This document shows positions 1 through 64,000 of a DNA stretch of 64,000 nucleotides, piece after piece. The DNA is taken from NCBI GenBank assembly GCA_005789565.1, contig SXXL01000006.1, positions 1-64,000 of the forward strand. Direction: 5' to 3'. The notes below the pieces were generated by a model. That model saw nothing but the letters and a program-made list of their open reading frames with translations, made no database searches and was not told the origin of the DNA. The translations under genes were made by a program, and so were the position numbers. The first letter of the stretch is position 1; each line of letters starts with the position of its first letter. Origin of the DNA: Bacteroidota bacterium (GTDB taxonomy: Bacteria > Bacteroidota > Bacteroidia > Chitinophagales > Chitinophagaceae).

Positions 1-1815
1 CGGGGCATCGTTGATGCCATCGCCTACCATGGCGGTGGGGGTTTGGGCCGACCAAGCTCCGATCTTTTCGAGTTTTTGCTCCGGCGTTTGTTCGGCGATC
101 ACGGTATCGATGCCAAGTTCTTTGGCCAGTACATCGCATTTGAATTGACGGTCGCCGCTCAGTAACACCGTCTCAATGCCACGGGCATGCAGATGCTCGA
201 TTACGGATTTAGCTTCGGGCCGGATCTGGTCCTTCACATCGATCCATCCTAAAAGTTTTCCATCGCGCAAAATGTAAACGTTGTGGTCCGTTTCGCTGAT
301 CAGTCCCACCGCCGCTTTATACGACCCGGCTACATAGGTCCTTCCCTCCGTATCGGTGGCTTTCATGCCCAGGCCTTTTACCTCTTCGATCGATTTCCAC
401 CGGATCTCATCCGATGTCTTCCATTGTTGGGTGATGCAAACGGCGATGGGGTGATTCGAATATTTCTCTAAGGAGTACACGATGCGTTTAAAGGCCGCTT
501 CTTCGATCCTCTCCTCCTGTTCAACGTGGTATTGTGCGATCTCGAATTTTCCGGTGGTGAGTGTACCGGTCTTATCGAAGACTACTTTTCGGATGCTTTT
601 AAAAAGTTCGAGGCTGGTGGCGTTTCGGAAGAGGATGCCGTTGCGGGCGGCACGGCCCAGTCCCACCGCGATCGCGGCTGGTGTGGCCAGTCCCATCGCA
701 CAGGGACAAGCGATCACCAGCACGGCGATACTATTGAGCAGGGCCGTTGAGAATTCTCCGCGCAGGATCCAGGTAAGCGTGAAGGTGAGGGTGGCGATAC
801 CGAGCACGACGGGAATGAAAACGGCACTGATGCGATCGGCCAGTTGTTGGATGGGTGGTTTTTCGCCTTGGGCTTGTTTGACCAGTTGAATGATGTTGGA
901 CAGGATGGTGTCTTCGCCAACGGCGGTGACCTGCGCTTTCACGGTGCCGTCGGTGATTAGGCTACCGCCGATCAGCAAGTCTTTTTTCTCTTTGTGGATG
1001 GGGGCGCTTTCACCGGTGAGGATGGATTCATTGGCGTGCACTTCGCCCCAGAGGATCTTGCAGTCGATCGGGACTTGTTCGCCTGATTTGATGAGGATCA
1101 GGTCGCCCACGCGCAGGGCTGTATTCTCAACGGTGAACAGTTGTTCCTGATGTTGGTCATCGAAGGCGATCATGGTGGCCATCACTTTTTGTGACCGCAC
1201 CAGTTTATTGAGTTCGCGTTGGGTGGAACCGATCGAGGCCTCTTCGAGATAATTGCCGAGGAATACCAGGGTGAGGATGGTGGCGGCGGTTTCGTAGAAA
1301 AGATATTTTTCAGGTTGGCCGGTCAGCGACCCGTACAAACTATAAATGAAGGCGGCTGTGGCACCAATGGTGATCAGCACATTCATATTGGGCATCCGGT
1401 TGCGGAGACTTTTCCAGGCACTGCGCCCGAAATATCCCATGCCTACCAGATAAACGGGCAGGGTCAGTCCCAATTGCACCCAATGATTCATCAGCCAATG
1501 CAAGTGCAGGCCGGGAATCATGTGGCTCATCAGCAACGCCGTGAACGGAAAGCAGAACCAGAAACGTTGCAAGTGCGATTGGAACCAGGGTTTGCGGATC
1601 TTTTCGCGCTGGTGCTCGACCACCTCGTACCCGAGATCCTGGATACCGGTTGCCAGCAGATCCTCTTTCACGCCCCCGGGGTTCTCAAAACTGACATGCC
1701 CGGTAGCGTAATTCACCTTCACCTGCTGCATGCCCTTTTTCTCCAAATATTTGTGGATGTGCAGGGCACAGGTGTTACAATCCATTCCCTCTACTCGCCA
1801 GGCGACTTTTTCCAT
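1..1815 (-). CDS. copA: Heavy-metal (copper-type) translocating P-type ATPase, 3' part truncated by window edge
   Basis: Minus-strand translation starts MEKVAWRVEGMDCNTCALHIHKYLEKKG (HMA domain, CxxC), contains ACPCAMGLATP (CPC), DKTGTLTTGK and MVGDGINDAP at the window edge. Not in the ORF track because it runs off the window. Confidence 0.93.
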   Translation of the reverse strand, partial: MEKVAWRVEGMDCNTCALHIHKYLEKKGMQQVKVNYATGHVSFENPGGVKEDLLATGIQDLGYEVVEHQREKIRKPWFQSHLQRFWFCFPFTALLMSHMIPGLHLHWLMNHWVQLGLTLPVYLVGMGYFGRSAWKSLRNRMPNMNVLITIGATAAFIYSLYGSLTGQPEKYLFYETAATILTLVFLGNYLEEASIGSTQRELNKLVRSQKVMATMIAFDDQHQEQLFTVENTALRVGDLILIKSGEQVPIDCKILWGEVHANESILTGESAPIHKEKKDLLIGGSLITDGTVKAQVTAVGEDTILSNIIQLVKQAQGEKPPIQQLADRISAVFIPVVLGIATLTFTLTWILRGEFSTALLNSIAVLVIACPCAMGLATPAAIAVGLGRAARNGILFRNATSLELFKSIRKVVFDKTGTLTTGKFEIAQYHVEQEERIEEAAFKRIVYSLEKYSNHPIAVCITQQWKTSDEIRWKSIEEVKGLGMKATDTEGRTYVAGSYKAAVGLISETDHNVYILRDGKLLGWIDVKDQIRPEAKSVIEHLHARGIETVLLSGDRQFKCDVLAKELGIDTVIAEQTPEQKLEKIGAWSAQTPTAMVGDGINDAP

Positions 1816-1819
1816 ACCA

Positions 1820-1827
1820 CAAAGATA
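1820..1827 (-). promoter_or_regulatory. TAnnTTTG -7-like element for the copA-type ATPase
   Basis: TATCTTTG on the minus strand 5 nt upstream of ATG; -33 element not assigned. Confidence 0.5.
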
Positions 1828-1835
1828 GTTGAGAA

Positions 1836-1873
1836 GGTGAAGGATGAAGGATGAAGGATGAAGGGTGAAGGGT
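1836..1873. repeat. Heptanucleotide tandem array, GATGAAG/GGTGAAG class
   Basis: GGTGAAG GATGAAG GATGAAG GATGAAG GGTGAAG GGT read directly. Confidence 0.85.
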
Positions 1874-1937
1874 TTGGAGTTGAGGAGTGACGGCGGTCGG
1901 CACGTAAGTGCTCATCTCCTCATCATATCTTCGCATC

Positions 1938-2357
1938 ATGACCTACCTCTACACCTTATCCCAAATTAACGAGGCGGCCCGGTGGTTGTTACAGCAGATC
2001 GGTTCGAAGCGGGTGATTTGTTTTCGGGGTGAGATGGGTGCTGGAAAAACGACCCTGATCCAGGCGATCTGTCGGCAATGGGGGGTGGTGGGTTCGTTTG
2101 GCAGCCCGACGTTTCCCATCATTCACGTTTATGGTATGGAAAAGGGCGACGAGGTGGTTTATCACATGGATTTTTATCGGCTGGGCGGACCGGAAGAGGC
2201 CGAGCGGGCCGGGGTTGCCGAGGCCTTGCACAGCGGAGCGCGTTGTTTGGTGGAATGGCCCGATCGCGTTCCGGAGATCCTTCCCTCGGAGGCGGTTTGG
2301 GTTCAGATTCAGGTGGTGGATACGGATCAGCGTCGCCTCGAGCTCCTGAATAAATAG
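1938..2357 (+). CDS. tsaE: tRNA threonylcarbamoyladenosine biosynthesis ATPase TsaE
   Basis: FRGEMGAGKTTLIQAICRQWGV, SPTFPIIHVY, HMDFYRLGG, LVEWPDRV motifs; start chosen at MTYLYTL. Confidence 0.93.
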   Translation: MTYLYTLSQINEAARWLLQQIGSKRVICFRGEMGAGKTTLIQAICRQWGVVGSFGSPTFPIIHVYGMEKGDEVVYHMDFYRLGGPEEAERAGVAEALHSGARCLVEWPDRVPEILPSEAVWVQIQVVDTDQRRLELLNK

Positions 2358-2365
2358 TATATTTG
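2358..2365 (+). promoter_or_regulatory. TAnnTTTG -7-like element for ald
   Basis: TATATTTG 14 nt upstream of ATG. Confidence 0.5.
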
Positions 2366-2379
2366 GTTTCGCCCTTTTT

Positions 2380-3594
2380 ATGAGTCACCAGAAACCCAAG
2401 ATCGATCCCGGCATCAGTCTCCAAGCGCTTGAGGAGACCTTGGAGGTGATCCCCAAACCGGCGGGTATGACCTTGGGGATTCCCAAGGAGATCGCCTTTC
2501 AGGAGAACCGGGTGGCGCTAACGCCTGATGCGGTGAACCTATTGGTGAACAATGGGCACCAAGTGGTGGTGGAGCACAATGCCGGAGAGGCCTCGCATTT
2601 CAGCGACAAAGATTATTCGGACGCCGGTGCCCGTGTCGTATACGAGCGATCGGAGGTATTTCAGGCACCGACGCTGGTCAAAAGTGCTCCCATCATTGAA
2701 GCCGACCTGCCGCTGCTACAACCCCATCAACACATCATCTCGCCGATCCATTTACCGGGTATGACCTCAACGATCCTGGAGAAGATGATGGAAAAGCGCA
2801 TTACCGCCCTGTCGTTCGAGCATTTGAAAGATGACAGCGATTCCTATCCCATCGTGCGCAGCATGAGTGAGATCGCCGGCTCGGCCGTGATGCTGATCGC
2901 GGCTCAATATCTGGGTTCGGCCAATCACGGCAAAGGCGTATTGCTGGGAGGGATCTCCGGTATTGCTCCCACGAAAGTCATCATCATCGGAGCTGGTATC
3001 GTGGGCGAGTATGCGGCCCGCACGGCCTTGGCCTTAGGAGCGTCGGTGAAAGTTTTTGACAACGATGTATACAAGCTGAAGCGTTTACAAAACAATATCG
3101 GACATCGGTTGTGGACCTCGGTCATTGAGCCGCGGTTGTTGGCCAAGCAGCTCAAAACCTGCGAAGTGGCGGTAGGGGCCTTGAGCTCTGAATCGGGACG
3201 TACACCCATGGTGGTGAGCGAAGAGATGGTCAGCAACATGCGTACCGGCTCGGTGATCATCGATGTCAGCATCGACCGCGGCGGTTGTTTTGAGACCTCC
3301 GAGATCACGTCGCACGAAAAACCCATCTTCACCAAATACGGCGTCATTCATTACTGTGTTCCCAATATTCCATCCGGGTTCTCTCGCACGGCTTCGCAGG
3401 CGATCAGTAATGTGCTGACCCCTTTACTGATCGAGGCGGGCGCAGAAGGGGGCTTGGAACATCTCCTCTGGCACAAGATCCATTTACGCAATGGCATCTA
3501 CCTGTTCCGAGGGGCCCTCACCAATTTTTATATGAGCCAGCGGTTCGATCTGAAGTACACCGACCTGAACCTGCTCATCGCTTCGCAGCGATAA
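2380..3594 (+). CDS. ald: Alanine dehydrogenase
   Basis: GIPKEIAFQENRVALTPDAVNLLVNNGHQVVVEHNAG and Rossmann VIIIGAGIVGEYAARTALALGASVKVFD; about 404 aa. Confidence 0.92.
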   Translation: MSHQKPKIDPGISLQALEETLEVIPKPAGMTLGIPKEIAFQENRVALTPDAVNLLVNNGHQVVVEHNAGEASHFSDKDYSDAGARVVYERSEVFQAPTLVKSAPIIEADLPLLQPHQHIISPIHLPGMTSTILEKMMEKRITALSFEHLKDDSDSYPIVRSMSEIAGSAVMLIAAQYLGSANHGKGVLLGGISGIAPTKVIIIGAGIVGEYAARTALALGASVKVFDNDVYKLKRLQNNIGHRLWTSVIEPRLLAKQLKTCEVAVGALSSESGRTPMVVSEEMVSNMRTGSVIIDVSIDRGGCFETSEITSHEKPIFTKYGVIHYCVPNIPSGFSRTASQAISNVLTPLLIEAGAEGGLEHLLWHKIHLRNGIYLFRGALTNFYMSQRFDLKYTDLNLLIASQR

Positions 3595-3601
3595 ATACCT
3601 T

Positions 3602-4225
3602 TTATTTTTTGAAATCCCGGATGTCGAGCCGGGTGGTGCAAGAACGGATCTCATTCTCGTCGTTGCTGCAGATGACGACTAGTTTATCGCTCGTCAATTC
3701 ATCTACTAATTCATGATAGCGTTCAATGCCGGCCGCATCCAGGTTGGTACAAGGTTCATCGAGCAGCAGGATCGACTTGGAGGAGAACAGGGCTTGTCCG
3801 AGTTTCACTCGTTGCTTCATCCCGGAGGAGAAATATCGGATCTGTTTGTGCTTGGCCGCGCCCAGTCCCAGCCGATCGCAGATCGATTCCGGGGTAAAGC
3901 CCGACAGCATCGGGTAGAAGGTGGATTGAAATTTCCAGAACTCCATCAGGTTCATTTCTTCCACCACCTCGAGGTAGGGGGCGGCGAGGGCAACGTGCTC
4001 GAACAGCTTGTCGTCGGGTATGAATTTTCCAGCGGGATCGGTGGTCAGCAGGCGTCCCTCACTCAACCAGCTGTAACCGGCCAGTGTTTGGAGGAGTGTG
4101 CTTTTGCCGGAACCGTTGGGGCCTACGATGGCATATTTTATTCCGGCATGGAATGTGTAATTCACCTGGCGAAAGATCCAATCGTAATTGAATCGTTTGC
4201 CGGCATCAAACAGGGAGATCGTCAT
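3602..4225 (-). CDS. ABC transporter ATP-binding protein
   Basis: Walker A GPNGSGKST, signature YFSSGMKQRVKLGQAL, Walker B ILLLDEP; start at MTISLFDAGKRF, overlapping the lpxA 3' end. Confidence 0.9.
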   Translation of the reverse strand: MTISLFDAGKRFNYDWIFRQVNYTFHAGIKYAIVGPNGSGKSTLLQTLAGYSWLSEGRLLTTDPAGKFIPDDKLFEHVALAAPYLEVVEEMNLMEFWKFQSTFYPMLSGFTPESICDRLGLGAAKHKQIRYFSSGMKQRVKLGQALFSSKSILLLDEPCTNLDAAGIERYHELVDELTSDKLVVICSNDENEIRSCTTRLDIRDFKK

Positions 4226-5012
4226 CGGAGGCGCCTTTGGTGAAGCGTTTGATGATGCCACGGCCACTTTCACGAATGAAGGTCACGATCTCGTCACGCT
4301 CATCGGTGGCCGCCATGTCTTCCTCGATGTATTCAACAGCCTGACTGGTGTTGAATCCGCGGTTGTAAAGGATACGATAGATATCGAGGAGGTGGTTGAT
4401 GCGGTCGACGCTGAAACCCCGGCGTTTGAGTCCGATCGAATTCACCCCTGCATAGCTGAGGGGTGTCCGTCCGGCTTTGATGTAAGGTGGCACGTCTTTG
4501 CTGACCAAGGCACCGCCACTGACAAACGAGTGCTGGCCGATCTTGACGAATTGGTGCACGGCACACATGCCGCCCAGGATCACCCAGTCGCCGATGGTAA
4601 CGTGGCCGGCCACTTGGGTGTTGTTGCTGGTGATGCAATTATCGCCCACCAGACAGTCGTGTGCAAAATGACAATAGGCCATGATGAGACAATTCTTTCC
4701 GATCACGGTCTTTTCGCGGTCCTTCGTGCCCCGGTTGATGGTCACGAATTCCCGGATGGTGGTGCCATCGCCGATGAACACGTTGGAGTATTCACCTTGG
4801 AACTTCAGGTCTTGGGGGATGGCCGAGATCACGGCTCCTGGAAAGATCCGGCAATTTTTTCCGATTCGGGCCCCTTCCATGATGGTCACGTTCGAGCCGA
4901 TCCAGGTGCCTTCGCCAATCTCTACGTCCTGGTGAATGACCGTAAACGGGTCGATCTTCACGTTGGGCGCGATCTTGGTATTGGGGTGGATGTAGGTATG
5001 GGGATGTATCAT
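4206..5012 (-). CDS. lpxA: Acyl-ACP--UDP-N-acetylglucosamine O-acyltransferase
   Basis: Left-handed beta-helix hexapeptide repeats, REFVTINRGT, MAYCHFAHDC, SYAGVNSIGLKRRGF; about 268 aa. Confidence 0.95.
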   Translation of the reverse strand: MIHPHTYIHPNTKIAPNVKIDPFTVIHQDVEIGEGTWIGSNVTIMEGARIGKNCRIFPGAVISAIPQDLKFQGEYSNVFIGDGTTIREFVTINRGTKDREKTVIGKNCLIMAYCHFAHDCLVGDNCITSNNTQVAGHVTIGDWVILGGMCAVHQFVKIGQHSFVSGGALVSKDVPPYIKAGRTPLSYAGVNSIGLKRRGFSVDRINHLLDIYRILYNRGFNTSQAVEYIEEDMAATDERDEIVTFIRESGRGIIKRFTKGASDDDLPV

Positions 5013-5025
5013 TTCCGGGAGTCGG

Positions 5026-5033
5026 CAAAAATA
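5026..5033 (-). promoter_or_regulatory. TAnnTTTG -7-like element for lpxA
   Basis: TATTTTTG on the minus strand upstream of the lpxA ATG. Confidence 0.5.
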
Positions 5034-5126
5034 CCCTTTTCGGGGGGAAACGCGGTTTCAGGTGCCTGCAAACTGTTAAATCCCCCTAAAAAAATGGCCC
5101 TCCTCCCCGGGAGGAGGGGGAACTAC

Positions 5127-5134
5127 TAATTTTG
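5127..5134 (+). promoter_or_regulatory. TAnnTTTG -7-like element for the AraC gene
   Basis: TAATTTTG 4 nt before the ATG. Confidence 0.5.
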
Positions 5135-5138
5135 CGGC

Positions 5139-6098
5139 ATGCTTCAGTCCCTTTACATCGATCCGGCTTATCAGGGTCTGCTGGGCAATCCGCTTCCGTA
5201 TTTTCAGGAGCGCTCACAATGGATTCCCGGATCGGTAAAATATACCATTCGCCGGTATGACCGGCAGGGGGACTGGTCCGAGCCCGACGAAGGCCTGCTG
5301 GTCTACCAGTACGACCCGCGGAAGCCGTCCGATTCTCATGTGGAGCTCCATTTTTGCACGACCGGTCAGGTATCTCCCCCTCCGGGTGGGTTGGCCACAC
5401 CTGTTGGCGCAGCCGCCAAGTCGGATGCCGGTTTTTCCTCGACCGATACGGTCGACCTGATCAGCTTTCGCTACTCGGCCAAGCACCTGAGTCAGTGGTC
5501 CCGTCCCCGTGGAAACCCAAACGGGATCATCGATGCCATCGTGCGCTTCAAGCACCCGGATTCTTTCCGTCAGTCCATTCCCCTGAATCAGGCGATACTG
5601 ACCATTTTGCAAAGTCTACTCAACCATTCGTATCAAGATCACCTCGAGAATATTTTTGTGAACGCGCAGGCACAAATGTTGCTCCTGCATTCGCTCGATT
5701 CGGTTGAACGTCCCCCCGCGAGCGAACCGGCTCCCTTTCTCGAATATCCCTCGGAGCGGGAAAAGATCCAGCAAGCCCGGGACTGGCTCGTGGACCATAT
5801 CGGAGAACCCATTACCATCAAAGAACTGAGCCGTAAGGTGGCCATGAATGAATGCTACCTGAAAAAAGGGTTTCGGTTGATGTATGGCACCACCATTTTT
5901 GATTTTTATCAGAGCCAGCGCATGGAACATGCCCGCTACCTGCTCTATGAGAAAGAACTGAGCGTGACCGAGGTATCGGTTCGGTTGGGATACTCTTCCA
6001 TTTCCCATTTCTCGACGGCCTTCAAAAAGTATACCGGACTCAATCCCGTCGACCTGCTGTGGCGGGAAAAGAAGCTCGCCGACGAATCGGCTCAATAA
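5139..6098 (+). CDS. AraC-family transcriptional regulator
   Basis: C-terminal HTH: ITIKELSRKVAMNECYLKKGFRLMYGTTIFDFYQSQRMEHARYLLYEKELSVTEVSVRLGYSSISHFSTAFKKYTGLNP. Confidence 0.9.
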   Translation: MLQSLYIDPAYQGLLGNPLPYFQERSQWIPGSVKYTIRRYDRQGDWSEPDEGLLVYQYDPRKPSDSHVELHFCTTGQVSPPPGGLATPVGAAAKSDAGFSSTDTVDLISFRYSAKHLSQWSRPRGNPNGIIDAIVRFKHPDSFRQSIPLNQAILTILQSLLNHSYQDHLENIFVNAQAQMLLLHSLDSVERPPASEPAPFLEYPSEREKIQQARDWLVDHIGEPITIKELSRKVAMNECYLKKGFRLMYGTTIFDFYQSQRMEHARYLLYEKELSVTEVSVRLGYSSISHFSTAFKKYTGLNPVDLLWREKKLADESAQ

Positions 6099-6153
6099 AA
6101 AGTCTGATTTTTACGTTTCAGGATTTTACACCCAAAAATCGATACCTTAACGC

Positions 6154-6843
6154 ATGATTTCCCCGATCGTCCGAAAACTGGTTTTTATTTCCCTGTTGTT
6201 GTCGTTGGGCATGACCGCTTGTCGTCATCAGCCCCTGCTGCCCAATGGTGGCGCAACGGTCTCGGCCAATTGCAGCACCGACACCGTGTATTTTGTAAAT
6301 GATGTATTGCCCCTGTTGCAATCGAATTGTGCCATGAGCGGTTGTCACGACAACGCCACGGCTGCCGATGGGGTCCGCATGACCAACTATGCCAACATAC
6401 TAGACGAAGTCAAGCCCGGCAATGCGGGCGACAGCAAACTCTATAAAGTCATCATTCGAACCGATAACGAAAGGATGCCCCCGCCACCCCGTTCCGCTTT
6501 TACCACGGCCCAGAAAGCCTTGATTCAAAAATGGATCAATCAGGGTGCACGTAACAACAGTTGCCTGAACCGATGCAATGCTGCGGTGTTCACGTATGCC
6601 GGCGCGGTTCGGCCCTTGCTCGACGGCAAATGTGTCGGATGTCACAGCAGTGCCAGCCCAAGCGGCGGCGTAAACCTCTCCGATTATACCAATACCCGCA
6701 CCTGGGCGCTCAATGGAAGATTGTATGGGTCCATCGCCCATCAAACCGGTTTCTCCCCCATGCCCAAGAACGCGGCTAAACTCTCCGATTGTGAGATCCA
6801 GCAAGTGCAACAATGGATCCAGGCCGGAGCCTTAAACAATTGA
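6154..6843 (+). CDS. Haem-binding (planctomycete-type cytochrome c-like) lipoprotein with two domains
   Basis: Lipobox-like LSLGMTAC; haem motifs CAMSGCH and CVGCH; repeated MPPPPR/SPMPK and WINQGA/WIQAGA segments. Confidence 0.75.
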   Translation: MISPIVRKLVFISLLLSLGMTACRHQPLLPNGGATVSANCSTDTVYFVNDVLPLLQSNCAMSGCHDNATAADGVRMTNYANILDEVKPGNAGDSKLYKVIIRTDNERMPPPPRSAFTTAQKALIQKWINQGARNNSCLNRCNAAVFTYAGAVRPLLDGKCVGCHSSASPSGGVNLSDYTNTRTWALNGRLYGSIAHQTGFSPMPKNAAKLSDCEIQQVQQWIQAGALNN

Positions 6844-6845
6844 TC

Positions 6846-7223
6846 ATGAAAATATCTTCCGGTTTGATTGTTTTGATCGCGGGGCTGGTGGGACTCACTG
6901 CTTGCTACTACGATAAGGAAGAGGTGTTGTACGGGGCACCGCCTCCTTGTACCGACACCACCGGCACGATCTCGTATACGACCAAAGTGGTGCCGATCCT
7001 GCAAATGAGTTGTTATGGATGTCATAGCGGGGCCAGTCCCTCCGGCGGACAAGCCATGGGCACCTACACCGCCGACAAAACCATGGCACAGAATGGAAAA
7101 CTCCTGGGTACTATCAGCCATGCCACGGGTTATTCCCCCATGCCCAAAGGAGGTTCCAAACTTTCCGTGTGCAACATCGCCATCGTCCGTAAGTGGATAC
7201 AGGCCGGAGCACCGAATAATTAA
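6846..7223 (+). CDS. Haem-binding lipoprotein with a single CxxCH domain, paralogous to the preceding gene
   Basis: Lipobox-like AGLVGLTAC; CYGCHSGASPSGG...GYSPMPKGGSKLSVCNIAIVRKWIQAGAPNN closely matches the preceding ORF C-terminus. Confidence 0.75.
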   Translation: MKISSGLIVLIAGLVGLTACYYDKEEVLYGAPPPCTDTTGTISYTTKVVPILQMSCYGCHSGASPSGGQAMGTYTADKTMAQNGKLLGTISHATGYSPMPKGGSKLSVCNIAIVRKWIQAGAPNN

Positions 7224-7233
7224 TACCGATTAC

Positions 7234-7686
7234 ATGTTTCGATCCAAGACATTCAAATGGGTGCTCGCCGCCGTCCTCTTGCTCGCAACCCTTGGCGGAT
7301 ACTACGCATTCACCGAATACAATCGACGTGCTCCTTCGATGGCCGATACTCGGCCGGCCTTTGAGCTATCGTCGATGGAAGTCCTGCAGGCCTTTGCCTC
7401 CAACCCGGAGGAATCCGGAAAAAAATACATCGATCAGGTGCTGGAAGTGAAAGGTACCGTGACCCATCTTGAAAAAGATGCGACAGGTTTTTATACGATC
7501 GTACTGGGCGAGGAGGGTGCGATGTCGGCGGTGCGTTGTGTCGTGGACAGCCTCTATACCTCCGCTACGGCTAAGTACACCGCCGGCTCGGTCGCTACCG
7601 TGCGCGGTGTTTGTGTCGGGTATTCACCCGATGACATGGGACTGGGAGCCGATCTTTTATTGAATCGCTGTTATCCAAAAGAATGA
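7234..7686 (+). CDS. Membrane-anchored OB-fold (tRNA_anti-like) protein
   Basis: N-terminal TM segment; YIDQVLEVKGTVTHLEKDATGFYTIVLG...VRGVCVGYSPD resembles tRNA_anti-like/OB-fold proteins of Bacteroidota. Confidence 0.65.
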   Translation: MFRSKTFKWVLAAVLLLATLGGYYAFTEYNRRAPSMADTRPAFELSSMEVLQAFASNPEESGKKYIDQVLEVKGTVTHLEKDATGFYTIVLGEEGAMSAVRCVVDSLYTSATAKYTAGSVATVRGVCVGYSPDDMGLGADLLLNRCYPKE

Positions 7687-7709
7687 TCTTTTACCATAAA
7701 CCTTACAAT

Positions 7710-8264
7710 ATGAAAAAGTGTTTCTCTCTCTTGCTGCTGCTGGTGCTGGTTGGCACCGTCTCCGCCCAACGTTATTTTACCAAGAACGGTACCATCAGCT
7801 TTGATGCCACCGCCTCCGGATCGCCCGAAAACATAACGGCCGATAACCGTACCGTTACCTGTGTGATCGATGCCGCCACGGGTGGCATCCAATTCAAGGC
7901 TGCCATGAAGGCGTTCACCTTCGAGCGGGCCCTGATGCAAGAGCATTTCAACGAGAACTACGTCGAGAGCGATAAATACCCGGATGCGCTATTCAAGGGA
8001 ACCATCAGCAACTTGTCGTCCATCAATCTTTCGCAGGATGGAAGTTATCCCGCCAACGTGAAGGGAAAACTGACGATGCACGGCGTGGAAAAAGAGGTGG
8101 AAACGACCGGCAAGATCACCGTGGCCAAAGGAAAAGTAACCGCCACCGCCAGTTTTGCGGCTCTGCTATCTGATTACAAAATAGATGTACCGAAATTGGT
8201 TTCTGATAAAGTGAGCAAGACCGCTAAGATCACCGTCAATTGCGGACTGGAACCCTTAAAATAA
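7710..8264 (+). CDS. YceI family periplasmic protein
   Basis: Signal peptide; RYFTKNGTISFDATASGSPENITADNRTVTCVIDAATGGIQFKAAMKAFTFERALMQEHFNENYVESDKYPDALFKGTI. Confidence 0.85.
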   Translation: MKKCFSLLLLLVLVGTVSAQRYFTKNGTISFDATASGSPENITADNRTVTCVIDAATGGIQFKAAMKAFTFERALMQEHFNENYVESDKYPDALFKGTISNLSSINLSQDGSYPANVKGKLTMHGVEKEVETTGKITVAKGKVTATASFAALLSDYKIDVPKLVSDKVSKTAKITVNCGLEPLK

Positions 8265-8269
8265 TCTCC

Positions 8270-9157
8270 ATGCGATCGATCCGAAAATCCGCGCTGCTTA
8301 TTCTTTTCTCCCTTGCCTCTACTGGGGCTTGGTCGCAGGAAGACCTCTTGGGCTTGCTGGGAGAGGAGAAGCCCAAGAAACAATTCATCAAAGCGGCCTT
8401 CAAATCCAGTCGCGTTATCAATGCGCATTCGATAGAGTTCCTCAATGCGGGCACGATGGATTTTCGGATCCTGCACCGGTTCGGTAACATCGATCAGGGG
8501 CTCAAGAATTTTTTTGGATTGGACCAGGCGTCGATGCGGATGGGGTTTGATTTCGGGCTGCGCCCCAACCTGATGGTGGGTATCGGACGTAGTACCTTCA
8601 AGAAGGAAGTGGATGGCTTCATCAAGTATGCCCCCATTCGGCAATCGAAAGGACCGGGCAGCGCACCTGTTACCGTGGCATTGGTGGCGGGTATGACGGC
8701 GGACGGACTTCCCTGGGCCGATCCCAACCGCGAGAACTATTTTACCTCCCGGCTTGCCTATTATTTTTCGGCCATCATCGGTCGTAAATTCAGCGAAGCC
8801 TTTACCCTTCAGGTTTCACCCACGGTGGTCCACAAAAACCTCGTGCAACTCCAGACCGATGCCAATGATATCATGGGGGTGGGGGTAGGCGGCCGACTCA
8901 AACTGAATAAGCGCATGGCCCTGACCTGGGATTATACACAGGTTTTCAATGGGCTGCCGGATGGGTATCAAAATCCGTTGTCGGTGGGACTGGACATTGA
9001 AACCGGTGGTCACGTTTTTCAATTGCACGTGTCCAATTCGGCCGGCATGAATGAGCGCGCCTTTATCACGGAAACCACCGGTCAGTGGGGTAAAGGAGAG
9101 ATCCGGGCCGGCTTCAACCTATCCCGTATGTTCCAGCTGAAAAAGAAAAAGAGTTGA
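8270..9157 (+). CDS. DUF5777-type beta-barrel protein
   Basis: Signal peptide; FKSSRVINAHSIEFLNAGTMDFRILHRFGNIDQGLKNFFGLDQASMRMGFDFGL pattern. Confidence 0.75.
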   Translation: MRSIRKSALLILFSLASTGAWSQEDLLGLLGEEKPKKQFIKAAFKSSRVINAHSIEFLNAGTMDFRILHRFGNIDQGLKNFFGLDQASMRMGFDFGLRPNLMVGIGRSTFKKEVDGFIKYAPIRQSKGPGSAPVTVALVAGMTADGLPWADPNRENYFTSRLAYYFSAIIGRKFSEAFTLQVSPTVVHKNLVQLQTDANDIMGVGVGGRLKLNKRMALTWDYTQVFNGLPDGYQNPLSVGLDIETGGHVFQLHVSNSAGMNERAFITETTGQWGKGEIRAGFNLSRMFQLKKKKS

Positions 9158-9576
9158 TCGCTACGCCTCCGTATCGGGTTCTTTTTCCCTTGCGGGTGGC
9201 CAAGAGCCGGATCGCCGGTTTAGGGGCCTATGCACAGGGCGTTATTCCGGCCCGGCGCAAGATTGGAGACCTGGGCGGAGTGATCATCACGATGAAACAG
9301 GCCCGAGCCCTGATCCGCAACAAGAAAGTCATCAACCTGGTGGAATTGGACAATGACCTGGCCCTGAATGCCTCGGCCAATCCCAATGACATACGCTTCA
9401 TCAATCACTCCTGTGCCCCCAACACGTACATGCGGGTATTGAAAAACCGGGTTGAATTTTACTCGCTCCGGCGGATCCGAAAAGGAGAGGAGCTGAGTTG
9501 TAATTATGGCGAAACTCACCACGAGGGTACCCTGCCTTGCCGCTGCGGGGCTGCCAATTGTCGGGGTTTTATTTAA
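9154..9576 (+). CDS. SET-domain protein (lysine methyltransferase-like)
   Basis: RIAGLGAYAQGVIPARRKIGDLGG, RFINHSCAPNTYMR, GEELSCNYGE and post-SET-like CRCGAANCRGFI; apparent TTG start overlapping the preceding stop. Confidence 0.85.
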   Translation: MIATPPYRVLFPLRVAKSRIAGLGAYAQGVIPARRKIGDLGGVIITMKQARALIRNKKVINLVELDNDLALNASANPNDIRFINHSCAPNTYMRVLKNRVEFYSLRRIRKGEELSCNYGETHHEGTLPCRCGAANCRGFI

Positions 9577-9589
9577 GAATGGGTTGATG

Positions 9590-9597
9590 TATCTTTG
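9590..9597 (+). promoter_or_regulatory. TAnnTTTG -7-like element for the DUF4920 gene
   Basis: TATCTTTG about 31 nt upstream of ATG. Confidence 0.5.
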
Positions 9598-9628
9598 CAC
9601 TCCCATTTTATAACGAAAACCACACGAC

Positions 9629-10108
9629 ATGAAACGCATACTTTTTTCCTCCTTTTTGGTCCTGTCCTTCCTCTTTGCGCAAGCCCAGCCCCCCGCCGGG
9701 GATGCCCTGGCAGGCGATAGCTATGGCGCTAAATTCAAAGTAGAAGAAGCCGTCAGTTTGCAGGATGTAGCCAAAAAACTAAAAGGGGGTTCTGCCATTC
9801 CGGAGGAAATACAAGTCACTGCCAAGGTAACGGATGTTTGTCCCAAAAAAGGTTGCTGGCTGAAGTTGGAATTGTCCAACGGCGAAACCGCCACGGTGAA
9901 AATGAAAGATTACGGTTTCTTCCTCCCGGTTGCTGCCATCGGTAAGCAAGTGGTGATCAACGGGGCCGTGACACTGAAGACCGTCTCCGTCGCCGAGCAA
10001 AAGCACTATGCCGAGGATGCCAAAAAACCTCAGTCCGAGATCGACGCGATAAAAGAACCCAAACAAGAGATCCGGGTGTTGGCCAGCGGAATACAAATCA
10101 CCCAGTAA
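9629..10108 (+). CDS. DUF4920-like exported protein
   Basis: Signal peptide MKRILFSSFLVLSFLFAQAQ; GDSYGAKF...VTAKVTDVCPKKGCWLKLE...KDYGFFLP. Confidence 0.75.
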   Translation: MKRILFSSFLVLSFLFAQAQPPAGDALAGDSYGAKFKVEEAVSLQDVAKKLKGGSAIPEEIQVTAKVTDVCPKKGCWLKLELSNGETATVKMKDYGFFLPVAAIGKQVVINGAVTLKTVSVAEQKHYAEDAKKPQSEIDAIKEPKQEIRVLASGIQITQ

Positions 10109-10110
10109 TT

Positions 10111-10223
10111 GTTTAGAGAGCAGGGTTTAGCATCTAATGTGTTTCTACCCCCAACCTTTTTTGTGCTAAACTCTAAACCCTAAACGCTCAACTCTTCATC
10201 CTTCACCCTTCATCCTTCACCCT
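10111..10223. repeat. Heptanucleotide hairpin element: GTTTAGN arms plus CTTCATC/CTTCACC array
   Basis: Left arm 10111-10132 GTTTAGAGAGCAGGGTTTAGCA; right arm 10164-10185 TGCTAAACTCTAAACCCTAAAC (RC = GTTTAGG GTTTAGA GTTTAGC A); then CTTCATC CTTCACC CTTCATC CTTCACC. Confidence 0.85.
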
Positions 10224-10228
10224 CCCCC

Positions 10229-13200
10229 ATGTACCGCGAGTTTACCGGATTGAATCTTCCAGCCTTGGAAAAAGAGGTGTTGGAAACGTGGGGTCGGGAG
10301 AAAACTTTCGAGCAAAGCATTGCGCATCGCGCCGGGAAGCCGGCCTTTGTGTTTTATGAAGGTCCCCCCAGCGCCAACGGACTACCCGGTATCCATCACG
10401 TCATTTCCCGAACGCTCAAAGACCTGGTCTGTCGCTATCAGACCATGCGGGGACATCAGGTAAAACGCAAGGGCGGTTGGGATACGCACGGACTTCCCAT
10501 CGAACTCGGTGTCGAAAAAGAACTCGGCATCACCAAGGAAGACATCGGCGTGAAGATCTCCGTGGAGGAATACAACCGCAAATGCCGCGAGGCGGTGTTG
10601 CGGTATAAGGACAAATGGGATCAGATCACCACCCAAATGGGATACTGGGTCGATCTCCAACATCCCTACATCACCTTTGAAAATGGATATATTGAAACGC
10701 TCTGGTGGTTGCTGAGTGAACTTTACAAAAAAGGTTTGCTCTACCAGAGTGTCAGCATACAGCCTTATTCACCGGCGGCGGGTACCGGACTCAGTTCGCA
10801 CGAACTCAATCAGCCCGGAACCTATAAAGATGTCAAAGACACTTCGGTGGTGGCTATGTTCAAAGCCATTGCCACCGATCGATCGGCCTTCCTCTTCGAA
10901 CGATCGGGTGGGGCGGAATGTTTCTTTCTGGCCTGGACCACCACGCCGTGGACCTTGCCCTCCAACCTCGGTCTCACCGTAGGCGCCAACATTGATTATG
11001 TGTTGGTCAAAACGATCAATCCCTATACCCATCAAGTCATACACGTCGTTTTAGCCGAGGCCTTGCTCGGTAAACACTTCAAAGAGGAGGGAAAGGACGG
11101 CGATTTCAGTGCCTATCAGGAAAAAGATAAGCTCGTACCCTGGCAAGTACTGCACCGATTCAAAGGATCCGATATCGAAGGGTGTCGATATGAACAACTG
11201 CTCCCCTTTGAGGCCAACCGGCCCGAAAATGTGGAGGGCAATCCGTTTCGGGTGCTGACCGATTCGTTTGTGACCACCGAGGACGGAACCGGTATCGTAC
11301 ACACCGCGCCGGCTTTCGGAGCGGACGACTATAAAGTGGGCAAGCGATATGGTATTGGGATGCTGACGATGGTTGATCGCGAGGGAAAATTCGTGGACGG
11401 GCTGGGCGAATTCAGCGGTCGCTACGTCAAAAATTATAAAGATCAAAAAGACTATGTCGATGTGAACGTCGACCTCGCCGTCAAGCTGAAAAAAGAGAAC
11501 CGCGCCTTCAAGGTAGAAAAATACGAACACGCCTATCCGCATTGCTGGCGTACCGATAAACCTATTCTTTACTATCCGCTGGATGCCTGGTTCATCCGCA
11601 CCACGGCCCTGCGCGACCGGATGGTGGAACTCAACAAGACCATCCGTTGGAAGCCGGCTTCTACCGGAGAGGGACGTTTCGGGAATTGGCTGGAGAATAT
11701 GGTGGACTGGAACCTCAGCCGCAGCCGCTATTGGGGAACGCCTCTCCCGATCTGGCGCACGGAAGACGGAAGCGAAACGCTTTGCATCGGTTCGGTGATG
11801 GAGTTGAAAGAAAAAATTCGTGCGGCCGTGGAGGCGGGTGTCGAGATGCGCGGTTTAAAAAAGGGCATGAATGATCTGACCGCAGCGATCGATTCGCTGG
11901 TGGTCGACCTGCACAAGCCGTATGTGGATGAGATCGTGTTGCTGAGTCCGGGCGGACAACCCATGCACCGCGTACCCGACCTGATCGATGTGTGGTTCGA
12001 TAGTGGTGCCATGCCGTATGCACAGTGGGGACTACCCGATACCAGCTCGAATGCATATGGTCCGCTCACTCCACAAAACTTCTTTGCTTATCACCAACTC
12101 AATGGCAGCGACGGCGGATCGGCCTTCCCGGCCAGTTTCATTGCGGAAGGAGTGGATCAAACGCGTGGCTGGTTTTATACGCTGCACGCGATCGGCAGTT
12201 TGTTATTCGATTCGGTAGCGTATCAGACGGTGGTCAGCAATGGATTGGTGCTGGACAAGAACGGAAACAAGATGAGTAAGCGGCTGGGTAATGTGGTGGA
12301 TCCGTTTCAGACCATTGACAAATATGGGGCAGATGCCACCCGCTGGTATTTGGTGACCAATGCCTCTCCCTGGGATAACCTGAAATTCGATCTGGAGGGC
12401 ATTCAGGAAGTACAACGAAAATTCTTCGGTACACTTTACAATACCTATCAGTTTTTTGTCCTCTATGCCAACCTCGATGGATTTAAATATGCTGAACCCG
12501 ATATTCCGCTGGCGGAAAGACCCGAGATCGATCGGTGGATCCTTTCCTCGTTGCATACATTGGTAAAAGAGGTACAAGCGGCCATGGAGGAGTATGAGCC
12601 GACGCAGGCCGGTCGCCTCATCGAAGATTTTGTGGACGGACAATTGAGCAATTGGTATGTGCGGCTTTGCCGGCGTCGATTCTGGAAAGGTGATTATGGC
12701 ACCGATAAGATCGCGGCCTATCAGACGCTCTATGAATGTTTGGAGACGGTGGTACGGTTGATGGCGCCGATCTCTCCCTTTTTCAGCGACCTGGTTTTCC
12801 GGGAGCTGAATGCGGTGACCCATCGTCAGCCGGTCGATTCTGTACACCTGGCCGATTTCCCGGTCTCGGATCCGCACCGGATCGATTCCGGATTGGAAGA
12901 GCGCATGCAATGGGCGCAGGATGCCAGTTCGCTGGTGTTATCGCTCCGTAAGAAAGTCAAGATCAATGTGCGTCAGCCGCTGCAGAAAATGATGATCCCG
13001 GTGCTGGATCCGAACATGAAAAAACAATTGGAGCGGGTGGCCGACCTCATCAAAGCAGAGGTCAATGTGAAGGAGTTGAGCTACCTCGACCCGAACAACA
13101 CGTTCATCCGCAAAAAGATCAAGCCCAATTTCATTGCTTTGGGAAAGAAACTGGGACCGAAAATGAAGTCAGTTTCTGCGGTTCTGGCAGCGTTTTCACA

Positions 13201-13630
13201 AGAACAGATCGCCGAACTGGAACAAAAGGGTGCCCTGGTTGTAGCGTTGGATGGAGAACCTTTTTCCCTGCAGGTGGGGGAAACGGAGATCACCAGTGAG
13301 GATGTGCCGGGATGGACAGTGGCTTCCAAGGGCCGGATCACGGTGGCGCTGGACCTGAACCTCACCCCGGAACTCGTGGCGGAGGGGCAGGCAAGGGAGC
13401 TGGTGAATCGGATCCAGAAGATTCGGAAGGATAGCGGATTTGAGTTGACGGACCGGGTGCAGGTAAGCCTTTTTGCCCCCTCGGGGCTCACCGTGTCTTT
13501 CGGACGCTTTAAGGACTATATTTGCGCGGAAATTCTGGCTGACGACCTTCATTTTGAAGTTGGTCCCCAAGCCCAGGAAATTGAAATAAACGGTGAAAAT
13601 CTGACTGTTACGGTCACAAAAAAAGGCTAA
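10229..13630 (+). CDS. ileS: Isoleucyl-tRNA synthetase
   Basis: FYEGPPSANGLPGIHHVISRTLKDL, WDTHGLPIE, GNKMSKRLGN; 1133 aa. Confidence 0.97.
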   Translation: MYREFTGLNLPALEKEVLETWGREKTFEQSIAHRAGKPAFVFYEGPPSANGLPGIHHVISRTLKDLVCRYQTMRGHQVKRKGGWDTHGLPIELGVEKELGITKEDIGVKISVEEYNRKCREAVLRYKDKWDQITTQMGYWVDLQHPYITFENGYIETLWWLLSELYKKGLLYQSVSIQPYSPAAGTGLSSHELNQPGTYKDVKDTSVVAMFKAIATDRSAFLFERSGGAECFFLAWTTTPWTLPSNLGLTVGANIDYVLVKTINPYTHQVIHVVLAEALLGKHFKEEGKDGDFSAYQEKDKLVPWQVLHRFKGSDIEGCRYEQLLPFEANRPENVEGNPFRVLTDSFVTTEDGTGIVHTAPAFGADDYKVGKRYGIGMLTMVDREGKFVDGLGEFSGRYVKNYKDQKDYVDVNVDLAVKLKKENRAFKVEKYEHAYPHCWRTDKPILYYPLDAWFIRTTALRDRMVELNKTIRWKPASTGEGRFGNWLENMVDWNLSRSRYWGTPLPIWRTEDGSETLCIGSVMELKEKIRAAVEAGVEMRGLKKGMNDLTAAIDSLVVDLHKPYVDEIVLLSPGGQPMHRVPDLIDVWFDSGAMPYAQWGLPDTSSNAYGPLTPQNFFAYHQLNGSDGGSAFPASFIAEGVDQTRGWFYTLHAIGSLLFDSVAYQTVVSNGLVLDKNGNKMSKRLGNVVDPFQTIDKYGADATRWYLVTNASPWDNLKFDLEGIQEVQRKFFGTLYNTYQFFVLYANLDGFKYAEPDIPLAERPEIDRWILSSLHTLVKEVQAAMEEYEPTQAGRLIEDFVDGQLSNWYVRLCRRRFWKGDYGTDKIAAYQTLYECLETVVRLMAPISPFFSDLVFRELNAVTHRQPVDSVHLADFPVSDPHRIDSGLEERMQWAQDASSLVLSLRKKVKINVRQPLQKMMIPVLDPNMKKQLERVADLIKAEVNVKELSYLDPNNTFIRKKIKPNFIALGKKLGPKMKSVSAVLAAFSQEQIAELEQKGALVVALDGEPFSLQVGETEITSEDVPGWTVASKGRITVALDLNLTPELVAEGQARELVNRIQKIRKDSGFELTDRVQVSLFAPSGLTVSFGRFKDYICAEILADDLHFEVGPQAQEIEINGENLTVTVTKKG

Positions 13631-13633
13631 TAT

Positions 13634-14611
13634 ATGGCCCTCAAGAAAAAACCCACTCCGAAGAAAACCGCCAAACCGGTAGCCAAGGCCAAGCCTGTTG
13701 CCAAAAAGACTGCACCGAAGAATGCTGCCAAACCGGCGCCTAAGGTCAAGCCTGTTGCTAAAAAGCCTGCACCGAAGAATGCTGCTAAACCGGTGGTCAA
13801 GGCCAAGCCGGTTGCAAAAAAGCCTGAACCGAAGAAAGCGGCGAAACCTTTGGCCAAGGCTAAACCGGTGGCGGTAAAACCGGCTGCCAAAGCTCCGGTC
13901 AAGCCCGTCTCCAAACCGGTGGCGGTGAAACCAGCTGTTAAAGCCTCGGCCAAGCCTGTCGCTAAACCCGTCACTAAGTCAACAGCCAAACCCGCGGCGG
14001 TGGTCGCCAAGCCGGCGCCTGCCCCTGCCAAGCCTGTTGTTCCAGCTCCGAAACCGGTAGCCAAGAAAAATGATCCGGCCAGTTTGGTGTCCATCAAACC
14101 CAAGGCTCCGGTCGTGACAAAAAAAGAACCTCCTCGTCCGGCCAAAGTGGTGCTTCCCAAGCTCACCACTCGGAGTGCCGTTAAATACGAACCTGATTTT
14201 ACGCGTTCGGTGTTGGACTCGAAGCCCAGTTTGCCGGCGGGTCCCACCATGCGCTATTCCGATTCCGACCTCGCCGAGTTCCGCGAGATCATTTCCCGCA
14301 AGTTGGATGCGGCCAAGAAAGAGTTGGCGTACTTGCAGGGATTGATCACCCGCAAGGATGAGAGCGGCGATTTTGAAGATGCCCGGTATATGACCATGGA
14401 AGATGGCAGCGTAAGCATGGAGCGTGAGCAATTGGGACAGATGGCCAGCCGCCAGATCACCTTCATCGATCACCTCGAAAAGGCCCTGATGCGCATCGAA
14501 AATAAAACCTACGGGGTATGTCGGGTCACTGGTAAACTGATCGACAAGGCCCGCCTTCGCGCCGTTCCTCATGCCACCCTCAGTATTGAGGCGAAGCAGA
14601 TGCGGAAGTAA
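13634..14611 (+). CDS. DksA/TraR-family protein with long Lys/Pro/Ala-rich N-terminal tail
   Basis: About 180 aa of KPVAKAKPVAKKPAPK-like repeats followed by DLAEFREIISRKLDAAKKEL...RIENKTYGVCRVTGKLIDKARLRAVPHATLSIEAK. Confidence 0.8.
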   Translation: MALKKKPTPKKTAKPVAKAKPVAKKTAPKNAAKPAPKVKPVAKKPAPKNAAKPVVKAKPVAKKPEPKKAAKPLAKAKPVAVKPAAKAPVKPVSKPVAVKPAVKASAKPVAKPVTKSTAKPAAVVAKPAPAPAKPVVPAPKPVAKKNDPASLVSIKPKAPVVTKKEPPRPAKVVLPKLTTRSAVKYEPDFTRSVLDSKPSLPAGPTMRYSDSDLAEFREIISRKLDAAKKELAYLQGLITRKDESGDFEDARYMTMEDGSVSMEREQLGQMASRQITFIDHLEKALMRIENKTYGVCRVTGKLIDKARLRAVPHATLSIEAKQMRK

Positions 14612-14614
14612 TTT

Positions 14615-14671
14615 GGTTTAGGGTAGAGAGTAGAGTGTAGAGATCTCAACCCTCATCCCTCAACTCTAAAC
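14615..14671. repeat. Heptanucleotide hairpin element, GTTTAGG/GTAGAGN class
   Basis: Left GTTTAGG GTAGAGA GTAGAGT GTAGAGA; right arm RC = GTTTAGA GTTGAGG GATGAGG GTTGAG. Confidence 0.8.
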
Positions 14672-14679
14672 AATCTCTC

Positions 14680-16017
14680 ATGAAACGAATAGTTGTCATC
14701 TTACTCCTTCTTCCCGTTGTGTTGCTGGCACAACCACGTGTCATCAGTGGTCCGATGTTGGCCGGTGTGGAATTGAGGGATGTGCGGGTGTGGACGGAGG
14801 TTTCGCCCGAGGTGAAATCCGTTTCGATCCGATACGGACAAATCGGTAAAGAGATGACGGGTCAGGCTACTTACCGTGGTGCATTGGGCAAGGATTTTAA
14901 TCCCATCACCGTTACGATAGGCGGACTCGAGCCTAATACTACCTACGATTATTCGATCTATATCAACGGAAAGAAAACCGATCGGGGCGGTTCGTTCACC
15001 ACCAAAGAGCTTTGGCAGTGGCGCAAGCCTGCGCCGGATTTTTCCTTCCTGGCAGGTTCCTGTTCCTATTTCAACGAGGCGAATTATGATCGGCCCGGTC
15101 GTTCCTACGGACAAGACTCGAGCATCTTTGAACCCATGTCAAAGGAAAAAGCTGCTTTCATGCTTTGGCTGGGTGATGCCTGGTATACGCGGGAGGTGGA
15201 TTATTATAGTGAGTGGGGACTTTGGAACCGCGCCAGCCGCGACCGTTCCTTGGGCGTTCTGCAACCACTCTGGAAAGCCATGCCGCATTACGGCATTTGG
15301 GATGATCATGACTATGGCCCCAACAACAGTGGCAAGAGCTACGAGCTCAAGGAAGTGAGCCGTCAGGTGTTCAATGCCTATTTTCCAAATAAATCGGCCG
15401 GGCAGAATGGGCAGGGCATCTATACCAAGCTCCAGCACAATGATGCTGATTTCTTTTTGGTGGATGATCGCTGGTGGAGAAGTGAGGACCGCACCCGTGA
15501 CTCGATCAATGGTCAGCCCAACCCCGACAAGCGCATGCTGGGTGCTCCGCAAATGGAGTGGTTAAAAGATGCCTTGTTGTACAGCAACGCTGTTTTCAAG
15601 TTTATCGTGGTGGGCAGTCAGGCCCTGAACGATGTATCGCCCTACGATAAATGGAACGATTTCCCTCTTGAGCGTCAAGAGCTGATGGATTTCATCCGAC
15701 AGTATAAGATCAATGGCGTGGTCTTTATCAGTGGCGACCGTCATCACAGCGAAGTCATTAAAATGACTCGTCCGGGTACTTACCCCCTTTACGACATCAC
15801 CGTTTCTCCGCTTACGTCGGGTACGCACAAGTTCGATGGTCCCGAGGCCAACAATCCTCTCCGGGTATTTGGACTGGATCAAAAGAACAATTACGGACGC
15901 TTTTCCATTACCGGTCCGAAAGGACTTCGCAAGCTCACCGTCGAATTTCTTGGCACGAAGGGAGAGAAGCTGGGAAGTTGGGAGGTCAATGAGAGCGATC
16001 TGAAAACGCCTCGCTGA
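14680..16017 (+). CDS. PhoD-like alkaline phosphatase / phosphodiesterase
   Basis: FSFLAGSCSYFNE, MLWLGDAWYTRE, YGIWDDHDYGPNNS, VVFISGDRHHSEV motifs; signal peptide. Confidence 0.88.
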   Translation: MKRIVVILLLLPVVLLAQPRVISGPMLAGVELRDVRVWTEVSPEVKSVSIRYGQIGKEMTGQATYRGALGKDFNPITVTIGGLEPNTTYDYSIYINGKKTDRGGSFTTKELWQWRKPAPDFSFLAGSCSYFNEANYDRPGRSYGQDSSIFEPMSKEKAAFMLWLGDAWYTREVDYYSEWGLWNRASRDRSLGVLQPLWKAMPHYGIWDDHDYGPNNSGKSYELKEVSRQVFNAYFPNKSAGQNGQGIYTKLQHNDADFFLVDDRWWRSEDRTRDSINGQPNPDKRMLGAPQMEWLKDALLYSNAVFKFIVVGSQALNDVSPYDKWNDFPLERQELMDFIRQYKINGVVFISGDRHHSEVIKMTRPGTYPLYDITVSPLTSGTHKFDGPEANNPLRVFGLDQKNNYGRFSITGPKGLRKLTVEFLGTKGEKLGSWEVNESDLKTPR

Positions 16018-16446
16018 TCAGAGTATTTTCTCCATCACCACATGCGGCAGGGTGACTTCGGTAAATGCCGGGCTGGTGACTTGGTACCCCATTTTTTCAT
16101 AGAACCCCACGGCGTGCTCACGGGCATGCATGATCATGTTTCGGTATCCTTGATCCCGGGCGATGTTTTCCGCAAAATTCATCAGGGCCTTGCCCACGCC
16201 TTTTCGTTGGAGTTTGTCCGACACCGCCATTTGTCGAAGCCGGACCGTTTTGTCGTTTTCCCGAACCAGCATGCAGCAGCCCAGCAGGCTATCCTCTTCA
16301 AAAGCTCCGATGTGCACATGCTTCTGTTCCGTTTCCAGCTCAGCCGGTTCCAGCTGCAGGCCCAAGGGACGACGCAGGATGTCTTGCCGGAGGCGGACCA
16401 TTTCCTGGTATTCGGGGGTTCCGTGGTCGATGATCTTGAGGGCCAT
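16018..16446 (-). CDS. GNAT-family N-acetyltransferase
   Basis: VRLRQMAVSDKLQRKGVGKALMNFAENIARDQGYRNMIMHAREHAVGFYEKMGY. Confidence 0.9.
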   Translation of the reverse strand: MALKIIDHGTPEYQEMVRLRQDILRRPLGLQLEPAELETEQKHVHIGAFEEDSLLGCCMLVRENDKTVRLRQMAVSDKLQRKGVGKALMNFAENIARDQGYRNMIMHAREHAVGFYEKMGYQVTSPAFTEVTLPHVVMEKIL

Positions 16447-16603
16447 AAAAAATAGCTGGACATTCAATATACGATTTTCCGGCGAAACGGGTCCCCGTTC
16501 AATGATCTCAGTCGGACATTAAACAATCTGAGTCATTCGTTTTCAACTATTTATCTGTTATCGGAAAAAAGGGTCCGGAGGCTGTCATTTTGATCAAAAA
16601 CTA

Positions 16604-16611
16604 TATTTTTG
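16604..16611 (+). promoter_or_regulatory. TAnnTTTG -7-like element for acpP
   Basis: TATTTTTG upstream of acpP. Confidence 0.5.
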
Positions 16612-16636
16612 CACCCAATAAACAAAACCTTAACAC

Positions 16637-16873
16637 ATGTCAGACATCGCATCTCGAGTCAAAAAGATCATCGTGGATAAACTGGGTGTAGATGAAGCCG
16701 AGGTGACCAACGAAGCCTCCTTCACCAACGATCTGGGAGCAGACTCTTTGGATACCGTAGAACTCATCATGGAGTTCGAAAAGGAGTTCAACATCTCCAT
16801 CCCCGATGAGCAGGCTGAAACCATCACTACGGTTGGACAGGCCATCACTTATTTGGAAGAGCATTCCAAATAA
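16637..16873 (+). CDS. acpP: Acyl carrier protein
   Basis: 78 aa; phosphopantetheine site [19 protein letters not shown]. Confidence 0.97.
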
Positions 16874-16924
16874 TTCGACTCCGAGTCGTCAGCCGACCTT
16901 CGACGAAACGACTGATACATGATT

Positions 16925-16968
16925 AACCGCCTTCTTGATCGGACGCCCGGCTTGAGAAGGCGGTTTTC
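16925..16968 (+). terminator. Rho-independent-like terminator/attenuator between acpP and fabF
   Basis: AACCGCCTTCT ... AGAAGGCGGTT followed by TTCATTT. Confidence 0.65.
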
Positions 16969-17001
16969 ATTTAATCCAAATCTTCTGACTAACTTTCCCC
17001 T

Positions 17002-18258
17002 ATGGAATTGAAACGCGTAGTGGTTACCGGTATCGGTGCCCTCACTCCGATCGGTAACAACCTGGACGATTACTGGAACGCCCTATTGGCCGGTAAATCC
17101 GGTGCGGGTCCCATCACCCAATTCGATGCCAGTAAATTCCGGACCCGTTTTGCCTGCGAGATCAAAAACTTCGACCCCACCCAATTTCTAGATAAGAAAG
17201 AAGCCCGGAAGCTCGATCGTTTCACGCAACTCGCGTTAGTCGTGAGCGACCAGGCCATGGCCGATGCCGGTCTGAACAAAGACAACATCGATCCCGATCG
17301 GGTGGGCGTGGTCTTTGCCAGTGGAATTGGCGGACTCATCACCTTTCAGCATGAGGTGACCGAATTCGCCAAAGGCGATGGTACCCCACGCTTCAACCCT
17401 TTCTTCATTCCCAAGATGATCCTGGACATAGCGGCCGGGCATATTTCCATGCGGCACAATCTGCGCGGACCCAATTTTGCCGTAGTCAGTGCCTGTGCCA
17501 GTAGTACGCACGCCATCATGGATGCTTTCAACTTATTGCGGTTGGGCAAAGCGGATATCATTCTTTCCGGCGGGGCTGAATCGGTGATCAGTGAAGCCGG
17601 GGTTGGCGGGTTCAATGCGATGAAAGCGATGAGTGAACGCAACGATGATCCGCATACGGCCAGCCGTCCCTACGACAAAGACCGCGACGGATTCGTCATG
17701 GGCGAAGCCGCCGGCTGCCTGGTGCTGGAAACACTCGACAGTGCCTTGGCGCGCGGTGCCAAGATCTATTGCGAAGTAGCCGGTGCCGGTGCCACGGCCG
17801 ATGCCTATCACATCACGGCCCCGCACCCGGAAGGGTTGGGCGCCAAGAACGTGATGTTTGCCGCCTTGGCGGAGGCGGGTATGCGTCCCGACGAGATCGA
17901 TTACATTAACACCCACGGCACCTCTACGCCCATTGGTGATGGAGCCGAGGTCAAGGCCATCACCCAGGTATTTGGGGAACACGCGTATCAGCTCAACATC
18001 AGTGCCACGAAATCCATGACCGGTCACTGTTTGGGGGCTGCCGGTGTCATCGAGGCTATTGCCAGTATCCAGGCCGTGATACACGATATCATTCCGCCCA
18101 CCATCAACCACTTCACGGACGATCCTGATCTGGACCCCAAGCTGAATTTCACCTTCAATAAACCCCAGGCTCGTACCGTGCGCGCGGCCCTCAGCAATAC
18201 GTTCGGTTTTGGCGGACACAACGCGTGTGTGATCGTGAAAAAGTATGGCGGATCATAA
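17002..18258 (+). CDS. fabF: Beta-ketoacyl-ACP synthase II
   Basis: VVSACASSTHAI catalytic Cys, NTHGTSTPIGD, SATKSMTGHCLGAAG, LSNTFGFGGHNA. Confidence 0.97.
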   Translation: MELKRVVVTGIGALTPIGNNLDDYWNALLAGKSGAGPITQFDASKFRTRFACEIKNFDPTQFLDKKEARKLDRFTQLALVVSDQAMADAGLNKDNIDPDRVGVVFASGIGGLITFQHEVTEFAKGDGTPRFNPFFIPKMILDIAAGHISMRHNLRGPNFAVVSACASSTHAIMDAFNLLRLGKADIILSGGAESVISEAGVGGFNAMKAMSERNDDPHTASRPYDKDRDGFVMGEAAGCLVLETLDSALARGAKIYCEVAGAGATADAYHITAPHPEGLGAKNVMFAALAEAGMRPDEIDYINTHGTSTPIGDGAEVKAITQVFGEHAYQLNISATKSMTGHCLGAAGVIEAIASIQAVIHDIIPPTINHFTDDPDLDPKLNFTFNKPQARTVRAALSNTFGFGGHNACVIVKKYGGS

Positions 18259-18964
18259 TTTCCTTCACCGGATATTCGGATCGGCCGAGCAACGGATCTT
18301 CCGAAAGAACTTGCGCAACTTGTTGGGATTTCGTCCCCGTAACTTCTCCGTCTACGAACTGGCGCTGACCCATCGGTCGCTCAAAGAGCCGATCGACCAA
18401 AACAATGAGCGCCTTGAATTTTTAGGGGATGCGATCTTAAGTTCCCTCGTGGCCGAGTACCTGTTCAAACGCTATCCGTACAAGGAAGAAGGATTTTTAA
18501 CGGAGATGCGCAGCAAGATGGTGAACCGACAGCAGCTGAATGATATTGCATTGCGGATGGGACTGAACAAAATCGCCATCTTCAACCGATCTGATGGGGC
18601 CCTTCGCAACAGCCAGATCTTCGGGAATACCCTCGAGGCCCTGGTGGGGGCGATCTATCTCGATCAGGGTTATACGTACACCGACAAATGGGTGCTGCGT
18701 AACCTGATCCAGCCGCATTTATCGATGGACGACCTCGAGTCGATCGACCTCAACCTGAAAAACAAATTATACGGTTGGGTGAACCGACAAGGAAAAACGC
18801 TTGAATTCGTGACCCTGCATGAAAAACTGGAGCGTGGCCGTCGGCTCTTTACCATTGCCGCCGTCATCGATGGCGAACCCATCTCCGAAGGAAAAGGGTA
18901 TAATAAGAAGGATGCTTCCCACATCGCCGCGGAAGCGGCGATACATAAACTCGGGATAGAGTAG
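18245..18964 (+). CDS. rnc: Ribonuclease III
   Basis: NERLEFLGDAILSSLVAEYLF signature; C-terminal dsRBD GKGYNKKDASHIAAEAAIHKL; overlaps the fabF 3' end. Confidence 0.96.
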   Translation: MADHNFLHRIFGSAEQRIFRKNLRNLLGFRPRNFSVYELALTHRSLKEPIDQNNERLEFLGDAILSSLVAEYLFKRYPYKEEGFLTEMRSKMVNRQQLNDIALRMGLNKIAIFNRSDGALRNSQIFGNTLEALVGAIYLDQGYTYTDKWVLRNLIQPHLSMDDLESIDLNLKNKLYGWVNRQGKTLEFVTLHEKLERGRRLFTIAAVIDGEPISEGKGYNKKDASHIAAEAAIHKLGIE

Positions 18965-19046
18965 TTCGGAGTTCAGCGTTCGGAGTTCAGTGATGAGTTA
19001 TTCGTTTGAAGTCGGACTCCAAACTCCAAACTCCGAACTCCGAACT
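18964..19046. repeat. Heptanucleotide hairpin element, GTTCGGA class
   Basis: Left 18964-18991 GTTCGGA GTTCAGC GTTCGGA GTTCAGT; right 19016-19046 RC = GTTCGGA GTTCGGA GTTTGGA GTTTGGA GT. Confidence 0.9.
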
Positions 19047-19049
19047 GAT

Positions 19050-19442
19050 TCAGCCCTTGGGCTGAATCAAGTCCCAGAGATTCCCATACAAATCCTCAAA
19101 CACCAGTACGTCGCCGAAGGCTTCGTGGGAGCGATCCCGAACGATCCGTATCCCGTTTTCCCTCAGCCGTCGCTCGTCGGATAGGATATCATCGGTATGC
19201 AGGAAGAGAAATACGCGTCCCCCGGTCTGATCCCCCACCCGCGTCAATTGATGTTCGTTGGCCGCTTTGGCCAGCAAAAGCCGACAACTGTTCTCCCCCG
19301 GAGATACGGCCACCCAACGCTTGGTTTCACTCATCACCGTATCCTCGAGCAACGTAAAACCTAACTTCCGTACGTAGAAGTCGATCGCCTCGTCGTAATC
19401 TCGCACCACCAAGGTGAACTGAAACAATTGATGATTCGGCAT
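19050..19442 (-). CDS. VOC-family (glyoxalase-like) protein
   Basis: FTLVVRDYDEAIDFYVRKLGFTLLEDT...HEAFGDVLVFEDLYGNLWDLIQP. Confidence 0.87.
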   Translation of the reverse strand: MPNHQLFQFTLVVRDYDEAIDFYVRKLGFTLLEDTVMSETKRWVAVSPGENSCRLLLAKAANEHQLTRVGDQTGGRVFLFLHTDDILSDERRLRENGIRIVRDRSHEAFGDVLVFEDLYGNLWDLIQPKG

Positions 19443-19481
19443 AAATGAATGCGCGTTAGAATAGAACTTGGTTAAAACCCA

Positions 19482-19540
19482 ACTAATAACTAAAAACTAA
19501 TAACTATAACTCCGAACTCCGAACGCTGAACTCCGAACTA
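19482..19540. repeat. Heptanucleotide array, GTTCGGA class grading into GTTATTA
   Basis: Reverse strand: GTTCGGA GTTCAGC GTTCGGA GTTCGGA GTTATA GTTATTA GTTTTTA GTTATTA. Confidence 0.85.
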
Positions 19541-19936
19541 GCAGTCTTGACACAATTCAACCAACACCCCCCCGGCCGACTTCGGGTGTATGAAACAAAC
19601 CCATTTACCATCCGCCCCGGGCTTGGGCTCCTCGTTCAGCAACTGAAATCCGGCTGCCTTCTTTTGCTCCATTTCGGCCCGGATATCGGCCACGGCAAAG
19701 GCGATGTGATGCAACCCTTCCCCCCGTTTTTCGATGAACTGGGCTATGACCCCGTCGGGGGTGGTCGATTCCAATAGCTCGATCTTGGTCTCCCCCTGCC
19801 TAAAAAAGGCGGTACGGACCTTTTCGGAGGCTACCTCTTCGGTTTTATAGCAGTTCGTCCCCAACAGCTGTTCGTAGCGGGGGATGGCCTCGGCGAGGGA
19901 CCGGACCGCAATCCCGATGTGTTCCACCTTTTCCAT
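19538..19936 (-). CDS. mce: Methylmalonyl-CoA epimerase
   Basis: MEKVEHIGIAVRSLAEAIPRYEQLLG...GEGLHHIAFAVADI...IHPKSAGGVLVELCQ. Confidence 0.92.
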   Translation of the reverse strand: MEKVEHIGIAVRSLAEAIPRYEQLLGTNCYKTEEVASEKVRTAFFRQGETKIELLESTTPDGVIAQFIEKRGEGLHHIAFAVADIRAEMEQKKAAGFQLLNEEPKPGADGKWVCFIHPKSAGGVLVELCQDC

Positions 19937-20023
19937 GGCAGTCAGCAGATTAAGAAGTGCTTACGCGTAAAGAAATTTCTCATTTCCCCTCGAAATTACC
20001 ATATACGGTACAACCTTTTGCGG

Positions 20024-20031
20024 TAATTTTG
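20024..20031 (+). promoter_or_regulatory. TAnnTTTG -7-like element for iscS
   Basis: TAATTTTG upstream of iscS. Confidence 0.5.
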
Positions 20032-20060
20032 CGTTCTTCTATCGAACGATAAATCATCTT

Positions 20061-21278
20061 ATGCTGAACCTTCCCGTTTACCTGGATCACAATGCCACCA
20101 CCCCCTGCGACCCGCGCGTGGTAGAGGCCATGATCCCCTTTTTCACCCAAAACTTCGGCAATGCCGCCAGCCGTAACCATCCCTTCGGATGGCAAGCCGA
20201 GGAGGGGGTTGAACAGGCCCGCGAACAAGTCGCCAAACTGATCGGGGCCGATCCCAAAGAGATCATCTTTACCTCCGGCGCCACGGAGGGCGACAACCTC
20301 GGCATCAAGGGGGTTTTCGATATGTACGCTTCCAAAGGCAATCACATCATCACTTGTAACATCGAACACAAAGCCGTACTCGATACGTGCAAACACATCG
20401 AACGCGAAGGCGGGGAGGTGACCTATCTCGACGTGAAGCCGAACGGACTGATCGACCTGCAGGAACTGGAGGCGGCCATCAAGCCCACCACCATTCTGAT
20501 CGCCATCATGTACGCCAATAACGAGATCGGCACCATCATGCCGGTGCGCGAGATCAGCGCTATCGCCCGCAAACACGGCGTGCTGTTCTTCACTGACGGC
20601 GTACAAGCCGTCGGAAAAATTGCGGTCGACGTGAACAAAGACGGTATCGATCTGATGGCCTTCACGGCCCATAAAATGTATGGTCCCAAAGGTGTGGGCG
20701 CCCTCTACGTCCGACGCAAAAATCCCCGCGTCAAAGTCACCGCCCAGATCGACGGCGGCGGACACGAGCGCGGCATGCGCAGCGGCACCCTCAATGTGCC
20801 CGGCATCGTTGGTTTCGGCAAAGCCTGCGAGATCTGCATGCAAGAAATGGAATCCGATACCGCCCGGATCATCAAACTGCGCGATAAACTGGAAAACGCC
20901 CTTTTACAAGTCGATGAATCTTACCTGAACGGCGACAAGGAACAACGCCTGCCCCACGTCACCAATATCTCCTTCAAATACGTAGAGGGAGAGGGACTCC
21001 TGATGGGGTTCAATAAGAACATCGCCCTCTCCTCCGGCTCCGCCTGTACCTCCGCCTCCCTGGAGCCCTCCTATGTGCTCAAGGCGCTGGGACTCGGCGA
21101 TGACCTCGCGCACAGTTCCCTTCGCTTCGGCCTCGGGCGCTACACCACCGAAGAACAGATCGATTTTACCGTCGAACAAGTGACCGGCACGGTCAATAAA
21201 CTCCGGGAGATGAGCCCGCTTTGGGAAATGTTCAAAGAAGGCATCGACCTGAACACCGTTCAGTGGGCCCACCATTGA
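20061..21278 (+). CDS. iscS: Cysteine desulfurase
   Basis: YLDHNATTPCDPRV, FTSGATEGDNL, AFTAHKMYGPKGVGALYVR, SSGSACTSASLEPSYVL. Confidence 0.95.
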   Translation: MLNLPVYLDHNATTPCDPRVVEAMIPFFTQNFGNAASRNHPFGWQAEEGVEQAREQVAKLIGADPKEIIFTSGATEGDNLGIKGVFDMYASKGNHIITCNIEHKAVLDTCKHIEREGGEVTYLDVKPNGLIDLQELEAAIKPTTILIAIMYANNEIGTIMPVREISAIARKHGVLFFTDGVQAVGKIAVDVNKDGIDLMAFTAHKMYGPKGVGALYVRRKNPRVKVTAQIDGGGHERGMRSGTLNVPGIVGFGKACEICMQEMESDTARIIKLRDKLENALLQVDESYLNGDKEQRLPHVTNISFKYVEGEGLLMGFNKNIALSSGSACTSASLEPSYVLKALGLGDDLAHSSLRFGLGRYTTEEQIDFTVEQVTGTVNKLREMSPLWEMFKEGIDLNTVQWAHH

Positions 21279-21307
21279 TTTTTTAAAAAAAAGTAACTTT
21301 ACTCATT

Positions 21308-21727
21308 ATGGCATACAGCGAAAAAGTAATCGACCACTACCAGAACCCCAAAAACGTGGGTACGTTGGATAAGGCAAAAAATAACGTGGGAACCGGTTTG
21401 GTCGGTGCCCCCGAATGCGGCGACGTCATGCGCCTCCAAATCGAAGTGGATGAAGCCACCGGCATCATCAAAGACGCTAAGTTCAAAACCTTCGGTTGCG
21501 GATCGGCCATCGCCTCCTCCTCCCTCGCCACCGAGTGGCTGAAAGGAAAATCAGTCGATGAAGCCGTGAAGATCGATAACATGACCATCGTGGAGGAACT
21601 CAACCTGCCGCCCGTCAAGATCCACTGCTCCGTGCTGGCCGAAGATGCCATCAAGGCCGCGATCAACGACTACCGGAAGAAGAATGGATTGGAGGAACTG
21701 CAGTTTGATGAGTCCGTAGTCCATTAG
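21308..21727 (+). CDS. iscU: Fe-S cluster assembly scaffold IscU
   Basis: YSEKVIDHYQNPKNVGTL, GAPECGDVM, KTFGCGSAIASSSLATEW, LPPVKIHCSVLAEDAI. Confidence 0.96.
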   Translation: MAYSEKVIDHYQNPKNVGTLDKAKNNVGTGLVGAPECGDVMRLQIEVDEATGIIKDAKFKTFGCGSAIASSSLATEWLKGKSVDEAVKIDNMTIVEELNLPPVKIHCSVLAEDAIKAAINDYRKKNGLEELQFDESVVH

Positions 21728-21736
21728 GCCTACGGC

Positions 21737-21774
21737 CAGTTTGAACAGTTTGAATAGTTTGAAAGTTTTTGAAG
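21737..21774. repeat. Nonanucleotide array CAGTTTGAA x2, TAGTTTGAA, AGTTTTTGAA
   Basis: Read directly in the iscU-iscA gap. Confidence 0.8.
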
Positions 21775-21779
21775 TTGTT

Positions 21780-22151
21780 ATGAGTGATACGTTAGCGATA
21801 GAGACGAAGCCACAGAATGCCATTTTCGTGAGTGAAAAGGCAGCGGAGAAGGTGCGTCAGTTGATGCAGGAGGCGGGCGTGGCCGATGATCCTTCCTATT
21901 TTCTACGCGTAGGCGTGGTGGGAGGGGGTTGCTCCGGACTCAGCTATAAGATGGATTTTGACAACGAGGTTGGTGCGACCGACCAAACATTCGAAGACAA
22001 CGGCGTCAAGATCGTTACCGACCTCAAGAGCTTTCTGTACCTGGTGAACACCGTTCTGGAGTTCTCCGACGGATTGAACGGGAAAGGCTTTCATTTCGCC
22101 AATCCCAATGCCAGCCGCACCTGTGGTTGTGGCGAAAGCTTTTCCGTGTAA
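21780..22151 (+). CDS. iscA: HesB/IscA-family iron-sulfur assembly protein
   Basis: FLRVGVVGGGCSGLSYKMDF and C-terminal SRTCGCGESFSV. Confidence 0.93.
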   Translation: MSDTLAIETKPQNAIFVSEKAAEKVRQLMQEAGVADDPSYFLRVGVVGGGCSGLSYKMDFDNEVGATDQTFEDNGVKIVTDLKSFLYLVNTVLEFSDGLNGKGFHFANPNASRTCGCGESFSV

Positions 22152-22207
22152 TTTTACCGAAACCCCCGGTCGCAATTTTCATCCCGCCCGGGACGTTATC
22201 CTCCTGC

Positions 22208-22930
22208 ATGTGGCCGGTCTGTAAAAAAGAACTCCGACAATTTTTTTCCGGTCTTACCGGCTACCTCGCCATCGCGGTGTTTTTGGTGGTGAACGGACTG
22301 GCCCTCTTTGTCTTCAACGACAACCTCTTCGATTACGGCTATGCCACCCTCGATCCTTTCTTTGCCCTTGCCCCCTGGATCCTGTTATTCCTGATCCCCG
22401 CCATCACCATGCGCAGTTTTGCCGATGAATTTCGCACCGGCACTTATGAGATCTTGCAGGCACAACCCCTCTCTACCTTTCGAATCCTGTTCGGAAAATA
22501 CCTGGCTGCCCTGCTGGTTGTTCTGCTGGCGTTGATCCCCACCTTCCTGTACGCACTTACGATCAATCAACTTGCCGCCGGTCAGGGACTGGATGCCGGT
22601 GCCACCCTCGGCGCCTATTTCGGATTGATCCTGCTGGCCGGCGTATTCGCCACCATCGGTCTCTATTGCAGCAGCCTCACCGCCAACGCGGTCGTGGCCT
22701 TTCTGCTCGCCGCGATCGGATGCGGGCTTATTCATTACGGCGCACAAGCCATCAGCCAACTACCGGCCTTTTCCGGAACCTGGGATTATTTCATCGACAG
22801 GGCCGGGATCGAATTTCATTACCGAAGCATTCGTCGCGGACTCCTCGATAGTCGCGATTTGATCTATTTTATCTCCATCATCTCTGCTTTTCTGTTACTC
22901 ACCCTCCGAAACCTGCAACGCCGCCGATGA
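22208..22930 (+). CDS. gldF: Gliding-motility ABC transporter permease GldF
   Basis: Multi-TM ABC-2 permease: CKKELRQFFSGLTGYLAIAVFLVVNGL...ITMRSFADEFRTGTYEILQAQPLS; directly upstream of gldG. Confidence 0.92.
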   Translation: MWPVCKKELRQFFSGLTGYLAIAVFLVVNGLALFVFNDNLFDYGYATLDPFFALAPWILLFLIPAITMRSFADEFRTGTYEILQAQPLSTFRILFGKYLAALLVVLLALIPTFLYALTINQLAAGQGLDAGATLGAYFGLILLAGVFATIGLYCSSLTANAVVAFLLAAIGCGLIHYGAQAISQLPAFSGTWDYFIDRAGIEFHYRSIRRGLLDSRDLIYFISIISAFLLLTLRNLQRRR

Positions 22931-24660
22931 TCGATCGCCTGCACCATATTTTCTTGCGACGGGGAGGCGGTTGGATCCTGTTGCCAGTCCTGTTCCTGGT
23001 CAACGCCTTGGCAACGATCGGTTCCTTTCAAATCGACCTCACGGCAGATAAACGCTACACGCTGAGTCCCGCTACCCAACAGCTGGTTCGTTCCCTCACG
23101 GCACCCATTACCATCGACGTCTTTTTGGAAGGGGAATTTCCCGCCGGCTTTCGCAAACTGGCCAATAGCACCCGCGAATTTCTGGAGTTGCTGAAAAAAG
23201 AGAATGGACCGAACATTCAATTTCGTTTTGTCTCCCCCGAAGCATTACAAGAGAATAACCTGCCCTTCTCGGATACGCTCACCAAACTGGGCGCCCTGCC
23301 CATCAACCTGACCGTGCAACAGAAGGCCGGGCAATCCACCAACCTGCTCTATCCCTTTGCTTGGATAAGGAGCGGGGAACGCCAAGAACTGGTGCCCCTG
23401 TTCGGTGGATCCAAAGGACGGATCAGTCAAGAAGAGATCAACGGAGCCGAAACCTTACTCGAGTATCAATTTGCCAGCACCATTCGCAAGTTGAGTACGA
23501 CCGGACGGGCCACCATCGCCTATGAAATGGGACATGGGCAGCCCACCGACCTCCGCGGATACGATCTTGAAAACACACTAAAGGCCGATTATCGCTTTGG
23601 CTTGTTGAATATCCAAGATTCCCTGACGATCCCCGAAGGGATCGATGTGCTGATGATCGTCAAACCCACACAGGCTTTCTCGGAAGACGATAAGATCAAA
23701 CTCGATCAGTTCGTGATGCGCGGCGGAAAACTCCTGCTCTTCCTCGATAATCTCATCGCGGAGCTGGATAGCCTGATGGCAAAACCAACCGGTGAAACCA
23801 TCGCGTATGACCGTAACCTCGAACTCACCGATCTTTTGTTCCGTTATGGATGCCGGATCAATTCTGATCTGGTAATGGATCTTCAATCCGAGTTCATTCC
23901 ACTGGTAGTTGGCGGCTCACCCGAAAACCCACAGTTGGAGTATCTGCGGTGGAATTATTTTCCGCTGCTGACCGGAGCCGGTCCCTTTGCCAAAAGTCTG
24001 GGCTACGTCTCCACCCGTTTCGCCAACTCCATCGACACCATAGAGGTGGCGGGGATCACCAAAACCCCGATTCTGGTTTCTTCCAATCATTCCCGACGGC
24101 TCTCCACTCCGGTCATGATTCGCTTCGATGAGAATCGCAACGCGCCGGAGGATGAGCAATTCCGGTTGTCCAATCTGCCCATCGGCTATTTGCTCGAGGG
24201 AAATTTCACTTCCCTGTTCGCCAACCGCATCAGCCAGACCTGGCGCGACAGCCTGCAGCGGGCCGGTAAACCCTTTCAACCCCGATCCACCACCAACCGC
24301 ATGATCGTAGTGTCGGATGGTGATGTGGTGCTAAATGAAGTCTCATCCCGCACGGGCCCACTTCCGATGGGATGGAATCGATATAATTATTTGGCCTACC
24401 AGGAGGGGCAACCCGGGGGACAATACTTCATCCCCGCCGCCAACCGCGATTTCCTTAAACTCTCCATCGAACAATTGATCGGCGACCCGGCCATCATGGC
24501 CACGCGCAACAAAGAGATCTTCCTCCGTTTACTGGACGCCCAAAAGATCGAAGCCACTCGCGCCCAATGGCAATTGATCAATCTAGCACTACCGCTGATT
24601 GTACTGGTGTTATTCGGCGCAGGGTTGTATGGGTGGAGGCGGAGACGGTATGCGGTATAG
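22927..24660 (+). CDS. gldG: Gliding-motility ABC transporter auxiliary protein GldG
   Basis: IDLTADKRYTLSPATQQLVRSLTAPITIDVFLEGEFPAGFRKL...; C-terminal TM with YGWRRRRYAV; overlaps gldF. Confidence 0.93.
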   Translation: MIDRLHHIFLRRGGGWILLPVLFLVNALATIGSFQIDLTADKRYTLSPATQQLVRSLTAPITIDVFLEGEFPAGFRKLANSTREFLELLKKENGPNIQFRFVSPEALQENNLPFSDTLTKLGALPINLTVQQKAGQSTNLLYPFAWIRSGERQELVPLFGGSKGRISQEEINGAETLLEYQFASTIRKLSTTGRATIAYEMGHGQPTDLRGYDLENTLKADYRFGLLNIQDSLTIPEGIDVLMIVKPTQAFSEDDKIKLDQFVMRGGKLLLFLDNLIAELDSLMAKPTGETIAYDRNLELTDLLFRYGCRINSDLVMDLQSEFIPLVVGGSPENPQLEYLRWNYFPLLTGAGPFAKSLGYVSTRFANSIDTIEVAGITKTPILVSSNHSRRLSTPVMIRFDENRNAPEDEQFRLSNLPIGYLLEGNFTSLFANRISQTWRDSLQRAGKPFQPRSTTNRMIVVSDGDVVLNEVSSRTGPLPMGWNRYNYLAYQEGQPGGQYFIPAANRDFLKLSIEQLIGDPAIMATRNKEIFLRLLDAQKIEATRAQWQLINLALPLIVLVLFGAGLYGWRRRRYAV

Positions 24661-24754
24661 TCCGCTGTCCTCCGTCGGCCGTCCGCTGTTAGTTTAGTGA
24701 TGAACGCGCTCTATTAACAATAAACTCAAAACAGCGGTCGGCGGACCGCGGACT
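24659..24754. repeat. Heptanucleotide hairpin element, GTCCGCN class
   Basis: Left GTCCGCT GTCCTCC GTCGGCC GTCCGCT GTT; right arm RC = GTCCGCG GTCCGCC GACCGCT GTT. Confidence 0.88.
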
Positions 24755-27119
24755 ACTCTTCAACATACACCCGCTTCACCCGTTGCGAAATACCGGTCAT
24801 GATCTCGTAAGGAATCGTGCCGGCCAATTCGGCCAGTTCAGTGAGTGGTAACTCGGGACCAAAGACGATGGCGGTATCACCTACTTGTACGGAAGGAATA
24901 CCGGTTATATCGACCATGAACATATCCATGCAAACGGTGCCCAGCACCGAAGCTTTTTGTCCCCCCAACATCACATACCCCACTCCGTTTCCAAGCCGGC
25001 GTGGAAATCCGTCCGCATACCCCAGCCGAAGGGTGGCGATCCGCGTGTGACGATCCATCACGGCGCGACGGTTGTAGCTGACCGAATCACCCGGTACTAA
25101 TTCTTGTATTTGTGCCACCGTGGCCAACAACCGGGCTACGGGTTTCAAGGATACCTTGTCCGTGACGGCCGGATCGATGCCATACAACCCGATTCCGATC
25201 CGAACCATGTCCAATTGCCAAGCCGGTTTTCGGATCGCAGCGGCTGAATTCGCCAAGTGGATCAACGGTTGGGCCGAACAAGCCGCCCGCACGATCTCGG
25301 CACCCCGCAAGAGTGTATTCAACTGCTCTGCACTGAACGCATCGGAGGATGCATCCTCGCCCGCAGTCAAATGCGAAAAGACCGAACAAACCCGAAGGAG
25401 ATCGTTTCGCTTGAGTTCCGTGCTCATTCTCTCGTAATCACCGGACAGAATCCCCAATCGATGCATCCCTGTTTCCAACTCGATGTGAACGGGAAACGCC
25501 GTTTCCCCTTGAGCTTTTACATATTGCTGAAAGGCCAAGAGCAGGTCGATCGAATACAAGACCGGTTCCAACCGATGCTCCCGGATCGCCTCGAAGGCGG
25601 CCGGTTCGGTATTCATCACCAGGATCGGTAAACGAATGCCAGCGGTACGCAGCGCCACGCCCTCATCGGCATACGCTACGCCGAGGTAAGCGATCCCCTC
25701 CTCCTGCATCACTCGGGCGACCTCGACGCCGCCACTGCCATAGGCGAAGGATTTGACCATGGCCATGATCTTGGTGCCGGCACGAAGAACGGACTGATAC
25801 TGCCGGATGTTATGCCGCAAAGCGCCCAGATCGATCTCCAGCCGCGTCTGATGTAACTGTGCTTCCAACAAAGGCAACAACCTTTCCATCTCAAATCGTC
25901 GGGCCCCTTTCAGTAAGATCGCTTCGCGATGAAAGGAATGCGCCACAAAGGTTGTTTCCAGTGCTTTTCGGTTGGGGTAAGACTCCACCCGCAACGATTC
26001 AAACGAACGCTGTTGGAGGAAAGCTTGAAAATTCGGCCCGATCGTGATCAGCCGGCTCACCTGATGGTGTAGCAGTAACTCCAACAACGACGCATAATCC
26101 GTTTCATCGCTCTGGGGAAGGTCGCTCAGAATGGCCGTTCGACTCAAATGACCCGACTGCTGCTTTAAGTAATTCAAGGCAATCGATAGGGAGTCCAGGT
26201 CCATGCTATACGCATCGTTCAGGATCAGGCATTGTTGAATACCCTGCTTGATCTCCAGCCGCATTTGTATCGGTTGGAGCTGTTTCATACGCAGCGCTAT
26301 GGTTTCGATCGAATAGCCAAGCAATCGCATCACCGACCAACAAGTCAGTGCATTTTGTATCGAAGCTTCATCGGTGAAGGGGATCTCGATCGTTTCTCCG
26401 TGGGTTTCGATCAGTTTCGTAAAGCCCTTCTCCTCGATCCGGTCCGATACGTCTACGGGTACGGGCATCTGCGCCCCTTCGAATAATTTTCGTTTTTCGT
26501 TTTCTTTTTCGGCGCGCGAGGCAAAGCCCTCGTCGTGTGCGGCGCCGAGGTTGGTGAGTACGCCGATCGTGGGACGAATGATGCCAGCCAACTTTTCCAT
26601 TTCACCCGGAAGAGAGATCCCGGCCTCGAATATGCCCAGCGTATGCGAGGCATTCATGTTCCAGACGCTCAGGGGAACTCCCAGCTGTGAATTGTAACTC
26701 CGGGGCGAGCGTACGATGGTATGATCGGGTGACAGCAATTGATACAGCCACTCCTTGACGATGGTCTTTCCGTTACTGCCCGTGATACCGATTACCGGAA
26801 TGGAAAACTGAGCCCGGTGATGGGCGGCCAATTGTTGCAAGGCGGTCCGTGTGTCCGTAACCTCGATGAATACCGCATCCGGATAGTTTTGACGATCGAC
26901 CGATCGACTCACCACAAATCCCCGCACACCGGCTGCATAGGCATCTGAAATAAAATCGTGCCCGTCCCGACGCTCCGAAACCAACGCAAAAAACAAGGTC
27001 CGGTTGGGGTAGGGGAGTTTGCGGGAATCATATGATAGTTCCGTGACCACGAAATCTGGGTCGATTCGGGCGGGTGCTCCGGAGAGGAGGTGTGTAATAT
27101 TCGAAATGCTGTACGTCAC
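24753..27119 (-). CDS. murF-alr: Bifunctional UDP-MurNAc-tripeptide:D-Ala-D-Ala ligase / alanine racemase
   Basis: N-terminal Mur ligase with GITGSNGKTIVKEWL; C-terminal PLP racemase IMAMVKSFAYGSGGVEVA and ending GTIPYEIMTGISQRVKRVY; 788 aa. Confidence 0.93.
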   Translation of the reverse strand: MTYSISNITHLLSGAPARIDPDFVVTELSYDSRKLPYPNRTLFFALVSERRDGHDFISDAYAAGVRGFVVSRSVDRQNYPDAVFIEVTDTRTALQQLAAHHRAQFSIPVIGITGSNGKTIVKEWLYQLLSPDHTIVRSPRSYNSQLGVPLSVWNMNASHTLGIFEAGISLPGEMEKLAGIIRPTIGVLTNLGAAHDEGFASRAEKENEKRKLFEGAQMPVPVDVSDRIEEKGFTKLIETHGETIEIPFTDEASIQNALTCWSVMRLLGYSIETIALRMKQLQPIQMRLEIKQGIQQCLILNDAYSMDLDSLSIALNYLKQQSGHLSRTAILSDLPQSDETDYASLLELLLHHQVSRLITIGPNFQAFLQQRSFESLRVESYPNRKALETTFVAHSFHREAILLKGARRFEMERLLPLLEAQLHQTRLEIDLGALRHNIRQYQSVLRAGTKIMAMVKSFAYGSGGVEVARVMQEEGIAYLGVAYADEGVALRTAGIRLPILVMNTEPAAFEAIREHRLEPVLYSIDLLLAFQQYVKAQGETAFPVHIELETGMHRLGILSGDYERMSTELKRNDLLRVCSVFSHLTAGEDASSDAFSAEQLNTLLRGAEIVRAACSAQPLIHLANSAAAIRKPAWQLDMVRIGIGLYGIDPAVTDKVSLKPVARLLATVAQIQELVPGDSVSYNRRAVMDRHTRIATLRLGYADGFPRRLGNGVGYVMLGGQKASVLGTVCMDMFMVDITGIPSVQVGDTAIVFGPELPLTELAELAGTIPYEIMTGISQRVKRVYVEE

Positions 27120-27129
27120 GGAACTATCA

Positions 27130-27183
27130 GTTCAGAGTTCAGAGTTCGGAGTTCGGAGTTCAGAGTTCGGAGTTCAGAGTTAG
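27130..27183. repeat. Heptanucleotide array, GTTCAGA/GTTCGGA class, seven full units
   Basis: GTTCAGA GTTCAGA GTTCGGA GTTCGGA GTTCAGA GTTCGGA GTTCAGA GTTAG. Confidence 0.95.
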
Positions 27184-27205
27184 TTTTTGGGCGGTTGTCT
27201 ACTGT

Positions 27206-28159
27206 TCACCCAAGTTTCTCCGGGGTTCCGGGTTTTTTCATGAAGATGGAGTAGAAGATGGAGCCGCCGATGCAGAGCATGATCACCCCGAGCGAGAGGG
27301 CGACCATCGTCGTTTTGTCGAACCATTGATTGAGCCAATGTTCGGCCAGCATTTTGACACCGATGAAAACCAGTACGATCGAGATGCCCTGAGGCAAATA
27401 ATCAAATTGACTGACCGCTCCCCGCAACAGGAAGAAAAGCGAGCGCAGGCCCAGCACGGCGAAAATATTGGAGGTGTAGATGACCATTTTATCGCGCGAG
27501 ATACCTATCACGGCCGGGATCGAATCCAATGCAAAGACCAGATCGATCGCAGCGAGCATCACCACCACTACGAACAAAGTGGTGTAGGCAGGGCGACCAT
27601 TTTCTCGGACCATGAATTTTCCATCCCCATCATGCGGCACCAGAGGCAGAAACTTCTTAAGGAATATGTAGATCTTGCTCTGCTTGGGGTCGAACTCTTT
27701 CTCTTCCGTGGAGGTGAACATTTTGTAACCGGTATAGACCAGGAAGACGCCAAAAATATATAGGATCCAATGAAACCGATCGACCAGGGCCACACCCACC
27801 GTGATGAATACGATCCGAAAAACGATCGCCATTAAGATGCCGATCAGCAACACCCGGCCATAATTGCGCGGGGCAACCGAGAAGGCGGAAAAGATGAGGA
27901 TAAAGACGAAAATGTTGTCGATGCTCAAACTCCATTCCATCAAATAGGCACTCAAGTATTGCAGCGCGATGGTTTGTCCCTTTTCATACCAGACGAAGAA
28001 GAAAAAAGCCAGGGCTAGTCCCACCCAGAAAAATGTTTGATTAAGTGCCTGCCGGATCGACACCTGCTGGTTCTTCTTGCTGAGCAATCCCAGGTCAAAG
28101 ATCAGCGCTAGAGCTAAAATGATTCCGAATACGAGGTAGGTGATTTGATCGACGGTCAT
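27206..28159 (-). CDS. TerC/Alx-family integral membrane protein
   Basis: YLMEWSLSIDNIFVFILIFSAF, AAIDLVFALDSIPAVIGISRD; multi-TM. Confidence 0.92.
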   Translation of the reverse strand: MTVDQITYLVFGIILALALIFDLGLLSKKNQQVSIRQALNQTFFWVGLALAFFFFVWYEKGQTIALQYLSAYLMEWSLSIDNIFVFILIFSAFSVAPRNYGRVLLIGILMAIVFRIVFITVGVALVDRFHWILYIFGVFLVYTGYKMFTSTEEKEFDPKQSKIYIFLKKFLPLVPHDGDGKFMVRENGRPAYTTLFVVVVMLAAIDLVFALDSIPAVIGISRDKMVIYTSNIFAVLGLRSLFFLLRGAVSQFDYLPQGISIVLVFIGVKMLAEHWLNQWFDKTTMVALSLGVIMLCIGGSIFYSIFMKKPGTPEKLG

Positions 28160-28178
28160 GCCGTAAAGGTAATTTAAT

Positions 28179-28227
28179 GTCCGCAGTCCGCGGTCGGCCG
28201 TCAGCGGTCAGTGGACTGCGGTCAGTA
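28179..28227. repeat. Heptanucleotide array, GTCCGCN class, with internal inverted repeat
   Basis: GTCCGCA GTCCGCG GTCGGCC GTCAGCG GTCAGTG GACTGCG GTCAGTA; inverted CCGCAGTCC/GGACTGCGG. Confidence 0.88.
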
Positions 28228-28228
28228 A

Positions 28229-28939
28229 TTAAAAAATCTCCCTCGTATCGTTATGTCGTTGGCTGGTGCTGATGGTGGGATTGCCGGTTTTATCGGCCGT
28301 GGGTGTCAGCAAGCGTTTTTGGAAGAAGAAGAGGACGAGGACGCCGATGGAGATGGAGGCGTCGGCGATGTTGAAAATGGGACTAAAAAATTCGAATTCC
28401 TCTCCGCCCACCATAGGAACCCAGTTGGGCCAGTTGGTTTGGAGGATGGGGAAGTAGAGCATATCAACGACACTGCCGTGCAGGAACGAGGAGTAGCCGC
28501 TGCTGCCCAGATGAGCGGTACCTACATAGGATACATAGTCGCCCACCGCGGCATCATAATGGAGGCCTTTGTCGAAGATCATACCATAGAACATGCTGTC
28601 GATCAGGTTACCCAGGGCTCCGGCATATATCAGGCCGGCACAGATCATGAGTCCCCGGGAATAATCTTCTTTAGTCATTTTATTCAGGTACCAGGTCCCG
28701 AATATCACGGCCCCCAAGCGGAACAAGGTCAGGATCATCTTTCCGGTCTCATTCCCAAACTTCCAACCCCAAGCCATCCCCGGATTTTCGATGAAATAAA
28801 TTCGGAACCAATCCATTCCGCCCACCCGCATCACCTCCCCAATCGGATACTCCGTCTTGATCCAAACTTTCAAAGCCTGATCCAACACGATCACCCCCGC
28901 AATCAACAACACCAAGTATGTAGGCTTTAACTTTCTCAT
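28229..28939 (-). CDS. lspA: Lipoprotein signal peptidase
   Basis: LIAGVIVLDQALKVWIKTEYPIGE, GALGNLIDSMFYG, HGSVVDMLYFP, FNIADASISIGV catalytic Asp motifs. Confidence 0.92.
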   Translation of the reverse strand: MRKLKPTYLVLLIAGVIVLDQALKVWIKTEYPIGEVMRVGGMDWFRIYFIENPGMAWGWKFGNETGKMILTLFRLGAVIFGTWYLNKMTKEDYSRGLMICAGLIYAGALGNLIDSMFYGMIFDKGLHYDAAVGDYVSYVGTAHLGSSGYSSFLHGSVVDMLYFPILQTNWPNWVPMVGGEEFEFFSPIFNIADASISIGVLVLFFFQKRLLTPTADKTGNPTISTSQRHNDTREIF

Positions 28940-28944
28940 CACTT

Positions 28945-28996
28945 AACTAAAAAACTATAAACTAACGACCCAAACTTCTCAAACTTCTCAAACTGG
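28945..28996. repeat. Degenerate array with 9-nt period (AAACTTCTC)
   Basis: AAACTTCTC AAACTTCTC AAACTGG preceded by TAACTAAAAAACTATAAACTAACG. Confidence 0.7.
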
Positions 28997-29013
28997 CCGG
29001 ATGCAATATCATC

Positions 29014-30408
29014 TTATTGACCAGTCATTCGCTCCGGCCTCACCCACTCATCAAACTCCTTCCCCGTCACATACCCCAGCCGAATCGCCATCTCCCGCAG
29101 GGTGGTTCCTTCTTTGTGGGCTTTCTGGGCGATCTCGGCGGCTTTGTAGTAACCGATCTTGGTATTGAGAGCGGTTACCAGCATCAGCGAATTCTCGACG
29201 TGTTTGCGGATATTGGCTTCGATGGGTTCGATGCCGCGGGCACATTTCAGGTCGAACGAAACACAGCCTTCGCCGATCAGTCGGGCACTGTGCAGGAAAT
29301 TATAGATCATGACGGGCTTGAACACATTGAGTTCAAAATGGCCGTTCGCACCACCGATGTTGATGGCCACATCATTGCCCAGCACTTGCGCCGCGATCAT
29401 GGTCAGCGCTTCGCATTGGGTGGGATTTACTTTACCGGGCATGATCGAGGAACCCGGTTCGTTATCGGGAATGAAGATCTCGCCGATGCCGCTGCGGGGA
29501 CCAGAAGAGAGCATCCGTATATCATTGGCGATCTTCATCAAACTCACCGCCACGGTCTTCAAGGCTCCATGCGCTTCCACAATGGCGTCGTGGGCTGCCA
29601 AGGCCTCGAATTTATTGGGTGCCGTTACAAACGGCAGACCGGTGAGGGCCGCAATGTGTTTGGCTACGTTCTTGGCATAGTTGGGTGGCGTATTGATGCC
29701 GGTGCCTACCGCAGTGCCGCCAAGCGCAAGCTCACTCAAATGCGCGAGGGAATATCGAATGGCCTTCATGCCATGGTCGAGCTGTGCCACATAGCCGCTG
29801 AATTCCTGTCCCAGTGTCAGCGGCGTGGCATCCATGAAGTGGGTGCGACCGATCTTGACCACTTTATTGAACTGCTTACTTTTCTTGGCCAACGTATCCC
29901 GCACTTGTTGGATGCCGGGCAGCGTGGTCTCCATCAGCATTTTCTAGGCAGCGATGTGCATCGCGGTGGGAAACGTGTCGTTGGAGGACTGCGATTTGTT
30001 TACATCATCGTTTGGATGCAGAAACTTGACCTTATCCGTCAGCGCCCCACCTTTGATCACGTGTCCGCGGTAAGCGATCACCTCATTGACGTTCATATTA
30101 CTCTGCGTGCCCGATCCGGTTTGCCATACGACCAGCGGGAATTGATCATCCAATTTTCCTTTCAGGATCTCGTCACATACTTTTCCGATCAATTGGGACT
30201 TGTTCTTGGCCAGCACACCCGCTTCCTGGTTGGTGAGGGCGGCGGCTTTTTTCAGGTAGGCAAAAGCCCGGATGATCTCCAATGGCATCCGGTTGATGTC
30301 CTGCGCAATGCGAAAATTATCAATGCTGCGTTGGGTTTGCGCACCATAGTAGGCGTCGATCGGCACTTTGACCTCCCCCATGGTGTCTTTTTCGATTCGG
30401 AATTGCAT
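29014..30408 (-). pseudogene. fumC: Class II fumarate hydratase interrupted by an in-frame TAG at 29944-29946; two collinear ORFs of 154 and 308 aa
   Basis: ORF 30408-29944: [20 protein letters not shown]...[16 protein letters not shown]-stop. ORF 29940-29014: [50 protein letters not shown]...[17 protein letters not shown]. Same frame, only TAG AAA between them. Status (nonsense, split gene or sequencing error) unresolved. Confidence 0.7.
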
Positions 30409-30412
30409 AGTG

Positions 30413-30420
30413 CAAAGGTA
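30413..30420 (-). promoter_or_regulatory. TAnnTTTG -7-like element for fumC
   Basis: TACCTTTG on the minus strand, 5 nt upstream of the fumC ATG. Confidence 0.5.
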
Positions 30421-30424
30421 GGAA

Positions 30425-30511
30425 AGATGAAGGGTGAAAGATGAAGGGTGAAGGGTGAAAGATGAAGGGTTGGTAGGTCAAAAGTTCACCCTTCATCTTT
30501 CATCCTTCAAC
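30425..30511. repeat. Heptanucleotide hairpin element, GATGAAG/GGTGAAG class
   Basis: Arms 30447-30470 GGTGAAGGGTGAAAGATGAAGGGT and 30488-30511 (RC GTTGAAGGATGAAAGATGAAGGGT), 22/24 identical. Confidence 0.92.
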
Positions 30512-31277
30512 TAAATCTCGGGTTTCGTTTCTCGAGAAACGCCCCCACGCCTTCTTTCATCTCGTCGGTGCCGAAGCATTCGCCGAAGCGGCGGACTTCC
30601 TCGGCATACCCGGCATCGTTGGGGGAGCCGCAGGCATTCACGGCGGCGATCACATGTCTCACGGCATTAGGACCTTTCGTGAGGATCGTCGCCATTAATT
30701 TTTTGGATTCTTCCAACAAGGCATCTGCGGGGTAGACCTGATTGACCAACCCGATGCGATAAGCTTCGGCCGCAGATATCATATTTCCGCTCATCATCAG
30801 TTCCATTGCTCGACCCTTGCCCACCAGCTGGGTGAGTCGCTGCGTACCACCGTAGCCGGGAATCAATCCCAGGTTCACTTCGGGCTGACCAAACTTCGCG
30901 TTTTCACTGGCCAACCGCACATGACAACTCATAGCCAACTCACAGCCGCCACCCAATGCAAATCCATTGACGGCGGCGAGAATGGGTTTGGAACTACGTT
31001 CGATCCGAAAAAAACAATCCTGTCCGCGCTTGGACAATGCCATGGCCTCCTCTTTGCCCAGCGAGGTAAACTCGCTGATGTCGGCCCCGGCCACGAAGGC
31101 CTTGGGACCGGCACCGGTCAGGATCACCCCGCGAATGTTTGGATCGGCCTCCACCTCGTCCATCAATAAAAAAAGATCATCAAACACCGAGCGGTTCAGG
31201 GCATTGAGTTTATCGGGGCGATTCAGAGTCACCGTCAGGATACCATTCTCCAGCGCGGTCAATAGTGTTTGATACAT
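30507..31277 (-). CDS. Enoyl-CoA hydratase/isomerase (crotonase) family
   Basis: ILTGAGPKAFVAGADISEF, AAVNGFALGGGCELAMSCHVRLASENAKFGQPEVNLGLIPGYGGTQRL. Confidence 0.94.
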   Translation of the reverse strand: MYQTLLTALENGILTVTLNRPDKLNALNRSVFDDLFLLMDEVEADPNIRGVILTGAGPKAFVAGADISEFTSLGKEEAMALSKRGQDCFFRIERSSKPILAAVNGFALGGGCELAMSCHVRLASENAKFGQPEVNLGLIPGYGGTQRLTQLVGKGRAMELMMSGNMISAAEAYRIGLVNQVYPADALLEESKKLMATILTKGPNAVRHVIAAVNACGSPNDAGYAEEVRRFGECFGTDEMKEGVGAFLEKRNPRFS

Positions 31278-31286
31278 AAATAAGAA

Positions 31287-31700
31287 TTAGAATGATCTGT
31301 TTTCCTTCACCCATTGTTGGATATAGGTGACGATCTCCTGCATCGGAGAGCCCGGTGCGAATAATTGACCAACACCCATTTCCCGCAGCGCTTGCATGTC
31401 CGCCTCCGGAATGATGCCGCCACCAGTGAGCAGCACATCGTTCAATCCTTTTTCTTTCAGAAGTCCGATGAGCTTCGGAAAGACGGTCATGTGTGCCCCG
31501 GATAGTATGCTGATGCCGATGGCATCCACATCCTCTTGCAGCGCCGCATTCACTACCATTTCAGGTGTCTGGCGTAGACCCGTATATATGACTTCCATTC
31601 CCGCATCCCGCAGGGCGGTGGCGATCACCTTGGCGCCGCGAGCGTGTCCATCCAGACCAACTTTGGCGACCAGTACGCGTATGGGACGATTCGAGCTCAT
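31287..31700 (-). CDS. Methylmalonyl-CoA mutase-type cobalamin-binding domain protein
   Basis: [81 protein letters not shown] box for B12 binding. Confidence 0.92.
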
Positions 31701-31712
31701 CAGTTTACAAAT

Positions 31713-33245
31713 TTAGTTGTTCGACAATTGAGCGGTGAGCAACCCGATGCGCTGGATCGTTTCCTCTTTTCCGAGAATATCGGCGATGTCAAATACACCC
31801 GGACCAAACTTACCACCCACCAACATGATGCGAAGCGGTAACATCAACTCACCCGGCTTGATCGATCGTTCCGAAGCCAATGATTTGAACAACTCCTCCA
31901 ACTTCGCTGCCTGCCACTCGGTCTCCGAACCATACCTCGTTACTAATTCATGGAAAAAGGATGTTTTCTCCGCATTCCACTTTGGTTCAATCGCCGCCCG
32001 ATCCACCTCCTGCGGATATTCAAAGAAGTATCGCGTCTGCTCCACAAAATCCGTCAACAAATGACAACGATCCCGAACTAACGCAACTATCTTCTCCCAC
32101 TTCAAACTATTTAAACTACTCAAACTACTCAAACTTTCAAACTGACTCCGAACGCTGAACGCCAAACGCTGAACTGGCTCTCTCAAGAGCCACTCGTGGT
32201 TGAACCACTTCGCCTTCTCGTAATCAAACTTCGCCCCGGAACTATGCACCCGTTCCATCGAAAAGGCCTGTACCAGTTCTTCCAGTGAGAACAATTCCTT
32301 CTCGGTGCCGTCATTCCAACCCAGCAAAGCCAATAAGTTGATGAATGCTTCGGGCAGAAAACCGCGCTCCCGAAATCCCTCCACGTTTTCGCCGGTTTTG
32401 GGATCTGTCCAGTTCATGGCAAACACCGGAAAACCGTATTTGGCGCCGTCGCGTTTGCTGAGTTTTCCGTTTGGTCCCAGTATCAACGGCAGGTGCGCCC
32501 ACTCAGGCATGGCCGCTCGTCCGAATAATTTTTCCCAGAGCCGAACGTGTACGGGCGCGGATGGAAGCCACTCTTCTCCGCGAAACGCATGGGAGATCTG
32601 CATCAGGTGGTCATCGACCACCACGGCCAAATGATAGGTGGGCATGCCGTCGGCTTTCAAGAGGACTTTGTCATCCACCGTGCTCATATCAAACGATACC
32701 TCGCCGCGGATCATATCCGTAAAACCGATCATTCCGGTGCCGGGCATCAGGATCCGGATCACGTGGGGGGTGCCGGCTGACAATAACCGATCCACTTCCT
32801 CGGGGGAGAGGGTGAGGGAGTTGCGCATCCGAAGCCGAAGGGTATGATCGTATTGGGGAGCGGGATTTTGATCGGACTTGTACTGCTCGCGCATCGCTTC
32901 CAGTTCGGCGGGTGTGTCGAATGCATAGTAGGCATCGCCTTGGGCGATCAGCTTTTCGGCGTAATCGCGATAGAGTGGTTTGCGTTCGCTTTGGCGGTAG
33001 GGACCAAAATCGCCGCCATGCTGTACACTTTCATCGGGTTCCAGTCCGCACCAGCGCAAACAATCGAAGATGTATTCTTCGGCGCCGGGCACATAACGGC
33101 TTTGGTCGGTGTCTTCGATGCGGACTATGAAATCACCGCCGTGCTTCTTGGCAAATAGGTAGTTGTAGAGGACGGTCCGCACCCCACCCAGGTGAAGGCC
33201 GCCGGTGGGACTCGGCGCAAATCGGACGCGGACTTTTTTGGACAT
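31713..33245 (-). CDS. gltX: Glutamyl-tRNA synthetase
   Basis: VRVRFAPSPTGGLHLGGVRTVLYNYLFAKKHGG, GKLSKRDGAKYGFPVF; start at MSKKVRV. Confidence 0.96.
   Translation of the reverse strand: MSKKVRVRFAPSPTGGLHLGGVRTVLYNYLFAKKHGGDFIVRIEDTDQSRYVPGAEEYIFDCLRWCGLEPDESVQHGGDFGPYRQSERKPLYRDYAEKLIAQGDAYYAFDTPAELEAMREQYKSDQNPAPQYDHTLRLRMRNSLTLSPEEVDRLLSAGTPHVIRILMPGTGMIGFTDMIRGEVSFDMSTVDDKVLLKADGMPTYHLAVVVDDHLMQISHAFRGEEWLPSAPVHVRLWEKLFGRAAMPEWAHLPLILGPNGKLSKRDGAKYGFPVFAMNWTDPKTGENVEGFRERGFLPEAFINLLALLGWNDGTEKELFSLEELVQAFSMERVHSSGAKFDYEKAKWFNHEWLLREPVQRLAFSVRSQFESLSSLSSLNSLKWEKIVALVRDRCHLLTDFVEQTRYFFEYPQEVDRAAIEPKWNAEKTSFFHELVTRYGSETEWQAAKLEELFKSLASERSIKPGELMLPLRIMLVGGKFGPGVFDIADILGKEETIQRIGLLTAQLSNN
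32102..32174. repeat. Heptanucleotide plus nonanucleotide array lying inside gltX
   Basis: Reverse strand: GTTCAGC GTTTGGC GTTCAGC GTTCGGA then CAGTTTGAAAGTTTGAGTAGTTTGAGTAGTTTAAATAGTTTGAA; encodes VQRLAFSVRSQFESLSSLSSLNSLK. Confidence 0.88.
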
Positions 33246-33249
33246 GCCG

Positions 33250-33284
33250 CAAAGATAACCCATGGGAACAGGCGGTTATCTTTG
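33250..33284. promoter_or_regulatory. Symmetric divergent promoter pair (gltX minus / deacetylase plus)
   Basis: CAAAGATAACC (33250-33260) and GGTTATCTTTG (33274-33284) form a perfect 11-bp inverted repeat, each half containing TATCTTTG pointing outward. Confidence 0.6.
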
Positions 33285-33289
33285 TTCCG

Positions 33290-33922
33290 ATGCGTGATTA
33301 TTGGACCCAGACACCCCGGTGGCTACCTTGGCTTTACCCCAACCGGGTTTGGCGGATGCCTGCGTTCGAAAAAACGATCTATCTGACCTTCGATGATGGT
33401 CCCCACCCCGACATCACCCCCTTCGTTCTAGATCAGCTCGGTCGCTACCAGGCAAAGGCACATTTTTTTTGCATCGGGCAGAATGTGGACCGTTATTCGG
33501 AGACCTATCAATCCATTCAAGCTGGCGGACACGGCATTGGAAACCACACGCAACACCATGTGAACGGATGGAAAACGTCTTCCGCCGATTATTTGGCCGA
33601 CGTAACGCTGGCCGCTGCCCGCATCGATTCCAATTGGTTTCGCCCGCCTTACGGTCGTCTCCGCAGCCAACAGGCTCGCTCCATTCTTACTCATTTTCCG
33701 CAGATGCGCATCGCGATGTGGGATGTGCTCAGTGGCGATTTTGACCGAAGCCGGGACGGGGAGTACTGTGCCCGGCAAGTACAGAACTATGCGGGTCCGG
33801 GTTCTATAGTCGTCCTGCACGATTCCGAAAAAGCCTGGAATCGGTTGAAGGTTTGCCTCCCAAAAGCCCTGGAATACTTCCACAAAAAAGGGTTCCGGTT
33901 CGCAAAACTGCCGGATGCTTAG
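33290..33922 (+). CDS. Polysaccharide deacetylase family protein
   Basis: IYLTFDDGPHPDITPFVLDQLGRYQAKAHFFCIGQNV, GGHGIGNHTQHH, WFRPPYGRLRSQQ. Confidence 0.92.
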   Translation: MRDYWTQTPRWLPWLYPNRVWRMPAFEKTIYLTFDDGPHPDITPFVLDQLGRYQAKAHFFCIGQNVDRYSETYQSIQAGGHGIGNHTQHHVNGWKTSSADYLADVTLAAARIDSNWFRPPYGRLRSQQARSILTHFPQMRIAMWDVLSGDFDRSRDGEYCARQVQNYAGPGSIVVLHDSEKAWNRLKVCLPKALEYFHKKGFRFAKLPDA

Positions 33923-33930
33923 AAAAAGTT

Positions 33931-33960
33931 GGGCCGAGGTGGAAACCCCGGCCCGTTTTA
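33931..33960 (+). terminator. Rho-independent-like terminator after the deacetylase gene
   Basis: GGGCCGaGGTggaaACCcCGGCCC followed by GTTTTA. Confidence 0.7.
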
Positions 33961-34059
33961 ATCCGTACCCTATGAAAACTCGACAAATATAGCAGAAGGG
34001 CCATTTTTGGGACCTTTTTTGCCCTTTTTGGGCCAGAAAATGCAGATTTTTGAAGTTTA

Positions 34060-34830
34060 ATGACCTTTTTAGACAGCCATACCCATATTTATCTGGCGGA
34101 ATTTGATGCCGATCGGTCCGCCATGCTCGACCGGGCCCGGGCTGTCGGGGTTGAAAAAATGCTTCTGCCGGCCATCGACTCCGCTACCCATGAAAGGCAA
34201 TTGATCGTGGAGGCGGACTATCCCGGCCAGTGTTTGTCCATGATGGGATTGCATCCCTGTTCGGCCAAAGAGACGGTGGAGGAGGAATTGAAGATCGTTC
34301 GAGCCTATCTGGAAAAGCGCTCTTTTGTGGCGGTGGGTGAAATCGGGTTGGATCTGTATTGGGACAAAGACCATCTCGACCAGCAATACCTGGCTTTTGA
34401 ACGGCAGATCGAGTGGGCATTGGAGTTTGATTTGCCCATTGTTATTCATTCAAGGGATTCGATGGATCGTTGCATCGAGGTGGTTAAAAAGTATCAACGG
34501 GGAAACCTGCGCGGGGTATTCCATTGTTTTTCGGGTTCGGTCGATTCGGCCCGTCGTATCATCGACCTGGGATTTTATTTGGGGATCGGAGGGGTGATCA
34601 CGTATAAGAATGCCGGCTTGCCGGCGGTGATCGCACAGCTATCCCTGGATCATTTGATCTTGGAGACCGATGCGCCGTATTTGTCGCCCGTGCCCTACCG
34701 CGGCAAGCGAAACGAGCCGAGCTATCTTACGATCGTTGCCGAAAAGATCGCGGAGGCAAAATTTTGCTCCGTCAAGGAAGTGGCGGAGCAAACAACCGCC
34801 AATGCGAAACAATTGTTTCGACTCACCTGA
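34060..34830 (+). CDS. tatD: TatD-family hydrolase
   Basis: FLDSHTHIYLAEFDADR, GEIGLDLYWDKDHLDQQ, HCFSGSVDSARRII, LILETDAPYLSPVPYRGKRNEPSYL. Confidence 0.94.
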   Translation: MTFLDSHTHIYLAEFDADRSAMLDRARAVGVEKMLLPAIDSATHERQLIVEADYPGQCLSMMGLHPCSAKETVEEELKIVRAYLEKRSFVAVGEIGLDLYWDKDHLDQQYLAFERQIEWALEFDLPIVIHSRDSMDRCIEVVKKYQRGNLRGVFHCFSGSVDSARRIIDLGFYLGIGGVITYKNAGLPAVIAQLSLDHLILETDAPYLSPVPYRGKRNEPSYLTIVAEKIAEAKFCSVKEVAEQTTANAKQLFRLT

Positions 34831-34860
34831 CCTGTTACATTTTTTTCGATTCGGGCACTA

Positions 34861-35796
34861 ATGAGTAAAAATAATTTTATGAAAGTCCGGATCACGCTCT
34901 GTATGGTTTTTTATGTTCAGGTGGTGTTGGCCCAGACCAATCCACCCCCCGATGGCAAGCAGGATGCGGCCGGCCATACTTCGTATTACCCCGGAAACAT
35001 GCCGTTGGTGATTAGCGTGCCGCATGGGGGTACATGGAACTTGACCGACATAAAGGACCGCGACTGTGAGGGAGCGGTGACGGTGACAGATCGCGATACG
35101 AAAGAGTTGGCCTTTGAGATATCGGATGCTCTTTCCAAATACCACGGTATGCGCCCTTACCTGATCGTTTGTAACATAACCCGCAAGGACGTGGACCAGA
35201 ATCGGGAGATCAACGAGGGTACCTGCGGCAATCCGGAGATGGCCATTCCCTGGCAAACCTTTCATGAATACATCGATACTGCTTTGGCGGAGGCTGTTCG
35301 TAGATTCGGATATTGTCTGTACATCGACTTGCATGGGCATGGCCACCCCGAGCAACGCCTGGAACTTGGCTACCTGATCTCCGATAAAAAATTGATGCCT
35401 TTTTATGAGCAGACCGAAATGGTAACGGAACGCAACACCTCGCTCGGAAATCTCCTGCAGCGCAAGGACGTCGGTTCACTTCGGGATTGGCTGTTCGGTG
35501 AAAGATCGTTTGGTACCCTGATGGCTGCCAAGGGATATCCATCGGTACCCAGCCAGCAGGATCCGTATCCGAAAGAAGGCGAGAAATACTTCAATGGTGG
35601 TTACAACACCAAGCGCTACACAGGTGTGAATTATCCCAATGTGTTCGGTTGGCAGATCGAAAGCAACTACCAGCGGGTTCGGGATCCGAAAGGACGACCG
35701 GCTTTTGCGATCGCCTTCAGTGAGGTGATCACTTCCTTCATTCGTCAATTCCCCTTTGTGAAGATGCCGACTTCCGTAGCGGATGGGGTACGGTAA
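34861..35796 (+). CDS. Exported N-formylglutamate amidohydrolase-like protein
   Basis: Signal peptide-like VRITLCMVFYVQVVLAQ; LVISVPHGGTWN, CNITRKDVDQNREINEGTCGN, YIDLHGHGHPEQRLELGYLIS. Confidence 0.78.
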   Translation: MSKNNFMKVRITLCMVFYVQVVLAQTNPPPDGKQDAAGHTSYYPGNMPLVISVPHGGTWNLTDIKDRDCEGAVTVTDRDTKELAFEISDALSKYHGMRPYLIVCNITRKDVDQNREINEGTCGNPEMAIPWQTFHEYIDTALAEAVRRFGYCLYIDLHGHGHPEQRLELGYLISDKKLMPFYEQTEMVTERNTSLGNLLQRKDVGSLRDWLFGERSFGTLMAAKGYPSVPSQQDPYPKEGEKYFNGGYNTKRYTGVNYPNVFGWQIESNYQRVRDPKGRPAFAIAFSEVITSFIRQFPFVKMPTSVADGVR

Positions 35797-35799
35797 GGA

Positions 35800-36360
35800 T
35801 CAGGGCCGGTGTTCCAATGTTTTCGCCCAGTCCAGGTGGCTGCGGAGTCGTTTGATTCCCTGATGCAGGTGGTTGCGGGCGATCTGATAATCTAAAGAGA
35901 GTATGGCACAGATCTCCCGGTAGGGTAGGGCCAGATAAAATCGCAGGTAGATCACCTCTCGTTGACGGGGTGAGAGTTCGTCCATGGCATCCACCAGCCG
36001 GCGATTTCGTTCGGCATCTGTTTCTTGCCGCATGCGAAAATCTTCCGGACTGAGTACAAAGGGTTCTGTTTGTGTTTCGATCGCTCTTCGTTCCACCTCC
36101 TTTCGGCGCGAGCGGATCAGTTTGTATCGAAGGGATTGAAGTAGGTAACCCAGGATTGACAGAACAGGCTTGGGTTCTCGTTGTTGCCAGATCTCGATGA
36201 AAAGGTCTTGTATCAGATCATTGATCGCCTCCCGGTCGGGATGCAGCTTATGGGCATAACGATACAGCCCGGCATAATGCCTTTCGAACAGCTTGGCCAA
36301 AGCTTCTTTGTTGCCTTGGCGAAAGCTATCCCACAGTATATCATCTGTCAGGGCTTGCAA
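35800..36360 (-). CDS. ECF-type RNA polymerase sigma factor (FecI-like)
   Basis: Region 2 FERHYAGLYRYAHKLHPDREAINDLIQDLFIEIWQQRE; region 4 LSPRQREVIYLRFYLALPYREICAILSLDYQIARNHLHQGIKRLR. Confidence 0.93.
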   Translation of the reverse strand: MQALTDDILWDSFRQGNKEALAKLFERHYAGLYRYAHKLHPDREAINDLIQDLFIEIWQQREPKPVLSILGYLLQSLRYKLIRSRRKEVERRAIETQTEPFVLSPEDFRMRQETDAERNRRLVDAMDELSPRQREVIYLRFYLALPYREICAILSLDYQIARNHLHQGIKRLRSHLDWAKTLEHRP

Positions 36361-36438
36361 TCGTTGGTCTTGGTACTTAAAAATAGCGTTTTAGACCTGT
36401 TACAAGTCCACATTTTTATACACTATGCAATTGTACCT

Positions 36439-37440
36439 ATGCCGCTCCACCCTCATTTCCCCTTTCATTCCGCAGACCAATTGCTGCTCGATGAGCGTTT
36501 TTTGGCCTGGGCGGCTGGAAAGGATGACACGGCGGCCACGGAGTGGATCGAATCACTCCGGCGGGTGTCGGAGGGTCAGGAAGAGGAGGTGCTCGATGCC
36601 TTATCGATCTACAGCGCTTTACATCGTGAGGAGATCGAGATATCCGGGGTGTGGGAGCAGCGTGACCGTCTGCTGGAGCGGCTGGAACGGGAAACTTCCC
36701 CAGCCCATTCCGGGAGGGCCTCTCTAAAAAGCCATCGTCGACTTTTTCAGTCTGTGGGAATTCTTTTCGTCCTTCTGTTGGGGGGATGGTTATTTTTTAA
36801 GACCCAACCGGCAGACCGGAATACATTGACCGGGCAGGGAACAGCTGCCAAGCTGCCGGATGGAACGGTGGTCTCGCTCCGGGGTAAAAGCACTATTTCC
36901 TATGCCGACGGGTTGGAATCCAAAGACGTGCGTGAGGTGTGGGTGAAAGGGGAGGCTCAGTTTGAGGTCACCCACCGTGCCGACCATCAGCCCTTTGTGG
37001 TGCACACGGATGCCTTTGATGTGCAGGTGACCGGCACCCGCTTTATTGTGAACAATGATTCGAAAGAGGCTAGTGTCTTACTGCAAGAGGGTTCGGTGAG
37101 TTTATTGTTTCCCGGGGGAGAGGTCGTGAGCATGAAACCCGGCGATTACTTTTCCTGGTCGCCCAAGTCTGTTGATCCGGCCTTGCCCGCACCACCTGTT
37201 TTATCAAACCTCGAACGCCATATTGTATTTGAGAATACACCTTTTCTCCAGGTTGCCCTTGAGATAGAAAGGCGGTATGGTGTTCAGGTGGAGATACTCA
37301 CCCCGGCTTTGCAGGATAAGCTGATCACGGGTATTTTACCGAACAATGACCTTCCCGTGTTGCTCCGGGCGTTGGAATCGGCTATGGATTGCTTGATCAC
37401 CCAGCAAAAACAGATCATCTACATTAAAACCGCTTTATAA
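36439..37440 (+). CDS. FecR-family anti-sigma factor
   Basis: GTAAKLPDGTVVSLRGKSTISY, REVWVKGEAQFEVTHRADHQPFVVHTDAFDVQVTGTRFIVNN; divergent to the sigma gene, upstream of susC. Confidence 0.93.
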   Translation: MPLHPHFPFHSADQLLLDERFLAWAAGKDDTAATEWIESLRRVSEGQEEEVLDALSIYSALHREEIEISGVWEQRDRLLERLERETSPAHSGRASLKSHRRLFQSVGILFVLLLGGWLFFKTQPADRNTLTGQGTAAKLPDGTVVSLRGKSTISYADGLESKDVREVWVKGEAQFEVTHRADHQPFVVHTDAFDVQVTGTRFIVNNDSKEASVLLQEGSVSLLFPGGEVVSMKPGDYFSWSPKSVDPALPAPPVLSNLERHIVFENTPFLQVALEIERRYGVQVEILTPALQDKLITGILPNNDLPVLLRALESAMDCLITQQKQIIYIKTAL

Positions 37441-37449
37441 CCATTGCTT

Positions 37450-40400
37450 ATGCGACCCAATAATTTTTATGCGCTGCCTCGTCTTGTATTGGCTGTATGC
37501 TGCCTGATCCAAACCGCTGCGTTTGCCCAGGAGGCCTATGCAGGCGTACCAAAGTCCGTTCAATCGGAGCGATCTGACCGGATGAGTAGTGATTCGAATG
37601 CACCCAACACGGCCCTGTCGGCGGTGCTCAAAAAACTGAATCAGGAAAAAGGTATCTACTTCATGTTTACCGACCCGGCGATCGGTTCCACACAAGTATC
37701 GGATCCGGATTATCGAAAACAGCCCGAGGCCATCTTGGAAGAGATCACGCGTCCGGCCGGACTCGAATACAAGAAGATCGCCGAGAATACCTACGTGATT
37801 CGCTTGGCCAATCGCCCACGTACGACCGGCGACGAAAAGATGTACAAGTTCGATTCCATGACAGCCGAGGAGATACCGGTGAAAGGGAAAGTGTTCAATG
37901 CGAAGGATAATAGTCCGATCGAGAACGTCAGTGTCAAAATCGTGGGTGCTAAGAAAGGAACCACCACCAAGGCCGATGGCAGTTTTAGCATAACTGTTGA
38001 AAAGGGTCAGTCCCTCGAATTTTCCAGCGTGAACATGGTATCGCGTACGCTGAAGATCAATGATGCGAAGGAGTTGCAGGTCTTCCTCCAAGAATCCGAG
38101 AATAATCTATCCGAAGTAATGGTGGTGGCGTACTCGAGTCAAAAGCGCAGCACCTTTACGGGGGCGGCCACCAGTATCAAGACATCCATCTTGGAGAGTG
38201 CTCCCACCACATCGGTGCAGGAAAGTATACAAGGCAATGTGGCCGGGGTGCAGTCTACCAACGGTAGCGGTCAGCCCGGACAAGCTCCGGACATCCGGGT
38301 GCGCGGTATCGGATCCATTTCGGCTTCCTCCACGCCGCTCTATGTGATTGACGGAATACCCGTTGTCAGCGGTGATATCTCTGGGGGGAATACCAATACC
38401 ATCGCGGGGCTCAATCCCAATGACATTGCCAGCATGACCATCTTAAAGGATGCGTCGGCCACCTCTTTATATGGTTCCCGTGCGGCCAATGGCGTGGTAC
38501 TCATCACCACCAAGGCCGGCAAGGCCGGCAAGGTGAAGGTCAATTTTACCTATCAGCGAGGGTACAATAACTATACCATTCGGGAGCAGCAAAAAACATT
38601 GACGACTGCCCAGTACATTCAATATTACCGAGAAGGTTGGGTCAATGCCGGCAATCCCGTTTCCTCCTATGATTCCCTGTTAACCGCCAACCGAATCGAC
38701 ACCACCATCAATACCGATTGGTTCGAACAAGTACTGCGTCAGGGTAAATATTCACAATACAATTTGAATATCAGCGGCGGAACGGATCGAAATACCTATT
38801 ATATGTCTGGCAGCTATTACACCTCCGAAGCACCGACCAAAGGGGTCAATTACGATCGGGGTACTTTCCGGACCAGCCTTACCTCTGAGTTGTCGAAGCG
38901 TTGGTCGGTCAAAGGAAGTCTGGCCGGCAGTTACCAGCGCTCCACCAACTTCCTGGGAGGGTCCTTTTTTGGCAACCCAATTCGGGCGATGTACCGATTG
39001 GCACCGTGGTTACCTGTCTATAAGTCGGATGGAATAACGTATGAATTGGGATACAACAATGGATACAATCCGGTCGCCGTTATTGAGACCACGAAGCGCC
39101 TGGCACAGACCTATAACCTGGCGGCAAATGCCTCTACCACTTTTAAGATCCTTGAGGGCCTTCAATACGAGGGGAGTTTGGCCTTGGACTTTAACCATGC
39201 CTTCCGCAGCATCTTTTACGATCCCCGCGTCGGCAATACCTACATTGCGGTGGGCGGATCGGTTACGAACTACACCCAGGATATCACCAACTGGGTAGCG
39301 ACAAATATCCTGCGGTATAAACGAAATTTCCGGGATAAGCACGCCGTAGAGGCTTTTGCGGGATATGAGGCACAAAGTCGGGGTGACTTGGAAACCAATG
39401 TAACCGTGAATGGGATCGCGCCCGGTACCAGTACGCCATCCGGCGGGTCTTTGATCGAATCGGCTACCGGTACGGCAACCGGATACAAACTGGTCAGTAA
39501 ATTCTTGAACACCAGTTACGCCTTCCGCGATAGATATTTTGTGTCCGGCTCTATACGAGAGGACGCTTCCTCCCGATTTGCCAAAAATTTCCGGTCGGCT
39601 GTCTTTTGGTCTGCCGGTATCGGCTGGAACATCGCCAATGAATCCTTTTTTAAGTGGCGTGCGGTAACGGAATTGAAACTCCGTGCCAGTTACGGGTACA
39701 CCGGCAATCAGGGAATCGACAATTTTGAGTCGCAAGGACTTTACAGTGCGGGCGGGGACTATAATCAATCCTCCGGACTGACGCTGAGTCAACTCGCCAA
39801 CGACAACCTCACTTGGGAAAAAAATCGTCCGTTCAACATTGGGTTGGATTTCGTGGCCTGGAAGGGGCGCCTGTCGGGTACCTTCGAATGGTACTCGCGT
39901 GAATCCAGCAACCTCCTGCGCAGCCAGCCGGTACCCAGCACCAATGGTGTCACCACCGTTACCGTCAACAATGGGGCCATGAAAAATACGGGGGTGGAAG
40001 CGACCGTTTCGATGGTCCTGATCGCACCGACCAAGGCACGCGGATTCAAATGGACCACCGACATGAACATCACTTCCTTCCGCAATGAGATCACGCAGAT
40101 CGATTCCAACTTTTCGAATAATGCCAACTATCTGCGTCGGGTGGGCACCAGCTATTATACGCACTTCCAGCGCGGGTATGCCGGTGTGAATCCGCTCAAT
40201 GGGGAGGCCCTCTGGTATACCTCTACCGATAAGGAACAGACGACCAATAATTTCAACTCGGCCGTGCGAATCCGGTATGGGTCCGCCCTCCCTCGCTTCT
40301 ACGGCGGGATGTCTCATACATTCTCCTACATGAACGTTCGCCTCAGTATGCATTGGTTCATCAACTGGGGTAATTTCATCTACGACGATTATGGGTATTT

Positions 40401-40803
40401 GCAGAAGACCGATGCCAACATAGGCTTCTCGGATCAAAGCAATGGCATCAGTCGGTATGAATATGCCCGTCGTTGGACGACACCCGGTCAGGTTACGAAC
40501 GTACCGAAACCCGTCTTCCTCGGTTCCCAATCTTCTGCCGCCAGCTACGAGAGCACTCGATTCCTCTATGACGGTAGTTACATTCGGTTGCGCGACGTAC
40601 AACTTTCCTATAGTATTCCCAAAAAGTGGTTGGCTAAATACAAGATCAATACGGCCCGGGCCTATGTGCGCGGACAAAACCTCTTTACCTGGGTAAAGGA
40701 CATGGGGTATAATACCGACCCGGAAGCCGGCATCGATGGGGTGCTCTCCCAAAAACCCCCGGTATTCAATACGGTACTCTTTGGAATTGAATTCACCCTC
40801 TAA
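37450..40803 (+). CDS. SusC/RagA-family TonB-linked outer membrane protein with N-terminal STN domain
   Basis: STN-like LKKLNQEKGIYFMF...AGLEYKKIAENTYVI; carboxypeptidase-like domain; PDIRVRGIGSISASSTPLYVIDGIP, DASATSLYGSRAANGVVLITTK; C-terminal FNTVLFGIEFTL. Confidence 0.95.
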   Translation: MRPNNFYALPRLVLAVCCLIQTAAFAQEAYAGVPKSVQSERSDRMSSDSNAPNTALSAVLKKLNQEKGIYFMFTDPAIGSTQVSDPDYRKQPEAILEEITRPAGLEYKKIAENTYVIRLANRPRTTGDEKMYKFDSMTAEEIPVKGKVFNAKDNSPIENVSVKIVGAKKGTTTKADGSFSITVEKGQSLEFSSVNMVSRTLKINDAKELQVFLQESENNLSEVMVVAYSSQKRSTFTGAATSIKTSILESAPTTSVQESIQGNVAGVQSTNGSGQPGQAPDIRVRGIGSISASSTPLYVIDGIPVVSGDISGGNTNTIAGLNPNDIASMTILKDASATSLYGSRAANGVVLITTKAGKAGKVKVNFTYQRGYNNYTIREQQKTLTTAQYIQYYREGWVNAGNPVSSYDSLLTANRIDTTINTDWFEQVLRQGKYSQYNLNISGGTDRNTYYMSGSYYTSEAPTKGVNYDRGTFRTSLTSELSKRWSVKGSLAGSYQRSTNFLGGSFFGNPIRAMYRLAPWLPVYKSDGITYELGYNNGYNPVAVIETTKRLAQTYNLAANASTTFKILEGLQYEGSLALDFNHAFRSIFYDPRVGNTYIAVGGSVTNYTQDITNWVATNILRYKRNFRDKHAVEAFAGYEAQSRGDLETNVTVNGIAPGTSTPSGGSLIESATGTATGYKLVSKFLNTSYAFRDRYFVSGSIREDASSRFAKNFRSAVFWSAGIGWNIANESFFKWRAVTELKLRASYGYTGNQGIDNFESQGLYSAGGDYNQSSGLTLSQLANDNLTWEKNRPFNIGLDFVAWKGRLSGTFEWYSRESSNLLRSQPVPSTNGVTTVTVNNGAMKNTGVEATVSMVLIAPTKARGFKWTTDMNITSFRNEITQIDSNFSNNANYLRRVGTSYYTHFQRGYAGVNPLNGEALWYTSTDKEQTTNNFNSAVRIRYGSALPRFYGGMSHTFSYMNVRLSMHWFINWGNFIYDDYGYLQKTDANIGFSDQSNGISRYEYARRWTTPGQVTNVPKPVFLGSQSSAASYESTRFLYDGSYIRLRDVQLSYSIPKKWLAKYKINTARAYVRGQNLFTWVKDMGYNTDPEAGIDGVLSQKPPVFNTVLFGIEFTL

Positions 40804-40827
40804 TCTAATCGACCAAAACAAATCGAT

Positions 40828-42420
40828 ATGAAACGTTCCCTTGCTTTAGTCGGATCCCTGCTGCTGCTGACATTATCCTCTTGTAAAAAGGATTTTCTGG
40901 ACATGCGCCCGCAGCAAAGTGTATTCACCACAGATGTATTCTCCAGTTTGTCGACGGCCCGGGCCGCGGTGAACGGTTTGTATTCCCTGATGCAGTCGTA
41001 TAGCTACTATGGCCGTGATGCACACGTGATCCCGGAGATCCTGTCGGACAATGCGACGCGCAGCATCAAGTCTGGCAACCGGTACACTGGCATGAATACG
41101 ATGACATTTGCTTCCACCGATGCCAACGTTGGACGGATGTGGGATCAGATCTACCGGGTTGTGATCAATGCCAATGCCATCATCTCCAACGAGGAGAAAC
41201 TCCGGGGTATCGTGGCCCCGCTCGAACTTCCGGAGCTTTCGCAGCTGGTTGGAGAAGCTTATGCCGTACGGGCATTGGCCTATTTTGACCTGGCCAAATT
41301 CTTTTCCCGCCCGCTTAAATTCACAGCCGATGGATCACATCTTTGTGTGCCGTTGGTACTGAAGCAACCCACCACCGTGGGACAGCTTACCTATCCGGCC
41401 CGCAACACCGCGGCGGAGGTGTATGCACAGATCGATCGCGACCTGACCGATGCCCTGAGCCGACTGCCTCAAAATGGAAACGTAATAGTAAGCGGAGCGG
41501 AAAACGCTACATGGTTCAAAGTTCGTCTGAACCGGCTGAGCACGTTGGGATTGAAGACCCGGGTAGCCATCTACAAAGAGGATTGGACAACGGCCGCCAC
41601 CACTGCCACGGAAGTGATCAACTCCGGACGTTACACCTTGTATCCCTTTGCAAGCATGGTGCAGGATTTTCGTACCCCCGGGAACTCGGAAGCCCTCTTT
41701 GAGGTGGTGAACAACACGAACGATAACCCCGGTACCGACGGACTGGCCTATCTATCCAGTCAACAAGGCTACGGCGAGTTGCTGGCCACCCGTCAATCCA
41801 TGAACCGCCAAACCGGAACGACCGCGGCCACCTTTCGCGGGCTCTATGATGCCTACAGTGCCTCCGATGTTCGTCGTCAATTCATCGCTTTAGGAAATCG
41901 GAACTCGGTTGGTGGAGAGATCAATGTACCGCTGGCCCTGAAATACGTCAACATCGTGAATTACCAGGAGAATTTGAAGATCCTGCGTTTGTCTGAAATG
42001 TATCTCTCCCGTGCCGAAGCGTTGGGACGGCTCGCCTTGCAAAATGGAGATGCCGTAGCACTATCATCCTCTGTGGCTGATCTCACGCTGTTGCGCAACC
42101 GTCGAGATACCGCTACGATCAATCGTCCCCTCAATGTTACCCTGGCCGGAGTGCCACCCACCGGATCGATCTCACTGCCCGCCTATTTGGATACCGTGAT
42201 CCTGGAAAGACGGCGGGAATTGGCCCTGGAAGGTCAACGACTCTTCGACCTGAACCGTACCCGCACCAATTATGTCAAGATCAGTACAGCCGGAAGTGCC
42301 ACCTCTCGATTGATCGAATACAACATGGCACCGACCTCGTTCTTCAATCGCAGCATTCTGCCCATCCCCAATGGTGAACTGGCCGTGAATCCCAATCTGG
42401 TCCAAAATCCCGGTTTCTGA
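40828..42420 (+). CDS. SusD/RagB-family lipoprotein
   Basis: LSSCKKDFLDMRPQQSVFTTDVFSSLSTARAAVNGLYSLM; RLSEMYLSRAEALGRLA; LERRRELALEGQRLFDLNRT. Confidence 0.95.
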   Translation: MKRSLALVGSLLLLTLSSCKKDFLDMRPQQSVFTTDVFSSLSTARAAVNGLYSLMQSYSYYGRDAHVIPEILSDNATRSIKSGNRYTGMNTMTFASTDANVGRMWDQIYRVVINANAIISNEEKLRGIVAPLELPELSQLVGEAYAVRALAYFDLAKFFSRPLKFTADGSHLCVPLVLKQPTTVGQLTYPARNTAAEVYAQIDRDLTDALSRLPQNGNVIVSGAENATWFKVRLNRLSTLGLKTRVAIYKEDWTTAATTATEVINSGRYTLYPFASMVQDFRTPGNSEALFEVVNNTNDNPGTDGLAYLSSQQGYGELLATRQSMNRQTGTTAATFRGLYDAYSASDVRRQFIALGNRNSVGGEINVPLALKYVNIVNYQENLKILRLSEMYLSRAEALGRLALQNGDAVALSSSVADLTLLRNRRDTATINRPLNVTLAGVPPTGSISLPAYLDTVILERRRELALEGQRLFDLNRTRTNYVKISTAGSATSRLIEYNMAPTSFFNRSILPIPNGELAVNPNLVQNPGF

Positions 42421-43301
42421 TGCATATCCGGATTGTTTGGATATTGTGTTTGTGCGCCGCTGCCGCTGCCGCCCAGCCTGACCTGAAAAAGGCCGGCAAA
42501 CAGTCCTTTACCTACAGCGAGGCGTCTGCGGTTCGGGAAAAACCGATTCGTGTTTGGTATTATAGTCCCACCGACCGCCCCGACACCCTCCCAATCGTGA
42601 TCATGCTGCACGGCGCCGAGCGCAATGCCTCCGGATACCTCGATAGCTGGATCCCCGTCGCAAACCTGCACCAGTATGTGGTGGTGGCGCCCGAGTTCTC
42701 CAAGGAGGATTATGCCGGTGCCGCCCGGTACAACCAGGGCAATGTATTTAGCGAGAAGCAGGATGCCTTTCTTCCGGCCTCGAAGTGGACATTCTCAGTG
42801 ATCGAACCCTTATTCGATTTTGTGCAGCAACAAACCGATAACGGATATCCGTGGTATTATTTGAGCGGACACTCGGCCGGCGCCCAGTTCGTACATCGGT
42901 TTTTGTATTTCGTGCCCAACAACCGGGCACAGCGCGTCATGATGGCGAATGCCGGCTGGTATACGTTGCCTGATGCACAACTTGAATTCCCGTTCGGACT
43001 GGCCCGCACCCCTGTACAGGCCGACCACCTGCAAATGGTTTTTAATAAAGAGGTATATCTGGTGTTGGGTGAATCCGATACGGATACGACCAGCGCCAAT
43101 TTTCAAAAGGGATCCGAATACAACCGTCAAGGCTTGAACCGGTACGAACGGGGACGAAACTATTTTTCCCACTGCACCAAGCGTGCAGCCGATCTGAATA
43201 CTCCCTTTCGGTGGAGATTGATCTCCTTGCCCGGTGTGGCACACTCCAATGCAGAGACCGCCAAGGCCGCCGGTGCACTTTTTAAAATGAATCTTCGGTA
43301 A
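42420..43301 (+). CDS. Exported alpha/beta hydrolase (esterase-like)
   Basis: Signal peptide; LPIVIMLHGAERNASGYLDSW, YYLSGHSAGAQFVHRFLYF (GxSxG), VLGESDTD and terminal H; ATG overlaps the susD stop. Confidence 0.85.
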   Translation: MHIRIVWILCLCAAAAAAQPDLKKAGKQSFTYSEASAVREKPIRVWYYSPTDRPDTLPIVIMLHGAERNASGYLDSWIPVANLHQYVVVAPEFSKEDYAGAARYNQGNVFSEKQDAFLPASKWTFSVIEPLFDFVQQQTDNGYPWYYLSGHSAGAQFVHRFLYFVPNNRAQRVMMANAGWYTLPDAQLEFPFGLARTPVQADHLQMVFNKEVYLVLGESDTDTTSANFQKGSEYNRQGLNRYERGRNYFSHCTKRAADLNTPFRWRLISLPGVAHSNAETAKAAGALFKMNLR

Positions 43302-44533
43302 TGGTGAAGGGTATCAAAAATATTGTCTGCACACTTACCTTCTGGGTGCTCACCGCCATCTTCGCCGGGGCCTTGCTGGGGCATTTCTATCCGCAGATAG
43401 GCATGTCTATGGAGCCGCTGGGCAAACAATTTATCAATGTCGTCAAATGCTTCATCTACCCGATCATTTTCCTGACCATCGTGCTGGGCATCAGTAGCAT
43501 GAGCGATCTAAAACAAGTGGGTCGGGTAGGAGGGAAGGCCATTCTTTATTTTGAGATCGTGACCACCCTGGCGTTGTTGATTGGAATTGTAGTGGCCCAT
43601 TTCGTACAACCCGGTGCCGGCGTCGACACCGCATCGGTGACCCCGGTGTCATCAGTCGAAACCTATCAAAAAAGAGCGCAAGATTTTTCCTGGCTGCTCT
43701 TCCTCCGGGAGAACCTGACCATTCAGGTGCTGTTGTTCTCCATCGTCTTTGGCATTTGGCTAGGTCGATACAATCAAAAAGAACGCCTGATCAAGCCCCT
43801 GCAAATAGTCTCCCAATACGTATTCAAGGGATTACATATCGTGATGTATGCAGCCCCCATCGGTGCTTTTGGCGGCATGGCCTTCACGATCGGAAAATAT
43901 GGAATCGACACCTTGATCCCGCTAGCCAAACTGATGATCTCGGTCTACCTAACGATGGCGGTATTCATCCTGGTGGTTTTGGGAGGACTCTTACGATATT
44001 ATAAGATATCCATCTTTAAGTTCCTGAGCTTTATCCGAGAGGAATTGCTGATCGTATTGGGTACGAGCTCCTCGGAAGCTGCCCTGCCTTCGTTGATGGA
44101 AAAACTGGAGCGGATGGGTTGTCCGAAGCCGGTGGTGGGACTGGTCGTGCCGGCGGGGTATTCCTTCAACCTGGACGGCACCACGTTATACCTTTCCATG
44201 GCCATCCTCTTTCTGGCGCAGGCCTTTCAGGTCGATCTCTCATTTGAGCAAATGCTGTACATCACGGGCATACTCATGATCACCTCCAAAGGGGCCGCGG
44301 GTGTCACGGGCAGCGGGTTTGTAGTGCTGGCCTCTACGCTCACGGCGGTGCCGGTGATCCCGGTATACGGCCTGGCCTTGCTGCTGGGCGTCGATCGGTT
44401 CATGTCGGAAGCCCGTGCCATCACCAATTTCATCGGCAACGGGGTGGCGGCTGTTTTTCTGTCCAATCAGGAAAAAGTTTTCGATCGTGCAAAAATGGAA
44501 GAAGCCTTTACCACACATAAAACTCATTTATAA
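43301..44533 (+). CDS. Dicarboxylate/amino acid:cation symporter (DAACS family)
   Basis: VKCFIYPIIFLTIVLGISSMSDLKQVGRVGGKAILYFEIVTTLALLIG, LGTSSSEAALPSLMEKLERMGCPKPVVGLVVPAGYSFNLDGTTLYLSMA; ATG overlaps the esterase stop. Confidence 0.94.
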   Translation: MVKGIKNIVCTLTFWVLTAIFAGALLGHFYPQIGMSMEPLGKQFINVVKCFIYPIIFLTIVLGISSMSDLKQVGRVGGKAILYFEIVTTLALLIGIVVAHFVQPGAGVDTASVTPVSSVETYQKRAQDFSWLLFLRENLTIQVLLFSIVFGIWLGRYNQKERLIKPLQIVSQYVFKGLHIVMYAAPIGAFGGMAFTIGKYGIDTLIPLAKLMISVYLTMAVFILVVLGGLLRYYKISIFKFLSFIREELLIVLGTSSSEAALPSLMEKLERMGCPKPVVGLVVPAGYSFNLDGTTLYLSMAILFLAQAFQVDLSFEQMLYITGILMITSKGAAGVTGSGFVVLASTLTAVPVIPVYGLALLLGVDRFMSEARAITNFIGNGVAAVFLSNQEKVFDRAKMEEAFTTHKTHL

Positions 44534-44559
44534 AACCCTTTTGATATTTCTTAAATCTA

Positions 44560-47500
44560 ATGAATATGTTCACCTCCTCCTCACTCCGTTTCCTCTGTGT
44601 TTTTCTGTTTGCTTTGTGGACCACCACGTCTACCCGGGCACAATCGGTGATCTTCTCCGAAAATGCAGGTGTGCCAGGGGCCACTACCTTGGTTAATGCC
44701 TATACCGGTTGGCAAAACTTTGGGGTCCTCACATTTACCAACGGGGGGCAACCCACAACGGCGGACGTACGCACCACCAACGCGTCTGCTGGATACACGG
44801 GAGCCTCCGGGGGAGGAAACGTTTTTTTTACGGGCGTAGGGAGTGTGGTGGTAGGATTTGCGATCGAGGGAATTAATGTAGCGAACTATGTCAACCTTTC
44901 CTTGGAGTATGCTTACCGGAAGGAGTCAGCTACCGCTTTTCCACCGTTTGCCGTCGATTATTGGAATGGCACTGCTTGGGTAACCCTCGCCAATACGGCC
45001 ACTAACTTATTCAACGAGGCGGCTACGGCTGCGGTTGGCTGGTATCCAGCGAAGACGTTGGCCCTGCCGGCTGCCGCACAAATAAATGGACTCAAGATCC
45101 GGTTTACCCGTACCGGAACCAATACCAATACCACGCGTATCGATGATATCGTGTTGAAAGGTATCGATGCGAGCGGACCCGTTATCATTCCCAACACTAC
45201 CAGCTTCAATGGATCATTTGGTGCTTACAACGTAGGTAGCTCTTCCCCTTCTTCCTCCTTCAGTATTCAGGGAGCGAATTTGGGTGGCAGTTTAACGGTG
45301 ACCCCGCCGGTGGGTTTCGAGATACGCACCGGGGCTAACCCATTCTCTGCCAATCCGCTCGTATTTACACCGTCGGGCGGTGCAGTTCCTCTGACTACGA
45401 TCGATGTTCGCTTCACGCCCACTACCTATGACCGGTTGGTTGGCAACGTCACCTGCGTGTCGGCCGGTGCCACCACCATCAATGTTCCCGTCAACGGCTA
45501 TGGTGCGGTCAAAAACATCGCGAGCGGAAACTGGAGTAATCCCACAACCTGGGAGGGGGGCGTGCTTCCAACAGCCACCAAAAATGTATATGTAAATAGC
45601 GCCTTTCCTGTTACGATCGATATTCCCAATGCCGAGTGTAAGACAATCGATTTCGATGCAGCTGGTAGCAGTGGCTTACTCATCATGGCCTCCAACACCA
45701 GTGCCCTGAATGTGTACGGTGATTTCAATTTGGGCAATACCTCCCAACTGGTTTTCAATACCTGGCCCGCCGGTGCGAAACTTCGGTTTTCCGGTAGCGC
45801 GGCCACGCAAATGATCAGTGGATTGAACACCAGTACGACCAATTCCGGCGGCATCATGGAATTAGAGGTGAATAAATCAGCCGGCAAACTCACAACCCAG
45901 GGAAACAATAGCAAGCTCACGATCGGTACCAGCCTGAATATCGTTTCGGGTACGTTCGAGTTGGGACTGGCCGACGATCTTTTCGGACGAGACCAAGCGG
46001 GTGCCAGTACACAACCCTCTATCACCGTTCAATCGGGTGGAACCTTCACGATCGTATCGAATGGTGCCTCCCAAATCAATGCCGGCAGCGCCTCAACCGG
46101 CGGTAAGATCGGAAAGATGACCCTCTATGGTACGGCAGAGCTCTCCACCACCAGCAGCGTGGGTCTGCAATTCAGCGACATCGATGTTGAATCGGGGGGC
46201 ATTCTTCGATTGATGCCAACTTGGTTTACCAGTAGCACCATTGCGTTCAATGCGGGCATCATCACGGTGAAGTCGGGCGGAACCCTTCGCTACTCCACCA
46301 CCAGCAACGTACTTTGGAATCCGGCAACCTCGGTAGTTATGAACAGCGGCAGTGTACTTAATATCACGACCACCACCTCACCTACCTTGCCCGTCACCTT
46401 CACTGATAATGGTGCGACGTGGCGATATAACTATGCCGGGAACCAAGATGGGGTAGGTATCAATGCCCGTGACATCAAGAACCTGGAACTGGCGGCCGGG
46501 GGCGTAAAAACCTTAGCTGCAGCGGCCATCAACATCACCGGAACCCTCACCTTGTCGGAGACCACCACCCTCGCATCGGGTACGGGTAGCCTGTCCTATG
46601 CAGCCAGTGCCACGCTTCAATACGGAAGCGCAACACAGGTCGATCCGCAAGTGACCTCCCCCAATGAATGGCCCGTTGCCGCCGGTCCCACGAATGTTCG
46701 CATTCAAAATGCCGGCGGCGTAACGCTGCTGAGCAACCGTTCCCTTACCGGAAATCTCGACCTGGTCAATGGTATCTTCTCTCTTGGAAACGAAAATTTC
46801 TTTACGGGTACAACCAGTGGTGCTTCATCCTCCAGCTATGTTTCGACGAGCGGAACGGGTAAGTTTTTCATCAACTCGGTAGGGGCAACCTCGGTCTTAT
46901 TCCCCGTCGGGAACGGTAGTTATACGCCTATCCTGATCCAAAACAACGGCACGGCGGATTATATATCCGTTTACGTAACAGCTATCCCACCCACCGGTGC
47001 CAATGTGCTCAGCAGCGTAAACCGTACTTGGTATATTGACGAGGGTACGCCTGGTGGAAGTGAGTTGGATCTGACTTTTCAATGGAACCTCGGGGAGGAA
47101 AATTTCAATTTCAACCGAGGTATGGTCACGGGCTATCGGGCGAACGATCTCATTGGCAGTGCCGGTCCGGCCGCCGGAACAGGCCCTTATACGAAAACAT
47201 TCAACGGGGTGACTACCCTGGGCGAATTCGGAGTCATCAACAGCCCCAACGATATTTCACTCAACGCTCTGGTGTCGCCCAGTACCGGTGGCTGTAAAAC
47301 TGCGACGGAGAGTGTCGTAGTGGCCATCAAGAACAACGGTACGTATCCGATCGATTTCAGCAAGAACAATGTTGTCGTAACCGTCACCGCAACCGGTGGA
47401 TACAGCAGCACACAAACTCTAAGCAGCGGAACGCTGGCAGCGAATGCCATTCGAAATGTAACCTTACCGGCTACCATCGATATGAGTGCCGGCGGGTCCT

Positions 47501-50370
47501 TTACGTTCAATGCGACGGCGACCATTGCCGGCGATGTGAATACACCCAATGATGTGTTGCCCTCGGTTACATTGACCGCTTCGGCTCAGCCCACGGCCAC
47601 GATCAACTATACCGGAACCCCCTATTGCGCGAGTGTCATAGGGGCACAGCCAGTCACGTTAACTGGCACCACCGGCGGAACCTTCAGTGCCGGAAGTGGC
47701 CTTACGATCGATGGTACCACCGGCGCAATCACTCCCTCGAGCAGTACCGCCGGGTCCTATACGGTCACCTATTCGATCGCAGCGTCAAACGGTTGCAACG
47801 CCGTGTCGGCTACCGCATCGGTAGTGGTCAATGCCTTGCGGGATGCCTCCTTCAATTATGGAGCGACCAACACATTCTGCCAGACCGGCACGAATCCATC
47901 TGCTATCATCACCGGAACGCCTGGTGGCATATTCACGTCCTCACCTGCGGGATTATCCATCGATGCGAACACCGGCGCAATCAATCTGTCCACCAGTGCA
48001 CTGAATAATTATACGGTCACCTATACGACACCGGGTCCCTGTGCTGAATCGGTCACCCTGAACATTGCCGTTAGCAGTGCACCCTCTGCCAACTTCAGCT
48101 ATGCGAGTACTGCCTACTGCACCAATGGCACCAATCCGCTTCCTGTATTTGGTACCGGTGCCAGTGGCGGGTTGTTCAGTGCCACCCCGGCTGGATTGGT
48201 ATTCGTGAGCACGTCCACCGGCGAGATCAATCTTTCGGCCAGTGCCCCTGGTACATATGTTCTGACCAATAGCATTCCGGCCGGTGGAGGATGTGCGGCT
48301 GCGACTGCTACGACCAGCGTGACCATTACATCCCTGCCGCAGGCGTCGATTGCTTATTCGAGTACCGCTTTCTGTGTGGCAAATACCACAGCACAATTTG
48401 TAACAATCACCGGAAATACAGGTGGCTCATTCAGTGCCTCCCCCGCCGGCTTATCCATCAATGCCACAACCGGATCGGTTCTTCCGGCAAGCAGTGCGCC
48501 CGGCACCTATACCATAAGCTATACCATTGCTGCGGCAAATGGCTGTGGCGCCGTAACGGCCAGCACCTCGCTCACGATCAATCCGCTGCCAACGGCCAAC
48601 GTCAGCTATGCCGGTTCTCCTTTTTGTTCTTCCGTAAACACCGTACAGCCTGTTACGCAAACCGGAACACTCGGGGGCACCTTCAGTGCTTCCTCTGCCG
48701 GGCTCAGCCTCGATGCCAGTACGGGTGCCATCATCCCATCGGCCAGTACACCCGGCACGTATACGGTCACCTATTCGATCGCGCCCTCTGGTGGCTGCTC
48801 GGCATTGAATGTGACAACACAGGTTGTTATTACTGCGGCTCCGAACGCCAGCCTGAGTTATACCGGCACTCCGTACTGTGCCTCCCTGACAACTGGGCAA
48901 AACGCTACTCTGACGGGCACCGGCGGCGGAACGTTCAGTGCCCCTACCGGACTTTCCTTGAACACCGCGACAGGTGCAATCATACCATCCAGCAGTACGC
49001 CGGGTACCTATACGGTCACCTATTCCATCGGTGCATCAGCGGGTTGTTCGCCCTATTCAACCACCGCTAATTTGGTGATCACCGCTGTACCCAATGCTTC
49101 GATCAGTTACACGAATAATCCGTTCTGCAATTCCTTGACCATCCCCCAGTCGATCACGTTGACAGGCGTAGGAGGCGGAACATTTAGTGTCCTTCCGGTC
49201 GGACTTTCCATCAACACGAATAGTGGCACCGTTCAGCCTTCTACCAGTGCGCCCGGTTCATACACGGTTAGTTACACCATTCCCGCCATCGCAGGATGCC
49301 CCACGCGCGACGTAACGACCCCGGTCACCATTACGGCAGCACCCGCAGCGACGATCAGTTATCCAAATGCCCCATATTGTCAAGGCGGCGGATTGGCGGC
49401 CGTCACTCGTGTCGGTACAGCCGGTGGAACCTTTAGCTCTACAACTGGACTATTTATCAATTCCGCTACCGGTGAGATCAACCTGAATACGAGTACGCCC
49501 GGTACCTATACGATCACCTACACGGTTGCAGCGGCCGGTGGTTGTTCGGCATTTAGTACTACCGGATCCATTACCATCAACCCATTATCTGTAGCTGCCA
49601 CCAGCGCCACTGTCACACCTTCTGCCTTCTGCGGCATGACGAACGTGACCTTGCGTACCATTGGTGGTACCCTGGCTCCTGGGGCAAGTTGGGTGTGGTA
49701 TAGTGGAAGTTGCGGTGGTACCCGCGTCGGTACCGGGGCTACCCTGGTCCTGTCCGGTGTCGCGGCCACCACGACCTTCTTCGTTCGGGCCGAAGGAGGT
49801 ACTTGCAGCAACTCCGGATGTGTCTCTACGACCGTTACCATCAATACAGTGCCCACCATACAGCTAGAGGTGTTGGGCGATACCAGTTTGCTGCCGGCTA
49901 AGACATGCACGCTGATCGGGGTAGCTACTCCCCTCAATGCCAGCAATCAATACGCCTGGTTCCTGAATGGTATCCAGGTTACGGGAGCGACAGGCTCCTC
50001 CTTGGTTGTGGATGTTGACAAGGTTGGGTTGTACACCGTTCGCGTCACCACCCCGAGTGGATGCAGCACGACCAGCGCCGCTCGTCGCATCACCGCGGCT
50101 GCGTCGACAAACGTCTGGGTCGCCCCGAACCCCAGCACGGGCCGCTTCCAAGTTCGTTTTTATAGTCGCGCCACTGTATTCAATTTCAAACGCACTTTAT
50201 TAGTATATGATACACGCGGTGTGCTTGTACATTCGGTTACTGTACCGGTAACTGGACCCTACAGCACCATTGAGGTTGACCTGACCGCTAAACCCCGCGG
50301 CATGTACTTCCTCTTCCTGCGAAAAGAGAATGAGGAGAAACTGGGCGCAGGACGGATCTTCCTGTATTGA
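44560..50370 (+). CDS. Giant secreted repeat protein / putative adhesin with C-terminal T9SS type A-like sorting domain
   Basis: 1936 aa, signal peptide, eight ~83-aa Ig/PKD-like repeats, C-terminal VAPNPSTGRFQVRFYS...LLVYDTRGVLVHSVTV...YSTIEVDLTAKPRGMYFLFL. Confidence 0.9.
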   Translation: MNMFTSSSLRFLCVFLFALWTTTSTRAQSVIFSENAGVPGATTLVNAYTGWQNFGVLTFTNGGQPTTADVRTTNASAGYTGASGGGNVFFTGVGSVVVGFAIEGINVANYVNLSLEYAYRKESATAFPPFAVDYWNGTAWVTLANTATNLFNEAATAAVGWYPAKTLALPAAAQINGLKIRFTRTGTNTNTTRIDDIVLKGIDASGPVIIPNTTSFNGSFGAYNVGSSSPSSSFSIQGANLGGSLTVTPPVGFEIRTGANPFSANPLVFTPSGGAVPLTTIDVRFTPTTYDRLVGNVTCVSAGATTINVPVNGYGAVKNIASGNWSNPTTWEGGVLPTATKNVYVNSAFPVTIDIPNAECKTIDFDAAGSSGLLIMASNTSALNVYGDFNLGNTSQLVFNTWPAGAKLRFSGSAATQMISGLNTSTTNSGGIMELEVNKSAGKLTTQGNNSKLTIGTSLNIVSGTFELGLADDLFGRDQAGASTQPSITVQSGGTFTIVSNGASQINAGSASTGGKIGKMTLYGTAELSTTSSVGLQFSDIDVESGGILRLMPTWFTSSTIAFNAGIITVKSGGTLRYSTTSNVLWNPATSVVMNSGSVLNITTTTSPTLPVTFTDNGATWRYNYAGNQDGVGINARDIKNLELAAGGVKTLAAAAINITGTLTLSETTTLASGTGSLSYAASATLQYGSATQVDPQVTSPNEWPVAAGPTNVRIQNAGGVTLLSNRSLTGNLDLVNGIFSLGNENFFTGTTSGASSSSYVSTSGTGKFFINSVGATSVLFPVGNGSYTPILIQNNGTADYISVYVTAIPPTGANVLSSVNRTWYIDEGTPGGSELDLTFQWNLGEENFNFNRGMVTGYRANDLIGSAGPAAGTGPYTKTFNGVTTLGEFGVINSPNDISLNALVSPSTGGCKTATESVVVAIKNNGTYPIDFSKNNVVVTVTATGGYSSTQTLSSGTLAANAIRNVTLPATIDMSAGGSFTFNATATIAGDVNTPNDVLPSVTLTASAQPTATINYTGTPYCASVIGAQPVTLTGTTGGTFSAGSGLTIDGTTGAITPSSSTAGSYTVTYSIAASNGCNAVSATASVVVNALRDASFNYGATNTFCQTGTNPSAIITGTPGGIFTSSPAGLSIDANTGAINLSTSALNNYTVTYTTPGPCAESVTLNIAVSSAPSANFSYASTAYCTNGTNPLPVFGTGASGGLFSATPAGLVFVSTSTGEINLSASAPGTYVLTNSIPAGGGCAAATATTSVTITSLPQASIAYSSTAFCVANTTAQFVTITGNTGGSFSASPAGLSINATTGSVLPASSAPGTYTISYTIAAANGCGAVTASTSLTINPLPTANVSYAGSPFCSSVNTVQPVTQTGTLGGTFSASSAGLSLDASTGAIIPSASTPGTYTVTYSIAPSGGCSALNVTTQVVITAAPNASLSYTGTPYCASLTTGQNATLTGTGGGTFSAPTGLSLNTATGAIIPSSSTPGTYTVTYSIGASAGCSPYSTTANLVITAVPNASISYTNNPFCNSLTIPQSITLTGVGGGTFSVLPVGLSINTNSGTVQPSTSAPGSYTVSYTIPAIAGCPTRDVTTPVTITAAPAATISYPNAPYCQGGGLAAVTRVGTAGGTFSSTTGLFINSATGEINLNTSTPGTYTITYTVAAAGGCSAFSTTGSITINPLSVAATSATVTPSAFCGMTNVTLRTIGGTLAPGASWVWYSGSCGGTRVGTGATLVLSGVAATTTFFVRAEGGTCSNSGCVSTTVTINTVPTIQLEVLGDTSLLPAKTCTLIGVATPLNASNQYAWFLNGIQVTGATGSSLVVDVDKVGLYTVRVTTPSGCSTTSAARRITAAASTNVWVAPNPSTGRFQVRFYSRATVFNFKRTLLVYDTRGVLVHSVTVPVTGPYSTIEVDLTAKPRGMYFLFLRKENEEKLGAGRIFLY
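47590..49590 (+). repeat. Eight tandem in-frame ~250-bp (83-aa) coding repeats
   Basis: Each unit has the pattern A-x-hydrophobic-x-Y-x(4)-[YF]-C ... GGTFS-GLSI-TG-I--S-SxPGTYTVTY-I---GC. Eight starts: ATINYTGTPYC, ASFNYGATNTFC, ANFSYASTAYC, ASIAYSSTAFC, ANVSYAGSPFC, ASLSYTGTPYC, ASISYTNNPFC, ATISYPNAPYC. Confidence 0.9.
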
Positions 50371-50389
50371 TCCCACTCTCAAACAATCC

Positions 50390-50421
50390 AAAGCCGGGTC
50401 AGTCTGACCCGGCTTTTGTTT
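50390..50421 (+). terminator. Rho-independent-like terminator after the adhesin gene
   Basis: AAAGCCGGGTCAGtcTGACCCGGCTTTTGTTT. Confidence 0.85.
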
Positions 50422-50433
50422 AACTTGTAGTCT

Positions 50434-51813
50434 ATGAAAAAACAGTTTTTCGCCTTCCTTCTTCTTTTTGTCGGTTCTGCTTCCGCCCAAGCACCCATCG
50501 GGGTGTTTGATTCGGGAACAGGCGGACTCACCGTACTCGAAGCCATCCTCAGCCTCGATGCCTTTAATAATCGCACCGGTAAACCCGGCGCCGACGGAAA
50601 AAAAGACTTCGCCAACGAATCTTTTCAATACCTCGCCGATCAGGCCAACATGCCCTATGGAAACTATGCCGGGGAGAACAAAACCGACCTACTGAAGGAA
50701 AATATTTTTCGATGCATGGATTTTTTACGGGGACAAACCTTTCAAACCCGACTGGATGGTCGGTGGAACCCTCAACGCAAAGCACCTGTAAAAATGCTGG
50801 TGCTGGCCTGTAATACGGCAACGGCTTATGCCTTAAATGATATTCGGGATCGGGTACGCTCGGATAAACCTGGCCGTCCTGTCATCGGCGTGATCGACGC
50901 CGGTTCCAAGGCCGCGTTGTTACACCAGCAAAAAAACTCCGGCACCATCGGCGTTTTTGCCACCGCCGGCACTGTGGCCTCCGACGGCTACCCGCGTACC
51001 CTTCGAAGAATGGCCACCGATTACGGATTAAAGGATCTTTCCATCGTGAGCCAGGGCGGATTCGGATTGGCCGAGAGTATCGACCGCGATTGGAGTTTTT
51101 ATGCCGATACCCTTACGCGTACACGCGCCGATTATAAGGGCCCCTCGCTACAACATAAAAATTATCCGATTCGTCCCGAGCTGATGCAAGTCTATCGTTT
51201 TGATACCACGGACCACCGGCTACTTTGTGAATACGACGATCAAGGACGCTGTACGGAGATACAATTAAATGATCCCGTCAACTACACACGCTACCACTTG
51301 GTAAGCCTGTTGGAAAAAATGCTGGCCGAAAAATTCATTCGTCCCCTCAACACCCTGATCCTGGGCTGCACCCATTATCCGTACATGCGTGATACGATTC
51401 GAAATGTATTAAAGGAGTTGTATAACCATCAAGAGAAGGGGGTATATGTATATCGTTCGGTGCTGGCGCCTGTTGTGGAATTGATCGATCCCTCCGTCGA
51501 AACCGCCAAAGAAGCCTACGTTGCCCTGCGCAAACAGCACTTGGAGAATCGCAAAGCCCTGTCTTTCTCCAATGCCTACCCGCGGGCGGAGTTTTTCATC
51601 ACCGTTCCCAACATCGACGAGCCGTCGGTACAATTGCAACCCGATGGTTGGTTTACCTATGAATATAAATATGGGCGCCAACCCGATCCCGCTCGCCAGG
51701 ATGTGCAGGTTGTTCCCTTCGATCGAACCAACGTTTCGGAAGCAACCTACAACCGATTCAAGACCGCCCTTCCCGCCGTGTATACGTTGCTTTTGAAAGC
51801 GGTCTTTCCATGA
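50434..51813 (+). CDS. Exported glutamate/aspartate racemase-family protein
   Basis: Signal peptide MKKQFFAFLLLFVGSASAQ; GVFDSGTGGLTVLEA, VLACNTATAYAL, LILGCTHYPYMRD (both catalytic Cys motifs of MurI); 459 aa, longer than ordinary MurI. Confidence 0.85.
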   Translation: MKKQFFAFLLLFVGSASAQAPIGVFDSGTGGLTVLEAILSLDAFNNRTGKPGADGKKDFANESFQYLADQANMPYGNYAGENKTDLLKENIFRCMDFLRGQTFQTRLDGRWNPQRKAPVKMLVLACNTATAYALNDIRDRVRSDKPGRPVIGVIDAGSKAALLHQQKNSGTIGVFATAGTVASDGYPRTLRRMATDYGLKDLSIVSQGGFGLAESIDRDWSFYADTLTRTRADYKGPSLQHKNYPIRPELMQVYRFDTTDHRLLCEYDDQGRCTEIQLNDPVNYTRYHLVSLLEKMLAEKFIRPLNTLILGCTHYPYMRDTIRNVLKELYNHQEKGVYVYRSVLAPVVELIDPSVETAKEAYVALRKQHLENRKALSFSNAYPRAEFFITVPNIDEPSVQLQPDGWFTYEYKYGRQPDPARQDVQVVPFDRTNVSEATYNRFKTALPAVYTLLLKAVFP

Positions 51814-51856
51814 TGTTCCTTTTGATCGCCGAACTTACCTCCGGCCCGATACGCTA

Positions 51857-52582
51857 TTATTTTCCGATCCAGTCATACGGGGCATTCGCTTGCTGTCCGT
51901 CCGGCCGATTTGTATTCCCCCGAATCGAATAAACCGTATGGGCTTTTAACTGATCGGAAGGCATTTCGATCGCGGTAATGGATCGTATTGCCTGCTCGTC
52001 TAAGGTAGGGTCGATCCAAGCCAGCGCTTGCTCCGGCTCCAGCAATAAGGGCATCCGAAACTTATTACCCCCGTCGTTGTGAATGTTCCGAAATAATTCA
52101 TTGCCCTCGCGGGTCAGGATCGCAAAGCTTTGCGTTCGCGGGTTGAAAAGAGAAGGGATCAGCAAGGGTGCTCCGGAGGCTAGTCGAATATACCAAGGCA
52201 TTTTGCGGGATCGCCCCGCTACTTTCTGATGCTCGTACACACCATCGGCCACTAACAAACAACGATCGCTTCGGTGGTTGTACCAGGCCGATCCCTTTTC
52301 CAGTACGCGTTCGGATCGGGCATTGAAAAAATGATTGCCGTATTTCTCAAATTGATCAGGCCGATCAACCATAAAATCGGCTATCAGTCCCCACTGCATC
52401 GGCACTACCTCCGGCGCCTCCTCTTTTTGAACGATCACCCAACATGCTGGTCGCGCAAAAGCCGACAAATGCGGGGCATCCTGATCGGACTCCGTGAATT
52501 CCTTTTTGATCCGAACGCCTTTTACTTTTTGAGGTAAGCCATTCGGACCCAGCGCTGCTTTATATCCAATGTCTACACACAT
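51857..52582 (-). CDS. SRAP (YedK/HMCES)-family protein
   Basis: Start chosen so that Cys2 follows Met (MCVDIGYK); PMQWGLI, FFNARSERV, DRCLLVADGVYE, FRMPLLL. Confidence 0.85.
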   Translation of the reverse strand: MCVDIGYKAALGPNGLPQKVKGVRIKKEFTESDQDAPHLSAFARPACWVIVQKEEAPEVVPMQWGLIADFMVDRPDQFEKYGNHFFNARSERVLEKGSAWYNHRSDRCLLVADGVYEHQKVAGRSRKMPWYIRLASGAPLLIPSLFNPRTQSFAILTREGNELFRNIHNDGGNKFRMPLLLEPEQALAWIDPTLDEQAIRSITAIEMPSDQLKAHTVYSIRGNTNRPDGQQANAPYDWIGK

Positions 52583-52593
52583 GGTATTATCAA

Positions 52594-54492
52594 TTACCAA
52601 CCGATCCCGTAATCCTCCCCGTGATTGCTCGATCCACCCCAAAGCGAACCGTGTTTCCAGTCGAAATAAATGGCGTTGATCGGGCCGGAGGTGCGGTCCT
52701 CGAAACTCAACTTATAGCCCATCGATTTCAGCGCTTCTCGTACGGATGAAGGTGTTTTGTCGGATAGGAGTAAGTTGCCCGGGCGAGGTTGGCGTTCTGT
52801 GATCTTATTTCCCCCCAGTGATAACCAAAGTTGATTGGTATTGATGTTAGCCGCCTCGGTGGCCTGCTGCACCGTCATCCCAAACTCGACCATATTCAAA
52901 AAGAACTGAAGGAGATTTTGGTCCTGCGTATCGCCCCCCTGCACTGCAAATGCTAAATAGGGCTTTCCGTCGCGCATGGCCAAACTTGGCGTGAGGGTTA
53001 CCCGAGGGCGCTTGCCCGGTGCTACTACATTGAACGGATTTAGCGAGGAGTCCAACACAAAACTCTGCATGCGCTGACTCATCCCCACCCCGGTTCTGCC
53101 GGCTATACAGGCCGGGATCCAGCCCCCGCTGGGCGTAATGGAAACCACCCACCCTTCTTTGTCTGCGGCTTCAATGGAAGTAGTGCCCATCCACAATCGT
53201 TCCGAATAGGTGCTTTCCTCAAAGGCAATGCCGGCGGTGTCGTGTGCCGGCGCAAAATTTCTTTTTTCCTCTTTTTCGCTGGTGGGGTAACGTGACTTCA
53301 GCCAATGGGTATAGGGATTTTGTTTGCCTTCGAAAGGGTAGGGGTCGCCCGGACCGATCAACGAATCATTTTGATTCCGATTCATCGAAGTAGCCCGTTG
53401 TTTGGCATATTCCTTACTCAGCAAACCCTTCATCGGTTCTTGTGGAGAAAAATAGGGATCACCATAATAAAAATCTCGATCGGCAAAAGCCATGCTCATG
53501 GCTTGATACAAGGTGTGGATGTAGGGAACACTGTTGTAGCCCATGGATTTGAGGTCGAAATTTTCCAGAATGTTCAGGGCTTGCAGCATCGAGGGACCTT
53601 GTGTCCATGGTTGCATCTTATAAACGTCGATCCCTTTGTAGCTCACGTGTAGCGGCTCTTCCTCGATGGGTTTCCATCGGGCCAAATCATCCTTGGTAAT
53701 GAGTCCGCCCTGCTCCCGACAACCCCGCACGAACTCCTCTGCGATATCACCTCTGTAAAACCGATTACAAGCTGCTTGGATCGCCGCTTTTCGGCTGGCG
53801 CCTTTCATCAGGGCTTGTTGTTCGGCCTCCACCATTTTATTGAGGGTGTTCAACAGGTCCTGTTGGACAAAGATCTCTCCGGTCTCGGGGGCTTCTCGTT
53901 TCTCTCCCAGGTGGGGAAGAAAAACGGATTTACTGTAAGGCCATTGTTTGATCAATCCTTTCTGACGCTCGATGCTGTTGGCGGTTTGCGCTTCGATCGG
54001 ATAGCCCGCCGCCAGTTCCATGGCTGGGGCCAATACTTCTTGCAGGCTTTTAGTGCCGTATTCGGCGAGCAGGTGACAGAGTCCGCCCGGTGTACCCGGC
54101 GTAGTGGCGGCCAGCGGACCATATTCCGGCGGAAACGCATATCCCTTGCTCTTGAAAAATTCGGCCGTGGCACCGGTGGGCGCTACGCCCATGGCATTGA
54201 GGCTGATGACCTTTTTTGTTTTTGGATTATACAGCAACACCTGAGTCTCGCCTCCCCAACTCAGCACGTCCCACATGGTGCACGTGGAGGCAAGCATCGC
54301 ACAGGCGGCATCGACGGCATTGCCACCCTCTTGAAATAGTTTCGCGCCAGCGGTAGCAGCCAAAGGTTTTCCCGTGATGGCCATCCAGTTTTTTCCGTGC
54401 AGCGGTGGTTTTTGGGTGCGCTGGGAAAAAAGGAGATTCCCGTTGAATAGAGCCAGCATAAAAAGAATGAAGATCTGCTTGGAGTGATTCAT
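52594..54492 (-). CDS. ggt: Exported gamma-glutamyltransferase
   Basis: Signal peptide; EGGNAVDAACAMLASTCTMWDVLSWGGE, PGTPGGLCHLL, GTTSIEAADKEGWVVSITPSGGW. Confidence 0.88.
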   Translation of the reverse strand: MNHSKQIFILFMLALFNGNLLFSQRTQKPPLHGKNWMAITGKPLAATAGAKLFQEGGNAVDAACAMLASTCTMWDVLSWGGETQVLLYNPKTKKVISLNAMGVAPTGATAEFFKSKGYAFPPEYGPLAATTPGTPGGLCHLLAEYGTKSLQEVLAPAMELAAGYPIEAQTANSIERQKGLIKQWPYSKSVFLPHLGEKREAPETGEIFVQQDLLNTLNKMVEAEQQALMKGASRKAAIQAACNRFYRGDIAEEFVRGCREQGGLITKDDLARWKPIEEEPLHVSYKGIDVYKMQPWTQGPSMLQALNILENFDLKSMGYNSVPYIHTLYQAMSMAFADRDFYYGDPYFSPQEPMKGLLSKEYAKQRATSMNRNQNDSLIGPGDPYPFEGKQNPYTHWLKSRYPTSEKEEKRNFAPAHDTAGIAFEESTYSERLWMGTTSIEAADKEGWVVSITPSGGWIPACIAGRTGVGMSQRMQSFVLDSSLNPFNVVAPGKRPRVTLTPSLAMRDGKPYLAFAVQGGDTQDQNLLQFFLNMVEFGMTVQQATEAANINTNQLWLSLGGNKITERQPRPGNLLLSDKTPSSVREALKSMGYKLSFEDRTSGPINAIYFDWKHGSLWGGSSNHGEDYGIGW

Positions 54493-54513
54493 GTTGGTTT
54501 ATTACATAAATGG

Positions 54514-54532
54514 TTGAGTACAATTTACTCAA
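54514..54532. promoter_or_regulatory. Operator-like inverted repeat in the ggt / MBL-hydrolase divergent intergenic region
   Basis: TTGAGTA-CAATT-TACTCAA, perfect 7-bp arms. Confidence 0.45.
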
Positions 54533-54634
54533 GATTTTGCAGGTCAACCGGCAGTCTGTTGAAAATTCCTTTCCTTACCGCGCTTATCCTAATATTGTAT
54601 ACCATTTCTTCCTGAAAACCTAATTGTTTAGATC

Positions 54635-55582
54635 ATGACAACTCTTTTCCTCCCGATTCACCGTTATGCCGGTGTCGTTTCGGCATGTATCTTTTTTTTG
54701 ATGGGACTCTTTATCCCCATTTCTTCATTTGCACAAGTCGAGTTGCATATCTTGGGTATCACCCAAGACGCCGGATTACCACAGTTGGGATGTCTGCGGT
54801 CTTGTTGTCAGTTGAACGGCAAGCCAAGGGAGCGCGTGCCAGTTGTATCGCTTGGCATCACGCAAGCCGATTCGTCCAAAGCCATTTTAGTGGAGGCAAC
54901 ACCCGATATCAATTCACAATGGCAGCGCTTGACCGAATTGAATCGAGGCACAGAGCCTTCCTCCGTACTCATTACCCACGCACACATGGGGCATTACGGC
55001 GGCTTGATGCAATTGGGACGAGAGGCTCGCAACACCAACGGGGTTACTGTAATCGGACATCCCTCGCTGATCGATTTTCTACAGCGTGATCAACCCTGGA
55101 AGCAACTGATCACGTTGCAAAACATTCACTCCTTTCCCCTTCAGCCGCTGGAGACAAAAGAGATCGGTCAACTTACGATACGGCCCATTTCGGTGCCTCA
55201 TCGGGCAGAGGTCAGTGCTACCTATGGATATGTGTTGGAAGGTCCTTTTAAGCGGGCATTATTCGTGCCGGATATTGATAAATGGTCTAACTGGAATATT
55301 TCGATTGATAGTTTACTTCAACAAGTGGATTATGCTTTTTTAGATGCCACTTTTTTTGATGCCCGCGAGTTGCCCGGTCGAAACCTTCGGGAAATACCGC
55401 ATCCAACCGTACTGGAAACAATGGAGCGGGCGCGGGATTGGCCGATTTCTCTTCGGCAGAAGGTTTACCTGATCCATTTCAATCATACCAATCCCTTGTT
55501 GCAGCCAGGTAGTCAGCCCGAGGAGCTCGTCACCCAATTTGGAGTCCGGATCGCTCGGGTAGGGGATCGGATGGAGTTGTAG
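54635..55582 (+). CDS. Exported PqqB-like MBL-fold metallohydrolase
   Basis: N-terminal hydrophobic export segment; LHILGITQDAGLPQLGCLRSCC, ITHAHMGHYGGLMQLGRE, VPHRAEVSATYGYVLEG. Confidence 0.78.
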   Translation: MTTLFLPIHRYAGVVSACIFFLMGLFIPISSFAQVELHILGITQDAGLPQLGCLRSCCQLNGKPRERVPVVSLGITQADSSKAILVEATPDINSQWQRLTELNRGTEPSSVLITHAHMGHYGGLMQLGREARNTNGVTVIGHPSLIDFLQRDQPWKQLITLQNIHSFPLQPLETKEIGQLTIRPISVPHRAEVSATYGYVLEGPFKRALFVPDIDKWSNWNISIDSLLQQVDYAFLDATFFDARELPGRNLREIPHPTVLETMERARDWPISLRQKVYLIHFNHTNPLLQPGSQPEELVTQFGVRIARVGDRMEL

Positions 55583-55588
55583 GTCCTG

Positions 55589-58441
55589 TTAAAATGACTT
55601 CTTCTCCAATTTCTCCGCCGGTGGATCTTTCGGGGTCTCTGGCATCTGAATGGCGATCATTCGGCCCTTGGATTTCAGCAGCACCGAAGCGGCCTTTTTG
55701 ACATCCGCCACCGAGAAGGCATTGTAGTATTTCTCGGCATTGACCACATATTCCGCACTTCGTTCGCCCCGTTTAATCTCCTGCAACACATCCAGCCAGT
55801 ATTCGTTCTTCTTCATATCCACCCGGTGCTTTTCGATCCAGGCCTTTTTGACTTTGAAAATATAGCCGGTGTCAACACCCGCTACGGCTAATTGCTGCAG
55901 TTGACTGCGGAAGGTGCTGACCAAGGTGTCGACCTTAGCCGGACCGCACGGCAATTGCAGGATGAACTGATAACTGCCGATCGGATACTTGCTTACTTCT
56001 ATCTGTGTGCCGCCACCGTAGATGCCTTGTATCTTCTCGCGCATCTCCTCGATGATCGTGATGTTCATCACCTCGCTCAGGCCGGCCAATTGCAATGCAG
56101 ACTTCTCGGAGTAGGGAATCTCTCCGTGGTATACTCCCAAGATAAGGCTCTTGTCTTCTTTCCCTTTTTTATAGCGGAAATCATTGACCCCGGAAAAGGG
56201 CCGAACCTTATTATCCGTGAACCGTGCTTTGCCTGTTGCGGGCAATCCAGCTACGTATTTTTCCAGCAACGCGCGAACCTGCACCTCGTCTAAACTGCCC
56301 ACCATTACGATGTGCAGGCCGGCTACATTTCCCAACCGCTCCCGATAGATCTCTTGTGTCCGGTTCAAGTCGATCTTGTCAAAATTCTCTGCCTTCGGCA
56401 CCGCTGTGGGGGCCAGGGGATTGCTCTCATATAGTACTTTATACAGCGTATCGATAAAAGCTACCTGCGGGTTGGCACTGAGCATGGCTACCTGTGCTTT
56501 ATTCCGGGTGATCACCGAGCGGAAAAGGCTGCTGTCTCTGCGGGGCTCCAGTACGGCCAAGTGCAGCAATTGGAACAATGTCTCGAGATCTTTTTTACTG
56601 CTGTTTCCGGAGAAGCCGGAATTGTATTGGGTGATGGAAGGATTCAGTACCACCGATTTACCGGCCATTGTTTTGCGCATGTCGGTTGGGCTGAACTGTC
56701 CGTATCCCATGCTCATCGCCATCATCGCGGCATTCTCGGCATTGTATTTATCGGCGAGGCCATATTCGGTCAGACCGCCCTCGCGGGTGGCTGAGAATAG
56801 GATCTGATCGTCCTTGAAATCGGTTTGCTTGAGGGTGACGGTTACGCCGTTGGACAATACCAATTCGGTGGTACCCAACACCGCATCTTTTTTGCTTCCC
56901 GTGATCTTACCCGATCGGGGAGGCGTTGACAATAGGTTCGCCGCGATCGCTTTCTCCTCATAGGGTTTGATCGAGAGATCATTGGCACGCGAGGTGGTTA
57001 CCATGCTCAGTAAGGCCGATTCGCTGGGTAACAATTGTTTTTCATCTTTTTCGGGTCCCGTGACGTACGTAAACAAATACGCATCGTTGCGGTAGTTATC
57101 GGTGATCGCATTCACCTCTTTGAGGCTGATGCCAGCCATCAGCGATTTGACGTATTCATATTCCGCATCGATCCCGGGAGCTGGTTCCTGATCGGTGAAG
57201 TGACGGATGTATTCGTCGGCATAATCGGCCGACTCGGTCTTGTCTCGGTTGTTCCATTGGCGCTCGTAAAACGTCAATGTATTTTTCTTGGCCCGCTCCA
57301 ATTCAGGCTCCGTGAATCCGTAACGCTTGATTCGTTCGATCTCGTTCAGCGTAGCCTGGATCCCTTTACCAATCTCCTGGGTACCGGTCGATCCGGATAC
57401 ACTGAAGGATTCGTAGCGCTTGGCATAGCTGTCGAAACCGGCCCCGGCAAAAATGAATGGTGGGTCTGCCTTTTGCGTCAGCTCCCGAAAGCGATTGTTG
57501 AGCATGCCCACATAGATACTTTGGATCAGGGTACTGCGGTAGGCACCGAGGGTCTGTACCGGTGCTTGCGGTTTGGCCGGGTATTGGATATTGAATTGAT
57601 AACCGGTAGCCTCTTTGTCGGTCACTACCATGGCTTTGTTGGCGGAATAGGGCGGTACGGCAGCGTATTCGCGGGGGCGGGGACTGGCCGGGTTGATCAA
57701 CTTCTCAAAATGTTTTTTGATGTATCGCAGGGCTTCCGCTTGGCTGATATCACCCACCACTACCACGGCCATCAGGTCGGGACGATACCAGTCGCGGTAA
57801 AACCTGCGAATGGCATCAGTAGGAAACTGACGGATGATGCTGTCGACCCCGATCGGAAGACGTTTAGCATATTTAGACCCCTTGAACAGCTCCGGATATA
57901 CTTTCTTGAACATCCGCTCCTCGCCGCTTTTCCCGAGGCGACTCTCTTCCAAAATGATCCCGCGCTCGCTGTTAATGTCATCATCCAAATACGTTACCTG
58001 ATGGGCCCAGTCTTCCAAGATCTGAAACCCTTTGTCAAGATTGCCGGGCTGATCGGTGGGAATGGGTAAGATGTAAACCGTCTCATCAAAACTGGTGTAC
58101 GCATTGAGGTCATTTCCGAATTCTACGCCAATGCTTTGCAGGTAGGAAACGATATCGTTCTTTTTAAAGTTTCGGGTACCGTTGAAGGCCATGTGTTCGG
58201 CCATGTGCGCGAGTCCTTGCTGATCATCGTCCTCCATGATCGATCCCACTTTCACCACCAGCCGCAGTTCAACCTTTTTTTCGGGTTTCTTGTTTTCGCG
58301 GATGTAGTAGGTCAGTCCGTTTTCCAATTTTCCACTTACGGCTTTCTGATCGAAGGGCAAGCGTGCATTCGGATCATACTGCGCCAGCAAACTTCCGGTA
58401 CAGTAAAGGGCGATCAGCAGTAAAAAGGAGAATTTTCTCAT
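55589..58441 (-). CDS. M16 (insulinase/pitrilysin) family zinc peptidase
   Basis: HMAEHMAFNGTRNF (HxxEH), ENGLTYYIRENKKPEKKVELRLVVKVGSIMED; two-domain 950 aa, signal peptide. Confidence 0.94.
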   Translation of the reverse strand: MRKFSFLLLIALYCTGSLLAQYDPNARLPFDQKAVSGKLENGLTYYIRENKKPEKKVELRLVVKVGSIMEDDDQQGLAHMAEHMAFNGTRNFKKNDIVSYLQSIGVEFGNDLNAYTSFDETVYILPIPTDQPGNLDKGFQILEDWAHQVTYLDDDINSERGIILEESRLGKSGEERMFKKVYPELFKGSKYAKRLPIGVDSIIRQFPTDAIRRFYRDWYRPDLMAVVVVGDISQAEALRYIKKHFEKLINPASPRPREYAAVPPYSANKAMVVTDKEATGYQFNIQYPAKPQAPVQTLGAYRSTLIQSIYVGMLNNRFRELTQKADPPFIFAGAGFDSYAKRYESFSVSGSTGTQEIGKGIQATLNEIERIKRYGFTEPELERAKKNTLTFYERQWNNRDKTESADYADEYIRHFTDQEPAPGIDAEYEYVKSLMAGISLKEVNAITDNYRNDAYLFTYVTGPEKDEKQLLPSESALLSMVTTSRANDLSIKPYEEKAIAANLLSTPPRSGKITGSKKDAVLGTTELVLSNGVTVTLKQTDFKDDQILFSATREGGLTEYGLADKYNAENAAMMAMSMGYGQFSPTDMRKTMAGKSVVLNPSITQYNSGFSGNSSKKDLETLFQLLHLAVLEPRRDSSLFRSVITRNKAQVAMLSANPQVAFIDTLYKVLYESNPLAPTAVPKAENFDKIDLNRTQEIYRERLGNVAGLHIVMVGSLDEVQVRALLEKYVAGLPATGKARFTDNKVRPFSGVNDFRYKKGKEDKSLILGVYHGEIPYSEKSALQLAGLSEVMNITIIEEMREKIQGIYGGGTQIEVSKYPIGSYQFILQLPCGPAKVDTLVSTFRSQLQQLAVAGVDTGYIFKVKKAWIEKHRVDMKKNEYWLDVLQEIKRGERSAEYVVNAEKYYNAFSVADVKKAASVLLKSKGRMIAIQMPETPKDPPAEKLEKKSF

Positions 58442-58461
58442 GGGGGGTTTTTTGTATGGGT

Positions 58462-58469
58462 CAAAGATA
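58462..58469 (-). promoter_or_regulatory. TAnnTTTG -7-like element for the M16 peptidase
   Basis: TATCTTTG on the minus strand upstream of the ATG. Confidence 0.5.
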
Positions 58470-58642
58470 CCCCCGCGGCGTCTCTCGGACGGCCCACGCT
58501 GTTTTGAAACTGTTAAAACTGCTTCATTGGGGGAAGATTTTCTCTAAATCGAAAATGGGTTCGTTAGCCTGAAACACATAAACGCTTAATGTTGCCCACT
58601 GTCCGACCTTGCGAGCCTTGGCGTAGGCTGGAGTCGAATGTT

Positions 58643-58691
58643 GTCCGCCGTCCGCGGTCGGCCGTCGGCGGACAGTCGGCGAAGCGGACTA
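58643..58691. repeat. Heptanucleotide array, GTCCGCN class
   Basis: GTCCGCC GTCCGCG GTCGGCC GTCGGCG GACAGTC GGCGAAG CGGACTA. Confidence 0.85.
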
Positions 58692-58702
58692 CTCAATTAC
58701 CC

Positions 58703-58710
58703 TAGTTTTG
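58703..58710 (+). promoter_or_regulatory. TAnnTTTG -7-like element for the DUF5686 gene
   Basis: TAGTTTTG, directly after the GTCCGCN array. Confidence 0.5.
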
Positions 58711-58725
58711 CAGGAGCGCAAATCT

Positions 58726-61185
58726 ATGATTCGGACATTCTTACTCGGCTGTTTTTTCTTGCTGGTCACGCCGGCACAAGCCGCCACGATACGGGGATTG
58801 GTGGCCGATGCGGAGGGTAAACCCCTGCCATACGCCTCGCTGTCGGTCGTGGGTACCAGCAAAGGCGTTGTGGCGAATAGCGAAGGCCGGTACGAACTCA
58901 CACTCCCGGCCGGCACTTATACCTTGCTCTGTCAATATGTGGGCTATGCCCCGCAGCGAAAAAGTATGACCGTGCTGCAAAGCGACCTGGTGGTGAATTT
59001 TGTGCTGGAGCGACAAGAATTGGTGATGCCCGATGTGGTGGTGAAGAAAGGGGAGGATCCTGCCAACGAGATCATCCGCAACACCATCGCCCGACAGTCA
59101 GCGAATCTCGACCGCACGCGGGCATACAGCTGTCAGGTCTATTCAAAAGGTCAGCTGCGGCTCCGATCCTATCCCAAAAAATTCTTGGGCGAAAAAGTTG
59201 ATTTTGAGGATGGCGACTCCAGCCAGAAAAAGATCATTTATCTCTCTGAAACCGTATCGCGATTCTCGGTCGATGGACCGGCCAAGCGAAAGGTCGAGGT
59301 CATTTCTTCCAAGGTGAGTGGCAGCAGCGATGGCTTCGGTCTCGCCGTACCGGATGCCTATAATCTCTATCAGAACAATGTGATGATCTCTACGCGGATC
59401 AATCCAAGGGGATTTGTCTCCCCCCTGGCCAACAATGCACTGGCCTTCTATCGATATAAACTCTTGGGAACTTTCTACGAGAATGGAAAGCCCATCAGTC
59501 GCATTCAAGTAACGCCCCGAAGAAAGCAGGAGCCGTTGTTCAGCGGGCAGATCACCATCGTGGAAGATGATTGGCAGTTGCATTCGGTCGACCTCACCCT
59601 CCTGCGCGAACAACAGATTGAATTGCTCGACACCCTTCAGCTTGTGCAACTGTATCAGCGATACGATCCGGGCGATTGGCTGGTGTCGAGTCAGGTACTC
59701 TACCCGGCAGCCAAGAAATTCGGGTTCGATGCCTACGGCAGTTTTGTGAATGTGTACACGGAGTATGACCTGCAGCCTACTTGGACCAAAAAATTCTTCG
59801 ATCGTACCCTGCTTCGTTACCTCGACAGTGCCAACCGTCGATCCGATGCCTATTGGGAAACGGCCCGCCCCGTTCCCCTGATGCTCGATGAAGGGCGGGA
59901 TTATGCCCAAAAAGACAGCCTGGAAAAGGCCCGAAAAGATCCGCGCTACCTCGATTCCCTCAACCGGGTCCGAAATAAATTCACCCTGTCCAAACTCATA
60001 CTAACCGGACAGCCACTTTATGCCAAAGGGGAGGTCTTCTCCGTTTCGATGAATCCGGTATTGGCACAGATCAATTTTAATCCTGCCGAAGGCTGGGTGG
60101 TCCAACCCGAGCTCTCTTGGCGACGCGATCTGGATAGCACCGGCTCCCGTCGTTCCCTCTCCGGTTCCGTTGCATTACGCTACGGATTTGGCAATCAGCG
60201 ATTCCATCCCCGCGCCAGCATCAACTATACTTTTGGATCCAAACTCTCTCGCTCCCTTTCCCTGGCGTTGGGCCGACAAGTGATTCAATACAATAATCAA
60301 AGTCCCATCGACGAACGCAACAACACGCTGGCCTGTTTGCTCTATGAACAAAATGTGATCAAGACCTATCAATCCACTTTCGCCCGTTTGGGTTTCAACA
60401 CCGGTATCGGGGCCGGGCTCTCTCTGAACACTTCGGTTCAGTATGCCGATCGGTCGCCACTGGATAATATCACCGACTATACCTGGCGAAACCGGGATAA
60501 CACATCCTACTCACCCAACTATCCGACCGAGATCGCCACCTCTAACATGGCACCGCATCAGGTTTTTTTGCTGACGGCGGGTCTTCGTTGGCAACCCGGC
60601 GCCCGCTACATCGAGTTGCCGCAACGAACCATCAACGTCGGGGGTAAGGCGCCTGTTTTCTCGGCTCAAATCACCCAGGCACTGCAAGGAATCGCCGGAA
60701 GTGACGCCTCCTTTACCAAATGGCGCTTGGAGATGACCGATCAATTCAATCTCAAACTAAAAGGTATTTTTCGCTACCGGATCGGTTTGGGCGGATTCCT
60801 GAACGATGACAACGTACCATTACCCGACTATACGCATTTCAATGCAAACAACTGGCCTTTTGGCACCAATACCCTGAACAGCTTTCTGCTGCTTCCGGCC
60901 TATCAACTCAGCAATACCGATCCATTGTACCGACTGGCCCATGCTGAATATAACCTGAGGGGATTTATCACCAATAAGATCCCGGGTATCAAAAAGCTGA
61001 ATATTTATTTGCTCGCCGGTTTGAATACCGTCTATGTCAGTGCCAACCAACGATATTTTGAATGGTATCTCGGAATCGACAATCTGTTCAAGATCGTTCG
61101 GCTCGATTATATTTTCTCCTATCTGCCCGGCCAGCCCATGCAATCAGCCCTTCGGTTCGGAGTGACGGATCGGTTGGTGCGGTAA
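58726..61185 (+). CDS. DUF5686-type outer membrane protein with carboxypeptidase-like regulatory domain
   Basis: IRGLVADAEGKPLPYASLSVVGTSKGVVANSEGRYELTLPAGTYTLLCQYVGYAPQ; PANEIIRNTIARQSANLDRTRAYSCQVYSKGQLRL; C-terminal beta-strand ending. Confidence 0.85.
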   Translation: MIRTFLLGCFFLLVTPAQAATIRGLVADAEGKPLPYASLSVVGTSKGVVANSEGRYELTLPAGTYTLLCQYVGYAPQRKSMTVLQSDLVVNFVLERQELVMPDVVVKKGEDPANEIIRNTIARQSANLDRTRAYSCQVYSKGQLRLRSYPKKFLGEKVDFEDGDSSQKKIIYLSETVSRFSVDGPAKRKVEVISSKVSGSSDGFGLAVPDAYNLYQNNVMISTRINPRGFVSPLANNALAFYRYKLLGTFYENGKPISRIQVTPRRKQEPLFSGQITIVEDDWQLHSVDLTLLREQQIELLDTLQLVQLYQRYDPGDWLVSSQVLYPAAKKFGFDAYGSFVNVYTEYDLQPTWTKKFFDRTLLRYLDSANRRSDAYWETARPVPLMLDEGRDYAQKDSLEKARKDPRYLDSLNRVRNKFTLSKLILTGQPLYAKGEVFSVSMNPVLAQINFNPAEGWVVQPELSWRRDLDSTGSRRSLSGSVALRYGFGNQRFHPRASINYTFGSKLSRSLSLALGRQVIQYNNQSPIDERNNTLACLLYEQNVIKTYQSTFARLGFNTGIGAGLSLNTSVQYADRSPLDNITDYTWRNRDNTSYSPNYPTEIATSNMAPHQVFLLTAGLRWQPGARYIELPQRTINVGGKAPVFSAQITQALQGIAGSDASFTKWRLEMTDQFNLKLKGIFRYRIGLGGFLNDDNVPLPDYTHFNANNWPFGTNTLNSFLLLPAYQLSNTDPLYRLAHAEYNLRGFITNKIPGIKKLNIYLLAGLNTVYVSANQRYFEWYLGIDNLFKIVRLDYIFSYLPGQPMQSALRFGVTDRLVR

Positions 61186-61187
61186 AG

Positions 61188-61209
61188 GTCCGCCGTCGGC
61201 CTGTGCGGC
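61188..61209. repeat. Short fragment of GTCCGCN-class array
   Basis: GTCCGCC GTCGGCC TGTGCGG just after the DUF5686 gene stop. Confidence 0.55.
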
Positions 61210-61461
61210 GATCGAATCAAATTTTTCGGCGATGCCAACTTGACCCGAACAACTGTTTAATTTTTTTCGAATACGGTATAGGCACTATTAGACAGTCATA
61301 TATGTAGTATATCTTTTTGTTATTCAATGGGGGAGGCATGGTTTGAGCAGCAGTCACAGAGGTGCTATCACTAATGTCTGATGTGGTTCGCTGTTCGTAG
61401 TGCGGAAAATTTGTACATTTATTTTAGTGATAAATCCAATTGGACCTCCAAAAAATACTGC

Positions 61462-62952
61462 ATGATGAAAAAATATTTTATTGCCGGGTTGCTGCTGTTT
61501 TTTGCTCTTGGCAGCACGGCTCAAAAATCCGACACGCTTTGCATTGTTCAAATTAACGACGTGTACGAGATTAGTGCCTTACAGAACGGGAAAGTGGGTG
61601 GATTGGCGCGTATTGCCACATACATCAAGTCTTGCCAGTCAAAATATCCAACCTATAGTGTACTCGCAGGTGATTTTTTAAGTCCCTCGGTTATGGGTAC
61701 GGCCGTAGTGGATGACGAAAGATTGAACGGCAAACAAATGGTGAATGGACTGAACGCTTTGGGGATCGACTTTGTCACTTTTGGAAACCATGAATTTGAT
61801 GTGGGAGAAACCGCCCTACAGAAAAGGATCAACGAGTCGAATTTTGAATGGATCAGCGCCAATGTATTTCGAAAAGAGGGAACCCCTTTTTACAAAGAGT
61901 TGAAGGGGGAGAAGAAGTATTTCCCTCGTCAAGTAGAAATATCTTCTACCAACGATCAATTTAAGGTTATACTATTTGGTCTCACGTTGCCCTCAAATAC
62001 TCCTCCCTACTCACGCTTTATATCCTACGACTCGGCCTTGCAGAATGTCTCTTTTCCCAAAAATAGCAAGCGCGCAATGGTCATCGGTTTGACACATTTA
62101 TCTGCAAAAGAAGATCTTGATCTTTTAGAGAAATATCCCTCGATTCAAATGGCGTTGGGCGGACATGAACACGATAATATGTTTTTGACCTCGTCGCACC
62201 AAACCCATGTAGCCAAAGCCGATGCCAACGGGAAGTCGCTCTATCGTCACCTGATCTATCGTGACCGATCAAAAAAATTGGTCGTAAAAAGTGAATTGAT
62301 CAAGATAGATGAAAGGATCTTACCTGACTCCACAGTAGCTGAAGTCGTTCGCGGCTGGGAAGAAAGAGTATATCGAGCTTTTCGGAAGATCGGATTAGAG
62401 CCTACGCGCGGGATCTGTAAGGTGACGGATACCTTGAGCGGGTTGGAGGCCTCTATTCGCTACGAGCAAAACAGTCTGGGGAAAGCGATCAATTTGGCAT
62501 TGTTGGACGATGAAAAAGCAGATGCCTCTTTTATCAATGCAGGTGCCATTCGGATCGACGATAACGTGACTGGACCCATCACTGAATTGGATGTAATCCG
62601 GATTATGCCCTTTGGAAATAAGATCGTGGAGGTAGAAATGAGAGGCGAGTTGCTGGACAAGATGATTCGGTCAAATGATTCTCGAAAAGGACTGGGTGGT
62701 TATTTGCAATTGGGCCGTACGATCTCCCGGAATGGGGATCAAGTTTTGATCAACGGAGTACCTATCGATCTGGTAAAATTATACCGTATACGGACAATTG
62801 AGTTTTTAATCTCCGGCAAGGAAATGCGGCTTGAGTATTTCAACGGTCAAAATCCATTGGTCGTTCGTGTCACGCCCCTTCTGAACGAGCAGAACGAACC
62901 CAAAGACCTGCGAATGGCATTCATTTCTACCTTGAAAAAGTTATACGAATAG
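61462..62952 (+). CDS. 5'-nucleotidase / bifunctional metallophosphatase family
   Basis: LCIVQINDVYEI, VLAGDFLSPSVMG, FVTFGNHEFDVGE, GGHEHDN; C-terminal 5_nucleotid_C-like INAGAIRID, RIMPFGNKIVEVEMRGELL. Confidence 0.9.
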   Translation: MMKKYFIAGLLLFFALGSTAQKSDTLCIVQINDVYEISALQNGKVGGLARIATYIKSCQSKYPTYSVLAGDFLSPSVMGTAVVDDERLNGKQMVNGLNALGIDFVTFGNHEFDVGETALQKRINESNFEWISANVFRKEGTPFYKELKGEKKYFPRQVEISSTNDQFKVILFGLTLPSNTPPYSRFISYDSALQNVSFPKNSKRAMVIGLTHLSAKEDLDLLEKYPSIQMALGGHEHDNMFLTSSHQTHVAKADANGKSLYRHLIYRDRSKKLVVKSELIKIDERILPDSTVAEVVRGWEERVYRAFRKIGLEPTRGICKVTDTLSGLEASIRYEQNSLGKAINLALLDDEKADASFINAGAIRIDDNVTGPITELDVIRIMPFGNKIVEVEMRGELLDKMIRSNDSRKGLGGYLQLGRTISRNGDQVLINGVPIDLVKLYRIRTIEFLISGKEMRLEYFNGQNPLVVRVTPLLNEQNEPKDLRMAFISTLKKLYE

Positions 62953-63000
62953 AAGCCACCGATGTGTGGAGTTTCGTGATGCAGGAGATGGGGATGAGAT

Positions 63001-63054
63001 AGTCCGCCGTCCGTCGTCCGCGGTCGGCCGTCGGCGGTCGGCGGTCGGCGGACT
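63001..63054. repeat. Heptanucleotide array, GTCCGCN class, palindromic ends AGTCCGCC...GGCGGACT
   Basis: GTCCGCC GTCCGTC GTCCGCG GTCGGCC GTCGGCG GTCGGCG GTCGGCG GACT. Confidence 0.93.
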
Positions 63055-63059
63055 TTCTC

Positions 63060-63067
63060 TAACTTTG
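63060..63067 (+). promoter_or_regulatory. TAnnTTTG -7-like element for the DUF2147 gene
   Basis: TAACTTTG, directly after the GTCCGCN array. Confidence 0.5.
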
Positions 63068-63089
63068 CAAAACCATATAAAACAGCGAT

Positions 63090-63551
63090 ATGAAGCTCTC
63101 GTACACTCTCCTCCTCACCTTACTCTTCGCTTTTACAGGAACAAACGTCCTGCAAGCCCAAACCGACAACCCCGATGCCATTGTAGGCGTTTGGAAGACG
63201 GGCGAAGGAAACGCTATGGTGCGCATCTATAAAAATGGAGAAAAATATCAAGGAAAGATCGTTTGGTTAAAGGAGCCCAATGATCCGGAAACCGGCAAGC
63301 CCAAGGTCGATAAGAACCATCCGGAGGAATCTGCCCGCACCCGTCCGATATTGGGATTGATCAATGTATGGGGATTCACCTACGCCGAGAAAAACGTTTG
63401 GGAAGAGGGCAACATCTATGATCCCAAAAACGGCAGCACCTATTCCTGCACGATCAAAATGTCGAACCCCAACAGCATCGATGTGCGTGGCTACATCGGA
63501 ATCTCATTGATCGGAAGAAGTGATACCTGGACCCGCCAAGTGGCCAAATAA
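63090..63551 (+). CDS. DUF2147 family exported protein
   Basis: IVGVWKTGEGNAMVRIYKNGEKYQGKIVWLKEPND...IYDPKNGSTYSCTIKM...DVRGYIGISLIGRSDTWTR. Confidence 0.88.
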   Translation: MKLSYTLLLTLLFAFTGTNVLQAQTDNPDAIVGVWKTGEGNAMVRIYKNGEKYQGKIVWLKEPNDPETGKPKVDKNHPEESARTRPILGLINVWGFTYAEKNVWEEGNIYDPKNGSTYSCTIKMSNPNSIDVRGYIGISLIGRSDTWTRQVAK

Positions 63552-63554
63552 CCA

Positions 63555-64000
63555 TCAGGGCGATACGAAATTCAGACTGAATCCCACGTACAAGGGATTG
63601 CCGAGCGCACTGGTAAAATAACGCTCACTCTTCGCCTTCCCATTGTACACGTTCATCCCATCAAAACGCCAGTTGTAACGCAGCCCGGCCTGTACATTCA
63701 TCCAGATAAAGCCGGATAGCTTCTTGTCCCACATGATCCGCGGCTTGAGCTCGCCGCGTTGCAGGAAAACGGTGCCGGTGGGACTATTCGCTACATCCAT
63801 CCAAAACTGATTGCCCTCCAATTCAAATCCCATCTGTACGATACTGGCCGTAGAGAAATTGTAACGCAAATGCCCGCGGGCCGGTAACAGGAGCTCCATA
63901 CCCCATTTGTCGTTAAAGGTTTTATTCCACAGCAATACGGGTACGTGTATGATCTGCCCCGCTCGATAAGTACGCGCCACACCCACTCCGATCATGTTCT
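63555..64000 (-). CDS. Outer membrane beta-barrel protein (DUF6268-like), N-terminus outside the window
   Basis: Alternating beta-strand pattern LRYNWRFDGMNVYNGKAKSERYFTSALGNPLYVGFSLNFVSP; open at window edge. Confidence 0.6.
   Translation of the reverse strand, partial: NMIGVGVARTYRAGQIIHVPVLLWNKTFNDKWGMELLLPARGHLRYNFSTASIVQMGFELEGNQFWMDVANSPTGTVFLQRGELKPRIMWDKKLSGFIWMNVQAGLRYNWRFDGMNVYNGKAKSERYFTSALGNPLYVGFSLNFVSP

Follow-up and report, generated by a model that had tools for sequence, protein, structure and literature searches.

Heptad repeat DNA of intergenic type recurs in frame at one helix of glutamate--tRNA ligase in Chitinophagaceae

The window analyzed here, a 64,000-nucleotide stretch of contig SXXL01000006.1, comes from the 1.9-Mb draft MAG that is the source genome of this study (G000). 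It carries on its minus strand the gene for glutamate--tRNA ligase, gltX, whose product matched the TIGR00464 profile (gltX_bact, E 1.6e-135) and has homologues of solved structure (6b1z and 1j09). Two repeat arrays, one of 7-nt and one of 9-nt units, lie within this gene (Table 1) and make up a segment of ~25 residues overall. A sequence-only reading of the window had described a heptad and a nonad array in frame inside an essential gene, and both halves were indeed found in frame within an intact gltX ORF. That the arrays are an artefact of assembly or binning is hardly credible: the assembly is a repeat-containing draft of 86 contigs, but the window lies within one contig, the gltX reading frame is intact, and the independent genome G080, syntenic at ~80% identity, shows the nonad half in the corresponding position.

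Table 1. Positions of gltX, its embedded arrays and other repeat arrays, in the window unless a locus of another sequence is given
Feature	Position	Strand	Evidence and remarks
gltX CDS, glutamate--tRNA ligase	31713..33263	-	intact ORF; 516 aa from first ATG; MSKK start at 33245
Heptad part in gltX	32147..32174	-	GTTCAGC GTTTGGC GTTCAGC GTTCGGA; encodes VQRLAFSVRS, GltX residues 358-367
Nonad part in gltX	32102..32144	-	AGTTTGAGT-type units; encodes QFESLSSLSSLNSLK, loop between two helices
Intergenic nonad array before iscA-like gene, same family as gltX nonads	21737..21768	+	TRF; pattern match 21738-21762; G080 slot also nonads
Intergenic nonad array	28971..28994	-	TRF; CAAACTTCT on + strand; G080 slot has CAAACTATT-type nonads
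Intergenic GTTCGGA/GTTCAGC heptad array	18964..18990	+	TRF and GTTYRGM pattern search
Intergenic heptad array, inverted relative to the 18964 array, ~25 nt beyond it	19016..19046	-	
Intergenic heptad array	19508..19539	-	G080 slot holds AAACTCCC units instead
Longest intergenic GTTCRGA-dialect array of the window	27129..27181	+	TRF score 99
Intergenic heptad array, second dialect GAAGGRT	1838..1873	+	G080 slot holds GTTTAGG units
Intergenic heptad arrays, third dialect GTCCGCC/GTCGGCG	28179-28214, 58643-58671, 63002-63051		
In-CDS heptad array, PyrD (relative)	L256:10989-12071		
In-CDS heptad array, UvrA (relative)	L217:13729-16632		
In-CDS heptad array, adenine deaminase (relative)	L202:830-2542		
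In-CDS heptad array, OTC-like enzyme (relative)	L207:9808-10797		
In-CDS heptad array, Lhr helicase (relative)	L141:4745-7318		
In-CDS heptad array, ABC-F protein (relative)	L151:11217-13211		

Both halves of the segment match patterns that recur through the source genome. The heptad pattern GTTYRGM x3 + GTT had 42 matches in G000, including one at 32151-32174, and its reversed control had 0. By comparison, there was 1 match in the nearest relative, G080 (GltX 87% identical), and 0 in G098 (GltX 85% identical); 11 of the 13 other genomes of the genus had 0, and the relatives ranged from 0 to 5. Consistent with the earlier view that the motif is normally intergenic, 26 GTTYRGM arrays lay outside ORFs of at least 150 aa and 2 inside (gltX and leuS) in the stretches of G000 that were read. 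The nonad pattern, AGTTTRANN x3, matched 35 times in G000, including positions 32102-32135 of gltX, 12 times in G080 and not at all in 14 other genomes, although its reversed control was weak (15 matches in G000 and 7 in G080) because the reversed motif resembles itself. The nonad part of gltX is common to G080 and, in degenerate form, G098. AGTTTRANN also matched the array that precedes the iscA-like gene, in agreement with the proposal that it and the gltX nonads are one family. The iscA array had been read as encoding MNSLNSLK upstream of the true start, and it is in frame through a TTG codon, but its G080 counterpart has an in-frame TGA, which argues against a coding extension and makes the ATG the likelier start. 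Composites of heptads followed directly by nonads were also found between genes of G000 (C37 = L292:2003-2070 and C49 = L295:2043-2098), with order and strand as in gltX. Because the unit counts are genome-specific and the same composite occurs between genes, we conclude that the gltX segment is a genuine member of the G000 repeat family, not a look-alike.

The arrays of related genomes differ in their units. Intergenic slots that are orthologous between G000 and G080 hold arrays in both genomes but with different units, so that the dialect changes while the place stays; the broad pattern RGTYNNR x4 likewise showed a dialect of its own in each genome. In most of the genomes sampled, lag 7 gave far more arrays than lags 4-6 or 8-13. 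Of the arrays counted across 2.28 Mb of sequence drawn from 18 genomes, 129 were outside ORFs and 27 lay well within ORFs of at least 200 aa, 2 of these 27 being gltX itself. An inverted partner was present within 150 nt of 46 of 166 arrays (28%), as compared to 5 in the control. Inverted heptad pairs were seen at L247:12603-12780, L248:2595-2733, L249:17906-18049 and L160:6779-6877, and several such pairs bracket a terminator-like hairpin between genes; they may act as hairpin elements or take part in ending transcripts. The window also holds long 51/57-nt tandem repeats at 13658-13968, which apparently code for a Lys/Ala/Pro-rich (histone H1-like) tail.

The sequence-only reading suggested that the element had simply inserted into gltX. 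Alignment of Chitinophagaceae orthologues does not bear this out: the segment is equal in length within ~1 aa, which rules out a simple insertion, and since the orthologues align through it without extra length, the array occupies an old helix-loop that was replaced or converted in place. This helix-loop is the least conserved stretch of GltX among close relatives, the lowest-identity windows of 480 all falling there. In an AlphaFold2 model (mean pLDDT 82), the heptad part is a helix (residues 358-369), the nonad part (370-379) is a mostly unordered loop except for residues 373-375, and the next helix spans residues 380-391. The expected location in a linker therefore holds for the nonad half, whereas the heptad half is predicted to be helical. 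Aligned with Thermus GluRS (1j09), the segment corresponds to a helical region beyond the WFN/WMN motif; we take this region to be the anticodon-side helical domain. A palindromic element at this site was ruled out, as no inverted partner of the gltX heptads was found within 150 nt (score 5).

Codon-level inspection of the same helix in other species revealed period-7 DNA with a variety of units, among them GTCGGGA, GTCGGTA, GTTTGAA/GTTTCAG, GTCTGAA/GTCAGAA, GTTGGAG and ATTACGA, as well as GTTACAG, GTATGAT, GTTGAAA and CGTTTCT. The lag-7 score in the linker was at least 10 in 18 of 104 distinct gltX genes and at least 8 in 23. At lags from 4 to 13 other than 7, no gene reached this level in the linker except for 3 at lag 9, and in the rest of gltX only 1 gene scored at least 10 at lag 7. 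When the synonymous codons were redrawn, an average of 0.5 genes, and 2 at most, scored at least 10, which rules out chance from codon bias. The same control bears on the proposal that no process acts at the DNA level, and that selection for an amphipathic V-x-x-L-x-x-x-V helix combined with biased codons mimics heptads. Conservation of the helix pattern does entail quasi-heptad codons, and the hydrophobic positions are common to array and non-array peptides; but redrawing the codons of the very same proteins abolishes the signal, the dialects are genome-specific and the nonad composite recurs between genes, so that we regard this explanation as very improbable. No distant orthologue was found to encode the same peptide with unrelated codons. 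Instead, the orthologues carry different peptides at the site, in keeping with the earlier suggestion that the repeat is tolerated in coding DNA and yields new protein sequence. One gene from another family, found in a class-level sample (L261 of G125), has a GCAAAGG heptad array in the GltX loop adjoining the helix, and the hotspot may extend beyond Chitinophagaceae.

The main rival to exchange with intergenic arrays is a single ancient array in the gltX of the family ancestor, followed by lineage-specific drift through substitution and decay. In the alignment, the starts of all gltX arrays fall within ~20 nt of one another, and the arrays share one codon register, as common descent would predict, and G098 has a degenerate array in that register (GTTGAGG GTTTAGC GATGAGG GTTGAGA), so that part of the pattern may be ancestral. 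On a gltX tree built without the linker, with a score of at least 8 as the array label (23 genes), the label was clustered: it required at least 14 state changes, of which well-supported branches force 5, versus a mean of 21 for shuffled labels. Drift should erode periodicity, yet units within a gene agree while those of sister genes differ. Outside the linker, the gltX genes L121 and L129 share 96% identity, but in the helix, where each is periodic with a unit of its own, only 30%; for L001 and L031, the two values are 89% and 20%. The GTTYRGM dialect of G000, moreover, is almost absent from G080 and G098, and gltX units match those of their own genome above expectation, as described below. 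It seems that the site has been rewritten repeatedly without breaking the protein, and an ancient array alone is an unlikely, if serious, explanation.

To compare gltX units with those of the surrounding genome, we used sets of array units that were enlarged for the permutation test, since those from 20-kb samples alone were too small. In 16 genomes, a share of 0.20 of the gltX 7-mers was found in the sampled arrays of the same genome, as compared to 0.063 in those of other genomes (p = 0.002, in a permutation test that takes no account of kinship between genomes). The own-array share was highest in G000 (0.71), G103 (0.65) and G083 (0.61) and was zero in several genomes. Similarly, AGTCGGG doublets occurred outside gltX in 5 of 6 genomes with an AGTCGGG gltX unit and in 4 of 28 others (Fisher p ~0.002). 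The match is partial, because the gltX unit was missing or rare in the sampled arrays of several genomes (G061, G086, G053 and G020). For the GTTTGAA-type arrays in gltX of G073 and G093, neither genome offers a clear donor, as the pattern AGTTTGAA x2 is nearly absent, with one match each in only 5 of 34 genomes. The match to the own genome thus favors exchange but does not prove it, relatedness between genomes being uncorrected.

The tolerance of such arrays in coding DNA can be understood from their period. Because 7 = 1 mod 3, a perfect heptad array encodes, whichever frame of a strand is read, an identical 7-residue period, and the three frames are either all open or all closed; on a given strand, ~69% of all heptads contain no stop. 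This 7-residue period is that of an amphipathic helix, and since a 7-nt unit reads as one such period in every frame, an array can be tolerated in the GltX helix. Selection would then keep the hydrophobic positions and remove stops and one-unit slippage. The constant length of the helix fits this expectation, because an array cannot change by a single unit and stay in frame. In nearly all array-bearing gltX genes, Leu replaces the Arg expected from a perfect GTCGGGA array, and GTTTGAA-type arrays carry changes that avoid TGA; both fit the leftovers expected of selection on the helix.

As the sequence-only reading anticipated, other coding genes carry arrays as well. In G000, a second in-frame GTTYRGM array, QFGVQRSEFGVGVGVDSL, lies in leuS (G000:C84:9778-12570 = L297:1179-3971; TIGR00396) just before the editing-domain motif YTTRPDT, where the protein is ~7 residues longer than Thermus LeuS. 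The sole GTTYRGM x3 match of G080 is at the same offset of its leuS. In relatives, in-ORF arrays were found in genes for dihydroorotate dehydrogenase (PyrD), an E2 acyltransferase (in its linker), adenine deaminase, an OTC-like enzyme, UvrA, an Lhr-type helicase and an ABC-F protein. Compared with solved homologues, those in PyrD (~17 aa), UvrA (~9 aa) and the OTC-like enzyme (4 aa) are true insertions, and the arrays of pyrD and lhr are inverted pairs inside the CDS. True insertions in these enzymes and in LeuS, together with the inverted pairs, some of them inside genes, are what would be expected if heptad hairpin elements, either short and mobile or template-copied, inserted repeatedly, with gltX length restored by compensating deletions. 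Against this, the GltX helix has kept a constant length across 23 array-bearing genes with many different units, and an unsystematic look turned up no target-site duplication, fixed ends or mobile enzyme. We consider repeated insertion into gltX quite improbable.

We therefore favor, at a probability of roughly 55%, in-place rewriting of the GltX helix, with intergenic arrays copied in through short template switching or gene conversion. The array is resident in gltX today, and from the comparisons above we infer that it was copied from elsewhere. Such rewriting, whether a short template switch or an ectopic conversion event, would happen now and then, with intergenic arrays as the source. Microhomology may guide copying into the helix, because codons for V-x-x-L-x-x-x-V already resemble heptads. 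The lack of an inverted partner at gltX, unlike 28% of all arrays, counts against this model, as does the fact that no donor tract extending beyond a few units was identified and no conversion was caught in progress. A broader proposition, to which we give somewhat less than even odds, is that a process in Chitinophagaceae homogenizes heptad arrays genome-wide to the dialect of the lineage and also converts the quasi-heptad GltX helix and sites in LeuS and other enzymes, providing essential enzymes with a steady supply of new, frame-safe helices.

The nearest known precedents are Rickettsia palindromic elements, TAACTGA repeats with their in-ORF case, G-rich heptads and PARCELs. Rickettsia palindromic elements are palindromic inserts of 105-146 bp (Ogata et al. 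2000; reviewed in PMC2229807). Like the gltX array, they are a repeat family found both between genes and, tolerated, in frame in conserved protein genes. In contrast, the gltX segment is a period-7/period-9 array and an equal-length replacement that recurs at one helix family-wide. The lengthened host protein typical of these elements is absent in GltX but present in PyrD, UvrA and LeuS, and their palindrome or long stem-loop is absent at gltX, although inverted partners are found among the arrays generally. TAACTGA repeats of Beggiatoaceae and some Bacteroidetes are intergenic 7-nt tandem arrays, with one reported inside an ORF, at a variable part of an RNA polymerase beta-prime-like gene (PMC4679880), and G-rich heptads are known from Xanthomonas and Nostoc (PMC4692102). 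These, like cyanobacterial STRRs, resemble the present arrays, which have the marks of bacterial heptanucleotide tandem repeats: their 7-nt units exceed expectation, they are mostly intergenic, and the gltX segment has the unit of its own genome (GTTCAGC/GTTCGGA and AGTTTGANN, not TAACTGA). Unlike the known bacterial heptads, the units here vary among the species of a single genus, many arrays are paired in inverted orientation, and 23 of 104 gltX genes show periodicity, with a range of units, at the same helix of an essential enzyme. The domains known as PARCELs (PMC2996958) are tandem protein repeats of 25 residues; they occur in ORFs without assigned function, many of them with membrane-targeting sequences. 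Both they and the gltX array are repeat coding sequence that yields amphipathic protein segments and spreads within genomes, but gltX has a 7-nt array in a housekeeping enzyme and no 25-residue repeat. In the open-access papers searched, we found no report of heptad arrays rewriting a core-enzyme helix in Bacteroidota, which is not proof of novelty.

If this reading is correct, short tandem repeats of bacteria are not just intergenic filler or phase switches, but can give core enzymes ready-made helix sequence that is independent of reading frame. It would also account for odd, species-specific peptides in conserved proteins, such as VQRLAFS, SGVGSLESGV and TNYELR, which might otherwise be mistaken for adaptive changes or sequencing errors. 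The GltX helix, a single site with many species and units, is a natural record in which the spread of heptads and the change of their dialects are directly testable.
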